From Thioploca ingrica (GTDB lineage: Bacteria > Pseudomonadota > Gammaproteobacteria > Beggiatoales > Beggiatoaceae), in assembly GCA_000828835.1 (NCBI GenBank), contig AP014633.1, forward strand, positions 3,038,001 to 3,102,000: a DNA stretch of 64,000 nt, in the 5' to 3' direction. The first letter of the stretch is position 1; the number at the start of each line of letters is the position of its first letter. The notes beneath the pieces were generated by a model that did not search any database, was not told the DNA's origin, and was given only the letters and a program-made list of their open reading frames with translations. The position numbers were made by a program, and so were the translations under genes. This document shows positions 1 to 64,000 of this stretch, one piece after another.

Positions 1-190
1 GTGAGTATAGATTATTTTTTACTCTACTAGCGAGCTAGTTAGAGTGAATTTAACAGTAATGCTGCTGCGTTCCACTGTTAAGTTAAGGATTCCCTCTTTG
101 AAAAATAAACCATTTTTTAGTTTGCTTAACAGACAGAATAAATCCAATATCCCGTTAATACTAACAAATAGACTTTATGTCTAAAAGTTC

Positions 191-218
191 TTGCTAATAT
201 TTTTTTTTTGTATATAAT
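191..218 (+). promoter_or_regulatory. Putative sigma70 promoter
   Basis: TTGCTA at 191-196 and TATAAT at 213-218 are separated by 16 bases, most of them T. This is a good sigma70-type match ahead of the secreted-protein gene at 333 and would give a leader of about 110 nt. Seen by eye only. Confidence 0.45.
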
Positions 219-332
219 ATTAAGTGGTCTATCTTAAATAGATAGGACGGTAGGAATAATAAAAACTACCCTAATTCAGTTTAATGAACTGAAAAACATT
301 CTTAATCAATGACCAAGTGATGGAGAACAACG

Positions 333-818
333 ATGAACCTGAAAACAATGTTGGCCCCCGCTATTATGGGAATGGCATTCATGGGTTTGATGAGTACAGT
401 CAATGTAGCAGTTGCTGATGAACTGGATGATTTGATGAATGAGCTTAATTCACTAGTAAGCCAATCAACAGAGACCCCGCCGGATGATACCGCGAGCCGT
501 ACACCTTGTGAAAGATGTGCTGGGAACGTTGCAAGAGCAATCCGTATTGTGGGTGCTGCAAGTAACGTTTGTAACGGAATGGAAAACCTACTCAATGTGT
601 GGAGAGAACAATGTAAGCAAGCTAAAGGTATCGTACCCAGTTCACCATTCAAAGACAAGTGTGATGTAGTAAAACATGGTAGATATAGCGATCTTTTAGA
701 GGCACGTCAGTTCTGTCGTGATACACTAGAAAGATTGGTTGAATGGAGAAATGGGGTAGAACATAGTTGTTATGGCGAACCACTTTATTGTGGTATGGAT
801 CCGAATTGGCCCTACTAG
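333..818 (+). CDS. Secreted cysteine-rich hypothetical protein
   Basis: 161 residues. The N-terminus has a signal peptide: a Lys at residue 4, a Met/Ala/Gly-rich hydrophobic stretch, and a likely cut after VAVA near residue 28. The mature part carries eight cysteines, starting with a CERC motif. This suggests disulfide bonds or metal binding in the periplasm or outside the cell. GGAGAA lies 7-8 bases before the ATG and supports this start. A promoter-like sequence lies upstream and a clear terminator downstream, so it is probably a single-gene unit. I recognise no family and assign no function. Confidence 0.7.
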   Translation: MNLKTMLAPAIMGMAFMGLMSTVNVAVADELDDLMNELNSLVSQSTETPPDDTASRTPCERCAGNVARAIRIVGAASNVCNGMENLLNVWREQCKQAKGIVPSSPFKDKCDVVKHGRYSDLLEARQFCRDTLERLVEWRNGVEHSCYGEPLYCGMDPNWPY

Positions 819-865
819 AATTGATTTTGTAATTAAATCCCTGAGTTAATCTTCAGTTAAGATAA

Positions 866-900
866 CCAGCCGGTTGGTTTTCAAGCCAGCCGGTTTTTCT
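866..900 (+). terminator. Rho-independent terminator
   Basis: CCGGTTGG (870-877) pairs with CCAGCCGG (886-893) through an 8-base loop, with one G-U pair. TTTTTCT follows. It lies about 50 bases after the stop of the secreted-protein gene. Confidence 0.75.
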
Positions 901-1235
901 ATTGGCAATATAGTCTCTCTTCACCTCCATAAAGCTTCCCGATTAACTATTTCGTCTTGTTACCTCACTATCTCTATGGTGCCTAGTGTTTAGTCAAACC
1001 CATTTTGATGGGTAATGTTGTAGGGAAATAGACCCACCGATTTGCCACTATCTTTATATTTATCAATACTATGTAAAATTATTTAAAATAAGATTAGAAT
1101 ATTATCGGATATTTTCTACTATTTCACTTATGTTTTTGAATTGAGACAATCAAAAATTGATAGCATTTCAAGAATAGCAAATAAAGTAAATAAGTACCAA
1201 ACAACATTAACTGGAATAATTAAAAGGAGGCTATA
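901..1235. other. Gene-free leader upstream of cbiM
   Basis: I see no open reading frame here. There is a small CCCAT/ATGGG hairpin near 1000-1013. I looked for a cobalamin riboswitch because the next gene is CbiM-like. A GCCACT run occurs near 1045, but the conserved core and B12 box are not convincing. AAAAGGAGG at 1222-1230 is the strong ribosome binding site of the next gene. Confidence 0.4.
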
Positions 1236-2147
1236 GTGCATATTCCTGACGCCATGTTACACGGGGCTATTTGTCCAGTCACTGCAGCGGTAAGCGTTTT
1301 AGGCGTGGCTGGGGCAAGTTATATCGCAGTAAAATCCCCAACTAAACCGACTGCAACCCAATTTGGTGCGGTAAGCGCATTAATATTTGCTGGGCAAATG
1401 ATGAATTTTCCCATTGCAGATGGAACCTCCGGCCATTTACTGGGCGGAGTTCTGGCATCCGCTTTAATGGGATATCCATTCGGAATTTTAGCCCTAGCAT
1501 TAGTGGTGACTATTCAGAGCCTGGTGTTTTCTGATGGTGGGCTGAGTGTCCTTGGAGCTAATATTCTTAATATGGCACTCATTGGTGCTGGATTAGGTGG
1601 TATCATTCATGCTACGCTGATTAAAAAATCAACCTCAATCGGTTTCAATTACTTCTCTTTGGGGATAGCCGCCTGGATATCGGTGCTGTTAGCGGCTGTC
1701 GCTGTCAGTTTTGAATTGGCTATCTCCGGCACAATCACCTTCACTAAAGTGATTACTGCCATGCTGAGTACCCATATGTTAATTGGTTTAGGAGAAGCAT
1801 TAATTACGGTCAGTGGTTGTTGGTTGCTGGTAAGAAATAACAATGTGGAAAGCCATAACTGGAATATTATTACGCCACTGATGGCTTCAATGATTATTGC
1901 GCTAATGCTCAGTCCGTTTGCTTCTGGGTTTCCAGATGGTTTGGAATGGGTAGCAGCAAAATATCAGTTTCTTCATCAGTCGGCACCGACTTTCGTCGCT
2001 CCTCTTGCCAATTACACGGTACCCTGGTTAAACAATGAAATATTCTCTATGGGAATAGCCGGATTAATGGGTGTTTTGGTTACCTTTAGCATAGCGTGGT
2101 TAATTGGAAGTTTAATCAATCCTTCCAGCATGAGAAAGTTAGCCTAA
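1236..2147 (+). CDS. cbiM: CbiM/NikM-type cobalt/nickel ECF permease component with PDGLE tail
   Basis: 303 residues. This is the substrate-binding membrane subunit of an energy-coupling-factor transporter for Co2+ or Ni2+. The N-terminus reads MHIPDAML, the family hallmark in which Met1, His2 and a later His bind the metal; that terminus fixes the GTG at 1236, preceded by a strong AAAAGGAGG. About seven membrane segments follow. Near residue 230 the PFASGFPDGLEWVA motif marks a fused CbiN/NikN-like PDGLE domain, so this one protein covers both M and N components. No cbiQ or cbiO (transmembrane coupling and ATPase subunits) lies next to it; they would have to be supplied from elsewhere. Cobalt versus nickel cannot be decided from the sequence. 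Confidence 0.88.
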   Translation: MHIPDAMLHGAICPVTAAVSVLGVAGASYIAVKSPTKPTATQFGAVSALIFAGQMMNFPIADGTSGHLLGGVLASALMGYPFGILALALVVTIQSLVFSDGGLSVLGANILNMALIGAGLGGIIHATLIKKSTSIGFNYFSLGIAAWISVLLAAVAVSFELAISGTITFTKVITAMLSTHMLIGLGEALITVSGCWLLVRNNNVESHNWNIITPLMASMIIALMLSPFASGFPDGLEWVAAKYQFLHQSAPTFVAPLANYTVPWLNNEIFSMGIAGLMGVLVTFSIAWLIGSLINPSSMRKLA

Positions 2148-2213
2148 GATTACGGCTATCAATTTAAGGAATTCTTTTTTCTAATTGGTTGTCCCGTTGT
2201 TGTAATTAAAATC

Positions 2214-2242
2214 GGTGCGTTACGGCTATCGTCTAACGCACC
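2214..2242. repeat. Dispersed palindrome, family 1
   Basis: GGTGCGTTA (2214-2222) and TAACGCACC (2234-2242) form a 9-bp stem. The element with its flanks recurs inverted near 21797-21825 and in variant form at 35833-35869. It looks like a small intergenic REP-type element, between cbiM and the convergent gspL-like gene. Confidence 0.7.
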
Positions 2243-2320
2243 CTACCACCATCTTGTTGCGATAAGGTATTACGACCTGTTTAGCACCATTGTATTTCCA
2301 TTGCTTCAAACTGTTCTAAC

Positions 2321-3592
2321 TTATTTTTTATTGGGAAAATATTCCAACCAATAAGTCGCCAAATCAAAATTTTTTAATTTAAAATCAATACCGAAACGCA
2401 ATTCTTTTCGATTGATTTCTTGAGTGGTACCACGACTTTGATGAACATCGTAAAACTCCGGTTGTTTAGTTAATATTTCAATTAATTTAGTGGGTTCTAG
2501 GCTATAACCTTCCAGTTTCACCACCCCACCTTCAATTTGAAAGCTAACAATCCAACTGTCTTTAGGAATCAGTTCATTTAAGATTTGAAGTATTTTAACC
2601 ACATCTTGAGGAGGAAAATTTTTAACTGTACCAAATGCTTCTTCAAATTGATTGACTTCGGCACGCCATTGACTAACATTATCAGTACGGTGTTTTAAAT
2701 CCGCTAAGCGTTGTTTCAGATGTTGTTCATAAACAATTGCCCAAGAAACACCTAAAATAATACTCAGTCCGAGTATACCAACCGCTATACTCAACCATTT
2801 TATTCGCCGCTGTTTAGCCGCTTGAAGCGAAGCTAATATCGCACTGGGAGGTACTAAAGCATAACCATATGCGACTGTGGGTGGCATGGGTATTTCTTCC
2901 CAGTCACTCATATTGGTTTTCCATTCCTGCTCCAGATGACTCGTGAAACCAGACATAGCCTCTTCTAATTGCTGCTGGAATACCGGTACATCTCGATCGA
3001 TTTTAGGTAAATGTAACCAACGTTGGATAACATTACCTGACCATTCCATATAAGTGATAGTATTGTCATCTTCATCATAGACTTGGCAAGCAACATTATT
3101 TTTGGGTAAAGTGACTACCGGACGAGGTAAGATACACGCTAGTAATAAACCGACTTTGTCAAATTCTTGAAATAGTTCTTCCGCACGTTTAACGGAAAAC
3201 CATAAAGCATAAGTCTGTTCCCCGGGTGTTTGAGCTTGCACCGCCAATAATAAGGGTTCAGTTACCCCAGGTAACAAGGTCGGTAATTGTAAACTAACCG
3301 CATTTTTTATATTTTGCGCATCAATAGCGGGCAATTTGAGACTGGTCGCCACAAATTCACGGCTCGGTAAAGCCAATGCAATGCGTTGTTGAGCAGTCGC
3401 TAAGGGTAATAACCGTCGAGCCGCATTAGCTAATTCAGAGGGTGTGAATTGAAATAGGGATTCATCGTGTTGAGCCACTAAATTTTGGGTATTCGCATGT
3501 AAGAGAGCATTATTGTATACAATCAAACAAATATCACAGGAAGCGGGTTGTAATTGACGTTTTTTTATCAGTTTAGGAGATTTAAGTTTCAT
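2321..3592 (-). CDS. GspL/PilN-type inner-membrane assembly protein
   Basis: 423 residues. There is a long cytoplasmic N-terminal part, a single membrane segment near residues 268-290, then a coiled-coil stretch and a PilN/GspL-like ferredoxin-fold C-terminus (the region around LNELIPKDSWIVSFQIEGG). Proteins of this plan form the inner-membrane platform of type II secretion or type IV pili and dock the assembly ATPase. It follows psiE on the same strand and diverges from gspE at 4123, which fits a shared secretion role. Whether it is GspL proper or a fused PilM/PilN-like protein needs profile searches. Confidence 0.7.
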   Translation of the reverse strand: MKLKSPKLIKKRQLQPASCDICLIVYNNALLHANTQNLVAQHDESLFQFTPSELANAARRLLPLATAQQRIALALPSREFVATSLKLPAIDAQNIKNAVSLQLPTLLPGVTEPLLLAVQAQTPGEQTYALWFSVKRAEELFQEFDKVGLLLACILPRPVVTLPKNNVACQVYDEDDNTITYMEWSGNVIQRWLHLPKIDRDVPVFQQQLEEAMSGFTSHLEQEWKTNMSDWEEIPMPPTVAYGYALVPPSAILASLQAAKQRRIKWLSIAVGILGLSIILGVSWAIVYEQHLKQRLADLKHRTDNVSQWRAEVNQFEEAFGTVKNFPPQDVVKILQILNELIPKDSWIVSFQIEGGVVKLEGYSLEPTKLIEILTKQPEFYDVHQSRGTTQEINRKELRFGIDFKLKNFDLATYWLEYFPNKK

Positions 3593-3630
3593 CTGCTTGA
3601 TTTATAATGAATTAGCAATGGTAAAGAAGG

Positions 3631-4038
3631 TTATTCATCGAGATTATCTTTGGGACTATAACGAATAATAAACACCGCGATGACTAAAATAAGGATAGCC
3701 GAACTTAAGGTAATGATTGTTATGCCCTGCATTTGTTTCATTCCAATGGTGATGTAACGTGCAATAGCAACAATGGCGATATAAAGAGGATATCGTATCG
3801 GTAATTTGCCACTGGTAAAATAAAGTCCGACCATAGTTAAAATTTCAAGGAATATAAATAATATTAGAATATCTTCTAACCGGACTGTAAGTCGCACTAA
3901 CATACTATAAACTTCTTGCCCAACGGCCACTAAAGTGGCTAACGTGATAATCAACAAGCCCAGCCACTCTAGGTATTCTAAAATCGTAATGACCCACTGC
4001 GTTAATTGGGGTGATGGAGTTCGGTATTTGGTAGCCAT
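3631..4038 (-). CDS. PsiE family membrane protein
   Basis: 135 residues with four predicted membrane helices. It carries the PsiE family pattern: an EDIL..F.FLEIL motif near residues 55-67, then PIRYPLYIAIVAIARY. In Escherichia coli PsiE is phosphate-starvation inducible; its molecular function is unknown. It lies 38 bases upstream of the GspL/PilN-like gene on the same strand, so the two are probably co-transcribed, and it diverges from gspE with an 84-base gap. Confidence 0.8.
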   Translation of the reverse strand: MATKYRTPSPQLTQWVITILEYLEWLGLLIITLATLVAVGQEVYSMLVRLTVRLEDILILFIFLEILTMVGLYFTSGKLPIRYPLYIAIVAIARYITIGMKQMQGITIITLSSAILILVIAVFIIRYSPKDNLDE

Positions 4039-4122
4039 GATTTTAAATCAATTAGAAAACAAGTTGTATTATTATAACCGGTCTTCATGAAAAGACGCTC
4101 ACTTCGTTAATTAAAACCAGCC

Positions 4123-5610
4123 ATGACTAGTCCAACTGAAATAATTCAATCACCACTGCCGTTTGCCTTTGCAAAACGCTATGGGGTGATAGTAACCCAT
4201 CTGAGTGAAGAGCAGGCTACTATTTGCCATCGACCCGGATTAACCCGTCATACCTTAAGTGAAGTGCGACGTTGTTTAGGGATGCCTTTGATTTTGCAAG
4301 CCGTTTCAGTAGAGCAATTTGATAGGTTACTTATTATTCATTATGAACAACGAACCTCTCAACAATCGATGCAAATGATAGCAGATTTAGATGAAGAACT
4401 TGATTTATTTGAAGTTGCTCAACAATTAGCGGAACCAGAAGATTTGTTAGAAACTGAAGATGATGCCCCAATTATTCGCTTGATTAATGCGCTGCTTTCG
4501 GAGGCGATTAAAGAAAATGCTTCGGATATTCATATCGAACCGTTTGAAAGCCGATTAGTGGTTCGTTTTCGTGTGGATGGAGTATTACGTGAAGTTCTTC
4601 AACCTCGGCGAGTATTAGCGCCTTTGTTAATTTCCCGCATTAAGGTGATGGCCAAACTGGATATTGCCGAAAAGCGGTTACCTCAAGATGGGCGAATTTC
4701 CTTGCGTATCGCCGGTCGAGCGGTTGATATCCGCGTTTCGACTATTCCCTGTGGACATGGCGAAAGAGTGGTATTACGTCTACTCGATAAACAAACCGGA
4801 CGTCTCGATCTCAAATACCTCGGCATGTCCCCCGATATTCTCAAGCGGTTGCAAGAACAATTGCAAAAACCGCATGGCGTTTTGTTAGTGACTGGGCCCA
4901 CTGGTTCAGGTAAAACGACGAGCCTGTATGCGATGTTGAATTATTTAAATGATCGGAGCCGTAACATGATGACGGTTGAAGATCCGATAGAATACTATCT
5001 TGATGGCATTGGACAAACCCAAGTGAATGCTAAAACCAATATGACCTTTGCTAAAGGGTTACGTGCCATCTTACGCCAAGATCCCGATATCGTAATGGTG
5101 GGTGAAATCCGCGACACCGAAACGGCGCAAATTGCCGTGCAAGCTAGTTTAACCGGACACTTATTTTTATCGACTTTGCATACTAATACGGCGATTGGTG
5201 CCGTTACGCGTCTGCGTGATATGGGAATAGAGCCGTTTCTGATTGCGTCTAGTTTGATAGCAGTTATGTCTCAGCGGTTAATGCGCTTACTGTGTTCGCA
5301 TTGCAAGCAAGCCTATCAAGTTAACCAAATAGAACCATTACAGTTACATTTCAATGAACCGCTGACCTTGTATTCACCTCAAGGTTGTCCAGCTTGTAAT
5401 CTGATGGGTTATCGTCACCGCATTGGTATTTATGAATTAGTTAATATAGACAATACCCTTCGTACTATGATACATGATAGCGCCGGACAACATACTCTAG
5501 AAGCTTATGCTCATCAACAAACGGATACAATTCAACAAAATGGCATCAAACGGCTCTTAGCTGGAGATACGGCATTAGAAGAATTGTTACGTGTAACCAG
5601 AGAAGTGTAA
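4123..5610 (+). CDS. gspE: Type II secretion system ATPase GspE
   Basis: 495 residues. This is the cytoplasmic hexameric ATPase that powers pseudopilus assembly in type II secretion. It has an N1E-like domain (about 1-90), then the catalytic core: Walker A GPTGSGKTT at 258-266, an Asp box/Walker B region LRQDPDIVMVGEIRD at 317-331, and a His box STLHTN at 350-355. A zinc-binding CxxC pair follows, C391/C394 and C422/C425, typical of GspE and PilB. Length is normal. The partner gsp genes are not beside it; only a GspL/PilN-like gene lies divergently. A PilB role is possible, but the spacing and length fit GspE better. Confidence 0.88.
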   Translation: MTSPTEIIQSPLPFAFAKRYGVIVTHLSEEQATICHRPGLTRHTLSEVRRCLGMPLILQAVSVEQFDRLLIIHYEQRTSQQSMQMIADLDEELDLFEVAQQLAEPEDLLETEDDAPIIRLINALLSEAIKENASDIHIEPFESRLVVRFRVDGVLREVLQPRRVLAPLLISRIKVMAKLDIAEKRLPQDGRISLRIAGRAVDIRVSTIPCGHGERVVLRLLDKQTGRLDLKYLGMSPDILKRLQEQLQKPHGVLLVTGPTGSGKTTSLYAMLNYLNDRSRNMMTVEDPIEYYLDGIGQTQVNAKTNMTFAKGLRAILRQDPDIVMVGEIRDTETAQIAVQASLTGHLFLSTLHTNTAIGAVTRLRDMGIEPFLIASSLIAVMSQRLMRLLCSHCKQAYQVNQIEPLQLHFNEPLTLYSPQGCPACNLMGYRHRIGIYELVNIDNTLRTMIHDSAGQHTLEAYAHQQTDTIQQNGIKRLLAGDTALEELLRVTREV

Positions 5611-5682
5611 GTACCTTGATAAAACGACAGCGGCATTTTTATATTCGTTTTCATTCCCCCCACCGGCGCAGCACGAGTAGCA

Positions 5683-5716
5683 CGAGTAGGCTGGGTTGAG
5701 GAACGAAACCCAGCTT
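5683..5716. repeat. Left arm of 34-bp inverted repeat flanking RAYT pseudogene
   Basis: Perfect reverse complement of 6158-6191. Each arm contains its own hairpin, CTGGGTT/AACCCAG with a 9-base loop, the shape of a REP element. A related unit occurs at 41764-41790. Confidence 0.85.
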
Positions 5717-5734
5717 TCATAAACAAATAAAACC

Positions 5735-6155
5735 ATGAGAACTACAAGTGAATAACAATCGAAGGAGGTTGTTATTTCTTTACCGTGGTTTTAGCACAAC
5801 GACCAGGAAATAACTTGCTCATTCAAAATGTTGATGCTTTGAGGGAATTATTTAAAAATATTCAAAAAAATCATTCATTTACTATGGATGCGATTGTCAT
5901 TTTGCCCGATCTCTTACGTTGTATTTGACAACTACCTGAAGATGATGCTAATTTTTCATCTCGTTAACGGTTAATTAAATCCTATTTCTCCAAGATGTCC
6001 GTCATGTTGAATATATTCATTATAACTCGATAAAACACGGTTACGTTAATCAGGTAAGAGATTGGAAATATTCATCTTTTTATCGTTGGGTAGCTCATGG
6101 TGTTTATCCAATTGATTGGGTTAAATAACAACAAGATGATTGGCATTGGTTTTGA
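5735..6155 (+). pseudogene. Decayed RAYT (REP-associated tyrosine transposase, Y1_Tnp family)
   Basis: Translation by eye gives pieces typical of the family: EGGCYFFTVVLAQRPGNN, then FTMDAIVILPDLL (the HUH-region equivalent, with the usual D-H-L-H replaced by D-L-L-R), then FSSRxRLIKSYFS, and at the C-terminal end YIHYNSIKHGYVNQ, DWKYSSFYRWV and YPIDWV. There are several in-frame stops (for example near 5749 and 5927), at least one frameshift near the start and a missing middle part. The gene is therefore dead. RAYTs mobilise or maintain REP palindromes, and this one sits between two perfect inverted REP-like hairpins. Confidence 0.8.
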
Positions 6156-6157
6156 AT

Positions 6158-6191
6158 AAGCTGGGTTTCGTTCCTCAACCCAGCCTACTCG
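6158..6191. repeat. Right arm of 34-bp inverted repeat flanking RAYT pseudogene
   Basis: Exact reverse complement of 5683-5716. It starts three bases after the last codon of the RAYT remnant. The palindromic core is CTGGGTT...AACCCAG. Confidence 0.85.
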
Positions 6192-6206
6192 TACTGCACC
6201 CGAAGT

Positions 6207-6260
6207 TAGCTCGTTACCAAGTTCTACTTGGTAACGTCGATCTACCAAGCTCGGCTTGGC
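6207..6260. repeat. Partial, inverted copy of the palindrome cluster
   Basis: Two adjacent hairpins (TTACCAAG...CTTGGTAA and CCAAGC..GCTTGG) match, in reverse orientation and with several mismatches, one end of the 115-bp clusters at 57000-57114 and 58048-58162. It abuts the truncated end of the HigA remnant. Confidence 0.7.
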
Positions 6261-6262
6261 AT

Positions 6263-6490
6263 CGAGGAAATAATCTCTGAGACAATGTGTCGAGAGAGGT
6301 GTAGTTGTTTAGCGAATCCTGTTTGGGTGAGGTGAAGTTCAGGCAACACATCTTCTCTTAAAATGGCACCGGGGTTGGTTTTCTCGTTTTAGCACGTAAT
6401 GACTTCATTAATGGTAATCCTCTAAATCGACCTCGTCTATGCAATGGTGTTGAATGGCTGCGGTTAAAATCAAACTATCATAAGAACTTA
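6263..6490 (-). pseudogene. HigBA-type toxin-antitoxin remnant
   Basis: On the minus strand the frame from an ATG at 6408 reads MKSLRAKTRKPT. After a shift of frame it continues NPGAILREDVLPELHLTQ, then GFAKQLHLSRHIVSEIISS. This is the HigA antitoxin helix-turn-helix pattern (PGxxLREDxLxEL...FAxxLxxSRxxxSEI). The C-terminus is missing and the break lies at the palindrome cluster. Just upstream, overlapping as TAATG, an open stretch ends in DEVDLEDYH, resembling the ...VEIVDYH tail of HigB toxins. The pair is frameshifted and truncated at both ends. Confidence 0.55.
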
Positions 6491-6507
6491 GAATGTAGCC
6501 AGCGTAG

Positions 6508-6534
6508 GATGGGTAGAGTTTTGCTACACCCATC
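6508..6534. repeat. Dispersed hairpin
   Basis: GATGGGT and ACCCATC pair around a 13-base loop. It is similar in design to other small palindromes in the window and has no T-tract, so it is probably a REP-like unit rather than a terminator. From here to 6793 I see no other gene; a CTCAAGTT/AACTTGAG hairpin lies at 6689-6708. Confidence 0.5.
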
Positions 6535-6793
6535 ATTTTTGCATTAGGTAATGCTTCAATTTTAATTTATCGCACCTATTGATAATCCAGGACATTGACT
6601 ATATATACCACTTCGTGCTCTTATACAATAGAGGATTGCGTGAGGTGGGCTCACGTTGATGAGTTAGGAATAATGGTTTTCACCTTTCCTCAAGTTTACT
6701 AACTTGAGAAGGCTTCGCGCATGATCAAATGTTGTTGAAGCACAGGATGTATTTTTAATGGATTTATGTTTGTTAAAAACAGAGGGCTTAATT

Positions 6794-7222
6794 ATGCCAA
6801 AGGCAATTCGTGCTGGATTCGTTAGCATGGTAAGTGTTGCGATGTTAGTTGGGACGATGAGTGTGAGGGCGGAAATGCCGGCCAGTAGCTATCAAAAAAC
6901 TTGTAAAGAGGTCAAAGTAGAAGGGGACATGCTGAAAGCCTCTTGTGAGAAAATGGACAAGACGTCGATGGATACTTCCATTACTATTAATGGTCTTGCC
7001 AATCTTGATGGTGTTCTGACCTATGAAACCAAATGCCCAATGGATTCTACCCCTCCAGGTAGCTTTTCTAAAACTTGTAAAGATATGTCCATAGAGAAGG
7101 ATGGTGTTACCCTGAAAGGTGAATGTCAGAAGAAAGATCAAAGCTGGATGGCGGCTTCTATTGCCATCAGCAATATTGCTAATATGGATGGCCAGTTAAA
7201 GTACGAACCCTGCAAGAAGTAG
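6794..7222 (+). CDS. Secreted CVNH (cyanovirin-N homology) domain protein
   Basis: 142 residues from the preferred ATG at 6794. That start has GAGGG about 8 bases upstream and opens directly with a signal peptide (MPKAIRAG..., cut after SVRA). An in-frame ATG at 6758 would add 12 residues and bury it. The mature protein is two tandem halves of about 50 residues, each with the pattern SxxKTCK(E/D)xxxE...LK(A/G)xC...xSI.I....N.DG.L.YE. This is the internal repeat of the CVNH fold, found in mannose-binding lectins of cyanobacteria, fungi and some bacteria. Sugar binding is inferred from the fold. The gene stands alone between repeat-rich regions. Confidence 0.72.
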   Translation: MPKAIRAGFVSMVSVAMLVGTMSVRAEMPASSYQKTCKEVKVEGDMLKASCEKMDKTSMDTSITINGLANLDGVLTYETKCPMDSTPPGSFSKTCKDMSIEKDGVTLKGECQKKDQSWMAASIAISNIANMDGQLKYEPCKK

Positions 7223-7232
7223 TAGGCGGTAG

Positions 7233-7259
7233 CCCGCATGGAACAAAGTGGAATGCGGG
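7233..7259. repeat. Dispersed hairpin
   Basis: CCCGCAT and ATGCGGG pair around a 13-base loop, just after the CVNH gene. The following 170 bases hold further short palindromic pieces (AGCCGGTGG near 7276, a GGATTCC...-type element near 7300-7335) but no gene. Confidence 0.5.
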
Positions 7260-7594
7260 AACAAGGTAGTTAGTTAGCCGGTGGAGATGAAGAATCGTAG
7301 TACTGGATTCCACTGCGTTCCATCCAGGCTACACTCCACGGCTATCAACTTAATGTCATTTTGCTAAAGTAGCCACCGGTGGAATGCTGGCTTTATCGCA
7401 CAACCAGCAAGCCAAGGCACTCCACGGCTTAATAAGTTGATAGCAGTAAGGCTACACTCGCTCAGGCATGTAAATAGACATCCGGATATTCCTTTATATC
7501 AATTCATTAAAAGGAATAATAAAACCAAAGGAAAGTTTTAACAGCGCATGTAGCCTGGATTTCGCTGCGCTTCCTCTAAACTACAGTTCTTTTA

Positions 7595-7876
7595 CTATTC
7601 TTCCTCGCTATCTTCACTGATCCGGCGCCGCGGAACTGTCTTGGGATCGGCGATAATTTCTCGGTAAATTTCTACTCGGTCACCTGGTCGTAGCGTCGCA
7701 TTCGGCTTAGTGAGCTTGCCAAAGATTCCCACTTGTTGTATCGATAGGTCAATATTCGGAAAAGTTTCTAAAATACCAGAACGTTCAATGGCATTTTGGA
7801 CAGTACAATTTTCGGGTACTTCGATTCGTAGCCAAATTTGTTGTACTGGTTCAGAATAAGCAACACCGACTTGCAT
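7595..7876 (-). CDS. rnfH: RnfH family protein, duplicate copy
   Basis: 93 residues, identical in sequence to RnfH at 58508-58789. RnfH is a small ubiquitin-like (beta-grasp) protein encoded with Rnf operons; in Azotobacter-type rnf1 clusters it is the last gene. Across the 282 bases I count five differences from the other copy, all silent. That hints at continued selection or recent gene conversion. It follows a broken rnfE copy, so any transcript would have to come from the sulfotransferase gene upstream or from a local promoter. Confidence 0.85.
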   Translation of the reverse strand: MQVGVAYSEPVQQIWLRIEVPENCTVQNAIERSGILETFPNIDLSIQQVGIFGKLTKPNATLRPGDRVEIYREIIADPKTVPRRRISEDSEEE

Positions 7877-7891
7877 AAATTTCTCCGTAGT

Positions 7892-8410
7892 TTAGACACT
7901 TAGGGGTTGTGGTACGGTAACAATTGTTGATAAGCGGGTTTCTAATACGCGCTTTCCAGCCAGCAGGAATCCTAAAGTTAAAAAGCCGCCTGGTGGTAGG
8001 AGCATCAGTAAAAAACCTTTATATTCGGGAATCAAGGTTATCTCTAAAAAAGCGAACATTTCTCCCAGTAGTAAATGCGCTTCAGTAAACAGAGTACCAC
8101 TCCCCAGTATTTCTCTCACCGCGCCGATAGTCACTAAAGCCAGAGTAAAACCGAATCCTATCATCAGACCATCGACTACGGCTTCTAATATTCCAACTGT
8201 CGCAATGAAGACGATATAGACTGGAATACGTACTTCTGGACTCACCCAATGACGCACAGCGGAAATCAGCAAGTTAGAAATAGTTAAGACCGCCATAGTA
8301 GCCAATCCCATTCCTAATCCATGAGTTGCTGTACTAGTCACCGCCATCGTTGGACACAGTGCTAGCATTTGGACAAAAACTACATTATTGTCCCATAAAC
8401 CGTCACGAGT
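7892..8410 (-). pseudogene. rnfE: Truncated, internally deleted rnfE copy
   Basis: The open frame gives 158 residues from an internal ATG at 8368, but homology to intact RnfE (58805-59476) continues to 8410 without a usable start. Relative to the 223-residue copy it lacks the first ~8 codons and about 43 internal residues (roughly 79-121), removed in frame. The lost part includes Cys110 in the [11 protein letters not shown] motif. In RnfA/RnfE this cysteine and a second one in LALCP are known ligands of the membrane [2Fe-2S] centre. It is very unlikely to work in electron transfer. Confidence 0.82.
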
Positions 8411-10161
8411 GTGGTTGAATATCCCAGTTCAATAGCACAGGGATTACAAATATCGGCAATAGCTTGTCGATCATCATCATCCAGTATTTCCCGTTTGTGT
8501 CGCACCGTGGAAGGCGTGATTGGCGGAAGGGATAAAAAAGATGCTGGTGAAATCTGGCGAGAAAGTTTTTTCAATGATTGAGCCGGCTGCGTAACTAATT
8601 CTTCATAGCGAATGATAATCAATTGATGAGCATGAGTCAGTATGATCTCAGCTAAATAACGCCACAATAATGCGCGTCTCCAAGCCATATCAGTCGTTGC
8701 TGCAATGTCTGCTAGCCGTTGTCGTTGCCAAGGCAATAACAACGGGTCGTTAACATGCCCGATGGGAAATTCCGTCACCGCCGCGTGTTGGAGATGTGGA
8801 AAACTGGTTTTCCATGAGGCAATCGTATCAAGCGGATGTCGCACACAAGCCACAATCGGTACTTGGGGTAAAACTTGTTTCAATTGTGAAATTCTAGCGA
8901 GATAAGCCAAAGTATTTTTAGTTCCTAACAAAAAATCGGGGCGACTGACTTGGGGTTGATATAAGGTTCGTTTATCAGTAATTGCTGTATCTTCAATGAG
9001 TTGACCGTTAGCAATTTTATTTTCGACCGGTTGACCATCGAGGATATCGCGTCGTAATTCTTGATAAAAAGTGGCAATTGACCAGGGCCATAATTCATGA
9101 GTTAAGGGCGCAAATATTTGCGTCGGTTCATTAATCACTACACAATCTGGAAGCGTGTGTAATAGGCGACATAAATAGCTAGTACCACTGCGTGGAATGC
9201 CGGTGATGATCATTTCCGGTGATGATTTTAACGGGTTTGACCATTTTAATCGTGGTAGAGTGAATAAGCGCCGCGAAGGTTTAGCTAGCGTATAAGGTTG
9301 TAGCAATTGCGCCCAAGGCGGTGAACTGAGTAACAAAGCTTTCAACTGGGGATAAGTTGTGGCTAATTTTACGACTAACTGATTAAGCCGTGGCTCCCGC
9401 CGAATCACCGTAGGCCAATGATAATGACACCAAACCGGTAAATGGGTTGGGAGTGGTTTAAGATGTGCTGGATAGTTGAAGCGTTCATCCAAGCAATGGT
9501 GCTTTAAATTCAGCTTACTCACGGCGATAGGTAAAGCAATCTGGTCTAACCAAGGCCGTTTGTTAGCGATGGTGGGTTGAGCATCAATCTGCTGACAGCA
9601 TTGCTGCCAAACTGGCGCAAGATTAATTCCGTTAGAGATGGCAATCACGCCGGCATTAAAATAAGGCAACATTAATTCCCCGGAAACTGTCGCGATGACT
9701 CGCCACCGCGGTAGGGGTAATTGAAATAAATCATAAACGGATTGCCATAATTGAGCATCGCGAGTAAAAGTAGCAGAATCGGCTGGCTTGGCAGCAAACG
9801 GGGCCTGAAAAATTTCTGCTAGTTCTCGTCGGCTTTCCGGAGAGAATTCACGTAAACATAAAATATCACTGTCTAAAAAAACAATTTTAGCGGCGGTGCT
9901 CTCAATCCCTAAGCAAGCGACTTTATTGCCAATCGGATAGTTCAGATCGATTGGATTGGTGATAGGGACTGAACGGACGCCTAACGTTTGCATTAACGCC
10001 TGGGTTGATGCGGAAATTTGTCCCCACTGGCTTACGGGCTGGGGAATGGCTGCCACACATTCGTAATCGCAGCGCAAAAAATGTTTGAGAGAAGCCGCCA
10101 GTAACATGGATTTAATTTCCAACTCGCCGGCTTGACAGACAAAAACAAAACTCCATTTCAT
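8380..10161 (-). CDS. Glycosyltransferase-like / PAPS-dependent sulfotransferase fusion
   Basis: 593 residues. Residues ~1-270 look like a nucleotide-sugar transferase fold with a DSD motif (FLDSDILCL near residue 95), so a GT-A-like domain. Residues ~310-590 form a sulfotransferase domain: the 5'-phosphosulfate loop ITGIPRSGTSYL, then the 3'-phosphate motif CVRHPLDTIASW. The two parts probably build or modify a sulfated glycan. The last ~9 codons (after GYST, to the stop at 8380) lie inside the duplicated rnfE segment and read it in another frame, so the native end has been replaced. It diverges from the giant LRR gene at 10324. Substrate unknown. Confidence 0.72.
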   Translation of the reverse strand: MKWSFVFVCQAGELEIKSMLLAASLKHFLRCDYECVAAIPQPVSQWGQISASTQALMQTLGVRSVPITNPIDLNYPIGNKVACLGIESTAAKIVFLDSDILCLREFSPESRRELAEIFQAPFAAKPADSATFTRDAQLWQSVYDLFQLPLPRWRVIATVSGELMLPYFNAGVIAISNGINLAPVWQQCCQQIDAQPTIANKRPWLDQIALPIAVSKLNLKHHCLDERFNYPAHLKPLPTHLPVWCHYHWPTVIRREPRLNQLVVKLATTYPQLKALLLSSPPWAQLLQPYTLAKPSRRLFTLPRLKWSNPLKSSPEMIITGIPRSGTSYLCRLLHTLPDCVVINEPTQIFAPLTHELWPWSIATFYQELRRDILDGQPVENKIANGQLIEDTAITDKRTLYQPQVSRPDFLLGTKNTLAYLARISQLKQVLPQVPIVACVRHPLDTIASWKTSFPHLQHAAVTEFPIGHVNDPLLLPWQRQRLADIAATTDMAWRRALLWRYLAEIILTHAHQLIIIRYEELVTQPAQSLKKLSRQISPASFLSLPPITPSTVRHKREILDDDDRQAIADICNPCAIELGYSTTLVTVYGTIM

Positions 10162-10323
10162 GCGAAAAAATTAGTCCCAAATAGTTCAAGGGGTAGTATA
10201 AACCTGACCGGTTTTTCTGGAAAAATTACTATTTTATAGCAAATCCACCAAAACCAACTATACTTACCTTCAATCGACCTTATTCTCCGAATTCAATCGA
10301 CCATTTTTTTTAGGAGGAGGAAA

Positions 10324-13300
10324 ATGAATAGCTACTCATTTTCTTTAGTATTAAAACGAAGTATTCTTGCTATTGCTCTACTCGCTTTAGCTCCACTCGG
10401 CTGGAGCGCTATCAATTGCAGTGATGTGACTGAAATTCCCAAAGAAGAATGTCAGGCATTGCTGGATCTTTATAACAATACTAATGGGCCAAATTGGGTA
10501 AAAAAAACCGGTTGGAATGAAACCAATACGCCTTGCAGTTGGGATGGAATAAAGTGTGACAATGGACAAGTTTATGACCTCGATTTGTCAGCAAATCAAC
10601 TGAGTGGCATCCTTCCTAACTCATTGGAAAAATTGAGTCAGTTAAACTCTCTCGATCTGTCCGGAAACCAACTCACCGGATCAATTCCCAATTCGTTGGA
10701 GAATTTGGATAATTTAAGCAATCTTAGTTTGTCACAAAACCAACTCACGGGCTCGATTCCCGAATCGTTGGGAAACTTAAGTAAGTTAACGTATTTGATT
10801 CTGTCGAATAACCAACTCTGTGGTGATATTCCTAATACGATCAGTTTATTACAAAATTTACAAAACTGTTCATTAAGCAACAACTATTTCACTGCCACTG
10901 ATTCCACTCTTGTCCAATTCCTCGACGCTAACTGCACAGATTGGAAAAATCAAAATCCTCCACTCAACAACTGTCCCACAGATTCGCATTACACTCTCAC
11001 CCTTGTAAAAACCGGTGAAGGCACGATTATCGCCACCGGCATTGACTGTGGTAGCGATTGCAGTGAAGAATACCCGGCTAACAGCACTATCACTCTCACC
11101 ACTCAAGCCGCTCCTAACTTTGAATTCATTCAGTGGGGAGGTGATTGTGGTGACAATTTCGATCTTGAACTCACATTACAAATTACCAAAAACTTAAATT
11201 GTACCGCTCTCTTTGAAACCCGCACTTTTCCTGAACATACCATCACGCTCAATAAAACGGGTAGCGGCAATGGTACTCTCAGCCTCACCGTCAACAATCA
11301 AACGACTACCTGTCAACCGAGTTGTACTCAAACCGCCGCTCATCAAAGCCTAATTACGCTACAAGCGATTTCAGATTCAACTTCTAGTTTTGTGGGGTTC
11401 TTTGGTCAAGGTTGTGGTAGTTCATTGTTTTTGAATGAAGATCGCGTTTGCGAAGCGCGGTTTGAGCCATTACCCCGTTACACCTTAACCGTCACCAAAT
11501 CCGGTCAAGGTAGTGGTCGCGTTACCAGTGATGTGGGTAAATTGGATTGCGGTGACAACTGTATTCGTTCTTATCTCAGTGGTACCGGAGTTACTTTAAC
11601 GGCTATTCCCGACCCCGGCTCCACTTTCCTAGCTTGGAAGCAGGACTGTAACAGTGCTACAACTAAAGCCAGCGTTGGCCTTTACCGTAGTACGATTTGC
11701 GAAGCCCAATTTGGTATTGCTGGAATGCCTCAACTGACTTTGGATCAGCCGCTCATTGATTTTGTTCAAACTAACAAACTCGCCAAGCATACGTTAACTA
11801 TCATCAATACTGGCAAAGGTGGCCTACACATAGAGAACTTGGAACTGGCTGATACGTCGATTTTTCAAATTAATAAAGATAATTGTTCTAACAACGTGTT
11901 GATTCCCACTGGCACCTGTACCGTAACTCTGCAATTCCAACCCCCGGCAGCGACCGTCGCTACTTATCAAACCCAATTACAAATTAGCTCTAACGATCCC
12001 CAATCACCTACCGTGGTGGATTTACAAGGTCAAAGTTGTAGCAATAACGCTACCGCTCATCGCTCTCTCACGGCTAATCCTTACCGATTGGATTTTGGTA
12101 TTGAAGCCATTGGCAATCGTCTTAGCCGTCAACAACGCTTCGACATGTCGACAACCGGTTGCACTTCCCTTGACTTGGATACGCTAACTCTTAAGGGTCG
12201 TCATGCGGATGAATTCAGAATTCTTGATAAGCAATGCTATTATGGTCATTGGCAAGAACAGGCTTATGCTTCGTGTTTGTTCACGGTTGAATTTCACCCA
12301 ACCTCGGCCGGAACCAAGGAAATTCGACCGGTTATCACTTATACTGATCCCGATGTATCAATGCCGGCCTACTATTGGAGCGCACAAGCGGTTAGTGAAG
12401 GAGAACCCCAATTGGAATTATCCGCAACCGAACACGACTTTGGAACCCTCACCATTGGCAAAGCCATTCCTAGCTGGACTCTCACTTTAACTAATCGGGG
12501 TACAACTAATCTTACCTTAACTCGCATTCAACTGGATTCTGATGAATTTAAAGTTTATGACAGTTACTGTACTTTCCTTGTTCCCCAACAAAGCTGTTCT
12601 CTCCAGGTACAATTAACGCCAACTACTTTGGGAGATAAATCGGCTCAACTGTCTCTGACCTACAATGAAACTACGGTTGAAGTACCGCTAACCGCTGTTA
12701 TCACCGGTCCCGCTGATTGTTCGCCAGAACAGCTAACGATTGAAACCTCTGGTCAATCCCCTTTGTGGGAAGATCCCATCGCTTGGCAACGTCTCAAACC
12801 CGGTACGGAACTTCCCAGTGCCACCGATGTGATTCATATTAAATCCGCTCATGTTATGGTGGGGTTACCCCTGATTCAAGTTAAAGCGTTGTGTATCGAT
12901 AACAATGCCATTCTGCTCAGTCGTGATGACCAAGGCAGCGCTCTGGAAATTCAAGCAACTGATTACTTCCAAAACCAAGGTTATGTTTTAGGGTTAGATG
13001 GTGCCGATAGTGACACTGAAACTTGTACGACTCACTGCGCTAAACCGGGTGCCAGCGTGATAATCAAAGTAGGCAGTCAGTTAGAACGCCAAGGTAAAAT
13101 GGGCGATTGGTGGTGGTATGGTGACGGTGGTCCGATTGTCAACTTGGGTCAAATCCAAGCCGGTAATGGCGGCAGTAGTGAAAACTACGGGGCACCGGGT
13201 GGCGATGCTCTTGTTCTAGGGCGTAATACTACTAATCAAGGCGTGATTCAAGCTGGTCAAGGTGGCGACGTTTTAGGTACCGGTTCTGGTCAAGCTGGAC

Positions 13301-15543
13301 GGGGTGGACTCACTCAAATTTGGGGAAAACTCGGTGGTACTGGTTACCTGTACAATCAAAACGGCGCTAGAGCTTTGGCTGGAGATGGTGGTCACTGCAA
13401 CCCAACGGCGACTGAACTACAAACGGGTGGTGATGGTGGCAACCTCTGGTTGGTTTCCTTACCTGATGTTTATCTCAACAATGGTATTTATCGAGCCGGT
13501 AAAGGCAGTCCCTATTGCCAACCAAAAGGCCAAGACGGTTTTGTGCAAATTGAACCCAGTGTTATCGATTTAACTGGGGCACAAACGCATGTTAGTGGCG
13601 GAAACATTACTATCTTTGGTGGTAACGATTGGATCTTGAATTTAAGAAATATGGCTAGCCCCTTCCTCGAAGCTACCGGTAATATTACCCTGGCGGTGGG
13701 ACCGGGTGGAATCATTGACCTTCGTCATAACCAAACCCCTATCATGAAAGCCAATGGTCAAGTTAATCTCTTTGCTGATACTATCCTAATCGACGAAGGG
13801 ATAACGCTATCTGACTTAATCGTCGCCGCTGCTATCGTGGTCGGACCCAATAAAATCTTACCGGATGTGAATCTCGTTGGCAGCGGCAGCTTATTTGGTC
13901 AACCGCAAACAACGGTGTTATTACCCTTTACTCTCTCTAACAATGGTCCACAAGCGGATACTTATCTCATCACACTAACCGATACCGCTGGTTGGCCATT
14001 AAGTTTGGGTGAATCTAAAATAACCGTCGCCGGCATGGATAGCATCGTGGTGATACCGCAATTGACTTTACCTCAAGAACTCGGTGCTAGTAGTACCATC
14101 ACCATGACCGTTATTTCTCAAACGGATTCGCGTGTCCAATCAGCGGCGCAAGTTAACGTCACCGTTACTGCTCAACCGCCGCTAGTGACCACAGCAATAC
14201 TGCAAACCTGGTTAGCCGAACAATCAATAACCGAAATAACGACTCCGCTAGACACTAACACCAACGTAGTTAGCGAATCACCCATTAATACAGCAACATC
14301 TAACATACTTACTGAAGAGAACGAAAGTTCCGTTAATAATGTTAAGGCACCAGCGAATATCACCCCAGATGGCGGAGGCGCAGATAATGACGTATCCAAC
14401 CACACCGTCGTGACTGAAACACCCCTTGCTCCGGTTGAGATGCCGGCACTTTTAACCATAGAACCGACCACTTTCCTGAGCAACTTACCAGATAACACTT
14501 GTCCTTTAAACACGGATTTTATTGATTGGCCTTGTGATAATCATCATCAAACACTTCAAGAAGTCACTTTAGGTCCACAAGCCAGTGTAGCCGGTGGTTT
14601 ACTTCAAGGTCATATTGAAAACCAAGGCTGGCTTTCTCAAGTGACGATTGCGCCGACAGCACAAGTGAGCGGTGGCAAATTAACGGGTGATGTTATTAAT
14701 CAAGGTACTTTAATTGATATTCAATTTGTGGGAAGAACAGTCACTGGAGGTACCTTACAAGGCGTCATTGATAACCAAAGCCAAATTGGCGGAACTTTCA
14801 TTGATGTCAAATTAGCCGCTAACACCGTACTCAAAGGCGGAGCGGTAGCTGGTCAAATCAGCGGGGATTGTCAAGCACCAGCGCGCTTAGAACATCTCAT
14901 CATTCAACCAGGAAGTCAGATAAAGTGCGTCATTTTAGGTGAAGATGTGACTTTACTAGAAGAAGTCACTTTACAAGATGTCCAAATCGCTGTTTCACCA
15001 ACGGCGTTGTCAATCAATGGCACCCCTAATGTGTCCACCTTACCTAATTTAAAAGCCACTGCCTTTGATGGACAAGCTCAATTACAATCAACGCAAGCGC
15101 TATTAGCCGGTGGTATATCAATTAATGGTGAATTATTTAAGCGTCATACGGAAATGACCGAGACAGACTTAGTGAAATTGTATGGCCAAATTCAAGTTGA
15201 TCCGAAACAGATTGGTCAACCGGGTGAAATGTTGGTGTACGGTCATTATAAGCCAACCGCTGTGGAAATGAAGCCCGTTGACTTTATGTTAGTGAGGGAT
15301 CAATTAACGGGGAAGTCACAGGTAAAAGTTTGGAATGGTGATTTAGCGAAGCTAGAAGCATTTGAGCAACTAGCGGCATTACCAGCGGTTTATTTTGCAC
15401 CACTGTATGAAGATTTCTTAAAAGTAGCTACTGGTCAAGTGGTAGTGTTCCTGGGTTATCAGACAATGACTTCCCAAGGATCAGGGATTATGGTTCAGAA
15501 TCAAAATGGGATTGAATTAGTCATTCGGGAAAGGGAGAAATAG
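10324..15543 (+). CDS. Giant LRR / bacterial-repeat / choice-of-anchor-D surface protein
   Basis: 1739 residues. AGGAGGAGG lies 4 bases before the ATG. The order is: signal peptide (1-29, ending GWSA); an LRR N-cap of the plant-like type (NNTNGPNWVKKTGW...CSWDGIKC) and about four LRRs with NQLTGSIP cores (~80-185); three InlB-like bacterial repeats starting near 222, 304 and 385 (YTLTLVKTGEGT type, with paired Cys); three ASH/choice-of-anchor-D-like domains near 469, 581 and 697; a Gly-rich stretch ~890-1080; a Thr/Ser-rich linker ~1282-1385; and a beta-rich C-terminal part. The domains suggest an exported adhesion or sheath protein. No LPXTG or autotransporter barrel is visible, so the export route is unknown. 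Confidence 0.8.
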   Translation: MNSYSFSLVLKRSILAIALLALAPLGWSAINCSDVTEIPKEECQALLDLYNNTNGPNWVKKTGWNETNTPCSWDGIKCDNGQVYDLDLSANQLSGILPNSLEKLSQLNSLDLSGNQLTGSIPNSLENLDNLSNLSLSQNQLTGSIPESLGNLSKLTYLILSNNQLCGDIPNTISLLQNLQNCSLSNNYFTATDSTLVQFLDANCTDWKNQNPPLNNCPTDSHYTLTLVKTGEGTIIATGIDCGSDCSEEYPANSTITLTTQAAPNFEFIQWGGDCGDNFDLELTLQITKNLNCTALFETRTFPEHTITLNKTGSGNGTLSLTVNNQTTTCQPSCTQTAAHQSLITLQAISDSTSSFVGFFGQGCGSSLFLNEDRVCEARFEPLPRYTLTVTKSGQGSGRVTSDVGKLDCGDNCIRSYLSGTGVTLTAIPDPGSTFLAWKQDCNSATTKASVGLYRSTICEAQFGIAGMPQLTLDQPLIDFVQTNKLAKHTLTIINTGKGGLHIENLELADTSIFQINKDNCSNNVLIPTGTCTVTLQFQPPAATVATYQTQLQISSNDPQSPTVVDLQGQSCSNNATAHRSLTANPYRLDFGIEAIGNRLSRQQRFDMSTTGCTSLDLDTLTLKGRHADEFRILDKQCYYGHWQEQAYASCLFTVEFHPTSAGTKEIRPVITYTDPDVSMPAYYWSAQAVSEGEPQLELSATEHDFGTLTIGKAIPSWTLTLTNRGTTNLTLTRIQLDSDEFKVYDSYCTFLVPQQSCSLQVQLTPTTLGDKSAQLSLTYNETTVEVPLTAVITGPADCSPEQLTIETSGQSPLWEDPIAWQRLKPGTELPSATDVIHIKSAHVMVGLPLIQVKALCIDNNAILLSRDDQGSALEIQATDYFQNQGYVLGLDGADSDTETCTTHCAKPGASVIIKVGSQLERQGKMGDWWWYGDGGPIVNLGQIQAGNGGSSENYGAPGGDALVLGRNTTNQGVIQAGQGGDVLGTGSGQAGRGGLTQIWGKLGGTGYLYNQNGARALAGDGGHCNPTATELQTGGDGGNLWLVSLPDVYLNNGIYRAGKGSPYCQPKGQDGFVQIEPSVIDLTGAQTHVSGGNITIFGGNDWILNLRNMASPFLEATGNITLAVGPGGIIDLRHNQTPIMKANGQVNLFADTILIDEGITLSDLIVAAAIVVGPNKILPDVNLVGSGSLFGQPQTTVLLPFTLSNNGPQADTYLITLTDTAGWPLSLGESKITVAGMDSIVVIPQLTLPQELGASSTITMTVISQTDSRVQSAAQVNVTVTAQPPLVTTAILQTWLAEQSITEITTPLDTNTNVVSESPINTATSNILTEENESSVNNVKAPANITPDGGGADNDVSNHTVVTETPLAPVEMPALLTIEPTTFLSNLPDNTCPLNTDFIDWPCDNHHQTLQEVTLGPQASVAGGLLQGHIENQGWLSQVTIAPTAQVSGGKLTGDVINQGTLIDIQFVGRTVTGGTLQGVIDNQSQIGGTFIDVKLAANTVLKGGAVAGQISGDCQAPARLEHLIIQPGSQIKCVILGEDVTLLEEVTLQDVQIAVSPTALSINGTPNVSTLPNLKATAFDGQAQLQSTQALLAGGISINGELFKRHTEMTETDLVKLYGQIQVDPKQIGQPGEMLVYGHYKPTAVEMKPVDFMLVRDQLTGKSQVKVWNGDLAKLEAFEQLAALPAVYFAPLYEDFLKVATGQVVVFLGYQTMTSQGSGIMVQNQNGIELVIREREK

Positions 15544-15573
15544 TTAACAAGATATGGGTATCCAATAAGAATT

Positions 15574-15810
15574 TCATGATAAACTCGCATAAAAGGTCTT
15601 TAGAATTTCATCTGGCAAAGGCGCGTCGAAATCATCTACAACTTTCAATTTTTCTTTCAGCAAACCAAGCCGATTGGGTGTTGTGGGTTTGGCAACCTCC
15701 TTGTCCATCTGCTGTCGTTCGACCAAAAACTGGGCAAAATCTAAAATCTCTGCTTGTTTAGCGAGAGGCAACATTTTGAATTGCTGTAAAAGCTGTTGTT
15801 CGAGAGTCAT
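15574..15810 (-). CDS. DUF2281 family small protein
   Basis: 78 residues from the ATG at 15810 (a TTG at 15834 would add eight). The sequence MTLEQQLLQQFKMLP.AKQAEILDFAQFL is the DUF2281 signature. Such proteins are usually encoded next to a PIN-domain toxin and are thought to be antitoxins. Here no toxin lies beside it; the upstream neighbour is hemolysin III. It may be an orphan antitoxin. The gene is convergent with the giant LRR protein gene. Confidence 0.68.
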   Translation of the reverse strand: MTLEQQLLQQFKMLPLAKQAEILDFAQFLVERQQMDKEVAKPTTPNRLGLLKEKLKVVDDFDAPLPDEILKTFYASLS

Positions 15811-15834
15811 CGTACAGTATTCGTCAAATGACAA

Positions 15835-16512
15835 TTAGATTAAGATGTACAGCACTGCGAAAAAATGGCTAATACTTCCAGCTAACACCAAGAGATGCCA
15901 AATGGCATGGTGAAATTTGAAGGTAGCCTTGGAATAGAAATAAACCCCAACGGTATAGAAGATTCCCCCTACCACCAGCAAAATAAAGCTTTTATTGGGT
16001 AAACTTTGCATTAAGGGAAAGATGGCGATAATAATGAGCCAACCCATGAGCAGATAAACAATCGTAGATAGAAATTCAAATTTTCCTAAGAACCAGCACT
16101 TAAAGAGGATACCACCGATGGCAAGTCCCCATTCTATCCCAAACAAGCTCCATCCTAGCGGACTTTTTAAAATGGTTAGTGTAAACACGGTATAAGTTGC
16201 AGCGATTAATACATATATTGCTGAATGATCTAATATTTCAAAGATATACTTCGCTTTCTCAGCACGGAGGCCATGTTGGAGAGTAGAAAAGCTGTAGAGC
16301 AGAAGCAGCGCCAGACCAAACCCCGTAAACCCTACCACATGTCTTATCGTTCCAGTCGTGCTAGCTACGAATATCAAAATAATCAGCGCCGCGATACTAA
16401 GAAGTGCGCCAATCCCATGGCTAATGGCATTGACTATCTCTTCTTCTCGGGTAAATTTATTTTCATCGCTAGCATTTTTCATCGGTTTCTCGCCGCCAGG
16501 TAGGGTGAACAT
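15835..16512 (-). CDS. Hemolysin III (TrhA/YqfA, PAQR-type) family membrane protein
   Basis: 225 residues with seven predicted membrane helices. The conserved residues of the HlyIII/PAQR superfamily are present: EEIVNAISHGIG near residue 25, STLQHGL, LDHSAIYVLIAATYTVF, and a C-terminal HHAIWHLLVLAGSISHF. The His/Asp residues in these motifs are the proposed zinc site. The E. coli relative TrhA affects membrane energetics; haemolytic activity should not be assumed. The start may be the second Met at 16482, which has a weak GGCGAG upstream. Confidence 0.85.
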   Translation of the reverse strand: MFTLPGGEKPMKNASDENKFTREEEIVNAISHGIGALLSIAALIILIFVASTTGTIRHVVGFTGFGLALLLLYSFSTLQHGLRAEKAKYIFEILDHSAIYVLIAATYTVFTLTILKSPLGWSLFGIEWGLAIGGILFKCWFLGKFEFLSTIVYLLMGWLIIIAIFPLMQSLPNKSFILLVVGGIFYTVGVYFYSKATFKFHHAIWHLLVLAGSISHFFAVLYILI

Positions 16513-16532
16513 ATGTCTACTACATACATTAT

Positions 16533-19500
16533 CTATTGGGATTTAAATTGCAACAAAAATTTTCTCAAAGCACGCAGTTTAAATTCTTGAACCAGTGCTA
16601 ACGCTTGGTGACAAAACTCGGTCAGTTGTGAATTTTGTTGCAGGGTTTTTAACTGTTGTAATAACCCATCAACATCTCCGCGTTGCGCTAAGCGTTGCAA
16701 AGTTTGTAATACTTCTAGCGGCGGTGCCATCGGCATCGTTTCCAAAGTCAACCGATCAGCGGCTAGTTCTATTAATTGCCAATGAATATCGGCATAGTGT
16801 TCTAGTGCGGTTAACAAGGCTTCCGTTTGTAAAGGTTTTTCTAAAAACGTGGTCGCACCAGCGGCGATGGCTTCCGCTTGTTGTTCAGCAAATACGCCCG
16901 CAGATAAAATAAAAATGGGCGTATTTTTAAATTGAGCTTGTTCACGTAAACAACGAGTTGTCTCCAAACCATCTCGCACTGGCATTTTCACATCCATAAT
17001 GATCACTTCGGGTTGAAAACGGTGTGCTTGTACTAAAGCTTGTTCACCATCTACCGCCTCAGCTAAAATAAATCCGAGTGGTGTCAGTAAATCTTTCAGT
17101 ATTTTGCGATTAGATTCAACATCATCCACGATTAAAATTTTACGCGTTTTCCCGTTAAACCCTTTAATATTTTTTGGCAGTTCTAGGATTGAGTTACTTA
17201 CTTTCCCCCAGCTAATAATTTGGAGTGGAATGGAGAAGTCAAATTGGCTACCCTGAGAGGGGATACTGGTTACTTGTAGCTCACCACCCATGATTTTTAT
17301 CAATTTGCGACAAATGGGTAATCCTAAACCAGTGCCTTCTTGATATTGTTGATTGCCAACTTGACGAAAAGGTTCAAAAATAATTTCCAAATCTTTGGTT
17401 TCAATCCCACATCCGGTATCTTGTACTTCTACAGTGAGCATATTGTCATGATATAAAGTACGCAGGATTACTTTACCTCGTTCGGTAAATTTGATGGCAT
17501 TACTCAGTAAGTTTAACACCACTTGACGGAGGCGTTTTTCATCGGCTTGAATAATTTCAGGTAGTCCTTGAGTCGCTGGTCGGCACTCATACTCAAACTC
17601 AATCCCTTTTTGTCGAGCACGCATTTGAAAAAGACTTACCATATCATTAAAAAAGGCTTGTGGAAACATTTCTTGAACTTGAAGTTCTAATCGACCGGCT
17701 TCGATTTTGGATAAGTCTAAAACATCATTGATCAACGTCAACAAATGCTCGCCGCTACGTTGGATAACATAAATTTGTTGACGTCGTTCTTCGTCGAGAG
17801 TGGGATTACGTAATAAAATCTGGGTGTAGCCTAAAATTCCATTCAAGGGTGTACGCAACTCGTGGCTCATATTAGCCAAAAAACTACTCTTAGCACGGTT
17901 AGCGGCTTCCGCTTTTTCTCGGGCATGGATAAGTTCTTCTTCAGTTTGTTTTTGCTCAGTAATATCGAAATTGAGACCGACAATCGCCTGGGGTTGATAC
18001 TGTTGTTCATCACGAATGATAAAAGCTTGAGTTCGCACATGACGAATTTCACCATGAGGATGCACTACACGGTATTGAGCATCAAAAGTATCACCCGAAG
18101 CCAGTGCTTGGTTCATTATTTGCCTTATTGTCGCTAAATCATCAGGAAACACGCACTGGTACCAAGCGGGATGGGTCTCTTTAACATGCTGGGTATTTAG
18201 CCCTAAAATCTCTAAACTACGCTGGTCTAATTCATAGCAATCGGATTGCAGTTCATAGTAGAAAGTGCCGGCTTTGGCAGCCGCCAGTGCAATTTGTAAT
18301 CGTTGCTCATTTCGCCGCAGCGTTTCTTCCAAGCGATTACGTTCAGTGATATCACGAGCAACGACGGTAATTCCGGCAAATTGTCCTTGTTCATCTAAGC
18401 GTTGGGACAAGCCAGCACTATACCAATGTTGTTCTCCATGAATGGGCAAGGCATATTCAATTTGTTGTCCTTGACCGGTATCAATAATTTTCTGCCAAGC
18501 GGCTTCGATCAGCCGGCTTACTGTTAAGGGTAGAATTTCTTGGTAATTTTTGCCGAGAAACTGTTCTGGTGGAACATAAAGATCATGGCGGTTATGGGGT
18601 TGATGATATTCAATGAAGCGCCCAGCTTGATCGAGTACAAACAGCAAGTCGTCTAACGATTCAAACGTGGAGCGTAACCGTTCTTCACTTTGGCGCAACG
18701 CTTCTTCCATCCGTCGGCGTTCGGTAATGTCTTCTCCGGAACTCAGCGTGCCAATGATTTGCCCGGTTTCATCCCACAATAACTTGTTATTCCAAGCAAT
18801 TAATCTCTCTTCGCCAGCTTGAGTGAGTACCTTATTTTCAAAATATTCAAATGGTTGTAATTCGCCGGCTATCAGCATTGAAAAACTGGCTAGAGTTTGA
18901 GATCTATCACTGCTCGGGATAAAATGATCAAACCAATTTTTGCCAATAATTTCTTCACTTGGGAGTCCTAAAATTTCACAACCTTTCTTGTTAATTAAGT
19001 GTACGGTTTGGTCAAGATTAAGTATGACGAATATGACTCCGGCGATATCAAGATAGTTTTGTAATTGATCTTTAGTTTTCCGTAGGGCGTTCTCGGCTCG
19101 TTTTCGTTCACTGGTGTCATGAAAAGCGACCACCAATCCGGTCATTTCTGAGTCGCGTAAAATCGGTGCTGCACTAATGGACACCGGTAACGGTTGCCCA
19201 TTTTGGCGCCAAAACAATTCATCTTCATAGCGAATGACTTCAACTTGTGCTTTGCTTACAGCAAGGGGACAATTCTCGGGTGGATAAGGTGAACCATCGG
19301 GGTAGCTATGGTGAAACAAAGTATGCGCCGATTGGTGAAGTAATTCCGCCTCAGTCCAACCGAGTAATTTTTGCGTCGCTGGATTAGTAAAGATGATATG
19401 ACCTTTAACATCAGTCACATACAACCCCTCAGCCAAAGTGGTCGTAATTTCACGTAATCTGGCTTCTTGTTCGGCGAGAGATTGTTCCGCTTGTAACCGC

Positions 19501-20210
19501 GCTTCCAGTTCTCGACGTGCTACAATAACTTGTCCACAAGCATCCACCACTGGCTGAATATAGCTCAGTAGCTCAGTATCATAACCCGCCGGCCGATTAG
19601 CTAGACCAATTTCACCCACCAGTATATCGTTGTAATAAATGGGTACCCCCAAGAAACTGTTGATGTCAGGGTGTCCGGGGGGGATACCCGCATGGCGGGG
19701 GTCATGTTGCGGATCGTTAGTGATGATTTGCTCACCGGTAGTAACGACATAACCGAATAAATTGTCTAGTTTTTTAAAGATGAAGCCGGTGTTTTTGTTG
19801 GCATCATGGAATTGGCGGGTGTTTTCATTCCAAGCGATGTCGGAAAAAAAAGCATAAATTTTTAAAAACGGGACACCGCTTTCTTCGTACAAGATATTAC
19901 CAATAAAACCGAATTGGCTATTGGTCAAAATGGTAATATCTTGCAATAAATTGCTATACATAACAACGGGATCGGGTTCACGGATGAATTGGGTTTGGAA
20001 GCGATGGATAGTTTCTAATAGTTGGTTTTTACAATCTAATTCAGCTACCCATTCTTGCAATTGCTGTTCGAGTTCGGCATTGCGTTGTCGCGTTCGAGAT
20101 TCACTCTTCTGCAAAGTTTGGGTGCGAATTTTGACTTGGTATCTTAGCAACCCTAACCAGATGACTAAAAAAAGTATTATTGCACTCGTTAATAATAAGA
20201 AAGCAACCAT
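16533..20210 (-). CDS. Hybrid sensor histidine kinase (TM-GAF-PAS x4-HisKA-HATPase-REC)
   Basis: 1225 residues. There is one N-terminal membrane helix (2-24) and a coiled coil. A GAF domain follows (~85-235, with [20 protein letters not shown]), then four PAS domains (~255-370, 385-505, 512-630, 640-765). HisKA has the phosphorylated His in [15 protein letters not shown] (~790). HATPase carries [20 protein letters not shown] and GTGLGLPI. The REC domain (~1030-1150) opens [10 protein letters not shown] and has its phospho-Asp in IIMDVKMP. The last ~75 residues are helical but lack a clear HPt His. It is a phosphorelay sensor kinase of unknown signal. It follows moxR by 44 bases on the same strand. 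Confidence 0.9.
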
Positions 20211-20236
20211 GGCAAGACCAATTTTTAGCAGTTTGG

Positions 20237-20256
20237 CTCGGTTGGCCGAGTTTTTT
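20237..20256 (+). terminator. Terminator-like hairpin pointing against the local genes
   Basis: CTCGG-TTGG-CCGAG followed by TTTTTT reads as a short intrinsic terminator on the plus strand, yet moxR and the kinase are both on the minus strand. It may stop antisense transcription, or it may act only as a hairpin after moxR. The stem is only 5 bp. Confidence 0.35.
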
Positions 20257-21178
20257 AAGGGATAGCCACTTCTTCAATTAATTGCTTAACTAAAGTATGG
20301 GTGTTACCGGGTTTGGTTATAGCCACTAAACGGTGACCAACGACACCGGGGAGTATCATTTGGACATCCTCAGGAACAACATAGTCACGCCCGTGTATCA
20401 GAGCCCAAGCTTGAGCACAATGGAGTATAGCCAATCCAGCACGAGGAGATAAACCCATTTGATAACGAGGTGATTGCCGAGTGAATTCCAAAATGGCTTG
20501 GAGGTAGTCGATTAAAGCTTCCGCAATATGAACTTGTGAAATGGCCTGTTGAATTGCTAAAATATCTGGAACAGTCATTAAAGCTTCCATTTCGGCAATC
20601 ATTTCGCGGCGATCGCGGCCTTTTAACAAAGCCCGTTCAGTTTGATGATTAGGATAACCGAGTTCTAAGCGCATCATAAAACGATCTAATTGTGACTCTG
20701 GTAAAGGAAAAGTACCAATTTGATACAAGGGATTTTGGGTTGCTAACACGAAAAAAGGGGTCGGGAGAGGGCGAGTTTCGCCTTCTGCTGTTACCTGATG
20801 TTCTTCCATGGCTTCTAATAAAGCACTTTGAGTTTTTGGGGTTGCCCGATTGATTTCATCGGCTAAAACCATTTGAGCGAAAATCGGCCCTAAATGAAAT
20901 TTGAATTGACCAACTTCCTTATCATAAACGGATACTCCAATAATATCAGCGGGAAGTAAATCACTAGTAAATTGAATGCGCTGAAAACTTAAACCTAATA
21001 CGCGTGCCAATACGTGGGCAAGCGTTGTTTTACCGACACCAGGTACGTCTTCAATTAAGACATGTCCTCGTGCTATCAGGGCAGTGAGGGCCAGACGAAT
21101 CGGTATTTCCTTACCTAAAATAACTTGACTCACTTGAGTCACGAGGTGGTCGATGGTCGCTTTAATATCCGGAATCAT
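20255..21178 (-). CDS. MoxR family AAA+ ATPase
   Basis: 307 residues, normal length. Walker A is GVGKTT at 47-52, Walker B MVLADEINRA at 103-112, and LLEAMEEHQVT and FVLATQNP (sensor 1) follow. MoxR ATPases act as chaperones that mature or activate protein complexes, usually with a VWA-domain partner encoded nearby. Here no VWA or DUF58 gene is adjacent; the upstream gene is a CopD-like membrane protein whose stop overlaps this start by four bases (ATGA), so the two are translationally coupled. The client is unknown. Confidence 0.9.
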   Translation of the reverse strand: MIPDIKATIDHLVTQVSQVILGKEIPIRLALTALIARGHVLIEDVPGVGKTTLAHVLARVLGLSFQRIQFTSDLLPADIIGVSVYDKEVGQFKFHLGPIFAQMVLADEINRATPKTQSALLEAMEEHQVTAEGETRPLPTPFFVLATQNPLYQIGTFPLPESQLDRFMMRLELGYPNHQTERALLKGRDRREMIAEMEALMTVPDILAIQQAISQVHIAEALIDYLQAILEFTRQSPRYQMGLSPRAGLAILHCAQAWALIHGRDYVVPEDVQMILPGVVGHRLVAITKPGNTHTLVKQLIEEVAIP

Positions 21179-21639
21179 AAAACCAATTGTCGACCGAGTT
21201 TGACAATTAAAATAATTAATAATCCTAACAATAAGTTGGTAGCAACAATGCGCCGAATTGAGTTCAAATAATTAGCCGCTTTGGCAAAGTTATGTTCCGC
21301 CGTCGCCTGTTTTAATTGAGGAAAAGGGATAAAAAACAAGTATACAAATAAGAGTGTCATAATACCCGCTAAATTCAACATGATATGAATATGGATATCC
21401 ATCGGACTGAGACCACCATAATCCCAAATAATCCATAACCCCGTTAACCATAATAAAATCACCGCAATCCATACCCAGAGAAAAAATCGGGTAAATACTT
21501 TTAATAATAAGGGAAACCGTAACGGGGGTTCGAGTAATTCAGCCGCAGTAGGACGTAAAATCATATGGGCGAAAAACATTCCACCTACCCAAACGACTAC
21601 GGCCAGCAGATGTAAGGTTAAAGCGATTGTTAGTATCAT
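21175..21639 (-). CDS. CopD-like four-helix membrane protein
   Basis: 154 residues with four predicted membrane helices. The opening LTLHLLAVVVWVGGMFFAHM and the central WIAVILLWLTGLWIIW resemble the CopD domain of copper-resistance proteins and related putative membrane proteins with conserved His and Trp residues. A copper role is inferred only from family resemblance. It overlaps moxR by four bases, forming a two-gene unit, possibly three with the kinase downstream. Confidence 0.65.
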   Translation of the reverse strand: MILTIALTLHLLAVVVWVGGMFFAHMILRPTAAELLEPPLRFPLLLKVFTRFFLWVWIAVILLWLTGLWIIWDYGGLSPMDIHIHIMLNLAGIMTLLFVYLFFIPFPQLKQATAEHNFAKAANYLNSIRRIVATNLLLGLLIILIVKLGRQLVL

Positions 21640-21796
21640 AATGTTATATTTTTCCTATTGTTATGCAATAATAACTCAATTGTTTCACCCAAATTAATCA
21701 TACTCATCAGCTAGCGGACTATCAAATCCTTTTATCTCACTGTAAATATCATCATGAAAGTACCTGATCTTCAATACTTCGTACCGTTTGCAGTAG

Positions 21797-21825
21797 AGTG
21801 CGTTAGACGATAGTCGTAATGCACC
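21797..21825. repeat. Dispersed palindrome, family 1 (inverted copy)
   Basis: AGTGCGTTA...TAATGCACC with the same loop sequence (ACGATAGTCG) and flanks as the element at 2214-2242, in reverse orientation. It lies in the 226-base divergent region between the copD-like gene and murD. Confidence 0.7.
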
Positions 21826-21865
21826 AATTTTAATAATCTTAACACGTTATTTTAACTTTTTATTA

Positions 21866-23266
21866 ATGAGGTCAAGTAAAACATTGGACCATGTTATCTC
21901 CCATCCATTCTCAAGTATTCGTCCCCAAGAATATACTGTCGTTATGGGAATGGGCAAAACCGGAACCGCCTGTGCTCAGTTCTTAACCCGAAAAAAAGTC
22001 AAGGTGGTGGTGATGGATAACCGAGTTAAGCCACCGGGATTAAGTACACTTCAGCAAAACTTACCACAAGTGAGTTGTTTAACCGGTCGCTTTGATGCTG
22101 AACAATTAGCTCAGGCAACCGAGATTATTATTAGTCCGGGAATTTCTCAGCGAGAATCAGCATTAGCATTGGCTCAAGCAAGCGGTGTTCCTATTATCAG
22201 TGAAATTGAATTATTTGCTCGTTATATGAATGCCCCGGTAGTGGCTATCACCGGATCGAATGGGAAAAGCACGGTAACCACTTTAGTCGGCGAAATGGCT
22301 AAACAAGCGGGTTGGCAAGTGCAAGTTGGTGGTAATTTGGGTACGCCAGCTATTGAGCTATTGAGTGATCCGGCGCCAGATTTATATGTATTAGAACTAT
22401 CCAGCTTTCAATTAGAAACGACTTATTCTCTCAACCCGAAAGCCGCTGTGGTTTTGAACATTAGTGAAGATCATATGGATCGTTATCAACAGCTTGAGGA
22501 ATATATTTTTGCTAAACAACGCATTTATCGTGGTGATGGCGTTGTGGTTATCAATGCCGATGATCCTCGAGTAGTTGCTTTGTTACCACCTAATCGCCGC
22601 TCGCTGAGCTTTAGTTTACAGGCTCAGCAGGGAGATTTTAGAGTGGCTCAACACGAGGGTGAATTATACCTGGTTCGGGTTCAAGAAACGGTGATTACTC
22701 CGTTATTACCCACTAAAGCGGTAAAATTGCCCGGCAGTATGATGCGGGCTAATATTTTAGCTGCTTTGGCATTAGGGGAAGCCGTTGGGTTACCGCTGTT
22801 GCCTAGGTTAGAAGCTATCCAATCTTTTGCGGGATTACCACATCGTTGTGTTTGGGTGGCTAATAAACAAGGAATTGATTGGTATAATGATTCTAAAGGA
22901 ACTAATGTTGGTGCGACGATTGCTGCCATTCAGAATTTAGATAAACCCGAACACGTGATACTTATTGCCGGTGGTGAGGGTAAGGGCGCTGATTTTACTC
23001 CTTTAGCTGCGGCTGTGAGTCAACATTGTCGAGCTTGTGTCTTGATTGGGCGAGATGCACCGCTGATTGCTGCCGTAATCGGGAAAAGCGTTCCAGTGTA
23101 TCATGCTCAAAGTATGATAGCAGCAGTCATTCAAGCCGCTACCCTAGCCAGTCCTGGTGATGCGGTATTATTATCGCCAGCGTGCGCCAGTTTTGATATG
23201 TTTAACAACTATGAACATCGTGGACAAGTGTTTGAAACAGCAGTACACCAATTGGCAGATGATTGA
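21866..23266 (+). CDS. murD: UDP-N-acetylmuramoyl-L-alanine--D-glutamate ligase
   Basis: 466 residues. It adds D-Glu to UDP-MurNAc-L-Ala in the cytoplasm, the second Mur ligase step. The N-terminal nucleotide-fold motif MGMGKTGTACA, the ATP loop TGSNGKST (~residue 132), the central NISEDHMDRY and the C-terminal NDSKGTNVGATIAA are all standard for MurD. The first ~25 residues precede the usual family start, and the ribosome binding site is weak. It is the first gene of the local dcw run; mraY, murF and the earlier genes are not upstream, where a moxR unit lies instead. The next expected gene, ftsW, is only a remnant. Confidence 0.95.
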   Translation: MRSSKTLDHVISHPFSSIRPQEYTVVMGMGKTGTACAQFLTRKKVKVVVMDNRVKPPGLSTLQQNLPQVSCLTGRFDAEQLAQATEIIISPGISQRESALALAQASGVPIISEIELFARYMNAPVVAITGSNGKSTVTTLVGEMAKQAGWQVQVGGNLGTPAIELLSDPAPDLYVLELSSFQLETTYSLNPKAAVVLNISEDHMDRYQQLEEYIFAKQRIYRGDGVVVINADDPRVVALLPPNRRSLSFSLQAQQGDFRVAQHEGELYLVRVQETVITPLLPTKAVKLPGSMMRANILAALALGEAVGLPLLPRLEAIQSFAGLPHRCVWVANKQGIDWYNDSKGTNVGATIAAIQNLDKPEHVILIAGGEGKGADFTPLAAAVSQHCRACVLIGRDAPLIAAVIGKSVPVYHAQSMIAAVIQAATLASPGDAVLLSPACASFDMFNNYEHRGQVFETAVHQLADD

Positions 23267-23387
23267 TTTACTCAGGTTACGCACAGTTGCCATACCCCCA
23301 TTAGCTTTGATGAGTTGTGGTGGTCCCAATTTACGGATGACGTGCTGGATGTTGGCATTGTTGTTGCGCGTCGATTATGAAAATTAA
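23267..23387 (+). pseudogene. ftsW: ftsW remnant (C-terminal fragment)
   Basis: Directly after the murD stop, an open stretch of 39 codons without a start reads RTVAIPPLALMSCGGPNL, then RMTCWMLALLLRVDYEN and a stop. This matches the end of FtsW (PTKGLTLPLxSYGGSSL...LLLRIDYE), the septal peptidoglycan polymerase that belongs exactly here between murD and murG. The canonical SYGGSS loop is altered to SCGGPN. All the upstream ~340 codons are missing, so this is deletion scar, not a gene. Confidence 0.8.
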
Positions 23388-23415
23388 TTAGCCCAATAGA
23401 AGGAAGAATTCATCA

Positions 23416-24516
23416 ATGACACAATCAGTCCTTCCAACTCGCTCATCATCACAGCCCATACTCCTGATGGCGGGTGGTACCGGTGGACATGTTTTTCCGG
23501 CGCTTGCGATTGCTCAGGCTTTACAAGCACAAGGCATTAAAGTATCTTGGTTAGGAACGCGCCGGGGTTTAGAAGCACGGGTGGTACCTAAAGCGGGTAT
23601 TGATATAAAGTACGTTAATATCAGTGGATTACGTGGAAAGAATCGCCTGGACTTATTGGTAGCACCCATTAAAATCATGGTAGCGATTTGGCAAACAATA
23701 CAAATTTTACGTACTTTACGCCCGGCTGCGGTGGTGGGAATGGGTGGTTTTGTCACTGGTCCAGGTGGAGTTGCCGCTTGGCTGTTAGGTATTCCATTAT
23801 TAATCCATGAGCAAAATGCCATTGCCGGCTTAACCAATAGTTGGTTAGCTTACCTTGCTGGTCAAATTATGGAAGCTTTTCCTAACACTTTTCCGCCGGA
23901 TTACTATGCCATACACACGGGCAATCCGCTTCGTGCTGAAATTATGGCTCTAACCTTATCTGCGCCTCGAAGTGGGCACAATCCTTTTAGGATATTAGTG
24001 GTAGGAGGTAGTTTAGGGGCGAAAGCGCTAAATGAAACGGTACCAATCGCTTTACAACAAGTGGTTGGGCAAATAACGGTTTGGCATCAGACCGGCGAAA
24101 CTCATGTTGCTGCAATGCAAAATGCGTATGCGCAAGCTTCTTTCCCAGCACGGATCGAGGCTTTTATTGAAGATATGGCAGCGGCTTATGCGTGGGCTGA
24201 TATTGTCATTTGCCGCGCAGGTGCTTTGACTATTAGTGAATTAGCTCAAGCTGGCGTTGCGAGTATATTAATACCTTACCCTTATGCGGTTGATGACCAT
24301 CAGACTTATAATGCGCAATTTTTAGCCATCCAAGGTGCTGCTATTTTATTACCACAAACTCAATTAACTGTAGATAAATTAGCCAGTTTGATTACATCAC
24401 TGTATCATGATTCCACCCGGTTACAATTAATGTCAAGCGCAGCACGAAATTGTGCCATGCCAATGGCTTTGCAACAAATTGTTAACTTAATCATAAAAAA
24501 CGCTTATTCGGTTTAA
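23416..24516 (+). CDS. murG: UDP-GlcNAc--MurNAc-pentapeptide-lipid GlcNAc transferase
   Basis: 366 residues. It converts lipid I to lipid II on the inner face of the membrane. The N-terminal MAGGTGGHVFPALAIA loop, HEQNAIAGLTN near residue 133, VVGGSLGAKALN (~195) and ICRAGALTISELA with an acidic/GlcNAc-binding loop (~270) are all MurG hallmarks. AGGAAG lies ~10 bases before the ATG. It follows the ftsW remnant by 28 bases. Codon use is like its neighbours. Confidence 0.95.
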   Translation: MTQSVLPTRSSSQPILLMAGGTGGHVFPALAIAQALQAQGIKVSWLGTRRGLEARVVPKAGIDIKYVNISGLRGKNRLDLLVAPIKIMVAIWQTIQILRTLRPAAVVGMGGFVTGPGGVAAWLLGIPLLIHEQNAIAGLTNSWLAYLAGQIMEAFPNTFPPDYYAIHTGNPLRAEIMALTLSAPRSGHNPFRILVVGGSLGAKALNETVPIALQQVVGQITVWHQTGETHVAAMQNAYAQASFPARIEAFIEDMAAAYAWADIVICRAGALTISELAQAGVASILIPYPYAVDDHQTYNAQFLAIQGAAILLPQTQLTVDKLASLITSLYHDSTRLQLMSSAARNCAMPMALQQIVNLIIKNAYSV

Positions 24517-24517
24517 C

Positions 24518-24698
24518 CCGTTATCAGTGAACAGTTATCAATGAATCATTTAGATAGGGAAGGATTTGGGAAAATTGGCTTGATAAGGAGAGGTGGGGAA
24601 GAGGTCAAGAGAATTCGGTTAAAAATTTATCTCCTCACAACTCATTGAATATAAGTCGCTATAATAACTAACAACGGCTAACTGTTCACTGATAACGG
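24518..24698. repeat. 18-bp inverted repeat between murG and murC
   Basis: CCGTTATCAGTGAACAGT (24518-24535) is the exact reverse complement of 24681-24698. About 145 bases without a gene lie between. Extra GATAACTG units follow just before the murC start and replace any recognisable ribosome binding site. Confidence 0.75.
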
Positions 24699-24722
24699 CT
24701 AACGGACAACTGATAACTGAAA

Positions 24723-26174
24723 ATGAACATCATCGAACACAATAAAACCCAGCTACCTAAACGTGGGCGACGGATTCACTTCGTCGGGATAGGCGGTGCC
24801 GGCATGGGCGGTATTGCTGAGGTCATGCACCGGATTGGTTATGCAGTCTCTGGCTCCGATTTGCACAAGAATCCGATGACCCGTCGATTAGTTGATCTAG
24901 GTATTAAAATTCAAATTGGACACACTGCCGAACAAATTCATGGTTGTGATGTCGTTGTCATTTCGAGCGCTGTTACTGCAGATAATCCGGAAGTACAGGC
25001 AGCACGTGCGCGACGAATTCCCATCATTCCACGCGCGGAGATGCTGGGGGAATTAATGCGATTTCGTCAAGGCATTGCGATTGCCGGAACGCATGGTAAA
25101 ACTACTACCACCAGCTTAATTACGAGTCTGTTAGCCGAAGGTGGACTGGATCCGACTTTTGTTATCGGTGGTCGTTTAAATAGCGTGGGTACTCATGCCA
25201 GTTTAGGTTCGGGAAATTATCTGGTTGCGGAAGCCGATGAAAGTGATGCTTCCTTTTTATACTTAAAAGCGGTCATGGCGGTTGTCACTAACATTGATGC
25301 CGATCATATGAGTACTTATCACCACGATTTTAACCAATTACGTCAAGCCTTTCTTGATTTTCTACAACAACTGCCGTTTTATGGGTTAGCGGTTTTATGT
25401 ATCGATGATCCGGTGATAGCCGAGTTATTACCGCAGTTAACTAAACCGATGTTAACTTATGGTCTTTCTGCTCAAGCCGATATTCGTGCCATTGATATTA
25501 GACAAACTCAGAATCAAACCCGTTTTACCGTATTGCGAGATCAAGTCCCCTGCTTAGAAATCCAACTTAATTTACCGGGTAAACACAATGTTCGTAATGC
25601 CCTCGCTGCGATTGCCATTGCCCAAGAAGTTGGCGTGTCAAATGCGGCGATTACTCATGCTTTACAAACTTTTGGTGGCATTGATCGCCGCTTTCAAATG
25701 CAAAGTATTCTCACTCGTCAGGGTGAAATTTTGTTGATTGATGACTATGGACATCATCCACGGGAAATGGCCGCCGTTTTTCAAGCCATTCGTGAAGGTT
25801 GGCCTAATCGACGTTTAGTGGTGGTATTTCAACCACATCGTTACACGCGCACCCAGGATTTATTTGCTGAATTTGTTGAAGTACTAGCGACGGTGGATCA
25901 GTTATTCTTACTGGAAGTTTATGCGGCTGGTGAATCGATTATTACTAGTGCGACTGGAGAAGCTTTATCCCAAGCGATTGCGGCTCAGAGTCGAATTAAA
26001 CCGGTATTTGTACCACATCCGGAACAATTACCTCAGTTATTACTTCCTTTATTGCAAGACCAAGACATTTTATTAACACTCGGTGCTGGCAATATTGGTG
26101 TTATTGCTGCCCAGTTACCCAATGCTTTAACCAGTGGAGAACGCCATGAATCCGCTCAATTCTCAGCCCATTAA
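24723..26174 (+). CDS. murC: UDP-N-acetylmuramate--L-alanine ligase
   Basis: 483 residues. It is the first Mur ligase and adds L-Ala to UDP-MurNAc. The N-terminal domain has HFVGIGGAGMGGIAE, the ATP loop is AGTHGKTTTTSL (~residue 118), followed by AEADESDASFL and the C-terminal IDDYGHHPREM and FQPHRYTRTQDLF. Length is normal. The last 29 bases overlap murB. No Shine-Dalgarno sequence is obvious; the region upstream is filled by repeat units. Confidence 0.95.
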   Translation: MNIIEHNKTQLPKRGRRIHFVGIGGAGMGGIAEVMHRIGYAVSGSDLHKNPMTRRLVDLGIKIQIGHTAEQIHGCDVVVISSAVTADNPEVQAARARRIPIIPRAEMLGELMRFRQGIAIAGTHGKTTTTSLITSLLAEGGLDPTFVIGGRLNSVGTHASLGSGNYLVAEADESDASFLYLKAVMAVVTNIDADHMSTYHHDFNQLRQAFLDFLQQLPFYGLAVLCIDDPVIAELLPQLTKPMLTYGLSAQADIRAIDIRQTQNQTRFTVLRDQVPCLEIQLNLPGKHNVRNALAAIAIAQEVGVSNAAITHALQTFGGIDRRFQMQSILTRQGEILLIDDYGHHPREMAAVFQAIREGWPNRRLVVVFQPHRYTRTQDLFAEFVEVLATVDQLFLLEVYAAGESIITSATGEALSQAIAAQSRIKPVFVPHPEQLPQLLLPLLQDQDILLTLGAGNIGVIAAQLPNALTSGERHESAQFSAH

Positions 26175-27090
26175 CCAACCGTTCTCAACTCAAGCAGTCC
26201 CTTTTAATCTACGGGAATTACGGGGCACCTTACGTCACCAAGAACCGATGCATGCCCATACCACTTGGCGAGTCGGAGGACCCGCACAATGGTTTTATGA
26301 ACCGGCTGATCTCAGTGATCTGATTCAATTGTTAACCGGTATTCCCCCAGATATCCCGGTTTTTTGGTTAGGCTTAGGCAGTAACTTATTGGTGCGAGAT
26401 GGGGGCATACCGGGTTTAGTAATCCTCACCGCGGGTTGCTTAAATGAGTTAAAATTAGTGGATACTCAACAACTCTATGTCCAAGCGGGTGTCAGTTGTG
26501 CTAAAGTGGCTCGGTTTGCTGCTCAAGCGGGACTAACTGGCACAGAATTTTTAGCGGGCATACCTGGCACCTTGGGTGGAGCCTTGGCGATGAATGCGAG
26601 TGCTTGGGGTGGTGAAACGTGGTCATTGGTACAGAGTGTAGAAACTATCAACCGGCGTGGACAACTACATTATCGTACTGCTACGGATTATGAAATTGGT
26701 TATCGCCAAGTGATTGGTCCCCAAGAAGAATGGTTTATATCGGCTACCTTACAATTGCAACCGAATCCCATCGCCGCGAATAAGGCCAAGATTCGCTGGT
26801 TACTGGAACAACGTCATGACAAACAACCGATTGGCTTACCCAGTGGGGGTTCGGTATTTCGTAACCCACCCGGGCATTATGCGGGTCAGCTCATAGAACA
26901 AGCGGGTTGGAAAGGGCGAGGTGTCGGTGGTGCAACCGTTGCAGAAAAACACGCGAATTTTATTATCAATAGTCATCATGCCACTGCGGCTGATATTGAG
27001 AATTTAATAACCCAAATAGCGAATTCGGTGGAACAAAACTTTGGTATTCATTTAATACCAGAAGTGCATATTATTGGAATTTATTGTTGA
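26146..27090 (+). CDS. murB: UDP-N-acetylenolpyruvoylglucosamine reductase
   Basis: 314 residues from the ATG at 26146, chosen because GGAGA lies 5 bases upstream; an in-frame GTG at 26134 would add four residues. MurB is an FAD enzyme that reduces the enolpyruvyl group with NADPH to give UDP-MurNAc. Motifs: TTWRVGGPA (~40), GLGSNLLVRDGG, EFLAGIPGTLGGALAMNAS, and PSGGSVFRNP with the catalytic Ser. The organisation is that of the short type II MurB. The start lies inside murC, implying translational coupling. Confidence 0.94.
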   Translation: MNPLNSQPINQPFSTQAVPFNLRELRGTLRHQEPMHAHTTWRVGGPAQWFYEPADLSDLIQLLTGIPPDIPVFWLGLGSNLLVRDGGIPGLVILTAGCLNELKLVDTQQLYVQAGVSCAKVARFAAQAGLTGTEFLAGIPGTLGGALAMNASAWGGETWSLVQSVETINRRGQLHYRTATDYEIGYRQVIGPQEEWFISATLQLQPNPIAANKAKIRWLLEQRHDKQPIGLPSGGSVFRNPPGHYAGQLIEQAGWKGRGVGGATVAEKHANFIINSHHATAADIENLITQIANSVEQNFGIHLIPEVHIIGIYC

Positions 27091-27139
27091 ATATGAGTAT
27101 TTTTTTACTTAGTTTATTATTCATCTTGAGTTAAAAAGC

Positions 27140-28054
27140 ATGACAACAGACTTTGGCAAAGTAGCTGTATTAATGGGAGGAAATTCGGCGGAACGAGAAA
27201 TCTCCCTCAAAAGTGGACGCGCTGTTCTAGCCGCTTTGTTAAGACAGGGCGTTGATGCCGTAGCGATAGACACTGCCAACGAATGGCTGAGTCAATTGAT
27301 CACCCACCAGTTTGCTCGAGTTTTTATCGCGTTGCATGGGCGTGGTGGTGAAGATGGTGTTATTCAAGGGTTATTGGATAGCATTGGTTTACCCTATACC
27401 GGGAGTGGTGTTTTAGGTGCGGCGTTAGCGATGGATAAATATCGCACTAAACTGATTTGGCAAGGCAGCGGATTACCTACCCCACCAAGTCAGCTATTAA
27501 CCCATAAACTTGATTTAAATCAAATCGTTGAAAAATTAGGTTTGCCCCTGATGGTTAAACCGGTGTTAGAAGGTTCCAGTGTGGGAATGAGTAAAGTTAA
27601 CCGACGAGAAGAATTAGAATCCGCTTGGGAGACCGCCGCTCAATATCATTGTGATGTTCTGGTAGAGCGTTATATCACTGGCCCAGAATATACGGCATCC
27701 ATTCTCAATGACGTGGTATTGCCTTTAATTCGCTTGGAAACGCCACGGGATTTTTATGACTTCGCCGCTAAATATCATGATCCGCATACCACTTATATTT
27801 GTCCTTGTGGCTTACCACCAGATCAAGAACAAAGTTTACAACAACTGGCTAAGCAAGCTTTTCTCGCTATCAATGCCAGTGGTTGGGGTCGAGTTGATTT
27901 CATTTGTGATCAGACCGGTCAGCCTTGGCTATTGGAAGTCAATACGGTACCCGGGATGACCGATCACAGTCTGGTGCCAATGGCTGCCAAAACCGCCGGG
28001 ATTACCTTTGATGAACTGGTATTACGTATTCTAGCAACCGCATGGACTCGATAA
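27140..28054 (+). CDS. ddl: D-alanine--D-alanine ligase
   Basis: 304 residues, ATP-grasp fold. It makes the D-Ala-D-Ala dipeptide used by MurF. Motifs: VLMGGNSAEREISLKSG near the start, ALHGRGGEDGVIQG (~70), the ATP-grasp core KPVLEGSSVGMSKV (~140), and the C-terminal LLEVNTVPGMTDHSL. The length and the position between murB and ftsQ point to DdlB. Its stop overlaps the ftsQ start region by 13 bases. Confidence 0.95.
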   Translation: MTTDFGKVAVLMGGNSAEREISLKSGRAVLAALLRQGVDAVAIDTANEWLSQLITHQFARVFIALHGRGGEDGVIQGLLDSIGLPYTGSGVLGAALAMDKYRTKLIWQGSGLPTPPSQLLTHKLDLNQIVEKLGLPLMVKPVLEGSSVGMSKVNRREELESAWETAAQYHCDVLVERYITGPEYTASILNDVVLPLIRLETPRDFYDFAAKYHDPHTTYICPCGLPPDQEQSLQQLAKQAFLAINASGWGRVDFICDQTGQPWLLEVNTVPGMTDHSLVPMAAKTAGITFDELVLRILATAWTR

Positions 28055-28962
28055 CCGTTTCCCCACGAATGAAGAGCAAAAGGCAGACATATCGGTCTGC
28101 CCCTACCTCTCACCTGAAACGTTTACTGGGGTGGGAACGTTTGTCAACGACAACTTTAACGCCTTTATTTTGGGTTAAAAATATATTGATTATTGGTTTA
28201 AGCCTCAGCTTAACCGGTACCTTGTTACTTTGGCTACTTGAACCACATACGTTGCCGCTGACTAAAGTTCAAATTGAAGGTACGCTGATTAATATTGATC
28301 CGCAAGATTTACAAGCGGTCGTTTCTCGGGTAACTATGGGTGGGTTATTGAGTCTCGATGTGGCAGCGGTACGGCGAGTTTTGTTATCCATCCCGTGGAT
28401 ACAAGACGTTCGTATTTATCGACGTTGGCCCGATACCTTACTTATCCAAATTCAGGAACGAGAGGCGGTTGCTTATTGGCATGATAAAACCACTGTAGAC
28501 TCCAAAGGACATTTAATTGTGGACCCCAAAGGACATTTATTTGTGGTACCTCCTCGTTGGAATAAAAAGGGGGAAATCAGAAATAAAGAGGGATCTTATT
28601 TACCCCGTTTTAAGGGGCCATCGGGTAGTGCGAAACTGATTTTAGAACGTTACTACCCGCTAAAAAAAATTATTCAATTAGCGGGATTGAAAATAAAAGA
28701 ATTCGGTTGTGATAGCCGTCAAGCTTGGTATATGGTATTAAACCAAGGATTTCACTTACAATTAGGACGTGGCAACAGTGAACAGCGGGTACAACGTTTT
28801 CTTCAAGTTTATCAGCGTATCATAACCCCATTTGCTTCCCTTTGTGCCAAAGCGGAAACCCGCTCTCCCCTTTGTCAAAAACCCAGTGGAAATAACCTAA
28901 TTACGCAGATTGATTTGCGTTATACCAATGGCATTGCCGTGCGAAAACCGTTGGCAGAGTGA
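28042..28962 (+). CDS. ftsQ: Cell division protein FtsQ
   Basis: 306 residues. This single-pass divisome protein has one membrane helix (~48-72), a POTRA domain (LTKVQIEGTLINIDPQDLQ...), then the IPWIQDVRIYRRWPDTLLIQIQEREAVAYW motif region (27 to 30 residues apart in the family). FtsQ links FtsB/FtsL to the division site. Two oddities: the short cytoplasmic tail is encoded by a GGCAGAC/GTCTGCC palindrome (28082-28101), and the beta domain holds a 24-base in-frame tandem duplication (28498-28545). It is about 25-30 residues longer than E. coli FtsQ. An ATG at 28069 is a possible alternative start. Confidence 0.9.
   Translation: MDSITVSPRMKSKRQTYRSAPTSHLKRLLGWERLSTTTLTPLFWVKNILIIGLSLSLTGTLLLWLLEPHTLPLTKVQIEGTLINIDPQDLQAVVSRVTMGGLLSLDVAAVRRVLLSIPWIQDVRIYRRWPDTLLIQIQEREAVAYWHDKTTVDSKGHLIVDPKGHLFVVPPRWNKKGEIRNKEGSYLPRFKGPSGSAKLILERYYPLKKIIQLAGLKIKEFGCDSRQAWYMVLNQGFHLQLGRGNSEQRVQRFLQVYQRIITPFASLCAKAETRSPLCQKPSGNNLITQIDLRYTNGIAVRKPLAE
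28082..28101. repeat. Palindrome inside ftsQ coding sequence
   Basis: GGCAGAC-ATATCG-GTCTGCC forms a 7-bp hairpin. It encodes part of the cytoplasmic tail of FtsQ and resembles dispersed palindromes elsewhere in bacterial genomes that can be read through in frame. Confidence 0.5.
28498..28545. repeat. 24-bp in-frame tandem duplication in ftsQ
   Basis: Two adjacent units encode VDSKGHLI-V and VDPKGHLF-V style octapeptides with three base differences. Family members have one such D.xGxxF/L turn, so one unit is extra. Confidence 0.8.
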
Positions 28963-28970
28963 GGAATAAC

Positions 28971-30206
28971 ATGCCAAGAGAAAAAAATTTGATTGTTGGA
29001 CTGGATATTGGCACCTCGAAAGTGGTTGCTATTGTTGGTGAAGTGACTCCGGAAGGAGATGAAGTTGAAATTATTGGCATTGGTCAACATCCTTCCCGTG
29101 GTCTTAAGAAGGGCGTGGTTGTCAATATTGAATCCACTACGCATTCGATCCAGCGGGCGGTAGAAGAAGCGGAATTAATGTCCGGTTGTGAAATTCACTC
29201 GGTTTATACTGGCATTGCCGGTAGTCATATTCGGAGTATGAATTCACATGGCATAGTCGCTATTCGTGATAAAGAAGTGACTCAAGATGATATTGATCGT
29301 GTCATTGATGCAGCACGTGCTGTGGCTATCCCCGCCGATCGAAAAATCGTGCATATTTTACCACAGGAATTTATCATTGATAATCAAGAAGGTATTCGTG
29401 AACCCATTGGTATGTCTGGCGTTCGCTTGGAAGCGAAAGTTCATTTGGTGACCAGTGCCGCGAGTGCCGCGCAAAACATTGTTAAATGTATCCGCATCTG
29501 TGGATTGGAAGTGGATGATCTCATTTTAGAGCAACTCGCTTCCAGTGAATCCGTCTTGACCGAAGATGAGAAAGATCTCGGGGTTTGTCTAGTCGATGTG
29601 GGGGGTGGAACCACCGACATTGCCGTATTTACCGAGGGAGCGGTACGTTACACGGCGGTTATACCGATTGCCGGTGATCAAGTGACTAATGATATTGCGG
29701 TGGCGATGCGAACCCCAACCCAGTATGCAGAAGAAATTAAAATCAAGTATGCTTGTGCATTAGCACAATTGACCAATGCAGACGAAATGATTGAAGTACC
29801 GAGTGTGGGCGCTCGGCCACCGCGTTACTTAGCGCGACAAACTTTAGCGGATGTCGTGGAACCACGCTATGAAGAATTATTAACTTTAGTGCAAGCCGAA
29901 TTGCGACGGAGTGGTTATGAGGATTTAATTGCCGCTGGGATTGTACTCACTGGCGGTAGCGCTAAAATGGATGGTGTCATCGAATTGGCAGAAGAAGTCT
30001 TTCACATGCCAGTACGGGTTGGTTATCCTAAATATGTGAGTGGCTTAATTGATGTCGTTCGTAATCCAATTCATGCCACCGGGGTGGGTTTATTATTATT
30101 TGGTCATAAACATCGTCATGAACGTATTTCCGATATTAATCATTCTAGTAGAATCGTCAGAGGGGTATTGGGTCGGATGAAAAACTGGTTTCAAGGTAAC
30201 TTTTGA
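28971..30206 (+). CDS. ftsA: Cell division protein FtsA
   Basis: 411 residues from the ATG at 28971, preceded by GAGG about 7 bases upstream; a GTG at 28959 inside ftsQ would add four residues. It is an actin-like ATPase that tethers FtsZ to the membrane. Motifs: NLIVGLDIGTSKV at the start, DVGGGTTDIAVF (~210), GIVLTGGSAKMDG (~325), and a C-terminal amphipathic helix (RMKNWFQGNF) that binds membrane. Length is normal. It overlaps ftsQ slightly at the level of the upstream GTG only. Confidence 0.96.
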   Translation: MPREKNLIVGLDIGTSKVVAIVGEVTPEGDEVEIIGIGQHPSRGLKKGVVVNIESTTHSIQRAVEEAELMSGCEIHSVYTGIAGSHIRSMNSHGIVAIRDKEVTQDDIDRVIDAARAVAIPADRKIVHILPQEFIIDNQEGIREPIGMSGVRLEAKVHLVTSAASAAQNIVKCIRICGLEVDDLILEQLASSESVLTEDEKDLGVCLVDVGGGTTDIAVFTEGAVRYTAVIPIAGDQVTNDIAVAMRTPTQYAEEIKIKYACALAQLTNADEMIEVPSVGARPPRYLARQTLADVVEPRYEELLTLVQAELRRSGYEDLIAAGIVLTGGSAKMDGVIELAEEVFHMPVRVGYPKYVSGLIDVVRNPIHATGVGLLLFGHKHRHERISDINHSSRIVRGVLGRMKNWFQGNF

Positions 30207-30328
30207 GAATTAGACCAATTCATGCGATGATAATATCAGAATTAAAAAAGCCAAACTTTGACCGTAACATAGGTCAGTAAACCGGCTTCATTCTGAAAAT
30301 AGACTTTATCGCATAGGAGATTTTAATT

Positions 30329-31498
30329 ATGCCGTTTGAATTAATGGATACTTACAGCCAAAATGCTGTTATTAAAGTCATTGGTGTCGGTGGTGGTGGT
30401 GGCAATGCCGTTGAGCATATGCTCCAAGGTAACATCGAGGGTGTTGAATTCATCTGTGCCAACACCGACGCGCAAGCACTGAAAAATTCTTCCGCTCGGA
30501 CCATTTTACAACTGGGTACTGATGTGACCAAAGGTCTTGGTGCTGGTGCGAATCCCGAGATTGGACAACAAGCCGCATTAGAGGATCGGGAACGAATTCT
30601 GGCGGTTTTAGAGGGGACAGACATGGTATTTATTACCGCCGGTATGGGTGGGGGTACCGGTACGGGTGCAGCACCCATCGTCGCGCAAGTTGCCAAGGAA
30701 TTAGGCATTTTAACCGTCGCGGTAGTGACTCGGCCATTTCCATTTGAAGGCAAAAAACGCGCGCTGATCGCCGAAGAAGGGATTAAAGAATTAAGCCAAA
30801 ATGTGGATTCTTTGATTATTATTCCTAATGAGAAACTCCTGACGGTCTTAGGTAAAGATACGACCTTATTAGATGCCTTTAAAGCCGCTAACAACGTCCT
30901 CTATGGTGCGGTGCAGGGTATCTCGGAATTAATTACTCGTCCTGGCTTAATTAACGTCGACTTTGCCGACGTGACGACCGTGATGCAAGAAATGGGTTTA
31001 GCTATGATGGGAGCCGGTCGTGCTAAAGGTGAAGGTCGTGCTCGTAAAGCCGGGATGGAAGCCATTTCCAGCCCGCTGTTGGAAGATATTGATCTATCAG
31101 GCGCTCGTGGCATATTAGTGAATATGACGGCTGGTCCCGATCTCAGCATCGGTGAATTTGAAGAAATGGGCGATGTCGTAGAAGAATTTGCTTCCGACAA
31201 TGCCACTGTGGTAGTGGGTACTGTGCTTGATCCCGAGATGAAAGAAGAACTTCGGGTTACCGTCATCGCCACCGGTGTCAATCATATTAATAAACAGCCA
31301 GAACGTCCTCAAGTCAAGATGGTACCTAAACCGACCGAGAAACCAAGTAAAATGAGCGATTATAGAGAGTTTGATAAACCAACGGTGACACGTCTTCAAC
31401 AGACGAATAGTGACAAAAACTCGGATCCACATAATCGGGAAACGCCTTCTGGAGATTATCTTGATATCCCGGCTTTTTTACGTCGGCAAGCTGATTAA
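30329..31498 (+). CDS. ftsZ: Cell division protein FtsZ
   Basis: 389 residues. This tubulin-like GTPase forms the Z ring. Motifs: [14 protein letters not shown] (~17), the tubulin signature [10 protein letters not shown] (~105), the T7 loop [11 protein letters not shown] (~207), and the conserved C-terminal peptide [12 protein letters not shown] that binds FtsA and ZipA. AGGAG lies 8-9 bases before the ATG. A 122-base gap separates it from ftsA and may contain its own promoter. Confidence 0.97.
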
Positions 31499-31879
31499 GT
31501 GAAAAATTATCTCATTTATACCGGAGAACTGGCATTCTAACTAAAAAATTATCTATTTTAGCAACTTGTTATGGGTATGATCCTCCGGCGATAAGCATAG
31601 ACTTTAACCGCTAGCTCATGAGAGTCGGTAGGAAAATATCACTTGGGTGTCATAAGCTAAAGCTAAAAAATTTTCCAGCGGCAGCTTAAAGTGTCTAGAA
31701 TTGCAAAAATATTCAATGAGTTAATTATGAAAATCGGTAGGTAATTATTAAGTGGTATGTAATTTGCGTAACTTTAAATAAGAGTAAATTAACTGCTTTG
31801 GAAAAGTATCTAAATTAAAGACAATGCCGAAATGATGGACTAACCAATGGCTAAAAGCGTAAGGGAGAGATACAAACTA
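31499..31879. other. Gene-free region between ftsZ and lpxC
   Basis: About 350-380 bases, AT-rich, with no credible gene. I see no strong terminator after ftsZ. Several AT-rich stretches near 31750-31800 could hold an lpxC promoter. The frame from an ATG at 31847 is open but does not belong to the conserved LpxC sequence. Confidence 0.4.
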
Positions 31880-32794
31880 ATGATGAAACAGCGCACCTTA
31901 AAGAATATCATTCGTGCCACCGGCGTTGGGTTACACACAGGTGAAAAAGTTTATTTAACCTTAAGGCCAGCACCAGCCAACACGGGAATTATTTTTAGAC
32001 GAGTTGATTTAGAGGTGCCGGTAGAAATCGCCGCGCGTACTGAAAATGTGGGTGATACCAAATTATCAACGACTTTAATTAAAGAAGCCGTACGCATTTC
32101 TACCATTGAACACTTACTGTCCGCATTGGCTGGTTTAGGGATAGACAATGCCTATATTGATCTCAGTGCCCCGGAAGTTCCTATTATGGATGGAAGTGCT
32201 GGCCCGTTTGTGTTTTTAATTCAATCGGCTGGGATTGAAGAGCAAAATGTACCTAAAAAGTATATTCGGATTAAACGACCGATACAGGTACAACAAGGGG
32301 ATAAATGGGCACGTTTTGAACCGTTTGATGGATTTAAAGTGAGTTTTCAAATTGACTTTAACCATCCGGTTTTTAAACGCCAACCCCAATCGGTGGAAAT
32401 TGATTTTTCTAAAACTTCTTTTGTTAAAGAAGTGAGCCGAGCACGAACTTTTGGATTTATGCAAGAAGTTGAATTACTTCGTGAAAATCAACTCGCCTTA
32501 GGAGGCAGTTTAGATAATGCGATAGTGATGGATGATTATCGCATTCTCAATGAAGATGGTCTACGTTATGAAGATGAATTTGTGAAACATAAAGTACTTG
32601 ATGCCATTGGCGATCTTTACTTATTAGGACATAGTTTGATAGGTGCCTTTAGTGGATATAAATCTGGACATGAACTTAACAATACTTTACTCCGTGCCTT
32701 ATTGGCCAATCAACCCGCTTGGGAAATGGTCAGTGATAATAATATTCGAAAAGTCTCTTCAATGAGCTATCTTCAACCTATTCCAGTATCTTAA
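31880..32794 (+). CDS. lpxC: UDP-3-O-acyl-N-acetylglucosamine deacetylase
   Basis: 304 residues from the ATG at 31880, which follows GGGAGAG by ~11 bases and opens with the family N-terminus MKQRTLKN; an ATG at 31847 would add 11 unconserved residues. LpxC is a zinc enzyme and the committed step of lipid A synthesis. Visible parts: [10 protein letters not shown] (~20), [18 protein letters not shown] with the first zinc His (~78), [11 protein letters not shown], and [22 protein letters not shown] carrying the second His and Asp. It ends the dcw cluster as in other gammaproteobacteria. Confidence 0.96.
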
Positions 32795-32931
32795 ATTATC
32801 CGGACGATGAAAGTGAGATGGGTACTGCCGCTTAAGTAATTTTATTGCCTAAAATCCCTTTAAAGTAAAAGAGTTCAGCCGTTTAGAGAATGAAGGATTG
32901 GGATTTTTCTCATTTCATGGTACGATTTATT

Positions 32932-32956
32932 AACCTAATCTCAAATTAGGTTTTCT
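32932..32956 (+). terminator. Possible intrinsic terminator after lpxC
   Basis: AACCTAAT-CTCAA-ATTAGGTT followed by TTCT. The stem is AT-rich and the T-tract short, so the call is weak. It lies ~140 bases after lpxC and also before the convergent dciA gene, which it could serve in the other direction. Confidence 0.4.
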
Positions 32957-33065
32957 GAAAGGAAAGCCAAGGAAATAATTTATTGAACTGGTATGCCCTA
33001 CCATACTTGCTTGTACCGAATTAAGATACGAGAAAGGGATAAGATAAAGAAGCAATGAACTGCTT

Positions 33066-33386
33066 TCAGGATAGGCTTAATTTAATAGATGTACCCAGTG
33101 GGCGAATTCTAATTTCTATTTTATCAATGGTGGGCATACTTTTCTCTTGTTGCCAACGGTATAACAGTTCGGGGGTTAAATAACGTAATCGTGTGGCCCA
33201 AAGAGAAGAATCAGTGTGTACTACTAAGGTATTATTCCGTAAATTTGCAATATAACAATGCTGTTGCAATGGAATCGGTAAACTCGCTTGCAACCAGTTA
33301 TCAAGTTGTTCAAGCGTTTGACTGTGTTGTAATAACCGATACAGAATACTTGAAGGGTTCGCTATCAATTGCCTCATCGATTTCAT
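33066..33386 (-). CDS. dciA: DUF721/DciA family protein
   Basis: 106 residues from the ATG at 33386 (a TTG at 33413 would add nine). It shows the DUF721 pattern: repeated leucines in LDNWLQASLP, then the KH-like core LRNNTLVVHTDSSLWATRLRYL. DciA proteins load the replicative helicase in bacteria without DnaC. The order lpxC-DUF721-M23 peptidase is conserved in many gammaproteobacteria and supports the call. It is divergent from the M23 gene, with 38 bases between starts. Confidence 0.78.
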   Translation of the reverse strand: MKSMRQLIANPSSILYRLLQHSQTLEQLDNWLQASLPIPLQQHCYIANLRNNTLVVHTDSSLWATRLRYLTPELLYRWQQEKSMPTIDKIEIRIRPLGTSIKLSLS

Positions 33387-33424
33387 CGTAAAAATTTTAA
33401 CCTCAACTGACAAAGAGGAACATT

Positions 33425-34372
33425 ATGGACGTTATCCTTATCAGAAAAAACCATAAAAAAATTAATAATGAACTGACTCACGCTCTCCTAGTACCCAGTG
33501 CCTTTGTTTCGATATTGACAATCGCAACCATGGCCTCTTCTGCTTATTATTATAATCCTGAATCAGCTAAGTCTGCTATTTCAACTTCACGCTATACGAC
33601 TCAGGTGAACCAAACGACTACCAACAAGGGAAATCGAGAAGAAGATTTAGCCCTACGTCTAGAGCGATTACAAGTAGAAACCACTAGACTAAATCGATTA
33701 GGCAAAAAATTAGTTAACCACCATGAAGTTCCCGATCCCGATTTTAGCGTTTCTTGGGATAATGACATTGCTAATCACGCTAACACTTCAAAAACAATTT
33801 CCTCTCGGCAACCCCGTCAACTGAGCCTAACTCGAGAACGCTTTTCCCAACGTCCCTCCATTGAAGAAGTTAAACGTTCCATTCGGGTGGTTTCCGAAAA
33901 TTTACTCCTCCGTCAATATCGCTCGACTCCGACTAGTCTACCGACCGGTTGGCCCTTGAAACAAGGTCGTATTTCTTCTCCATTTGGTTGGCGAGGCCGG
34001 CGTATGCATAAGGGCATTGACATTGCTGCTCCAATCGGAACGCCTATTTTTGCAGCAGAAAATGGCATTGTTACCAAAGCGCAATCTATGCGTGGTTATG
34101 GTAAAATGCTTGAAATTAAGCATGGTGAACTGTACTCAACCCGTTATGGTCATAACAGTAACAATTTTGTTAAAGTGGGTGATTATGTTAGAAAAGGACA
34201 ATTGATTGGTTTAGTCGGTTCAACCGGTCGTTCTACCGGACCCCACGTCCATTTTGAAGTATTGCAATCAGCTATTGCGATTAATCCGGTTAAATACCTA
34301 GCAGCGATGGATAGTTTTAAGTTGTCAGAAAATATTAAGTTATCTGACTATGTGCTGTTATCACAAAGATAA
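33425..34372 (+). CDS. M23 family metallopeptidase (LytM domain)
   Basis: 315 residues. An N-terminal signal anchor (~20-40) is followed by a long linker with heptad-like helices. A C-terminal LytM/peptidase M23 domain (~175-290) contains GRRMHKGIDIAAPIGTP, with zinc ligands His and Asp, and STGPHVHFEV, with the HxH zinc motif. All catalytic residues are present, so it is probably an active peptidoglycan endopeptidase or an amidase regulator acting in the periplasm. GAGGAA lies 6-7 bases before the ATG. In related genomes secA follows; here a repeat-rich gap and a toxin-antitoxin module do. Confidence 0.92.
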   Translation: MDVILIRKNHKKINNELTHALLVPSAFVSILTIATMASSAYYYNPESAKSAISTSRYTTQVNQTTTNKGNREEDLALRLERLQVETTRLNRLGKKLVNHHEVPDPDFSVSWDNDIANHANTSKTISSRQPRQLSLTRERFSQRPSIEEVKRSIRVVSENLLLRQYRSTPTSLPTGWPLKQGRISSPFGWRGRRMHKGIDIAAPIGTPIFAAENGIVTKAQSMRGYGKMLEIKHGELYSTRYGHNSNNFVKVGDYVRKGQLIGLVGSTGRSTGPHVHFEVLQSAIAINPVKYLAAMDSFKLSENIKLSDYVLLSQR

Positions 34373-34866
34373 ATTGAAGCGATTGTTGGTAAAAAAATTG
34401 ATTTAAAGAATAAACCCAGTCGTTTTCTGGACTCTTCAGGTTCCCATTAAATCTTAATCTTAATCGTAATTCCGGTGAGATTATTTTTATTAAGAATCAT
34501 GATTAAGATTAAGGTAACTCAGGTGACATACCAGACTATTTTTCTCCTGCTCCCACCTTGACAAAGCTTAGGTATCTACCTAAGTTTATAGGCACTTTGA
34601 AATTAAATAACTTATTTATTAGGTGTTAAATAAATAACTTATTGATTATCTTTTTTAAGATTTGTAAATACCTATGTTTGACCAAGGCGGGTCGGTTTTC
34701 CTAAACCACCCACTCCCAAACCTTACGGCAGGAAGGGTGGGTAACGAAAAAAAGTTGTCTACCCTACTTGACTACCCCCCAGTTTTGTAGGGCGTGCTCC
34801 ACACCCCCTTCATTATCGTCATTAACGCTCATCAGGGTGGGTAATGCCTACTTTACTTGGCTCTTA
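34373..34866. other. Gene-free, repeat-rich region
   Basis: Contents: a 13-bp inverted repeat CTTAATCTTAATC (34453-34465) / 34501-34513; a perfect hairpin CTTAGGTA-TC-TACCTAAG (34567-34584) followed by TTTAT, a possible terminator of the M23 gene; short TAAATAACTTATT direct repeats (34605-34650); and the left ~100-bp direct repeat of the toxin-antitoxin block. No gene seen. Confidence 0.55.
34692..34790. repeat. Direct repeat, left copy, flanking vapBC
   Basis: About 100 bases, nearly 90 percent alike to 35661-35760 in the same orientation (shared core ACGGCAGGAAGGGTGGG and AAAGTTGTCTACCCTACTTG). The two copies enclose the toxin-antitoxin pair. Confidence 0.8.
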
Positions 34867-35325
34867 CTAAATAGCCTCGATTTCAGGGTTAAACGTCTTG
34901 AAACAAGATTGAGCGAAACTCAATAGCCTTTGATCACAAGCCACAAAATAATCAATAGCTAATTCTTGATGAGAAAGAAGGGCGGTTGCCAGTTGCATTG
35001 CATCTAGGGTGGCTAAGTTATTTTGGTAAGCGAGTTGATGTAATAAATGAATAGCAAATTCTTTGGCTATTCTATCCACGGTGACGACCCGGAACCGTTT
35101 TAGCTGTTGTTCAAGTAAGGTCGCGGCCTCGGTAGCTTTGGTGAGAGACAGTTTTCCAATTCTCACTCGTTTAATTAAAGCCGAATGACATTCTACTCTG
35201 GATAGGTCGGTAAGGGTAATGACCAAGTTATCTGGGTGGCGAGATAAGCTTTGAATAAGGTGGTCGGTACCCAGTTCGTGGTGATAAAGTTTTACCAACG
35301 CACTGGTATCCATAAACCAATTCAT
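34867..35325 (-). CDS. PIN-domain (VapC-type) toxin
   Basis: 152 residues. The four acidic residues of the PIN nuclease site are present: D6 (WFMDTSALVKLY), E45 (LSRVECHSAL), D108 (ATLDAMQLATA) and D131 (ACDQRLL). VapC toxins cleave tRNA or rRNA when free of antitoxin. It overlaps the stop of the upstream antitoxin-like gene by four bases (ATGA), the normal coupled arrangement. The pair lies between two ~100-bp direct repeats, which suggests movement as a unit. Confidence 0.86.
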   Translation of the reverse strand: MNWFMDTSALVKLYHHELGTDHLIQSLSRHPDNLVITLTDLSRVECHSALIKRVRIGKLSLTKATEAATLLEQQLKRFRVVTVDRIAKEFAIHLLHQLAYQNNLATLDAMQLATALLSHQELAIDYFVACDQRLLSFAQSCFKTFNPEIEAI

Positions 35326-35534
35326 GAAGAATGTCTCTCTTGAATAATGTCCTCAGACCAGTTATCAGAACTGGACTGGGTGAGAGCTTGAATTTGGGCA
35401 AACCATCTTTTTTCAACTTCGAGGTTTAGGTTGGGAATCACCACGACTTTAACTTTCGTGTCGTCTGGAAACGGGAGATTATCAAGATGTAATTGCCCCT
35501 GTTTAATATACGTGTCTATAGTCACTTGACTCAT
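35322..35534 (-). CDS. Antitoxin of the PIN toxin (VapB-like)
   Basis: 70 residues. The N-terminal half reads like a small DNA-binding/swapped-hairpin segment (TIDTYIKQGQLHLDNLPFPDDTKVKVVV), with a helical C-terminal tail suited to wrap a PIN toxin. The order antitoxin-toxin and the 4-base overlap support the role more than sequence similarity does. It probably represses its own promoter, which would lie in 35535-35600. Confidence 0.7.
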   Translation of the reverse strand: MSQVTIDTYIKQGQLHLDNLPFPDDTKVKVVVIPNLNLEVEKRWFAQIQALTQSSSDNWSEDIIQERHSS

Positions 35535-35660
35535 AGTAGTTTACCTTTGAGTTAGGAATTGCGGTTTTGGTCAATCAAATCTACCTAATCTAAGACTAGC
35601 GCAAACAAAAATCCCCTGCAAGGTTTTGCCACTGCAAGGGATGAAAAGGAGGGGTTAGGG

Positions 35661-35760
35661 GTGGTTTTCCTAAACCCATCCATTCTCAAACTTCACGGCA
35701 GGAAGGGTGGGCAACGAAAAAAGTTGTCTACCCTACTTGACTACCTCCCCCAGTTTTGTA
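35661..35760. repeat. Direct repeat, right copy, flanking vapBC
   Basis: Counterpart of 34692-34790, same orientation, 969 bases apart. Confidence 0.8.
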
Positions 35761-35832
35761 GTTTTATAGGGTGCGATAGCGTAACACACCCTTTCAAAGA
35801 ACTAGATAACAAATATAGATGAGATAGCAGAA

Positions 35833-35869
35833 GGTGCGTTATGACGCAAATACAGGCGCCTAACGCACC
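35833..35869. repeat. Dispersed palindrome, family 1 variant
   Basis: GGTGCGTTA (35833-35841) and TAACGCACC (35861-35869) with a longer loop than the copies at 2214 and 21797; CCTACC follows as at 2214. Confidence 0.65.
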
Positions 35870-36161
35870 CTACCTCGCTTAAAAATATTCAAGCAAAAAT
35901 TTTTTGCTTTGACCCTCACATTTTGCTCCTCCACAGCGACTAAAGAAAGTAAAGGGCAGTGAAAATTAAAAACCTGACAAGCGGAGGAAAATTCACGGGG
36001 GCGTTTTAACAATCATGCCGCCGGCGGTTGGCTACCCCACCAATCTGGTGGCAGTATTTCTTATGATTTCATGGAGAATAAAGAATGGCCTATTTATTTC
36101 GTACTCAATGGGAAAATGGCTTCTCATTTAAGAATGAATATCGACCAGATAGAGGTAATGT

Positions 36162-39100
36162 ATGAAGTTAAAACAACGACTGTGGAGAACAGTCATAGTG
36201 ATGCTTGCTTGGCTAGGAGTTCTTTTGTAGTACCCGCAACCAGTTACAAGATTGAAGTGGTTGCCGGTAATGGTACGAAGGGTTACAGCGGCGATGGTTA
36301 TCCTGCCGTGTATGCACAATTGAATTGGCCTACGCGTTTGACTTTCCACCAAGGGGATTTATATATCCCGGAGGCGTGGAACCATGTGATTCGCAAAGTA
36401 GATCTTCATAGCAAGAAAATTCCTACAATTTCTACAGTTGCAGGTCAAGGTGGAAAGTCTGGTTTTCAGGATGGACCTGGCATTAATGCTTTGTTTAATA
36501 CCCCATCGTCCTGTATATTTGATCGCGACACAGAAACAATGTATGTTGGCGATTTCGGAAATTATCTTCTTCGCCAGATTAGCGCAAATCAAGTTTCCAC
36601 TATAGCAGGTAATAGAGAAGATCCTAAATTCCTTCAATCATCAGGCTTAAAAACAGATGGGAATGGCAATATATATGTTGCCGAAAGAGATAATCATCGC
36701 ATTCGAAAGATTTCTCAACAAATAGATGGGACTTGGAAGGTCGAACCCACCATTGCAGGTACAGGAACACCCGGTTTTAGTGGCGATAATGGACCTCCCA
36801 CACGGGCACAACTTAATGGGCCAGTAGATCTTGTTTTTGATAGCATGGGTAACCTCTATATCGCTGACAAAGACAACAACCGTATTCGTAAAATCACGTC
36901 TGATTTGACAACGATATCTACCTTTGTAGACGCAGACAATATCCATTCTCCACGTAGCATTGCGGTGGATAAGAACGACAATTTATATATTGCTGATACA
37001 CTTAATAACCGTTTTATTAAAGTGGATAAACAAGGAAATGTTGTGACAATCGCTGGTAATGGTCAAATAGCAGAGGCGACTCCCTCTGCACCATGCAGTG
37101 CACCTGTCGTTTCGGATGCTCAAAGTGCCTCACTCGGTATTCCCCATGGTATTGTAGTAGATACAAAGACGAATGCTGTGTATGTTACTGATACTCTTTG
37201 TGAGATGGTTTACAAACTAACACCCTCAGAAGATCCTCCTTCGTCTAATCAGGCTCCGGTGATAGATAGTGCTACGGCTAATGTGAATGGAGATGGTTCT
37301 GTCACTTTAGATGCTACTGGAGTCTATGACCCTGATGGGAATATTCCTCTGACTTGTCAATGGATTGAAAATGGGTTTATGGAACTAATAAGTTGCAATG
37401 CGATAAAGCTATCGCTATCAGGTACGGGTATGCACACGATTACCTTGAGAGTTGCAGATAATAATGGAAAAAGCTCGTCAAAAGAATTTACGATTACTGT
37501 TCCTACAACTACACCAACTAACCAACCTCCTATTGCAGATTTTACCCCCGACCCCGCTCAAGGTGTTGCACCTTTGGATGTTCAGGTAAGAAATCTGAGT
37601 GCTTCCGATCTAGATGGTGGGAACATTACCAAGTACGATTGGACCACTGATGATGGCCAAACAGCCACCGGACCGACTCCTCCCAAATTCACCTTTGTTA
37701 CCCCAGGGACTCATTCAATCACTCTCACGGTAACTGATGATGATAATGAGACAAAGACGGTCACAAAGCCAGTTCAAGTCGATCCGCCGCCTCTAGTAGA
37801 AGTAAAATTGGTTTCTGAAGAATCAGTACCCATTAATGCCTCTACTTGTGTGACGAGCGGTTTTGATGTGACTATCAAATTGGAGGCACCAGCAACTCAG
37901 AAGATTGGTAGCGCGCAAACCACGTTGACATTTGATCCTAAGTTACTGAAGGTCACTGAAGTTAAATCGAGCAATCAGTTACAAAATATTTTTAATGGCA
38001 CGGATGCCTATGACAATAAGAAGGGTGAAGTTTACTTTATGAGCCAAGCACTAACCGGTCAGGAACCGCAAGGTACTTTCCCGTTATTCACAGTGTCTTT
38101 TCAGCCTCAAAAAACGGGAGCTACACAGCTACAGTTTGTTAAGGATGATACCTTTGTTTATACACCTGAACAATCAGCATCTATTTTAAAGTCCGCTGAC
38201 CTCATCGCGATAAATATTCAAAAAACGGCGGTTTTTAAAGGCAAAGTCAAGCTATATCCAGCCACTACTTTCAACCAAATTAAGGGCTTAAGAATTCGGC
38301 TTTCCCCTGATCCTTCATCAGGAACCGTCCCCAAAGTCTATGAGATTGATACCGATAGTGGTGGTAACTTCTCCCTACTTCTGCCGCCGCTAAGCAATTA
38401 TGATATTTATGTAAGTCGTCTCAACACGCTACAAACGACAAAAACTGTTTCTGTGCCAAATACCTGTGGTAATCAAAATCCAGTAGACTTCGGTACTCTT
38501 TATCCTGGCGATTTTGTGGGGTCACCTGGAATTGATGGCATAGTAGCTGATCCACCTAATAATTCTATAAACGTGACTGATCTTGATGCGCTTAAATTTT
38601 ATAGTGAGGGCAAACCCTACAAGGTAGACTATAATTTGAGTGGTGACCCACTTGGTGATGCCAATGACATGGATATTAGTTTTCTTAATAGTTTTTTCGA
38701 TTTGAATGGTGATGGCAAAGTTGATTTTGAAGATAATAAGGGGGATAAGCAGACCCTAAAGGATATTATCAAGCTCAAACCCAAAGGAGACAATTACCCG
38801 GGATTAACAAAACCTTACGTCAGAAAAGGTTTAAGAGAAAGTTCGGAGCGACTAATTCTTCATACCGACAGCTTAAGACAGTTTGATACCACTATTCACT
38901 TACAGCTTGATGAAACTCAAGAAGTTGATGGGGTGGAGACGCACTTCACCTTTGATCCCAATATATTGCAAGTTAATCGGATTACGCTCAAGAATCAATT
39001 TGATGATGTCATACTCAATGACTTTGATAATACTCAAGGAAGTATTGACTTTTTGGGAATACAAACGGGTAAGACTAACTTAAAAGGTGGCTTTGACTTG

Positions 39101-40813
39101 ATGACAGTTAACTTCACCTGGTTAGATCAAACCCTTGAACCCGTGCTCCTTTTCGAGCCGGATCAAATCATAACGGTATTTAAGGGTCGTAATGTACCTC
39201 ATATGGTAAGTGTCAACTTTAACCAAGAGCTTGATATACCTCATATGGTAAGTGTCAACTTTAACCAAACAGTTAGCCTGTTAACCGGCAAAATCAAACT
39301 TCAAGTCCCTCCAGATCCTTACCGGAAGACTGACTTATTGATTCACCTGGATGCCGATCCCAAAATGTATCATGCTCAAACCGACAGCGAAGGCATTTTC
39401 ACCGTAGAACTACCTTCTGGTACGCATGATGTCTATGTCACACGCCCCAACACCTTGCAAAATAAAGTCAAGGTCACCATCGGCGAGAATACTGAAGTGA
39501 TAGACTTTGGTACCCTTTATGGAGGCGATGTGATAGGTTCAGGTCCCCCTAACATGAGGTCAGCGAATAATCGCATCGATGTGTACGACTTCTGGGCACT
39601 TCAAGCCTTCGAAAAGGAATTCCCTGTGCCTCCTTTGGACTACAACTTAGACGGGATATTCGAGGAGAAAACAGATCTGGATCCGATGTTCCTCTACACG
39701 CTCTTTGATATTGATAATGATGGTATCGTGGTCGGAGAAAAAGAGTATGTTGCCATGGTAAACAGTCTTACAGCGACTAGCGGCACAGACAGTCTCCCAC
39801 CGCTGGAGGCAAAACGTCCCCACAGTGCAGCACCCCAAATGCAGCAATTGCCTCTGGAAGTGAGCCACCTTTTGGCAGGTCAAACATTTGATATTCTTGT
39901 CAAGATGCAACCGGTTGAAGACATGATGAAAGTAGAAGGTGCCGAGATCCATCTGAACTTCGATCCGAGCTTGTTGCAAGTGGAAAGCATTACGGATGGT
40001 AAGAACTTTGATAAAGTTCCCTTAAATCACTTTGACAATAGTACTGGGAATATTGATTTCTTGACCGTAGCTTTCAATAATATTATTCCTCAAGGAACCT
40101 TTGATTTGATGACAATTCATTTCAAATTACTCGCTCAAGGTGGTAACCCCACACTGACTTTTGACCAAAATCAACTGAAAGCCGTATTTAGAGGTCGTGC
40201 TGTCGATGTTAACTTATTAGTAGAATTGAATGAAGCAGAGCCACCTCCTCTCGTTGTCACCTCATCTAGCTTTATAGCAACACCCGAGGAAAATGGCATT
40301 CTGTTGAGTTGGGAAACCGACCTAATAAGTCAGAGTGCTGGGTTTAATCTCTTCCGTAGCGAAAAGAATACCAATCAACCGGTGCAACTGAACGTCGGTC
40401 TCATTCCTACTCAAAGTGAAAGTGCAGTATACACCTTCTTGGATAATACTATTTTACCAGGAATAGTCTATGACTACACGCTTGAAGAACTTGAGATGGA
40501 TGGTCAAAGTAGCCAGTATGGACCAATCTCTTTCCTACTCATTCGCAGTCCTGAGGATAATCGTTTCTTTACTTCGGAAACGGTTCCTACTTTTGAATGG
40601 AGCGGCGAACCTGAAGAGGTATTCACTTTACAGTACACTTATGAGAATGAACCAGCGGTTCATGAAATTTCTACGAGGGGTACGATTTTGAAGCCTACAG
40701 TCGAGGAGTGGCAAGCTTTTGCTAAACAAGCAAAGGGTCGGGTTATTTCTTGGCACGTTAGAGATGCTCAGGGCAATTTCAGTGAAACGCGACGATTTAC
40801 TGTGACCGAATAG
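36162..40813 (+). CDS. Giant secreted NHL-PKD-cohesin/dockerin-like protein, signal peptide out of frame by one base
   Basis: The long frame is open from 36071 (1580 codons), but its first ~55 residues look random. In the next frame an ATG at 36162, with AGAGG upstream, starts a perfect signal peptide (MKLKQRLWRTVIVML...GVLL), then a stop at 36228. One extra T in the TTTT run at 36223-36226 would join it to the long frame as GVLFVVPATS. Modules by base position: NHL repeats 36270-37210; two PKD-like domains 37250-37790; then two rounds of cohesin-like, carboxypeptidase-regulatory-like and EF-hand/dockerin-like segments (DLNGDGKVDFED near 38700); a third cohesin-like domain 39850-40230; and a FnIII-like domain 40255-40540. 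It is probably extracellular; function unknown. Confidence 0.75.
39196..39268. repeat. 42-bp in-frame tandem duplication
   Basis: A unit encoding PHMVSVNFNQ plus a short spacer occurs twice (39196-39237 and 39238-39268, the second without the spacer). The repeated bases are identical, so the event is recent. Confidence 0.85.
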
Positions 40814-40838
40814 GAATCGTGATCGTAGGGTATGTTTT

Positions 40839-40882
40839 CTCGTTCCCACACCAGCGTTCCCTCGTTCCAGCGTGGGAACGAG
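40839..40882. repeat. Dispersed palindrome after the giant gene
   Basis: CTCGTTCCCAC (40839-40849) pairs with GTGGGAACGAG (40872-40882). A shorter relative, TTCCCACGCT-CC-AGCGTGGGAA, lies at 56891-56912. No T-tract follows. The rest of 40883-41225 holds a loose C-rich/G-rich pairing near 40949-40985 but no gene. Confidence 0.65.
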
Positions 40883-41225
40883 AAATGATTATAATCAGCA
40901 AATAACATTACATGTATGACACTACCAAGTTTTTCTCATCAACTAATCCCCCCGATCTCCTTTTGAGTTAGGCGGGGGAGAAATCGGCTTAACTTAATGC
41001 TATTGACTTGCTTTCGTGGAAATGACAAAAACTGTCTTAACTTAACGGCATTCTGGCGTGGGAATAACCAGTCGAATGTTATTATTGCAACGAATTATTT
41101 TAAATATTATTCTTCGTCGAATTTACGTTATCTTAATCAGGTTACACACGGCTACTCTACCTTTTTTTGGCATCGTTTGGTGTATAACGTGAGTTAATCA
41201 TTTATAGAACAGAGGATACCGCATC

Positions 41226-41726
41226 ATGTTCGATAATATTCGAGAAGATTGGCAAACTTATCAACGCGATATTAAGCGACAAGGGTTTTGGGTTATGTTG
41301 GTATACCGCTTTGGTCAGTGGCGTTATACGATTAAAACCAGGTGGATTCGTCTCCCCTTTTCTTTTTTATATAAGGGGTTATTTCTATTTATTCAAATCA
41401 TTACCGGGGTTGAATTACCTTGTGAAACTAAAATCGGTCGACGTTTTACCATTGAACATTTTGGGGATATTATTGTGAGTGGTGATGCGGTATTTGGTGA
41501 TGATGTCATTATTCGCAACGGCGTAACGGTAGGATTGAGACACACTGATATTCGTGGTTCTCCAACTATTGGCAATCGAGTAGATATTGGTACCGGTGCT
41601 AAAATATTGGGACCCATTCGGGTTGGGGATGATGTCGCCATCGGTGCTAATGCGGTGGTAATCCATGATGTTCCCTCGAACTCGATTGCGGTGGGTGTGC
41701 CGGCGAGAATTTTACCGAGAAGCTAG
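41226..41726 (+). CDS. Serine O-acetyltransferase-like hexapeptide acetyltransferase
   Basis: 166 residues. The N-terminus MFDNIREDWQTYQRD resembles short serine acetyltransferases and polysaccharide acetyltransferases. From residue ~70 a left-handed beta helix is evident ([IV]GxxxxI repeats: TIGNRVDIGTGAKILGPIRVGDDVAIGANAVV), ending VGVPARIL. The catalytic His lies in FTIEHFGDIIVSG. Enzymes of this size include CysE-like proteins and capsule-modifying acetyltransferases; the missing N-terminal helical domain of true CysE makes the latter possible. No cys or polysaccharide genes are adjacent. Confidence 0.75.
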   Translation: MFDNIREDWQTYQRDIKRQGFWVMLVYRFGQWRYTIKTRWIRLPFSFLYKGLFLFIQIITGVELPCETKIGRRFTIEHFGDIIVSGDAVFGDDVIIRNGVTVGLRHTDIRGSPTIGNRVDIGTGAKILGPIRVGDDVAIGANAVVIHDVPSNSIAVGVPARILPRS

Positions 41727-41763
41727 CCGGTTGGGAAATCAATTGAAGAATATTAATAGATTA

Positions 41764-41790
41764 GTTGGGTTTCGCTGCGCTCTACCCAAC
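41764..41790. repeat. REP-like hairpin related to the RAYT-flanking repeats
   Basis: GTTGGGT-TTCGCTGCGCTCT-ACCCAAC, followed by CTAC. It shares the GGGTTTCG...CCCA.CCTAC pattern with the arms at 5683-5716 and 6158-6191. Confidence 0.65.
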
Positions 41791-41821
41791 CTACGTTACA
41801 CGGCCGTCAAGGATAAATCAA

Positions 41822-41856
41822 TTGAGGTGTGGATTTTTTAGTATCTCACACCTCAA
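41822..41856 (-). terminator. Likely terminator of the OmpA-family gene
   Basis: TTGAGGTGTG (41822-41831) and CACACCTCAA (41847-41856) form a perfect 10-bp stem, 12 bases after the stop of the minus-strand OmpA gene. A moderately T-rich run (TTGATTTAT) follows on that strand. Confidence 0.5.
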
Positions 41857-41868
41857 TAAAAAAGTACT

Positions 41869-42546
41869 TTATTGACGTATTTGTTGAGATTCGTACATTT
41901 GACGTGCTCGATTCTCATCAGCAGAAATTTTAATTTCTACCCGCCGATTTTTGGCTTTATTTTCCTTGGTATCGTTAGGCGCTACCGGTTTGGTTTCACC
42001 ATAACCTACTGAACTAAGACTGGCAATGTCTAAACGTTTACTACGGAGATAACTTTCAATCGCTGCGGCGCGGCGCTCAGATAGTTTTTGATTGTATTCG
42101 TCAGTACCGTCACTATCCGTGTGACCTTCAATCACCACCACATTTTCGGGATAACTCGTAAAAACTTCGGCTAACTGGTCCAGTTTGATTTGTTCAGTCG
42201 GTTTAACGTCAGCTTTGTCAAAATCAAATAAGACTTCCATGTTAGCGTCGATTTTTTTACTGGTTTGATCGTAACTGACATCTTTTATGCCTGGCACTTC
42301 TTTTAATTCTTGTGCTTGGTGATCCATACGGCTACCAATATAAGCACCTAATGCACCACCAACCACCGTTCCAATAATGGCACCTTCTTTTTCTTTGCCA
42401 GGTTTATCTCCTATAGCCGCACCTAACCCACCACCCAGTACCGCACCTAAAGCACCTCCTTTAACGGTATTACTAGTGCCGCAACTACTTAAAAAAGTGG
42501 TAGTAATCATGCTTACTATGAGTAAAAAAGATACTTTTGCGTTCAT
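41869..42546 (-). CDS. OmpA-family lipoprotein with glycine zipper
   Basis: 225 residues. A lipoprotein signal peptide ends in LSSC with the acylated Cys at residue 22. A glycine-zipper segment follows (GGALGAVLGGGLGAAIG, ~30-70), then an OmpA C-terminal domain (~105-215) with VVVIEGHTDSDG and NQKLSERRAAAIESYL, and the NRRVEIKI end. The OmpA domain binds the diaminopimelate of peptidoglycan, so the protein should link the outer membrane to the wall, in the manner of YiaD/Pal. It stands alone with its own terminator. Confidence 0.9.
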   Translation of the reverse strand: MNAKVSFLLIVSMITTTFLSSCGTSNTVKGGALGAVLGGGLGAAIGDKPGKEKEGAIIGTVVGGALGAYIGSRMDHQAQELKEVPGIKDVSYDQTSKKIDANMEVLFDFDKADVKPTEQIKLDQLAEVFTSYPENVVVIEGHTDSDGTDEYNQKLSERRAAAIESYLRSKRLDIASLSSVGYGETKPVAPNDTKENKAKNRRVEIKISADENRARQMYESQQIRQ

Positions 42547-42737
42547 TATAAATATTTGCTCCTAAAAATAAATTAAACCCGAGGTCAGTTACTTTTTTTT
42601 AACCATTTTATAACGTATCGTTCCAACCAATTTTAACTCAACAGTTTATCACTATATTTAGCGTGTTAAAATAGGTCAATAAAAATCACCACACCGCTTG
42701 AAAAAATTTTAGCAGGAGTCAATATTGATTTTTTAAA

Positions 42738-43787
42738 TTATTTAATTTGTAGATCAATGGGTTGATTATTGACAACTAACAGCATTTGCTTCGTATTCGG
42801 TGATAACCGATAGCCAAAATAAACTTGTACTATAGCAGATAAGTCAAGTTGACCTGTATATAACTTAAGCGACTGAATTGGTTTCAAAGTAACATTCTGC
42901 TGAAATGGTAATAAATGAGTAACTTCGTTATCCCAAGGTTGAGGTTTACCTTCTGCTGTTAACATATAAAGTTTAGCGTCCCCAACCTCAGGTAATTTCA
43001 CCCGCACATAAACGACAATATCCGCTTTCTCACCCACATGCTTGGGGTCAACCGCAATAATACCCTCTGCTGCTAAAGTATCCGCTCGATTCACCGCTAC
43101 TCTATTTTCAAAAGCGCCGGTTCCAATCGCAACGCCACCGTTAAAAGTGGTGCTAGTTTCGACAAATTGGTTATTGATATCAAGTGCTTGTGCTGAACCG
43201 AGTAAAGGCAATTGAGTTGCAGCTTGTGGATCCGGCGTTCTGCCTAGCCACAACACTGCATATCGCTGATAAATACCAACCCCCATGGCTTGCCAAGGCA
43301 TTATCCATTGATATTGATTCAGTATGACCGCATTATAGGCGCTATTCTGTTGCCATTGTTGCAATGCAGTTATCGCAAAAATTTTGTAGCCGTTGACAGC
43401 GGCAATCTCATGACCTGGAGTGGTATAAGCCGTATTCAGTCGCTGAGGCGCTTGCCACATACAGTTCCAAGTACTTGGATCGTTATCATTATACCGACAG
43501 TCACTCCAACTCGGTGTTAAGTAACCGATATTTTCTGCTAAATCCCTCGCATGGCGGTTAGCAACGCGGGTAAGTGAAGGCGAAAGGGAAAGGGGATATA
43601 GGCCATTTTGTAACCGATACTGATTTACCATTTCATACAACCGAAGTTCCTCCCGTTCTAATCCATCTCCAGGACAATCTTTTGCTGTCAAAATACCTTG
43701 TTGGCTACAGGTTTCATTATCAGCTAAAGCATAGTTAGTTAACGCAGCGGCTAGAACAAGAGAAATGGTTAATACTATCTTCATCAA
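42738..43787 (-). CDS. Secreted CAP (SCP/PR-1) domain protein
   Basis: 349 residues. Signal peptide 1-23 (cut after YALA). The CAP domain (~48-205) starts LRLYEMVNQYRLQNGLYPL, has the first active-site-like His in ANRHARDLAENIGY, and a later TPGHEIAAVNGY/MGVGIYQRYAVLWLG region. Bacterial CAP proteins are extracellular or periplasmic and of mostly unknown activity. A C-terminal part (~210-349) of beta type has no family that I recognise; a very similar style of C-terminus (bacterial pre-pilin-like or anchor domain) occurs in other large sulfur bacteria only as far as I can guess. Confidence 0.78.
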   Translation of the reverse strand: MMKIVLTISLVLAAALTNYALADNETCSQQGILTAKDCPGDGLEREELRLYEMVNQYRLQNGLYPLSLSPSLTRVANRHARDLAENIGYLTPSWSDCRYNDNDPSTWNCMWQAPQRLNTAYTTPGHEIAAVNGYKIFAITALQQWQQNSAYNAVILNQYQWIMPWQAMGVGIYQRYAVLWLGRTPDPQAATQLPLLGSAQALDINNQFVETSTTFNGGVAIGTGAFENRVAVNRADTLAAEGIIAVDPKHVGEKADIVVYVRVKLPEVGDAKLYMLTAEGKPQPWDNEVTHLLPFQQNVTLKPIQSLKLYTGQLDLSAIVQVYFGYRLSPNTKQMLLVVNNQPIDLQIK

Positions 43788-43987
43788 ATAATCCTCAAAA
43801 AAATAAAAAATAAATCCTAACGAGAAGGGTTAGTTATAATGATTCTTTCATCCCAATGCAACTAAAACATCATCTTAATTTAAAAGTACCAGGATAGCCA
43901 CCGGGGAAAGCATGAGAATTGCTGCAAGCAGAAAAAGAAAATTGACTCTGTTTCAGGTAAATATTATAATGCCCGCTTAATTAATTA

Positions 43988-44060
43988 GGCCAGATAGCTC
44001 AGGTGGTAGAGCAGTGGACTGAAAATCCTCGTGTCGGTGGTTCAACTCCACCTCTGGCCA
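43988..44060 (+). tRNA. tRNA-Phe (GAA)
   Basis: 73 bases including discriminator A at 44060. The acceptor stem is GGCCAGA/TCTGGCC, D-arm GCTC..GAGC, anticodon loop CTGAAAA (anticodon GAA) and T-arm GGTGG-TTCAACT-CCACC. CCA is not encoded. One oddity: anticodon stem GTGGA/TCCTC has a U-U mismatch at the second pair (28-42); the other four pairs are standard. Confidence 0.93.
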
Positions 44061-44138
44061 AATCGATATTTGATTGTCACTAATTTAGCTGCCTCAGATA
44101 GCAATAACTATTAGTTTGTTAGTAGAAATCGCTAGTTT

Positions 44139-44915
44139 TCAAAATTGCCAACCATAACCCAAAAAAACACTTATAATTTTTTCCTCCTCAAGTAAAGGGC
44201 TAGCAGAAATCTCTTCGCCCAAGTGTTCATACTCAAGCATAGCAAATAAAGTAGCACGTTTGGTAAGCAAATCGGCTGTACAGTGGCATAGTAATTTAGG
44301 CTTGATTTGCCAATATAAATAGGACGATTAGCTCTGGCTTCGTTTGGTTTTATACCATAATAGTAATTGACTAAATCTGCACTTTGCCATTTTATCCCCA
44401 ATGAGGGGGTTAACGTACTCATCCAATTCGCTAAGATATAAGTGTTACCCAGGGAAATGCTAATTTCCTCTCCATTACTTTTATCCAGTAAATCAGTAGC
44501 GACTGCTAAGTTAAATTCCATCATACCTTGTCTCAATTGGGTATTAATTCCACCATCTAAAGACAGATTACGTTTTTCCATTCCTTGAAAATAATGGTTA
44601 TCTTTCGGATCAAAATGGCTTAAACAGGGTGTAATAACCCAATCAAAATGACCACTGTTTCCTTCAACTGCTCGATACCCCATTTTTAATCCGTCGCTCG
44701 ATAAAAAAACAATTTTGCCTCATAACCAGATGAGGTAATGGGAAAATTTTATAACCCATTTCCTTGTATGGTTGAGTATAAAGAAGGGTACCTAAACCTA
44801 AAATACCATGCCAACCATCACTTTCTTGGTAAGGTGATGCAGCCAACAATAATGGACTGAATTCCAATATAGCCATGCCTAAGAAAAATGAAAAATTTTT
44901 CATGGCTTTCTCCAT
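44139..44915 (-). pseudogene. MipA/OmpV family outer-membrane protein with two frameshifts
   Basis: The first frame (44664-44915) has a signal peptide and the family start GWHGILGLGTLLYTQPYKEMGYKIFPLPHLV. The second (44171-44683) continues with LKMGYRAVEG..., a DGGINTQL segment and PSLGIKWQSADLVNYYYGIKPNEA. The third, after a slip near 44259-44261, reads KRATLFAMLEYEHLGEEI and ends GYGWQF at 44139, with the terminal Phe of an outer-membrane barrel. The breaks fall at an A7 run (44703-44709 on the plus strand) and at a TTT. Restored, the gene would code for about 259 residues, normal for MipA/OmpV scaffolding or porin-like proteins. Either a recent pseudogene or sequencing error. Confidence 0.8.
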
Positions 44916-45113
44916 ACATGATAACGACAGCTATTTTTTTGAAAGAAGAGAAAATAACCTATTTTATTAATACGGTTAGCCGGTAAATTTCCTAATCTTA
45001 GATTAGCTTAAATTACAATTTACGGAAACTATTATAGAAAACAACTTATTTATAATATAATAAGTCAGGATCAATCTTTATTTTAACATAATATAGAACT
45101 GATATCAGAAACC

Positions 45114-45641
45114 ATGAATAATAAGCAATCCTCCCTCTTGTTGGTAATATCATTATTAATAGTGGCTTGTGCTGTTGTTGACCAAGGTGTTTCTCCATCA
45201 CTTCCAATTTCAAGCGATTCTCAAGTGAATACCCTTTCTCAGTGTCCAACCACCACCACCTTTAAGCTAGATGGCAAATCGCTTACCGTAACGGTTCCTA
45301 ATCCTTTTCATGGCTTTCCCAATCCTGGCTTGAGAATTCAGAATGAAAAACTTATTATTGAATTGAATACTTCAGAAGCCGGGTTTTTCGAGTTAACTGA
45401 CCTTAATATAAAAGATCTAAAACCGGGTATATTGAACGGTGATAATTTTAGGTTGTCACTTTCCTATTCACCATATAGTGATAATATTTGTAAAAACACT
45501 TCTTATCAACCGGACTCAAAATTACTGGTTGAAGAATACTCTTCTTTCTCTCAGACCTTAAAGGGATGTTTTTGGGGTAAGCTCGATTGTAGTGGTAAGT
45601 TGATTGAAATCAGTGCACCTTTTTCAGGTAAATTGTTATAA
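45114..45641 (+). CDS. Hypothetical lipoprotein
   Basis: 175 residues. The signal peptide ends in LIVAC, giving a lipobox Cys at residue 19. The mature part has five further cysteines and a beta-rich pattern (KLDGKSLTVTVPNPF, LRIQNEKLIIELN). I recognise no family. The region upstream is AT-rich and shared with the start of the divergent MipA/OmpV remnant; no good ribosome binding site is seen. Confidence 0.62.
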   Translation: MNNKQSSLLLVISLLIVACAVVDQGVSPSLPISSDSQVNTLSQCPTTTTFKLDGKSLTVTVPNPFHGFPNPGLRIQNEKLIIELNTSEAGFFELTDLNIKDLKPGILNGDNFRLSLSYSPYSDNICKNTSYQPDSKLLVEEYSSFSQTLKGCFWGKLDCSGKLIEISAPFSGKLL

Positions 45642-45843
45642 TAGTCAGTTAGATAAAAAATCTTAACACTAAGTGATTTTAACCATTAAGACGCTTTGAC
45701 TTACTATTTAATCTCAACTTAGAGAAATCGTTTACGTTTGAAAAATACTTTTTAGAACTTTGTAAAAAAACTAAACACAACTCATAAGTACTATAGCCCA
45801 TTTTTATTCTTATCAGCTTTAGTTACTCAATCTATTTCTTAAT

Positions 45844-46647
45844 TTATTCCGATTTCATGGCTTGATTTTTCAGTTCAGTAGCTAGCGATTCACCTAAATA
45901 CCGATCAATCATATTGTGCATGAGATAAATAAAAGGTGTTAATAGCACTGCTATTACCATTTTATAAATATATTTTACTAAAAAAATACTGATAATGAGC
46001 GTGATATCCCATCGAGTATCCGGATTGAGACGAAAGGAAACAAACAACACGATAAAGCTATCGAAAATTTGGGAAATAAAAGTAGAACCCGTTGCTCTTA
46101 ACCATAAATATTTTTCTCCAGTTGCTTTTTTAATGACAAAAAATAACCAAATATCGATTAATTGCCCCACGAGAAAAGCGATTAAAGAACCAATAGTAAT
46201 CCATAATCCTTGACCTAAAACGGCATTAAAAGCGGTATCCATATTGATAACCGTGCCATCCCTGAGTTCGCGAACCACCCAAAATTCGGGGGGAGCTAAG
46301 TTAATCGTAGCAAAAATACTCAATGATACATAACCAATTAACACAACGGTTATATATGACAGCAGTTTTACTCCTCTGCGGCCAAAATATTCATTAATGG
46401 TATCTGTCATTATAAATACAAGTGGCCAAACAATAGCACCCGCACTCATGGTAATCGGAAATTCCTGATCAAATAATTTTATTTTTGGTAATTTTATTCC
46501 GAAAGTATCTTCTATAGAAAAAATTTTTATGCCGATAAATTCAGCTAGCAGCGCATTGGCTACAAAGAAACTGGCTAAAGCAACAAATAGCAAATTTCTT
46601 TTATCATCCAGGATTGAGTTTGATTCTGCTATTTTTTGACTATCCAT
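45844..46647 (-). CDS. yhhQ: Queuosine precursor transporter (YhhQ/Vut_1 family)
   Basis: 267 residues with six or more membrane helices. The family hallmarks are GAIVWPLVFIMTDTINEYFGRR (~75) and LRATGSTFISQIFDSFIVLFVSF (~190). YhhQ imports queuosine precursors such as preQ0/preQ1 for tRNA modification. It stands alone. I see no preQ1 riboswitch in the gene-free region upstream of it. The length is a little above that of E. coli YhhQ (221) because of a longer N-terminus and C-terminal tail. Confidence 0.85.
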   Translation of the reverse strand: MDSQKIAESNSILDDKRNLLFVALASFFVANALLAEFIGIKIFSIEDTFGIKLPKIKLFDQEFPITMSAGAIVWPLVFIMTDTINEYFGRRGVKLLSYITVVLIGYVSLSIFATINLAPPEFWVVRELRDGTVINMDTAFNAVLGQGLWITIGSLIAFLVGQLIDIWLFFVIKKATGEKYLWLRATGSTFISQIFDSFIVLFVSFRLNPDTRWDITLIISIFLVKYIYKMVIAVLLTPFIYLMHNMIDRYLGESLATELKNQAMKSE

Positions 46648-47252
46648 GGTATTACAAATCAGTTTGGAACTGGATAACTTCGATTACGCACTAGACCGTG
46701 TTTCTTCCGTTCCCCCCTGTTGACAACGGAGGGCATACCAGCCATGCGTAACATGAGTGGATCAATTAAAAATTGATTGCTAATCACTAGCATTAACCAT
46801 TTATCTGGCATTAACCATCTATATTAATAATATTTTTTTGAATTTGCCCAATAATTCTTATTTTGTGCCCAACCAAGCTCATTGATATCAAAGAAACTAT
46901 CATCAACCAGACTATAAACGCAAAAATGCTAACATGTTGTCATTATAGCAGTCTAAAATTGATGCTATCAACTTAAAACTAAAAACAATTTTTTTTAACC
47001 AGCTTATTCTTATTAAACAGATAGCTATAAAAAGAATTCTTTTTAGATCAGTGATAATTTATTCTTGAATAGTGCTGATATCATCATAAACCAAAGACTA
47101 ACCCAATCGCATTTTAAAGTTTTAATGATTCAAAATCAAACTATTAAAAAAAGTTGTTAACTCGGTCTATTCGGACGACAACTATCATAAATAAACTTAA
47201 ACAGTGTAAAATAAATATACTTTGGCATTTTTAACGGAGAAATAATTAAGCT
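46648..47252. other. Gene-free AT-rich region
   Basis: About 600 bases between the divergent yhhQ and uppP genes. It contains AT-rich runs, short direct repeats of TTAACCAT (46790-46830) and presumably both promoters, but no gene, tRNA or clear structured RNA that I can recognise. Confidence 0.5.
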
Positions 47253-48056
47253 TTGGATATTCTACATATTGTTGTTCTTGCTGTCATACAAGGACTCACT
47301 GAGTTTTTACCTATTTCAAGTTCTGCACATTTGATCCTTATTCCTCGGTTATTGGGTTGGGAAGATCAGGGAATAGCATTTGATGTTTCATTACATATTG
47401 GTTCCCTTATCGCCGTATTAATTTATTTTAAGCCACAATTAAGTTATCTTTTGAGTAATTGGCTTAGTTCATTTAAAGATAAGAAAATTAATTCAGAAAG
47501 TCGTTTAGTTTGGGGTATTGGTATCGCCACTATTCCAGTCAGTTTAGTTGGGTTAGCTATAACTAACACGGGTGTAGATGTTTTATTAAGATCACCGCTG
47601 ATTATTGCCAGTACCACCATTATCTTTGGTTTATTACTGGGTTTAGCTGAATGGATTGGTACGCGCGAACGAAATGAATACAGCTTAACTTGGCAACAGA
47701 TTATTTTAATTGGATTAGTGCAGGCATTAGCTTTGATTCCAGGTACTTCACGTTCTGGTGTTACTATGACAGCGGCTCTACTACTCGGTTTAACCCGTAA
47801 AGCCGCGGCGCGATTTTCTTTTTTACTGTCAATTCCTGCTATTATTTTAGCTGGTGCTGATGAAACCCTATCATTAGTAATGCAAGCAAACCACTCAGTT
47901 GCTTGGTCAGATTTATTGCTTGGCGCAACTGTTTCGGCATTCAGTGCTTACTGGTGTATTCGCCTCTTTATTAACCTACTTGACCGTATTGGGATGTTCC
48001 CTTTTGTGTTTTATCGACTCGGATTGGGGATTGCTTTATTTATTTTGGTGGTTTAA
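47253..48056 (+). CDS. uppP: Undecaprenyl-diphosphatase UppP (BacA)
   Basis: 267 residues, eight or so membrane helices. It dephosphorylates undecaprenyl diphosphate so the lipid carrier can be reused for cell wall and glycan synthesis. Motifs: LAVIQGLTEFLPISSSAHLIL with the catalytic Glu/Ser (~10-30), and IPGTSRSGVTMTAALLLG (~172). The start is a TTG (47253), because the family N-terminus MDILHIVVLA begins exactly there and no ATG is near; GGAGA lies 12 bases upstream. The stop shares one base with the next ATG (TAATG). Confidence 0.93.
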   Translation: MDILHIVVLAVIQGLTEFLPISSSAHLILIPRLLGWEDQGIAFDVSLHIGSLIAVLIYFKPQLSYLLSNWLSSFKDKKINSESRLVWGIGIATIPVSLVGLAITNTGVDVLLRSPLIIASTTIIFGLLLGLAEWIGTRERNEYSLTWQQIILIGLVQALALIPGTSRSGVTMTAALLLGLTRKAAARFSFLLSIPAIILAGADETLSLVMQANHSVAWSDLLLGATVSAFSAYWCIRLFINLLDRIGMFPFVFYRLGLGIALFILVV

Positions 48057-48490
48057 TGGCAAATTTATCACCCCCTTTACGCTTAATAAAATTATGGCTC
48101 AGCTTAGGTTGGCTTTGGATTATCATGGTGATTATACTTTCACTTATCCCATCGCCACACCCGGAGAAATCGGTATTTCTATTGTTTTTTTACCTACCTT
48201 ATGGAGATAAACTAGCACTATATGGAGATAAACTAGCACACTTCATAGCCTATTTTGTGCTAATGGGTTGGTTCAGCCAAATTTATCACACCGATTACCA
48301 CCGCCGACTTTATATGATTAGTTTTTTATTATTAGGTATTTTATTGGAAATTTTACAAGGGTTAGGTGGAATTCGTTCTGCTGATTGGCAAGATGTTGTC
48401 GCCAATTTTATAGGTATTTTTCTGGCCTGGCAACTCGCTAAAACTAAGTTGGCTTATGTTTTGTTTTATCTAGAAGCAAAATATCTTTGA
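48056..48490 (+). CDS. VanZ-like family membrane protein
   Basis: 144 residues with four predicted membrane helices. The VanZ pattern is seen in DKLAHFIAYFVLMG followed by EILQGLGGIRSADWQDVVANFIG. VanZ proteins have no settled function; some affect teicoplanin resistance. It is coupled to uppP by a one-base overlap. The conserved DKLAHF motif is preceded by a seven-residue tandem copy (YGDKLALYGDKLAHF), from a 21-base duplication. Confidence 0.82.
   Translation: MANLSPPLRLIKLWLSLGWLWIIMVIILSLIPSPHPEKSVFLLFFYLPYGDKLALYGDKLAHFIAYFVLMGWFSQIYHTDYHRRLYMISFLLLGILLEILQGLGGIRSADWQDVVANFIGIFLAWQLAKTKLAYVLFYLEAKYL
48200..48241. repeat. 21-bp in-frame tandem duplication in the vanZ-like gene
   Basis: Units 48200-48220 and 48221-48241 are identical except for the last base and code for YGDKLAL/H. 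Confidence 0.85.
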
Positions 48491-48583
48491 GCCGTTCAGG
48501 AATGATATCAACTTAAAGAAATATTTCCAGCCACTCCTGTTAAAAAGTGTTTGATATCTAAATGAATTGGGAATAATGAATTT

Positions 48584-50245
48584 ATGCTGATCAAATTAAT
48601 TCATGGCACTGTTTACGATCCCATCTATTGTAAAAATGGTGTCATTGAAGATATCTTTATCCAAGATGAACGGATTGTTGCCCAACCCGACGCCAATACT
48701 AAGATAGATAAAGTTTATGATTTAACCGGGAAAGTCGTGATGGCTGGAGCGATAGATTTACATAGCCATATTAGTGGTGGACAAATTAATGTCGCACGGC
48801 TGATGTTTCCAGAAGGTTATGTTATTGACACCGATCCCAATCCACCGACTTTAAAAAGAAACGGGAATCTTTTTTTGCCCCGAGATATTGGTTACTTGTA
48901 TGCTAAAATGGGTTATACCGCTGCGATTGAACCAGCCATTTTGCCTATACAGGCTCGACAAGCTCATTTAGAAATGCAAGATATTCCTATTATTGATAAA
49001 GGGGGATATGTTGTCCTGGGTAATGATGATTTTTTGCTACGATTACTAGCAAAAGGTGCTCCGCAACCCACTATCAATGACTATGTGGGGTGGATGTTAC
49101 AAGCAACCCAGTGTATGGGTATCAAGGTCGTTAATCCTGGTGGAATTAATGCCTTTAAATTTAACCAACGTCAATTGGATTTAGATGAACCGCATAAATA
49201 CTATGGTGTCACCCCTCGCCAAATTTTACATACTTTGGCGCTAGCAGTACATCAATTGGGCATTCCTCATCCACTCCATGTTCATGGTTGCAATTTTGGT
49301 GTTCCTGGGAATGTCAAAACGACCTTGGATACCATTAATGGAATAGAAGGACTACCGATTCATTTAACTCATATCCAATTTCACAGTTATGGTACTGAGG
49401 GAAAACGTCGATTTTCTTCCGGTGCCGCTCGCTTAGCAGAAGCGATTAATCGACATATCAATATCACGGTTGATATTGGACAAATTATGTTTGGGCAAAC
49501 GGTGATTATCTCTTCGGAAGCGAGTCTTAATCCGGAGAGCTACTATCATCATCCTGAACCCAGTAAATGGATTGGAATGGATATTGAGTGTGAAGGGGGA
49601 TGTACTGCAGTTCCCTTCCAATACCGAGATAAAAATTTTGTCAATGCGTTACAATGGACTATTGGTTTGGAACTGTTTTTATTAATTAATGATCCATGGC
49701 GCGTCTTTTTAACCACTGATCATCCGAATGGTGCCGATTTTACCAGTTATCCACATTTGATTCGCTTGTTGATGGATAGAAGTTTTCGCAATGACATGTT
49801 AGCTAACCTTCACCCGGAGGTAGCCACCACGAGTATTTTAAGGAGTATTCATCGAGAATATTCTCTGTATGATATTGCTGTGTTAACTCGTGCTGGGGTT
49901 GCGCGTATTTTGGGACTACACGACCGAGGACACTTAGGCAAAGGTGCCATAGCGGATATTACCGTTTACACTCATCAAGATAATAAAGAAAACATGTTTG
50001 CTGTACCCGACTACGTGTTTAAAAACGGTGAACTCGTCGTTAGAGAAGGTAAAATCGTTAAAACCATAGCCGGAGGTACCCATGTGGTACGACCCCATTT
50101 TTATACCGGGATTGAATCCAGCTTACAAGACTACTTTACTCGGTTTCATACCACTTCATTACAAAATTTTCAGATAACCGACGATGAAATAATCAGAGCC
50201 GAACAGGGAAAGTTGTTAATGCACCCCTGTAAGAAAACGATCTAA
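48584..50245 (+). CDS. fhcA: Formylmethanofuran dehydrogenase / formyltransferase-hydrolase complex subunit A
   Basis: 553 residues. It is an amidohydrolase-fold protein: the opening LIHGTVYDP..., the metal motif GAIDLHSHISGG (H60, H62), then FGVPGNVKTTLDTI, HLTHIQFHSYGTEG and the C-terminal TTDHPNGADFTSYPHLIRLL. This pattern is specific to FmdA/FhcA. In methanogens it is part of formylmethanofuran dehydrogenase; in bacteria with tetrahydromethanopterin-linked C1 metabolism the Fhc complex releases formate. No other fhc, mch, mtdB or fae gene is in the window. It is 57 bases upstream of nifL on the same strand, so it may be co-transcribed, but a functional link is unproven. Confidence 0.88.
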   Translation: MLIKLIHGTVYDPIYCKNGVIEDIFIQDERIVAQPDANTKIDKVYDLTGKVVMAGAIDLHSHISGGQINVARLMFPEGYVIDTDPNPPTLKRNGNLFLPRDIGYLYAKMGYTAAIEPAILPIQARQAHLEMQDIPIIDKGGYVVLGNDDFLLRLLAKGAPQPTINDYVGWMLQATQCMGIKVVNPGGINAFKFNQRQLDLDEPHKYYGVTPRQILHTLALAVHQLGIPHPLHVHGCNFGVPGNVKTTLDTINGIEGLPIHLTHIQFHSYGTEGKRRFSSGAARLAEAINRHINITVDIGQIMFGQTVIISSEASLNPESYYHHPEPSKWIGMDIECEGGCTAVPFQYRDKNFVNALQWTIGLELFLLINDPWRVFLTTDHPNGADFTSYPHLIRLLMDRSFRNDMLANLHPEVATTSILRSIHREYSLYDIAVLTRAGVARILGLHDRGHLGKGAIADITVYTHQDNKENMFAVPDYVFKNGELVVREGKIVKTIAGGTHVVRPHFYTGIESSLQDYFTRFHTTSLQNFQITDDEIIRAEQGKLLMHPCKKTI

Positions 50246-50302
50246 CTAAACGATTGGTCACTCTCATCTATTAGCTATTCCTCTACTGGAGATAAACCCC
50301 AG

Positions 50303-51502
50303 ATGAATAACCAGCCTTGTTATAATACCTTAGAAGCCATAAAAATCTTCTTAACCGAACCAGCGGCTGGTGCATCTACTTACTTAATGACAACGCTAGG
50401 TAAAGCTTTGCTTGAATCAGTCATTGATGCGACGCCCGTGGTAATCGTTCTACTTGATGATGCCGGTCAAGTGATTTTAGGTAACCAAAAATATCAAAGA
50501 CTGACGACTGAGTTTGAATGTCATGAACCAGCTACCCTATTTTTAGCGGTTATTAAAGAAAATTGGGGAGAACAGTGGCTGCATTTGCGCCAACAGCAGG
50601 GCTATTTTAGCGATCAAGAAATCCGTATCGATCCGGGTGGTTATCATTACCCACGCTGGTTTATTTGTTCGGGAACTTGGTTTCGAGAAACGGATACGAT
50701 GGATAAACCTTATTATTTATTACTGGTTGCTAATGATGTCACTTTACTCAAACGTCAGCAGGAAGAAATCCGTCTCAATGCGTTACGTGCTTTGTTAGCT
50801 GAAGAAGAACTCACGGAAGGTCTACGTGAAACTCTGGCTGGTGCTATTCACCAATTAGAAGCACCGATGAATCTCATGGGAGCCGCACTGAATCGACTCC
50901 AGCGGCGCGCAGAAATGAGTGGTACTGAAGATTCCTTATGTTTGGTCTTACAAGAAACTCTAGCAAACAGTCATGAAGCGCTTAACCATTTACGTCAAGG
51001 CATGTCTTTTCCAGAGAGTCAAAAAGAAATGGCAACGCCAGTAAATTTAAATGAACTCATTCATGAAGTACTGACTATTTTTACCTACCGTTTTTTGGCG
51101 GAAGGCATTGTGATTGATTGGCGACCCGCCTTGGTATTACCTTCACTATTAGGACATGCTAAACGCTTACGGAACATGTTTAAACAACTGATTGATAATG
51201 CCATTGCGGCGATGAAGAATAATCGGCAACAGCGCGAATTACACATTTTAACCCGCAGTGATGCCGAAATAATTACCGTTACCCTAGAAGATACCGGCTC
51301 TGGAATTGCTGAGGAATTACGTCTTAAAGTGTTTGAACCTTTCTTTACAACTAAACAGGCCGAAAAACGCACCGGGATGGGACTGACCACGGTTCAAGAA
51401 GTCGTTAATTTACACGCCGGGACGATCTACATTGATCCGGATTATACCTCTGGTAGTCGTTTCATTTTACACTTTCCCCTGGCTCATTATCGAGACAATT
51501 AG
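50303..51502 (+). CDS. nifL: Nitrogen fixation regulator NifL, short form lacking the FAD PAS domain
   Basis: 399 residues. One PAS domain (~35-150) matches PAS2 of Azotobacter NifL ([20 protein letters not shown]). The H domain follows with [17 protein letters not shown] and [12 protein letters not shown] (His183), then the GHKL ATPase part (DNAIAAM, DTGSGI at 330-335, [14 protein letters not shown] at 356-361). Classical NifL has about 520 residues with an N-terminal FAD-binding PAS1 that senses redox state. PAS1 is absent, and nothing in the 57 bases upstream could encode it. NifL binds and inhibits NifA. nifA starts 20 bases later. Confidence 0.86.
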
Positions 51503-51522
51503 TTACCTTAATCATTGAAGTT

Positions 51523-53055
51523 ATGACTGTTACCAATCGTTCCCTGCTCATTGAAACTCAATTAGCCGCACTGTTTCGCGTGGGACAAATCTTAAATCAT
51601 TCCCTGAATTTGCAGGAAACACTACAAGGAGTATTACAGGTTTTACATGATCATACTTGTATGCAGCATGGTATGGTAACTTTACGTGACGAAGCCGGCA
51701 CCTTTTCAATTAGTGCTATCTATGCCGGTAATAAATCGATTCCGCTAACCGTTCGTTATCGTCCTGGCGAAGGCATTATTGGTAAAATTCTACAAGAAGG
51801 TCAGTCACTCGTCATCGAGCGAATTGCCGACGAACCCCGTTTTCTCGACCGTTTAGGACTTTACGATCCGCAATTGCCTTTCATTGGTGTTCCGATTCAT
51901 GTGATTGAGGAAGATAAACCGATTGGCGTGTTGATAGCACAACCGAATACCAACGATGGATTGCTTACTGAACGCATTCGTTTCATGGAAATGGTAGCCC
52001 AACTGATTGCGCAAAGCGTGCGTTTAGCTAAAGAAATTGAACGTGAGCGGCGTGATCTCACTGATGAACGCGATCGTCTCCGTCGTGCCGTGCGCGGAAA
52101 TTATGGTTTTGATAACATTATTGGTCATACCTCAGCCATGCAAAGGGTATTTGAATTGGTACGACAAGTCGCTAAATGGAATACCACGGTGTTAATTCGA
52201 GGTGAATCAGGTACTGGTAAAGAACTCATTGCCAATGCAATCCACTATAACTCTCCACGTCATCATAATGAATTTATTAAAGTTAATTGTGCAGCGATCC
52301 CAGAAAGTCTATTAGAATCAGAACTATTTGGGCACGAAAAAGGCGCGTTTAGTGGCGCCATCAATCAACATAAAGGCCGCTTTGAACGCGCGAATAAAGG
52401 CACCTTATTTTTAGATGAAATTGGTGATATCTCACCAACCTTCCAAGCCAAATTGTTACGGGTACTTCAAGAAGGTGAATTTGAAAGGGTGGGTGGTAGC
52501 CGCACATTAAAAGTGGATGTCCGCATTATTACGGCAACCCATGTTGATTTAGAAAGTAGGGTAGAACAAGGCGAGTTTCGAGAAGATTTGTATTATCGCC
52601 TCAATGTGATGCCAATTTCACTACCCGCATTACGTGAACGTCCCGAAGATATTCCCGAATTAGCGCAATTTCTGCTAGATAAAGTTGCCAAAAAACAAGG
52701 CCGTCATTTAGAACTCACTGATAGTGCGATTCGGTTACTAATGCAGCATAGTTGGCCAGGTAATGTGCGCGAATTAGAAAATTGTTTAGAACGAGCGGCG
52801 ATTCTAGGTGAAGGAGAACGGCTCGATCGGGCGGTTATCAACCTAGCCGGTCTTAAAGAAGAAATTCCGCTACCCCGTAATCCGCCAGCCAAAGTGGATT
52901 TACAGGATCCCAAACTCGATGAACGCGAACGGGTTATCGCCGCCTTAGAACAAGCCGGCTGGGTACAAGCTAAAGCCGCACGACTACTCGATATGACTCC
53001 ACGGCAAATTGCTTATCGAATTCAAACGCTTAACATTAAAATGCGTAATATTTGA
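51523..53055 (+). CDS. nifA: Nif-specific sigma54 activator NifA
   Basis: 510 residues. A GAF domain (~20-170), AAA+ domain with Walker A GESGTGKE (227-234), the sigma54-contact loop GAFSGA (274-279, usually GAFTGA) and Walker [11 protein letters not shown] (293-302), then a Fis-type helix-turn-helix ending [17 protein letters not shown], typical of NifA. The linker between AAA+ and HTH lacks the Cys motif of oxygen-sensitive NifA, which fits control by NifL. It activates nif promoters at TGT-N10-ACA sites; one such site lies upstream of rnfA at 63895-63910. Confidence 0.93.
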
Positions 53056-53175
53056 TGGCGATTGATTAACTTTGGTTATACATTTTTAGAGTTATGCTTT
53101 ATTTATTAGCCCAACAGTAGGGTTTGTATTAGAATGATTCGTTTCTTTTCTAACAATTAACTATTAGGTCATATT

Positions 53176-54279
53176 ATGGTGGATTTATTAAATAATATTA
53201 TTGAGTTAGACAATGAAATAGCGAAAGCTAGGAATAACTTATCTACAGATAGATTAGACATGTCATTTGGTGAAATTGTGAGTATGTATGAACGAGAAGA
53301 ACTTATTATTGATCCTAACTTTCAGCGATTATTTCGATGGGGTGATGATCAGCAAACAAAATTTATAGAATCCCTGGTGTTAGGTATTCCGGTCCCGCCT
53401 CTATTTGTAGCTGAAATTAAGGAAGGAACAGAGGCTGGAAAGTGGGAACTTATAGATGGTCTACAAAGGGTTTCTACTGTGCTGTCTTTCTTTGGTGTGC
53501 TGAGAAGTTTACCTGATAAAAATAATTGGGCTTTAGGAGAAGGGGGGTTAGTAAAACAATGGAGAGACTATAGATTTACTGATTTAGCTCTAAAGTATCA
53601 ACTGAATATTCGACGGGCAGTTTGCAGAATTGAGATTATCAAATGGAGTAGCGGTGTTGATATGAGGTATGAACTTTTCACTAGACTAAATACGCTCGGT
53701 ACGCCATTATCCGACCAGGAGTTAAGAAACTGCATTTTCAGACCGAAGTCTAATAAATTTAATGACCTTTTAAGGAAACTAGCTAATCAAGAAAAGTTTA
53801 TAGAATTGATCGAGCCGACTGAAGGACAACAAGAACAACTCTATCTTGAGGAATTAGTATTACGCTTTTTTGCTCTTTATGATGCAGCTAAAAATGTAGA
53901 AGGCAGTGATGAAAAAATCAAAGAAAATATTTCTTCCTATATGAGTAGCTATATGAAGATGATTACTGAAAACGACAGTTTCGATTATGAATTAGAAAGT
54001 TTGTTCACTAGAATAATCGATTTGCTTGTGCCTTTAGGACGAGATGTGTTTAGAGGAGGAAAAGAGATAGCTAGGGGACCTTTCTCGCCAAGTAGTTACG
54101 ATATTGTCATGGTCGGTATTGCTTTAAATATAGATAATTATGAGAAAATGTCTGCTGATAAAATCAAGAACAAATTAGAAATAGCGAAACGAGATGAACG
54201 CTCTAAAAAATTAGTGAATAGTCGGCAACGAGTTGCTCAACGTATTGAGTTTATAAGAAATATTTTTGGTACCCAATGA
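53176..54279 (+). CDS. DUF262 (GmrSD-like) protein of a two-gene module
   Basis: 367 residues. The DUF262 fold is shown by IDPNFQRLFRW (45-55) and LIDGLQR (92-98), a ParB-like nucleotide-binding/nuclease core. The C-terminal part is helical. DUF262 proteins occur in phage-defence systems (GmrSD, BrxU and others) and in HEPN-associated pairs. It overlaps the next gene by four bases (ATGA), so the two are translated together. The pair lies between nifLA and the rnf operon, where it breaks an arrangement often contiguous in Azotobacter-type genomes. Confidence 0.8.
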   Translation: MVDLLNNIIELDNEIAKARNNLSTDRLDMSFGEIVSMYEREELIIDPNFQRLFRWGDDQQTKFIESLVLGIPVPPLFVAEIKEGTEAGKWELIDGLQRVSTVLSFFGVLRSLPDKNNWALGEGGLVKQWRDYRFTDLALKYQLNIRRAVCRIEIIKWSSGVDMRYELFTRLNTLGTPLSDQELRNCIFRPKSNKFNDLLRKLANQEKFIELIEPTEGQQEQLYLEELVLRFFALYDAAKNVEGSDEKIKENISSYMSSYMKMITENDSFDYELESLFTRIIDLLVPLGRDVFRGGKEIARGPFSPSSYDIVMVGIALNIDNYEKMSADKIKNKLEIAKRDERSKKLVNSRQRVAQRIEFIRNIFGTQ

Positions 54280-54905
54280 TTGCTTTAGAGGAAAAAATCC
54301 TTGAGGATATCAAATGGCGGATCGATGAAATATCTATTATCAAGATTGTTGTATTACGTACTACTCTTTCAGAACAACAAAAACAAATTTTACGAAGATA
54401 CACTATTCCCGCATTTTATTCCTTGTGGGAAGGATATGTAAAAGATGCTTTGAGGACTTATATTGAAGAAATCAATTCTTTACAATTAACTACCGACCAA
54501 ATCTCTTCCCGAATATTAGCCCATTTTGTTGATACCAAATACTTGAAAAACCTTTCCACAGATTTTAACAAACGTGAACCACTCATCTCTGATCTATTAC
54601 AAGCACTAAAAAAACCAGTTATGTTGCCTATTGAGTTGCCAACTGAGTCAAATATTAATTTGAAAGTGCTCAATACTATCTTATCGAGATTAAACCTACA
54701 AACATTAGATAATGATCGGTTTAAAAAAAGACTTGATGATTTCTTAAACTTTAGGAATAGAATCAGTCATGGAGACATGAAAATACCTATCGATCAAACT
54801 CATATTGATAAATTTTCTTTGCTGGTAATAGAGTTGATGGACGAAATACTTTTAAAAATCAGTGAAGGGTATAAGCTAAAAACATACTTATCGTCAAACA
54901 GTTAA
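54276..54905 (+). CDS. HEPN-like nuclease of the MAE_28990/MAE_18760 type
   Basis: 209 residues, all helical. The HEPN active-site motif R-x4-H is present as RNRISHG (R160-H165). An N-terminal YSLWEGYVKDAL segment is typical of this HEPN group. HEPN proteins are often RNases in toxin-antitoxin and abortive-infection systems. The four-base overlap with the DUF262 gene suggests one module in which DUF262 controls or triggers the HEPN RNase; this is inference. Its stop is 12 bases from the stop of the convergent AbrB-like gene. Confidence 0.76.
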   Translation: MIALEEKILEDIKWRIDEISIIKIVVLRTTLSEQQKQILRRYTIPAFYSLWEGYVKDALRTYIEEINSLQLTTDQISSRILAHFVDTKYLKNLSTDFNKREPLISDLLQALKKPVMLPIELPTESNINLKVLNTILSRLNLQTLDNDRFKKRLDDFLNFRNRISHGDMKIPIDQTHIDKFSLLVIELMDEILLKISEGYKLKTYLSSNS

Positions 54906-54917
54906 AAAAATATAACT

Positions 54918-55283
54918 TCATTGTTCATGAACTTCTGCTCTATTAAAGCAAAAAGTTTCCGTGTTTAAACGAGGAGGAAGCAATTGGCGTTTAGCTGGTT
55001 GGCTAATGATTTGACGCAATTCATTCATGATATCATCATAATTTTTAAAAGCTTCTTCTTCACGCCGCTCAGCAATGAATTCATCAACCAAGTTATGACG
55101 TTGTGGTTTGTAGCTACGTGCCAGCAGTTGAGCAGGGTGCGCAGTGGAACAGACTGTTTGAACAATCACTTGATTTTGAGCAATCGTAAAACTTAACTGA
55201 CTGCCCACCTGGAGATGTAAAAAATAGCGTATTTCTTCGGGAAGTTCGATTTTGCCATCCGGTAAAAGTGTCGCAATACTCAT
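54918..55283 (-). CDS. AbrB/SpoVT-type small DNA-binding protein (antitoxin-like)
   Basis: 121 residues. The N-terminal ~45 residues read as an AbrB swapped-hairpin domain (LLPDGKIELPEEIRYFLHLQVGSQL). The tail (LVDEFIAERREEEA) resembles antitoxins that pair with PIN toxins. No PIN gene follows; the next gene is the convergent HEPN gene. It overlaps the upstream XRE gene by four bases, so the two form a unit that probably regulates itself. Confidence 0.65.
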   Translation of the reverse strand: MSIATLLPDGKIELPEEIRYFLHLQVGSQLSFTIAQNQVIVQTVCSTAHPAQLLARSYKPQRHNLVDEFIAERREEEAFKNYDDIMNELRQIISQPAKRQLLPPRLNTETFCFNRAEVHEQ

Positions 55284-55675
55284 GGTAATTTTCCCTCCGG
55301 TTTTAATAAATTAACCATTGCTCTCAAATCAGCATTTTGTTGTTTTAGGTATTCAATTTCTTTATCTTTTTGTTCGAGTAGTAGGCGGGATTTTTCCAAT
55401 TCATGTTGTAATTCAATTAACTGTTCAGACGGAGAATTGTTGTACCAATTGTTAAAGTCCATCCCAACATTAAGAATACTTTTCTCGCTCACCAATTCTC
55501 CTAACTCTACGCCAAAAATTTTTGCAATTTGCTCCAATCGATTCAAATTAGGGCGTGTTTCCCCCCGTTCAATACAACCATAAGCATTTAAGGACATGTG
55601 CAACTTCTCAGCAGCCTCTTCCTGAGACCACCCTTTAACTGTTCGCATCAGTTTAATCCTCTCATGGAGTTTCAT
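55280..55675 (-). CDS. XRE-family helix-turn-helix regulator with coiled-coil tail
   Basis: 131 residues from the ATG at 55675 (a TTG at 55705 would add ten). The HTH_3 domain (~1-62) has WSQEEAAEKLHMSLNAYGCIERGE. The C-terminal half (~85-125) is a coiled coil (ELEKSRLLLEQKDKEIEYLKQQ) likely used to form dimers. It is coupled to the AbrB-like gene. The pair faces the DUF262-HEPN pair, so it may control that module, or be an independent antitoxin-like unit. Confidence 0.78.
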   Translation of the reverse strand: MKLHERIKLMRTVKGWSQEEAAEKLHMSLNAYGCIERGETRPNLNRLEQIAKIFGVELGELVSEKSILNVGMDFNNWYNNSPSEQLIELQHELEKSRLLLEQKDKEIEYLKQQNADLRAMVNLLKPEGKLP

Positions 55676-55983
55676 AAATACACTGTAAATTGGGTGAAAT
55701 ACCAAACGGTGAAGGGTAGATAGATTTATGAATTTTTATGATAGTGACACCTGATTCTTTGATTCAATTATTGAATTATACACTGGATTGATCGAAGTAT
55801 CTAAACAAAAGCCGGAAATTTTTGTTTTATAAATCTACATAATTAGGAATTATAATATGTTAGCACAAAATATGGATATTAAGTTTATATCTTGTTATCA
55901 AACTGAGCTTGGAAATATCTAGCTTGAGGTTTCACTTTATGAGGGAAAAAGCTAAGGTTAACGTTTAAAATAGAAATTAGATT

Positions 55984-56835
55984 ATGAATTGTGCTAAAGT
56001 AAGTTTATTTTTATTAATGGTTTTATCTTTAGTGATTGGTTTATCTACTTTTGTAGTAGCTAAAGAAGGTAACTGTAACGGGGGAGCTAAACACGGTGAC
56101 CCATGTACTGGAACATCACAATGCCCTAACGCTTGTATAGGTGGTTCTAGAGATAGGCTAAATTGTAAAAGTGACAAAAATTGTCCTGGTACTTGTGATG
56201 CAGATGGCATTGATGGTGCAAAAAATTGCCTCGAAAATAAAGATTGTGTTGGAAAATGCTATGGTGGGAAGAATGATGGGAAAAGTTGCAGGAGCTACGT
56301 AACTTGTCCAGATGGAGAATGCAAAGGGGATCATAGTTGTCAGCATAAAGGTTCATGTGATAATAAGGGTAGTTGTCGCGATTCTGAGAACAATGAACTA
56401 TTGATACAACTAGCTTCTTTCTCTGCTACTCGTACTTCAAACGGTATTCTTTTAGAATGGGAAACCAAAACAGAGAAAGAGAGTAGCGGTGCAAATCTCT
56501 ATTGCGCTAAAATAAAAAATGATGAATTTGATGAAGTTGTAAAAATTAACTCTAGTGCACCAATTCCAACCAAAGCACTTATTCCGTTTATAGGAAATAC
56601 ATACTCATATTCTTCCGCTCAACACCTTGATTCTGGAGTTTATTATTGTGTATTAGAAGAAGTTGATGATTATGGTAAATGCTCAGTTCATTGTGACTTT
56701 GTTGATGCTGTTGTTGTAAGTAGTAATGATGTCGAACAAAATGTTGATTTACCAAAAGCTACCAAGTTGTGTAGCCAGTATAATGAGGTACTCAAAAATT
56801 CCTGCATAGAGGATGTGCTTGTTACTACGAAATAA
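55984..56835 (+). CDS. Secreted Cys-rich / FnIII-like protein (cassette gene 1)
   Basis: 283 residues. Signal peptide 1-26 (cut after FVVA). Residues ~30-130 hold about 20 cysteines in irregular CxxxC units rich in Gly, Lys and Asp. Residues ~135-235 form a beta-sandwich-like domain starting LASFSATRTSNGILLEWET, clearly related to the FnIII-like domain of the giant protein (SSFIATPEENGILLSWET near base 40270). Function unknown; probably extracellular. An AATTATACACT-type element lies upstream at 55774-55785 and is shared with the next two genes. Confidence 0.7.
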   Translation: MNCAKVSLFLLMVLSLVIGLSTFVVAKEGNCNGGAKHGDPCTGTSQCPNACIGGSRDRLNCKSDKNCPGTCDADGIDGAKNCLENKDCVGKCYGGKNDGKSCRSYVTCPDGECKGDHSCQHKGSCDNKGSCRDSENNELLIQLASFSATRTSNGILLEWETKTEKESSGANLYCAKIKNDEFDEVVKINSSAPIPTKALIPFIGNTYSYSSAQHLDSGVYYCVLEEVDDYGKCSVHCDFVDAVVVSSNDVEQNVDLPKATKLCSQYNEVLKNSCIEDVLVTTK

Positions 56836-56890
56836 CCGAGCTAGGTAAGATACATAAGCGAAACGTAACGCACCATTCATCGTTTCATCG

Positions 56891-56912
56891 TTCCCACGCT
56901 CCAGCGTGGGAA
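56891..56912. repeat. Dispersed perfect palindrome
   Basis: TTCCCACGCT-CC-AGCGTGGGAA, a 10-bp stem, between cassette gene 1 and the first 115-bp cluster. Related to 40839-40882. The remaining bases to 57000 contain no gene. Confidence 0.75.
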
Positions 56913-56999
56913 TGCGTATGATGGCACCGATTTTCTCGCGTTTGTGGTGGAAGATCAACATGTTCCTGCATAAAATCTTCTGTGGGTCGATCTGAATTT

Positions 57000-57114
57000 G
57001 GCTCGTTCCCAAGCTCGGCTTGGGAATGCGTGCCCGTCAAGCTCACGCTTGACAAGTAACACCAAGCCGAGCTTGGCAGATCGGCATTACCAAGTGGAAC
57101 TTGGTAACGAGCTA
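57000..57114. repeat. 115-bp cluster of four palindromes, copy 1
   Basis: Four adjacent hairpins: TTCCCAAGC-TCG-GCTTGGGAA, GTCAAGC-TCAC-GCTTGAC, CCAAGC-CGA-GCTTGG and TTACCAAG-TGGAA-CTTGGTAA, bounded by inverted GCTCGTT/AACGAGC ends. It differs from the copy at 58048-58162 at one base. Confidence 0.92.
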
Positions 57115-57122
57115 AATTCAAG

Positions 57123-57153
57123 TTTTCGACTCATTTATAAAATTATATACTTG
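57123..57153 (+). promoter_or_regulatory. Conserved leader element, copy 1
   Basis: A 31-base AT-rich stretch (TTTTCGACT.AT...AAAATTATA.ACTTG) that recurs at 58209-58239, in both cases downstream of a 115-bp palindrome cluster and upstream of a secreted-protein gene. It may be a shared promoter or just duplicated DNA. Confidence 0.45.
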
Positions 57154-57325
57154 ATGAATCAAAGTGTCCTAATAAAAGTGGAAAAGAGTTGTGTTATAGG
57201 GTAAAACAAGCGAATGGGTTGTAAAAGAGGTAATCATTCCCATTATATGAATACCATAGTCTTTATTCTTGGTCAAACTAAAAAACTTGAGAGTCGAGTA
57301 ATAAACTACAAACGAGGAAGGAACG

Positions 57326-58036
57326 ATGCGTAAAATTTTAAGCAGTGCAATAATGATGTTGGCAGTAGCAAGTAGTGCAAGCGTAGAAGCGGCTGCCGCG
57401 AATTCGTGGAATTTATCCAGCGATATGATAATTGCGACTATGTCCACCAATCCTTGTTCTCCAACTAATCTTTTACCTAGTTCTTTTGGTATAGGATGCG
57501 TGTGGACAGCGATGTATGATGCAGTGGGTACAAGCCATAATTCACTTAACTACCTAATGATGCCTAATTATTTCCCAACTTATCCGGGTCCGAGTAATCC
57601 GGGTCCGAGTAATCCATTTGCGGTGTGGACAAACCCCTCTCAATATGCGTTATTAGTCGGCGTAGCCACACAAACCTATAATGCGTCTAATGGAACAAGT
57701 AATTTTACTCACATTCAAGGCATTCCTACGCTACATCCTGACACAACTCTTTCCAGTATTATTCGTTGGAAAAGTCCCATCAATGGTAATATTAATATCA
57801 TGGGTAGAATAGCTGATGTAGATTCCGCCTGTGGGAATGGAATTAACTGGTTTGTTGACAAGGGAAACTCCACTTTAATGTCAGGGACATTAGCTAATGG
57901 CAATAACGGTGCGACAATTTTACAACAGAACATTCCTGTTTCAATAGGTACTTATCTGTATTTCATTGTGTCACCTAAGAATAATGATAATCTTTGTGAC
58001 ACTACCTACTTAGACATCATCATTACTAATCCGTAA
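57326..58036 (+). CDS. Secreted hypothetical protein (cassette gene 2)
   Basis: 236 residues. Signal peptide 1-23 (cut after VEA). The mature part is rich in Asn, Ser and Thr with few Cys. A segment IRWKSPINGNINIMGRIADVDSACGNGINWFVDKG (given here in pieces of one domain, ~150-185) looks like a carbohydrate-binding or choice-of-anchor jelly-roll core. A GPSNP tandem repeat lies at 57584-57613. GAGGAAGGAA lies just before the ATG. It sits between two near-identical 115-bp clusters. Function unknown. Confidence 0.68.
   Translation: MRKILSSAIMMLAVASSASVEAAAANSWNLSSDMIIATMSTNPCSPTNLLPSSFGIGCVWTAMYDAVGTSHNSLNYLMMPNYFPTYPGPSNPGPSNPFAVWTNPSQYALLVGVATQTYNASNGTSNFTHIQGIPTLHPDTTLSSIIRWKSPINGNINIMGRIADVDSACGNGINWFVDKGNSTLMSGTLANGNNGATILQQNIPVSIGTYLYFIVSPKNNDNLCDTTYLDIIITNP
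57584..57613. repeat. 15-bp in-frame tandem duplication
   Basis: Two identical units (57584-57598, 57599-57613) encoding PGPSN. Confidence 0.85.
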
Positions 58037-58047
58037 TTTTTTCATTT

Positions 58048-58162
58048 GGCTCGTTCCCAAGCTCGGCTTGGGAATGCGTGCCCGTCAAGCTCACGCTTGA
58101 CAAGTAACGCCAAGCCGAGCTTGGCAGATCGGCATTACCAAGTGGAACTTGGTAACGAGCTA
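58048..58162. repeat. 115-bp cluster of four palindromes, copy 2
   Basis: One base different from 57000-57114 and in the same orientation; it begins 11 bases after the stop of cassette gene 2. Confidence 0.92.
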
Positions 58163-58208
58163 ACGGTAAAGGGTAGATAGATTATGAATTTTAGTGAGAT
58201 TATTCAAT

Positions 58209-58239
58209 TTTTCGACTTATCTTTAAAATTATACACTTG
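58209..58239 (+). promoter_or_regulatory. Conserved leader element, copy 2
   Basis: Counterpart of 57123-57153. Between this and the cluster lies a further block (58163-58200) related to 55705-55735, upstream of cassette gene 1. Confidence 0.45.
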
Positions 58240-58297
58240 CTCAAGGAAAAATAATATTTTATTGATTTTAAGATTTTTTACATAGGAGTAAATTCCA

Positions 58298-58396
58298 ATG
58301 AGGAAAAACTTTTTTCTTTTATTTTTAGTTATAGCAATAAATGTCCCGCAGGCAAGAGCCACTTTGTTCACTGTACCTTCCTCCAATTTAAGTTGA
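58298..58396 (+). pseudogene. Truncated secreted-protein gene (cassette gene 3)
   Basis: An ATG at 58298 with AGGAG 8 bases upstream encodes a perfect signal peptide (MRKNFFLLFLVIAIN...QARA), then about ten residues and a stop. The stop falls within seven bases of the point (58389) where the duplicated rnf-side DNA begins. It appears that the rest of this gene was cut off by the rearrangement. Confidence 0.65.
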
Positions 58397-59452
58397 TAGC
58401 AGTAAGGCTACACTCGCTCAGGTATGTAAATAGACATCCGGGTATTCCTTTATATCAATTCATTAAAGGAATAATAAAACCAAAGGAAAGTTTTAAACAG
58501 TTTTTTACTATTCTTCCTCGCTATCTTCACTGATCCGGCGCCGCGGAACTGTTTTGGGATCGGCGATAATTTCTCGGTAAATTTCTACTCGGTCACCTGG
58601 TCGTAGCGTCGCATTCGGCTTAGTGAGCTTGCCAAAGATTCCCACTTGTTGTATCGATAGGTCAATATTCGGAAAAGTTTCTAGAATACCAGAACGTTCA
58701 ATGGCATTTTGGACAGTACAATTTTCGGGTACTTCGATCCGTAGCCAAATTTGTTGTACTGGTTCGGAATAAGCAACACCCACTTGCATAAGTTTCTCCG
58801 TAGTTTAGACACTAATGGGTTGTAGTACCGTACTGGTTGTTGATAAGCGGGTTTCTAATACGCGCTTTCCAGCCAGCAGGAATCCTAAAGTTAAAAACCC
58901 GCCTGGTGGTAAGAGCATCAGTAAAAAACCTTTATATTCGGGAATCAAGGTTATCTCTAAAAAAGCGAACATTTCTCCCAGTAGTAAATGCGCTTCAGTA
59001 AACAGAGTACCACTCCCCAGTATTTCTCTCACCGCGCCGATAATCACTAAAGCCAGAGTAAACCCGAATCCCATCATCAGACCGTCGAGTATGGCTTCTA
59101 ACATTCCGACTTTAGAAGCAAAGGCTTCAGCCCGACCTAAAATGGCACAATTGACGACAATTAAGGCGATGAATAATCCTAATACTTTGTATAATTCATG
59201 TGCCCAAGCATTAACACTCATATCGATCAAAGTAACGAGTGCTGCAATGAAGACGACATAGACTGGAATACGTACCTCTGAACTCACCCAATGACGCACA
59301 GCGGAAATCAGCAAATTGGAAATGGTTAATACTGCCATGGTAGCCAATCCCATTCCCAATCCATGAGTTGCGGTACTCGTCACGGCCATCGTTGGACACA
59401 GTGCCAGTATTTGGACAAAGACAACATTGTTGTCCCATAATCCTTCACGAGT
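58389..59452. repeat. Duplicated rnfH-rnfE segment, copy 2 (likely source)
   Basis: Matches 7433-8410 in the same orientation. Here it is part of the full rnf operon, so this is probably the parent copy. Confidence 0.9.
58508..58789 (-). CDS. rnfH: RnfH family protein
   Basis: 93 residues, last gene of the rnf operon. Beta-grasp, ubiquitin-like protein (MQVGVAYSEPVQQIWLRIEV; ...LRPGDRVEIYREI). The role is not settled; in Azotobacter rnfH belongs to the nif-regulated rnf1 cluster. It starts 15 bases after rnfE. An identical protein is encoded at 7595-7876. Confidence 0.92.
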   Translation of the reverse strand: MQVGVAYSEPVQQIWLRIEVPENCTVQNAIERSGILETFPNIDLSIQQVGIFGKLTKPNATLRPGDRVEIYREIIADPKTVPRRRISEDSEEE

Positions 59453-59476
59453 AATGCGTAAGTAGTTCTGATTCAT
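58805..59476 (-). CDS. rnfE: Rnf electron transport complex subunit E
   Basis: 223 residues, six membrane helices. It pairs with RnfA to form the membrane core; Cys27 (LALCPTMAV) and Cys110 ([11 protein letters not shown]) are the RnfE ligands of the intramembrane [2Fe-2S] centre. The N-terminus [13 protein letters not shown] is typical. It starts 18 bases after rnfG. The complex couples ferredoxin/NADH electron transfer to ion movement; next to nifLA it most likely makes reduced ferredoxin or flavodoxin for nitrogenase. Confidence 0.95.
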
Positions 59477-59494
59477 GGTAGTTAACCTCGATGG

Positions 59495-60118
59495 TTATAA
59501 AAACTCAGCCTGATGAGCCGTGAAAAATTCCAACCCTTGTTTAACCGCTTGTACCACAGCCCGTGGAGTAATCGTTGCACCGGTGAATTGATCAAATACG
59601 CCACCGTCTTTTTTGACTTGCCACTGTGCTGCTACTGGGTTAGTTAAGGATTTACCGTTAAAGCTTAAAATCCAGTTATTTTTAGCGAGTTCAATTTTAT
59701 CTCCCAGACCTGGAGTTTCACTGTGTTTAAGCACGCGCACGCCCAGCACTTCACCCGTTCGAGCAACACCCATCATTAATACCACTGGACCCGCATAACC
59801 GACTTTACTGACTTGAAATACCACGGCGACAACTCGTTCACCCTGACGTGCCCGATAAACCGTAAGCAAGTTACCATCCATTCCAGGCAGGACTACCGTA
59901 TCTTGCAGTAAATTATTGTCGTATTGAATGGGCAAAACTTGAACGAGGGTGTGTTTAATATCCTGCATTTCAGCTGCTTGAATATCTTCCTGAGTCAGGC
60001 GATTAGCTAACGCCAACATCCCACTGGTCAACAAAGTGACGCTACCAAGCAGAAGAGTCTGATAGGAAAGTTTCTCACGGAGTTTAGCAAGATTCATAGC
60101 AATTTTTCCAATAACCAT
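59495..60118 (-). CDS. rnfG: Rnf electron transport complex subunit G
   Basis: 207 residues. One N-terminal membrane helix (~20-40) anchors a periplasmic FMN-binding domain. The covalent FMN site is TGATIT at 179-184, with FMN expected on Thr182. The ATG at 60118 overlaps the rnfD stop (TAATG); a second Met at residue 8 is an alternative start. Confidence 0.94.
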   Translation of the reverse strand: MVIGKIAMNLAKLREKLSYQTLLLGSVTLLTSGMLALANRLTQEDIQAAEMQDIKHTLVQVLPIQYDNNLLQDTVVLPGMDGNLLTVYRARQGERVVAVVFQVSKVGYAGPVVLMMGVARTGEVLGVRVLKHSETPGLGDKIELAKNNWILSFNGKSLTNPVAAQWQVKKDGGVFDQFTGATITPRAVVQAVKQGLEFFTAHQAEFL

Positions 60119-61179
60119 TATGGCAATAGCGCTTCACCTTTGCGATTACGACCATAAATTCGGGGGCGGAAATAATGATCGATAACCGGGGTGGTGGCAT
60201 TCATAATCAGCACAGCAAAGGCAACACCTTCCGGATAATTTCCCCAAGTACGGATGATATAGGTTAGCAGTCCACAACCACAACCAAAAACCCACTGACC
60301 AATCGCGGTGTTAGGTGAGGTCACTGGATCGGTGGCAATGAAAAAGGCACCTAACATTAATCCACCATGGAGTAAATGAGGAACTAAGCCTAAATAGTGT
60401 GATGGATTTAATGCGTGCATCAGCACGGCTGGTAGCAAAACACCTATCAACATGGCTGCTGGAATGTGCCAAGTAATAATGCGTTTCACTATCAAGACGA
60501 TGCCGCCTAAGAGCAGTAACACCGCGGAAGTTTCTCCCAAACTGCCCGAATGCCAACCCCAAATCGCTTCGTGAGGAATAAAATAACCGGTGAGAGCGGT
60601 TTGGAGATCGATTCCTCGAGTGAATTCAGTTTTGACATGACCCAGTAAGGAAGCACTCGTTAGCGCATCAAATGATGTCCCACTGCCAGTAAAAGTAATG
60701 GCTAATCCTTCCAAAAAATGGGGTGCCTGCTCACTACCCAGCGGAACCGGGGCAACCCAAGTCGTCATTTCGACCGGAAAAGAAATCAACAAGACTACTC
60801 GAGCGATCATCGCTGGATTAAAAACGTTTTGACCTAATCCCCCAAAAACATGCTTACCCACTAACAAAGCAAAGACAGCACCTATCACGGCAATCCACCA
60901 AGGTGCCCAAGGCGGGAGAGATAAAGCGAGTAGCCAGGCAGTCAACATCGCTGAACCATCTAGGAGAGTGGGACGAACTGTCAAGCCACGTAAATAAAGA
61001 CTTAACGCTTCCGTCGCCAAAGCAGCCAGCACACAAACTAACCACAGGTTAATTGCGGGCCAACCATAAAGCCAGAAACCCAATAACGTTGCTGGAATCA
61101 GTGCCAGCATCACGTTATTCATTATCTGACCGATATCGGTCGGTAAGTGAATGTGGGGTGCATGGGTAGGGGGATTCAT
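60118..61179 (-). CDS. rnfD: Rnf electron transport complex subunit D
   Basis: 353 residues, about ten membrane helices. It carries a second covalent FMN in the family, linked to the last Thr of a DxxTxAT motif. Here that motif reads DALTSAS (171-177), so a Ser (codon TCC) replaces the attachment Thr. Other family features are intact (GLGQNVFNPAM near 114, FFIATDPVTSP near 285, GNYPEGVAFAVL near 325). It overlaps rnfC by four bases and rnfG by one. Confidence 0.93.
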   Translation of the reverse strand: MNPPTHAPHIHLPTDIGQIMNNVMLALIPATLLGFWLYGWPAINLWLVCVLAALATEALSLYLRGLTVRPTLLDGSAMLTAWLLALSLPPWAPWWIAVIGAVFALLVGKHVFGGLGQNVFNPAMIARVVLLISFPVEMTTWVAPVPLGSEQAPHFLEGLAITFTGSGTSFDALTSASLLGHVKTEFTRGIDLQTALTGYFIPHEAIWGWHSGSLGETSAVLLLLGGIVLIVKRIITWHIPAAMLIGVLLPAVLMHALNPSHYLGLVPHLLHGGLMLGAFFIATDPVTSPNTAIGQWVFGCGCGLLTYIIRTWGNYPEGVAFAVLIMNATTPVIDHYFRPRIYGRNRKGEALLP

Positions 61180-62639
61180 ATTGCCTCCGCTAGGGCTTTA
61201 GCTTGCTTTTCTTTGGCTGTCTGACGCGCAGCAGCGGCGGCTTCTCGTTCCCGTGTCAAGCGGGCCTGACGTTCAATTCGCTCTTCAGCTAATTTGCGGG
61301 TAGCTTCTTGTTTGAGTTTGATGCGTTCTCGCGCTACCAGTTCTCCCTTGGCATAGCTAAAATAATGAACTAGCGGAATGTGCGCCGGGCAAACATAGGC
61401 ACAAGAGCCGCAAGCAATGCAATCTTTCAATCCAAGACGAATGGCCCCATTTAAATCGTGAGCGCGAATGTGGGCGGCCATTTCCAGCGGTAGCAGACCA
61501 ACGGGACACGCTCTAAGGCAATTAGCGCAACGGATGCAAGGAGAAACTGCATTGCAACTTATTTCTTGCGCGGTAAAGGCGAGCACGCCGCTCGTTCCTT
61601 TTATTACCGGTACTTGGGTGTTTGTTAGGTGTATTCCCATCATGGGACCACCCATCAGTAGGCGTACTGGGGTTTCTCGGAAACCACCGCAAAACCGAAA
61701 TAGTTCTTCTACCAAGGTACCCATCGGTACTTCTAAATTGCTGGGCTTGGCGACTGCACCACCGCTTACCGTCACAATTCGAGACACCAACGGTCGACCG
61801 AGATAAATCGCTTGATACACGGCATAGGCTGTGCCGACGTTATGCATCAGTAGACCCGCATCGGCGAGGCGTCCATCAGCGGGAACTTCTTTACCGGTAA
61901 GTACCTGAACGAGTTGTCGATCTGATCCCATAGGATAAAGCGTGGGCACCGGCACGATTTGGATCTCGGTACCTAAAGTAGCAAACTGCATAGCGGCAAT
62001 AGCTTGAGATTTGTTGTCTTCAATGCCAACTAAAACGGTTTGAGCACCAATCGCGTGGCGAATAAGGCGAATGCCTTTTACCACCGCCATAGTCCGTTCC
62101 CGCATCAGCCGATCATCACAAGTGAGATAAGGCTCACATTCACTGCCATTGATGATCAAGGTGTGTACCTGACTACGGCGCCCTAAATTGAGTTTCACGG
62201 CAGTAGGAAAAGTTGCTCCGCCTAGTCCAACGATTCCAGCCGCATTAACTCGCATCGCAATCGCTTCCGGTGATAAGGTTAATGGATCATTGGGAACTTC
62301 TTGTTCTAACCATCGGTCTTCTCCATCCGGTTTTAGGGTAATGGTAAAAATAGGCAATCCTGACGGATGCGGTGCGGGGTAATTGCCTATCGCGGCTATT
62401 TTGCCGGAAGTCGAAGCATGAACCGGTGCCGAAATCGCGCCTTGGCTCACGGCGATGACTTGCCCCTTGTAAACGAGATCGCCGACTTTGACAACTGGTT
62501 TAGCGGGAGCACCAATATGTTGTTGCAGCGGTATATGCAACCACTCTGGTAGCGGTAGTGATTGAATAGGCTGGTCGCTACTCAGCGTTTTGCAAGTGTG
62601 GGGATGAATTCCACCCGGTAACCGAAAAAGTTTCACCAA
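61176..62639 (-). CDS. rnfC: Rnf electron transport complex subunit C
   Basis: 487 residues. This is the soluble NADH/FMN-binding subunit: GGATFPTAVKL (~140), SGSEC-like NGSECEPYLTCDDRLM (~170). Two [4Fe-4S] sites follow: CIRCANCLRACP (~375) and CIACGSCAYVCP (~414). The C-terminal ~50 residues form a charged Arg/Glu/Ala-rich helix. It starts 7 bases after rnfB. Confidence 0.95.
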   Translation of the reverse strand: MVKLFRLPGGIHPHTCKTLSSDQPIQSLPLPEWLHIPLQQHIGAPAKPVVKVGDLVYKGQVIAVSQGAISAPVHASTSGKIAAIGNYPAPHPSGLPIFTITLKPDGEDRWLEQEVPNDPLTLSPEAIAMRVNAAGIVGLGGATFPTAVKLNLGRRSQVHTLIINGSECEPYLTCDDRLMRERTMAVVKGIRLIRHAIGAQTVLVGIEDNKSQAIAAMQFATLGTEIQIVPVPTLYPMGSDRQLVQVLTGKEVPADGRLADAGLLMHNVGTAYAVYQAIYLGRPLVSRIVTVSGGAVAKPSNLEVPMGTLVEELFRFCGGFRETPVRLLMGGPMMGIHLTNTQVPVIKGTSGVLAFTAQEISCNAVSPCIRCANCLRACPVGLLPLEMAAHIRAHDLNGAIRLGLKDCIACGSCAYVCPAHIPLVHYFSYAKGELVARERIKLKQEATRKLAEERIERQARLTREREAAAAARQTAKEKQAKALAEAI

Positions 62640-62646
62640 TTCCTCC

Positions 62647-63180
62647 TTACACAGTCATTGCAGGGCGTTCCCAATACCAGGATTGCAGGGTAACGGGCAC
62701 GGGTTTAAGTTGTAATGATTCCGTTGGGCAAACGGCTATGCACTGATTACAACCGGTACAAGCTTCACGGAATACCACATGGATTTGTTTAGCTGCACCT
62801 AAAATCGCATCGGTAGGACACACCTTGAAACAGCGGGTACAACCAATACATAAATCTTCTTGTACCTCGGCGATTATCGGAATAGTCTCTTGTACCTGAG
62901 CCAGATTGACTTCCGCACCAAGCTTAATGGCCAGTGTTTCTACCACCATACGACCACCCGGTGGACAAAGGGTTATCGGAGCACGACCTTCAGCCAAAGC
63001 TTGAGCCGCTGCGGTGCAACCCGGAAAACCACATTGCCCACATTGTGAACCCGGTAATAATTTTTCCAACTCTGCCGCTAACGCATTGCCTTCTACTTTC
63101 AGGTAGTAGGCTGCTGTACCGAGCAGAAATCCGAGTGTCAATCCCAGTAAAGTGAAACTCAAAATGGCTACCCATATCAT
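62647..63180 (-). CDS. rnfB: Rnf electron transport complex subunit B
   Basis: 177 residues. An N-terminal membrane helix, then the first iron-sulfur cluster motif CGQCGFPGC (~47-55), and two ferredoxin-type motifs CIGCTRCFKVCP (~112) and CTGCNQCIAVCP (~141). RnfB takes electrons from or gives them to ferredoxin. It lies 13 bases after rnfA. Confidence 0.95.
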   Translation of the reverse strand: MIWVAILSFTLLGLTLGFLLGTAAYYLKVEGNALAAELEKLLPGSQCGQCGFPGCTAAAQALAEGRAPITLCPPGGRMVVETLAIKLGAEVNLAQVQETIPIIAEVQEDLCIGCTRCFKVCPTDAILGAAKQIHVVFREACTGCNQCIAVCPTESLQLKPVPVTLQSWYWERPAMTV

Positions 63181-63193
63181 CTGTATTGTTCTC

Positions 63194-63772
63194 TTATTTA
63201 ACTAATCCAGCAAAGCCCATAAAGGCTAACGATAATAGCCCAGCGGTAATAAAACTAATCGGCGTACCCGTAAAAGCGGCCGGGACCTGTGCTAAAGCGA
63301 GCCGCTCCCGTAACCCGGCAAATAGCAGCAGTACTACCGTAAATCCCAGAGCAGAACCAAATCCATACCATAAACTAATTACAAAAGCATGTTTTTCCTG
63401 GACATTAAGCAGAGCAATCCCCAAAACAGCACAATTAGTGGTAATCAGCGGCAGGTAAATACCTAATATCTGGTACAAGACTGGACTGACTTTCCGAATG
63501 ACCATTTCGGTAAATTGGACTACCGCTGCAATGACCAAAATAAAAGCCAAAATCCGCAAATAGGTAATACCCAAAGGCTGAAGTAAGTAATGTTCCAACA
63601 GCCAACTCGCGGCACTCGCCAGCGTTATCACAAAAGTCGTTGCCATCCCCATCCCCAAGGCGCTGTCCATTTTTTTGGATACGCCCATGAAGGAGCACAA
63701 ACCCAGGAATTTAACTAATACGACGTTATTCACTAAAGCGGTTCCGAGTAATAATAAAAAATATTCATTCAT
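63194..63772 (-). CDS. rnfA: Rnf electron transport complex subunit A
   Basis: 192 residues, six membrane helices, first gene of the operon. Cys26 ([10 protein letters not shown]) and Cys114 (TTNCAVLG) complete the RnfA-RnfE [2Fe-2S] site. AGGAGG (63782-63787 complement) lies ~9 bases before the ATG. A sigma54-like promoter and a NifA-type site are upstream. Confidence 0.95.
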
Positions 63773-63800
63773 GATAATTAGCCTCCTGATGTGACTCTAC

Positions 63801-63816
63801 GGCAGAAAATATGCCA
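63801..63816 (-). promoter_or_regulatory. Putative sigma54 (-24/-12) promoter of rnfA
   Basis: On the minus strand, TGGCATATTTTCTGCC matches TGGCACG-N4-TTGCW at 8 of 12 fixed positions, with the essential GG-N10-GC. The start of transcription would be near 63790, just before the rnfA ribosome binding site. Confidence 0.55.
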
Positions 63817-63863
63817 GTCCAAATGGCGCTCATTAGACCGAGTTAAATCCAGGAGTTATCTCA

Positions 63864-64000
63864 GTGAACCGCATTATCAAACACTTTCTTTCTGTGTTGG
63901 ATGTGGGACAAGGTGAAGGGGTTGTCGTAATCCTTACAACGATAAACTGCAATAGAGTCAATAAATTCGCTCCACGAGTATCGGCACATCTTTTGCCCTA
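63864..64000 (+). CDS. Partial gene at the right edge, possible ComEC-like MBL-fold protein
   Basis: A GTG at 63864 has AGGAG at 63851-63855, an ideal distance. The frame is open for 45 codons to the edge of the window and begins NRIIKHFLSVLDVGQGEGVV. LDVGQGE is a strong signature of the metallo-beta-lactamase domain of ComEC/Rec2-type proteins. The residues after it (LTTINCNRVNKF) do not fit well, so this may be a diverged or frameshifted gene. It diverges from rnfA. Confidence 0.4.
   Translation, partial: MNRIIKHFLSVLDVGQGEGVVVILTTINCNRVNKFAPRVSAHLLP
63895..63910. promoter_or_regulatory. Putative NifA upstream activator site
   Basis: TGT-TGGATGTGGG-ACA is a perfect TGT-N10-ACA. Its centre lies about 112 bases upstream of the predicted rnfA transcription start, within the usual 80-150 base range. 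Confidence 0.5.

Follow-up and report, generated by a model that had tools for sequence, protein, structure and literature searches.

The stretch of DNA analysed here (the window; 64,000 nucleotides) covers positions 3038001-3102000 of the Thioploca ingrica genome, a single contig of 4.81 Mb with 100% completeness, and carries part of a dcw cluster in the same order as that of E. coli: murD, murG, murC, ddl, ftsQ, ftsA, ftsZ and lpxC (Table 1). As a preliminary description of this DNA had stated, the flanking genes from murD to lpxC are all complete open reading frames. FtsW and FtsI build the dividing wall in nearly all walled bacteria. In E. coli, ftsW sits between murD and murG, and in intact relatives of T. 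ingrica it lies directly upstream of murG; here the spacing between murD and murG is 149 bases. A 42-codon frame overlaps the murD stop (MIDLLRLRTVAIPPLALMSCGGPNLRMTCWMLALLLRVDYEN*, the asterisk marking a stop), and its last ~27 codons correspond to residues 361-388 of FtsW from G018, a close relative in which the protein is intact (LALMSCGGPNLRMTCWMLALLLRVDYE in the scar against LPLMSYGGSSLIVTCVMLALLLRVDYE in G018). The alignment score is 91, whereas none of 1000 dinucleotide shuffles did as well (the best reached 53), and a tblastn match at 23301-23384 covers 28 aa at 71%; the scar reads SCGG where the preliminary description had seen an altered SYGG loop. The ~350-residue SEDS domain that defines FtsW, with its catalytic Asp in HTDF, is gone, and what is left is significant similarity over the C-terminal codons at the native locus upstream of murG. 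The claim that ftsW is reduced to a C-terminal scar at this site therefore holds up: the frame is what remains of the 3' end of ftsW after its deletion, and no functional gene.

Table 1. Features of the window from murD to lpxC (positions within the window; dN/dS between the two Thioploca genomes)
Feature	Position	Strand	Evidence
murD, complete, 466 aa, flanks the scar	21866..23266	+	TIGR01087, 441 bits, over cut-off; ORF
ftsW relic, 42-codon frame, last ~27 codons matching the FtsW C-terminus	23259..23387	+	Shuffles; tblastn; stops in second Thioploca
murG, complete, 366 aa	23416..24516	+	TIGR01133 over cut-off; synteny (directly 3' of ftsW in intact relatives)
murC, complete, 483 aa	24723..26174	+	53% to E. 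coli MurC
murB-like gene, complete, between murC and ddl	26134..27090	+	ORF; 85% to second Thioploca; name from position and sequence, without library scan
ddl, complete	27140..28054	+	52% to E. coli DdlB
ftsQ, complete, 306 aa	28042..28962	+	PF08478 and PF03799; dN/dS 0.26
ftsA, complete, strongly conserved	28959..30206	+	PF14450 and PF02491; dN/dS 0.009
ftsZ, complete, with C-terminal tail	30329..31498	+	PF00091 and PF12327; dN/dS 0.03
lpxC, complete	31847..32794	+	62% to E. coli LpxC

The same scar is found in a second Thioploca, Thioploca sp. SL_4_0 (G001), whose genome is a separate metagenome assembly and whose MurG is 86% identical to that of T. ingrica. There it is interrupted by two stops (LALMSCGDPHL*MRC*ILALLLRVD), so the scar common to both genomes is non-coding and still decaying. 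A working small protein encoded by the 42-codon frame was also considered, and is ruled out by these stop codons at the same site.

The preliminary description had called the dcw set otherwise intact, which proved wrong because ftsI has been lost from its other half. The cluster is split over two genome locations, and the remaining genes lie at about 1430-1436 kb (locus L093) in the order rsmH, ftsL, then murE, murF and mraY. The gap between ftsL and murE, the normal site of ftsI, measures 306 bp; within it LRLLNTPPDNLS pairs in the right orientation with LRLLNIPPDNLT, the very end of a relative's FtsI, with 2/1000 shuffles as good, and just upstream a frame-shifted PLAFDAVVPVA resembles, by eye, the preceding APVFAKVMSGA. 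This putative C-terminal relic of ftsI is weaker evidence than that of ftsW, and none was found when it was looked for in the second Thioploca genome, which also lacks ftsI and keeps ftsL. No protein in the T. ingrica genome qualifies as FtsI (class B PBP3), as a search with PF00905 returned four proteins, namely PBP2, PBP1A, PBP1B and PBP1C. The sequence shows that both members of the SEDS-class B PBP pair for septal peptidoglycan, FtsW and FtsI, have had their genes deleted, with a clear relic of ftsW and a weaker one of ftsI left at the native sites.

It could be argued that ~1 kb of ftsW (and of ftsI) is simply absent from the assembly. Drafts do often miss genes: among 281 genomes of the class, each at least 95% complete, 22 have no FtsW over the cut-off. 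For this reason the weight falls on the scars, on the completeness of the single contig and on the sister genome. The other single-contig genomes of the class sample without an FtsW-level match are two of 0.3-0.4 Mb, and in T. ingrica two unlinked genes of one complex are hit. Furthermore, we reject an assembly gap at 23267 because the independently assembled second Thioploca has the same scar, decayed by stop codons. An assembly artefact is thus extremely improbable, and the loss of ftsW and ftsI in T. ingrica itself is almost certainly real.

With ftsW gone, the preliminary description had reasoned, the cell must have a second gene of this type elsewhere or use another polymerase. A whole-genome search with the PF01098 profile did return a SEDS gene of the RodA type, and no ftsW; no further SEDS besides RodA was found in the genome at E<=0.001. 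The sole SEDS protein scores 431 bits with the RodA model (NCBIfam TIGR02210, cut-off 336.7) and 302 with the FtsW model (cut-off 337.5), and its gene adjoins the PBP2 gene (mrdA) and a lytic-transglycosylase-like gene. The genome thus contains no second FtsW, its single SEDS being a RodA by these cut-offs as well as by its PBP2 neighbourhood, and another polymerase must serve. The candidates for the septal wall are PBP1A, PBP1B, PBP1C and RodA-PBP2; GT51 has three matches in the genome, the same proteins as PBP1A (which carries a PCB_OB domain), PBP1B (which carries a UB2H domain) and PBP1C.

Besides RodA, PBP2 and these three class A PBPs, T. ingrica keeps FtsZ, FtsA, FtsQ, FtsL and FtsB. 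The FtsQ, FtsL and FtsB frames are open in both Thioploca genomes, between which dN/dS is 0.23 for ftsL (values for ftsQ, ftsA and ftsZ in Table 1). Because FtsQ and FtsL are constrained, they appear to have kept a function in the absence of FtsWI, their usual partners, unless these were lost so recently that decay has yet to set in.

The closest precedent is Clostridioides difficile. Septal wall synthesis had been regarded as dependent on FtsW and FtsI in all cases before the work on this species (PMC10693644), which lacks both in vegetative division and relies on a class A PBP (PBP1) to drive it (PMC10693644, PMC12539705). The FtsBLQ complex of E. coli binds PBP1b and holds its glycosyltransferase inhibited until FtsN or LpoB lifts the block (PMC6325244). 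We propose that in T. ingrica the Z ring and FtsA would still mark the septum, that a class A PBP, most likely the UB2H-bearing PBP1B, would polymerise the septal wall in place of the deleted FtsWI, and that RodA-PBP2 would keep making the side wall and may help at the septum. We give this explanation as a whole a probability of about 0.5. FtsBLQ would still act on PBP1B, which would explain the purifying selection on FtsQ and FtsL without FtsWI. It is because FtsBLQ of E. coli has PBP1b as a client, and because a class A PBP drives division in C. difficile, that we favour PBP1B under FtsQLB control at the septum over RodA-PBP2, a choice to which our analysis gives a little less than even odds.

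Some observations count against this explanation. Class A PBPs are no more numerous in the family genomes without FtsW, and RodA-PBP2, the only SEDS-class B pair left, is intact and strongly constrained in T. ingrica (dN/dS between the two Thioploca genomes of 0.08 for rodA and 0.04 for mrdA, with half of each gene compared). Perhaps this pair does double duty, being recruited to the Z ring to make the septum as well; RodA retains its catalytic HTDF motif, and a RodA sequence is present in every relative without FtsW, albeit in two pieces in the sister Thioploca. However, the evolutionary rates of RodA and PBP2 are unchanged in the FtsW-less lineages, without the acceleration that would signal a takeover, the RodA-PBP2 pair of C. 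difficile stayed with elongation, and rodA and mrdA both read as frameshifted in the sister Thioploca. In that genome (loci L109 and L203) the PBP1A gene is frameshifted as well. Each of the three remains highly identical on either side of its break, and uninterrupted frames were read for PBP1B, PBP1C and about 20 further genes in the comparison. These frameshifts may stem from assembly error in a metagenome of low coverage; if real, they would favour PBP1B strongly. We consider double duty by RodA-PBP2 a real possibility, though one we tend to doubt. Another reading is that the septum contains little or no dedicated septal peptidoglycan, with cross-walls or rare division arising by a different route. 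Some relatives also lack FtsQ, FtsL, FtsB and, in two cases, FtsA, which would be in keeping with this; T. ingrica itself, however, keeps the Mur enzymes checked, FtsZ, FtsA and FtsQLB, with FtsA and FtsZ strongly constrained, making such a septum quite unlikely. A link between the loss of ftsW and an unusual division mode, raised in the preliminary description, is plausible.

The preliminary description missed the loss of FtsI, and likewise the pattern across the family. Among 25 Beggiatoaceae genomes, FtsW is missing or decayed in eight: it is absent from T. ingrica (G000), the second Thioploca (G001), G003, G006, G009, G017 and G023, and in G012 it persists as a shrunken, open frame (L080:7162-8106, 314 aa) with many deletions and HINF in place of HTDF (catalytic Asp to Asn), which could be either a gene in decay or a protein retained without catalytic activity. 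FtsI is absent from G000, G001, G002, G003, G008, G009, G012, G017 and G023; single absences in G002, G006 and G008, which are drafts, may be gaps, and G003, G009, G017 and G023 were also read from drafts. FtsQ is absent from G003, G009, G012, G017 and G023, FtsL and FtsB from these and from G008 (the FtsL/FtsB count leaves out one weak DivIC-like match in G023, which falls short of the cut-off and lies in a frame of 331 aa), and FtsA from G012 and G017. Five of the eight genomes with lost or decayed FtsW are thus also without FtsQ, FtsL and FtsB, and FtsQLB control of the septal synthase cannot be a general rule because of these five cases. The gene order shows several of these gaps directly: the next gene after ddl is ftsA in G003, G009 and G023, but ftsZ in G012 and G017, and in G023 the distance from rsmH to murE is about 140 bases, with no ftsW or ftsI relics above shuffles in that genome.

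On a seven-gene tree, five changes are needed to account for the losses of FtsW, and six if G012 is included, which places them on at least five or six lineages; the close relative G018 retains the full set. Plain Fisher tests of joint absence, which ignore relatedness, give 5e-4 for FtsW-FtsI and 6e-6 for FtsL-FtsB; a tree-aware test of joint FtsW/FtsI loss did not reach significance, there being too few independent pairs. Tentatively, and with somewhat more doubt than confidence, we suggest that FtsQLB-FtsWI has been dismantled repeatedly and stepwise in Beggiatoaceae (FtsWI, then FtsQLB, then FtsA), leaving a Z ring without a dedicated septal SEDS-class B pair, and septal polymerisation to a class A PBP.

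Several further features of these genomes may be recorded. In G012, which has no FtsA, FtsZ (L080:1771-2910) is more diverged than in its relatives and its C-terminal tail is changed to DYLNIAALLNRQAN. G017 (7.6 Mb; L121, L064), without FtsW, FtsI, FtsQ, FtsL, FtsB and FtsA, has a second mrdA (PBP2) apart from the rod locus. In G002 (L128, L017) the only SEDS is FtsW, and an argininosuccinate-synthase-like gene stands beside PBP2 instead of RodA, in a fragmented draft where this is maybe a gap. At locus L201 of G009 (C2:45000-57000), ddl is followed directly by ftsA, with no ftsZ in the remaining 5 kb. Outside the family but in the same class, G028 (2.3 Mb, 97% complete) gave no matches to FtsQ, FtsL, FtsA or RsmH and has one SEDS beside PBP2; this is possibly another reduced divisome, or else a missing contig.

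Like C. difficile in vegetative division, T. ingrica has no FtsW/FtsI pair, retains class A PBPs (three, with a putative septal role) and RodA-PBP2, and still encodes FtsQ, FtsL and FtsB, which are dispensable in C. difficile. The two differ in that the dcw SEDS and class B PBP of C. difficile became the sporulation proteins SpoVE and SpoVD, whereas Thioploca deleted both outright; in addition, Thioploca grows as Gram-negative filaments, its family shows the loss repeatedly, and the polymerase that would stand in for FtsWI is a candidate. With the E. coli divisome Thioploca shares FtsQ, FtsL, FtsB, FtsA and FtsZ, but its ftsW and ftsI are deleted and its cluster is split between two locations. 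Chlamydia also has a reduced divisome, yet it is FtsZ that it lacks (PMC11975371), whereas Thioploca keeps FtsZ and FtsA and has lost FtsW and FtsI.

A complete Gram-negative genome with scars, together with relatives at several stages of loss, offers a natural series for divisome dependencies, and makes testable what FtsQLB does without its main clients and which synthase can replace FtsWI. It also has a bearing on how cells divide in the group to which the largest known bacteria belong. Candidatus Thiomargarita magnifica, of the same group of large sulfur bacteria as Thioploca, was reportedly missing core division genes in its 2022 description, and part of the division-gene loss in Thioploca and Beggiatoaceae may have been noticed before; the Beggiatoaceae genome papers examined make no mention of division genes.

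Two minor observations concern T. ingrica alone. Its genome contains two RNA polymerase beta-prime genes (G000:C1:369724-370707 and 3288471-3289454), as published for this species. In the window, inspection by eye shows two sequences in inverted arrangement, GTTATCAGTGAACAGTTA and TAACTGTTCACTGATAAC, close to the ends of the gap between murG and murC (24515-24722); this pair is perhaps related to the TAACTGA-type repeats described for Beggiatoaceae (PMC4679880).
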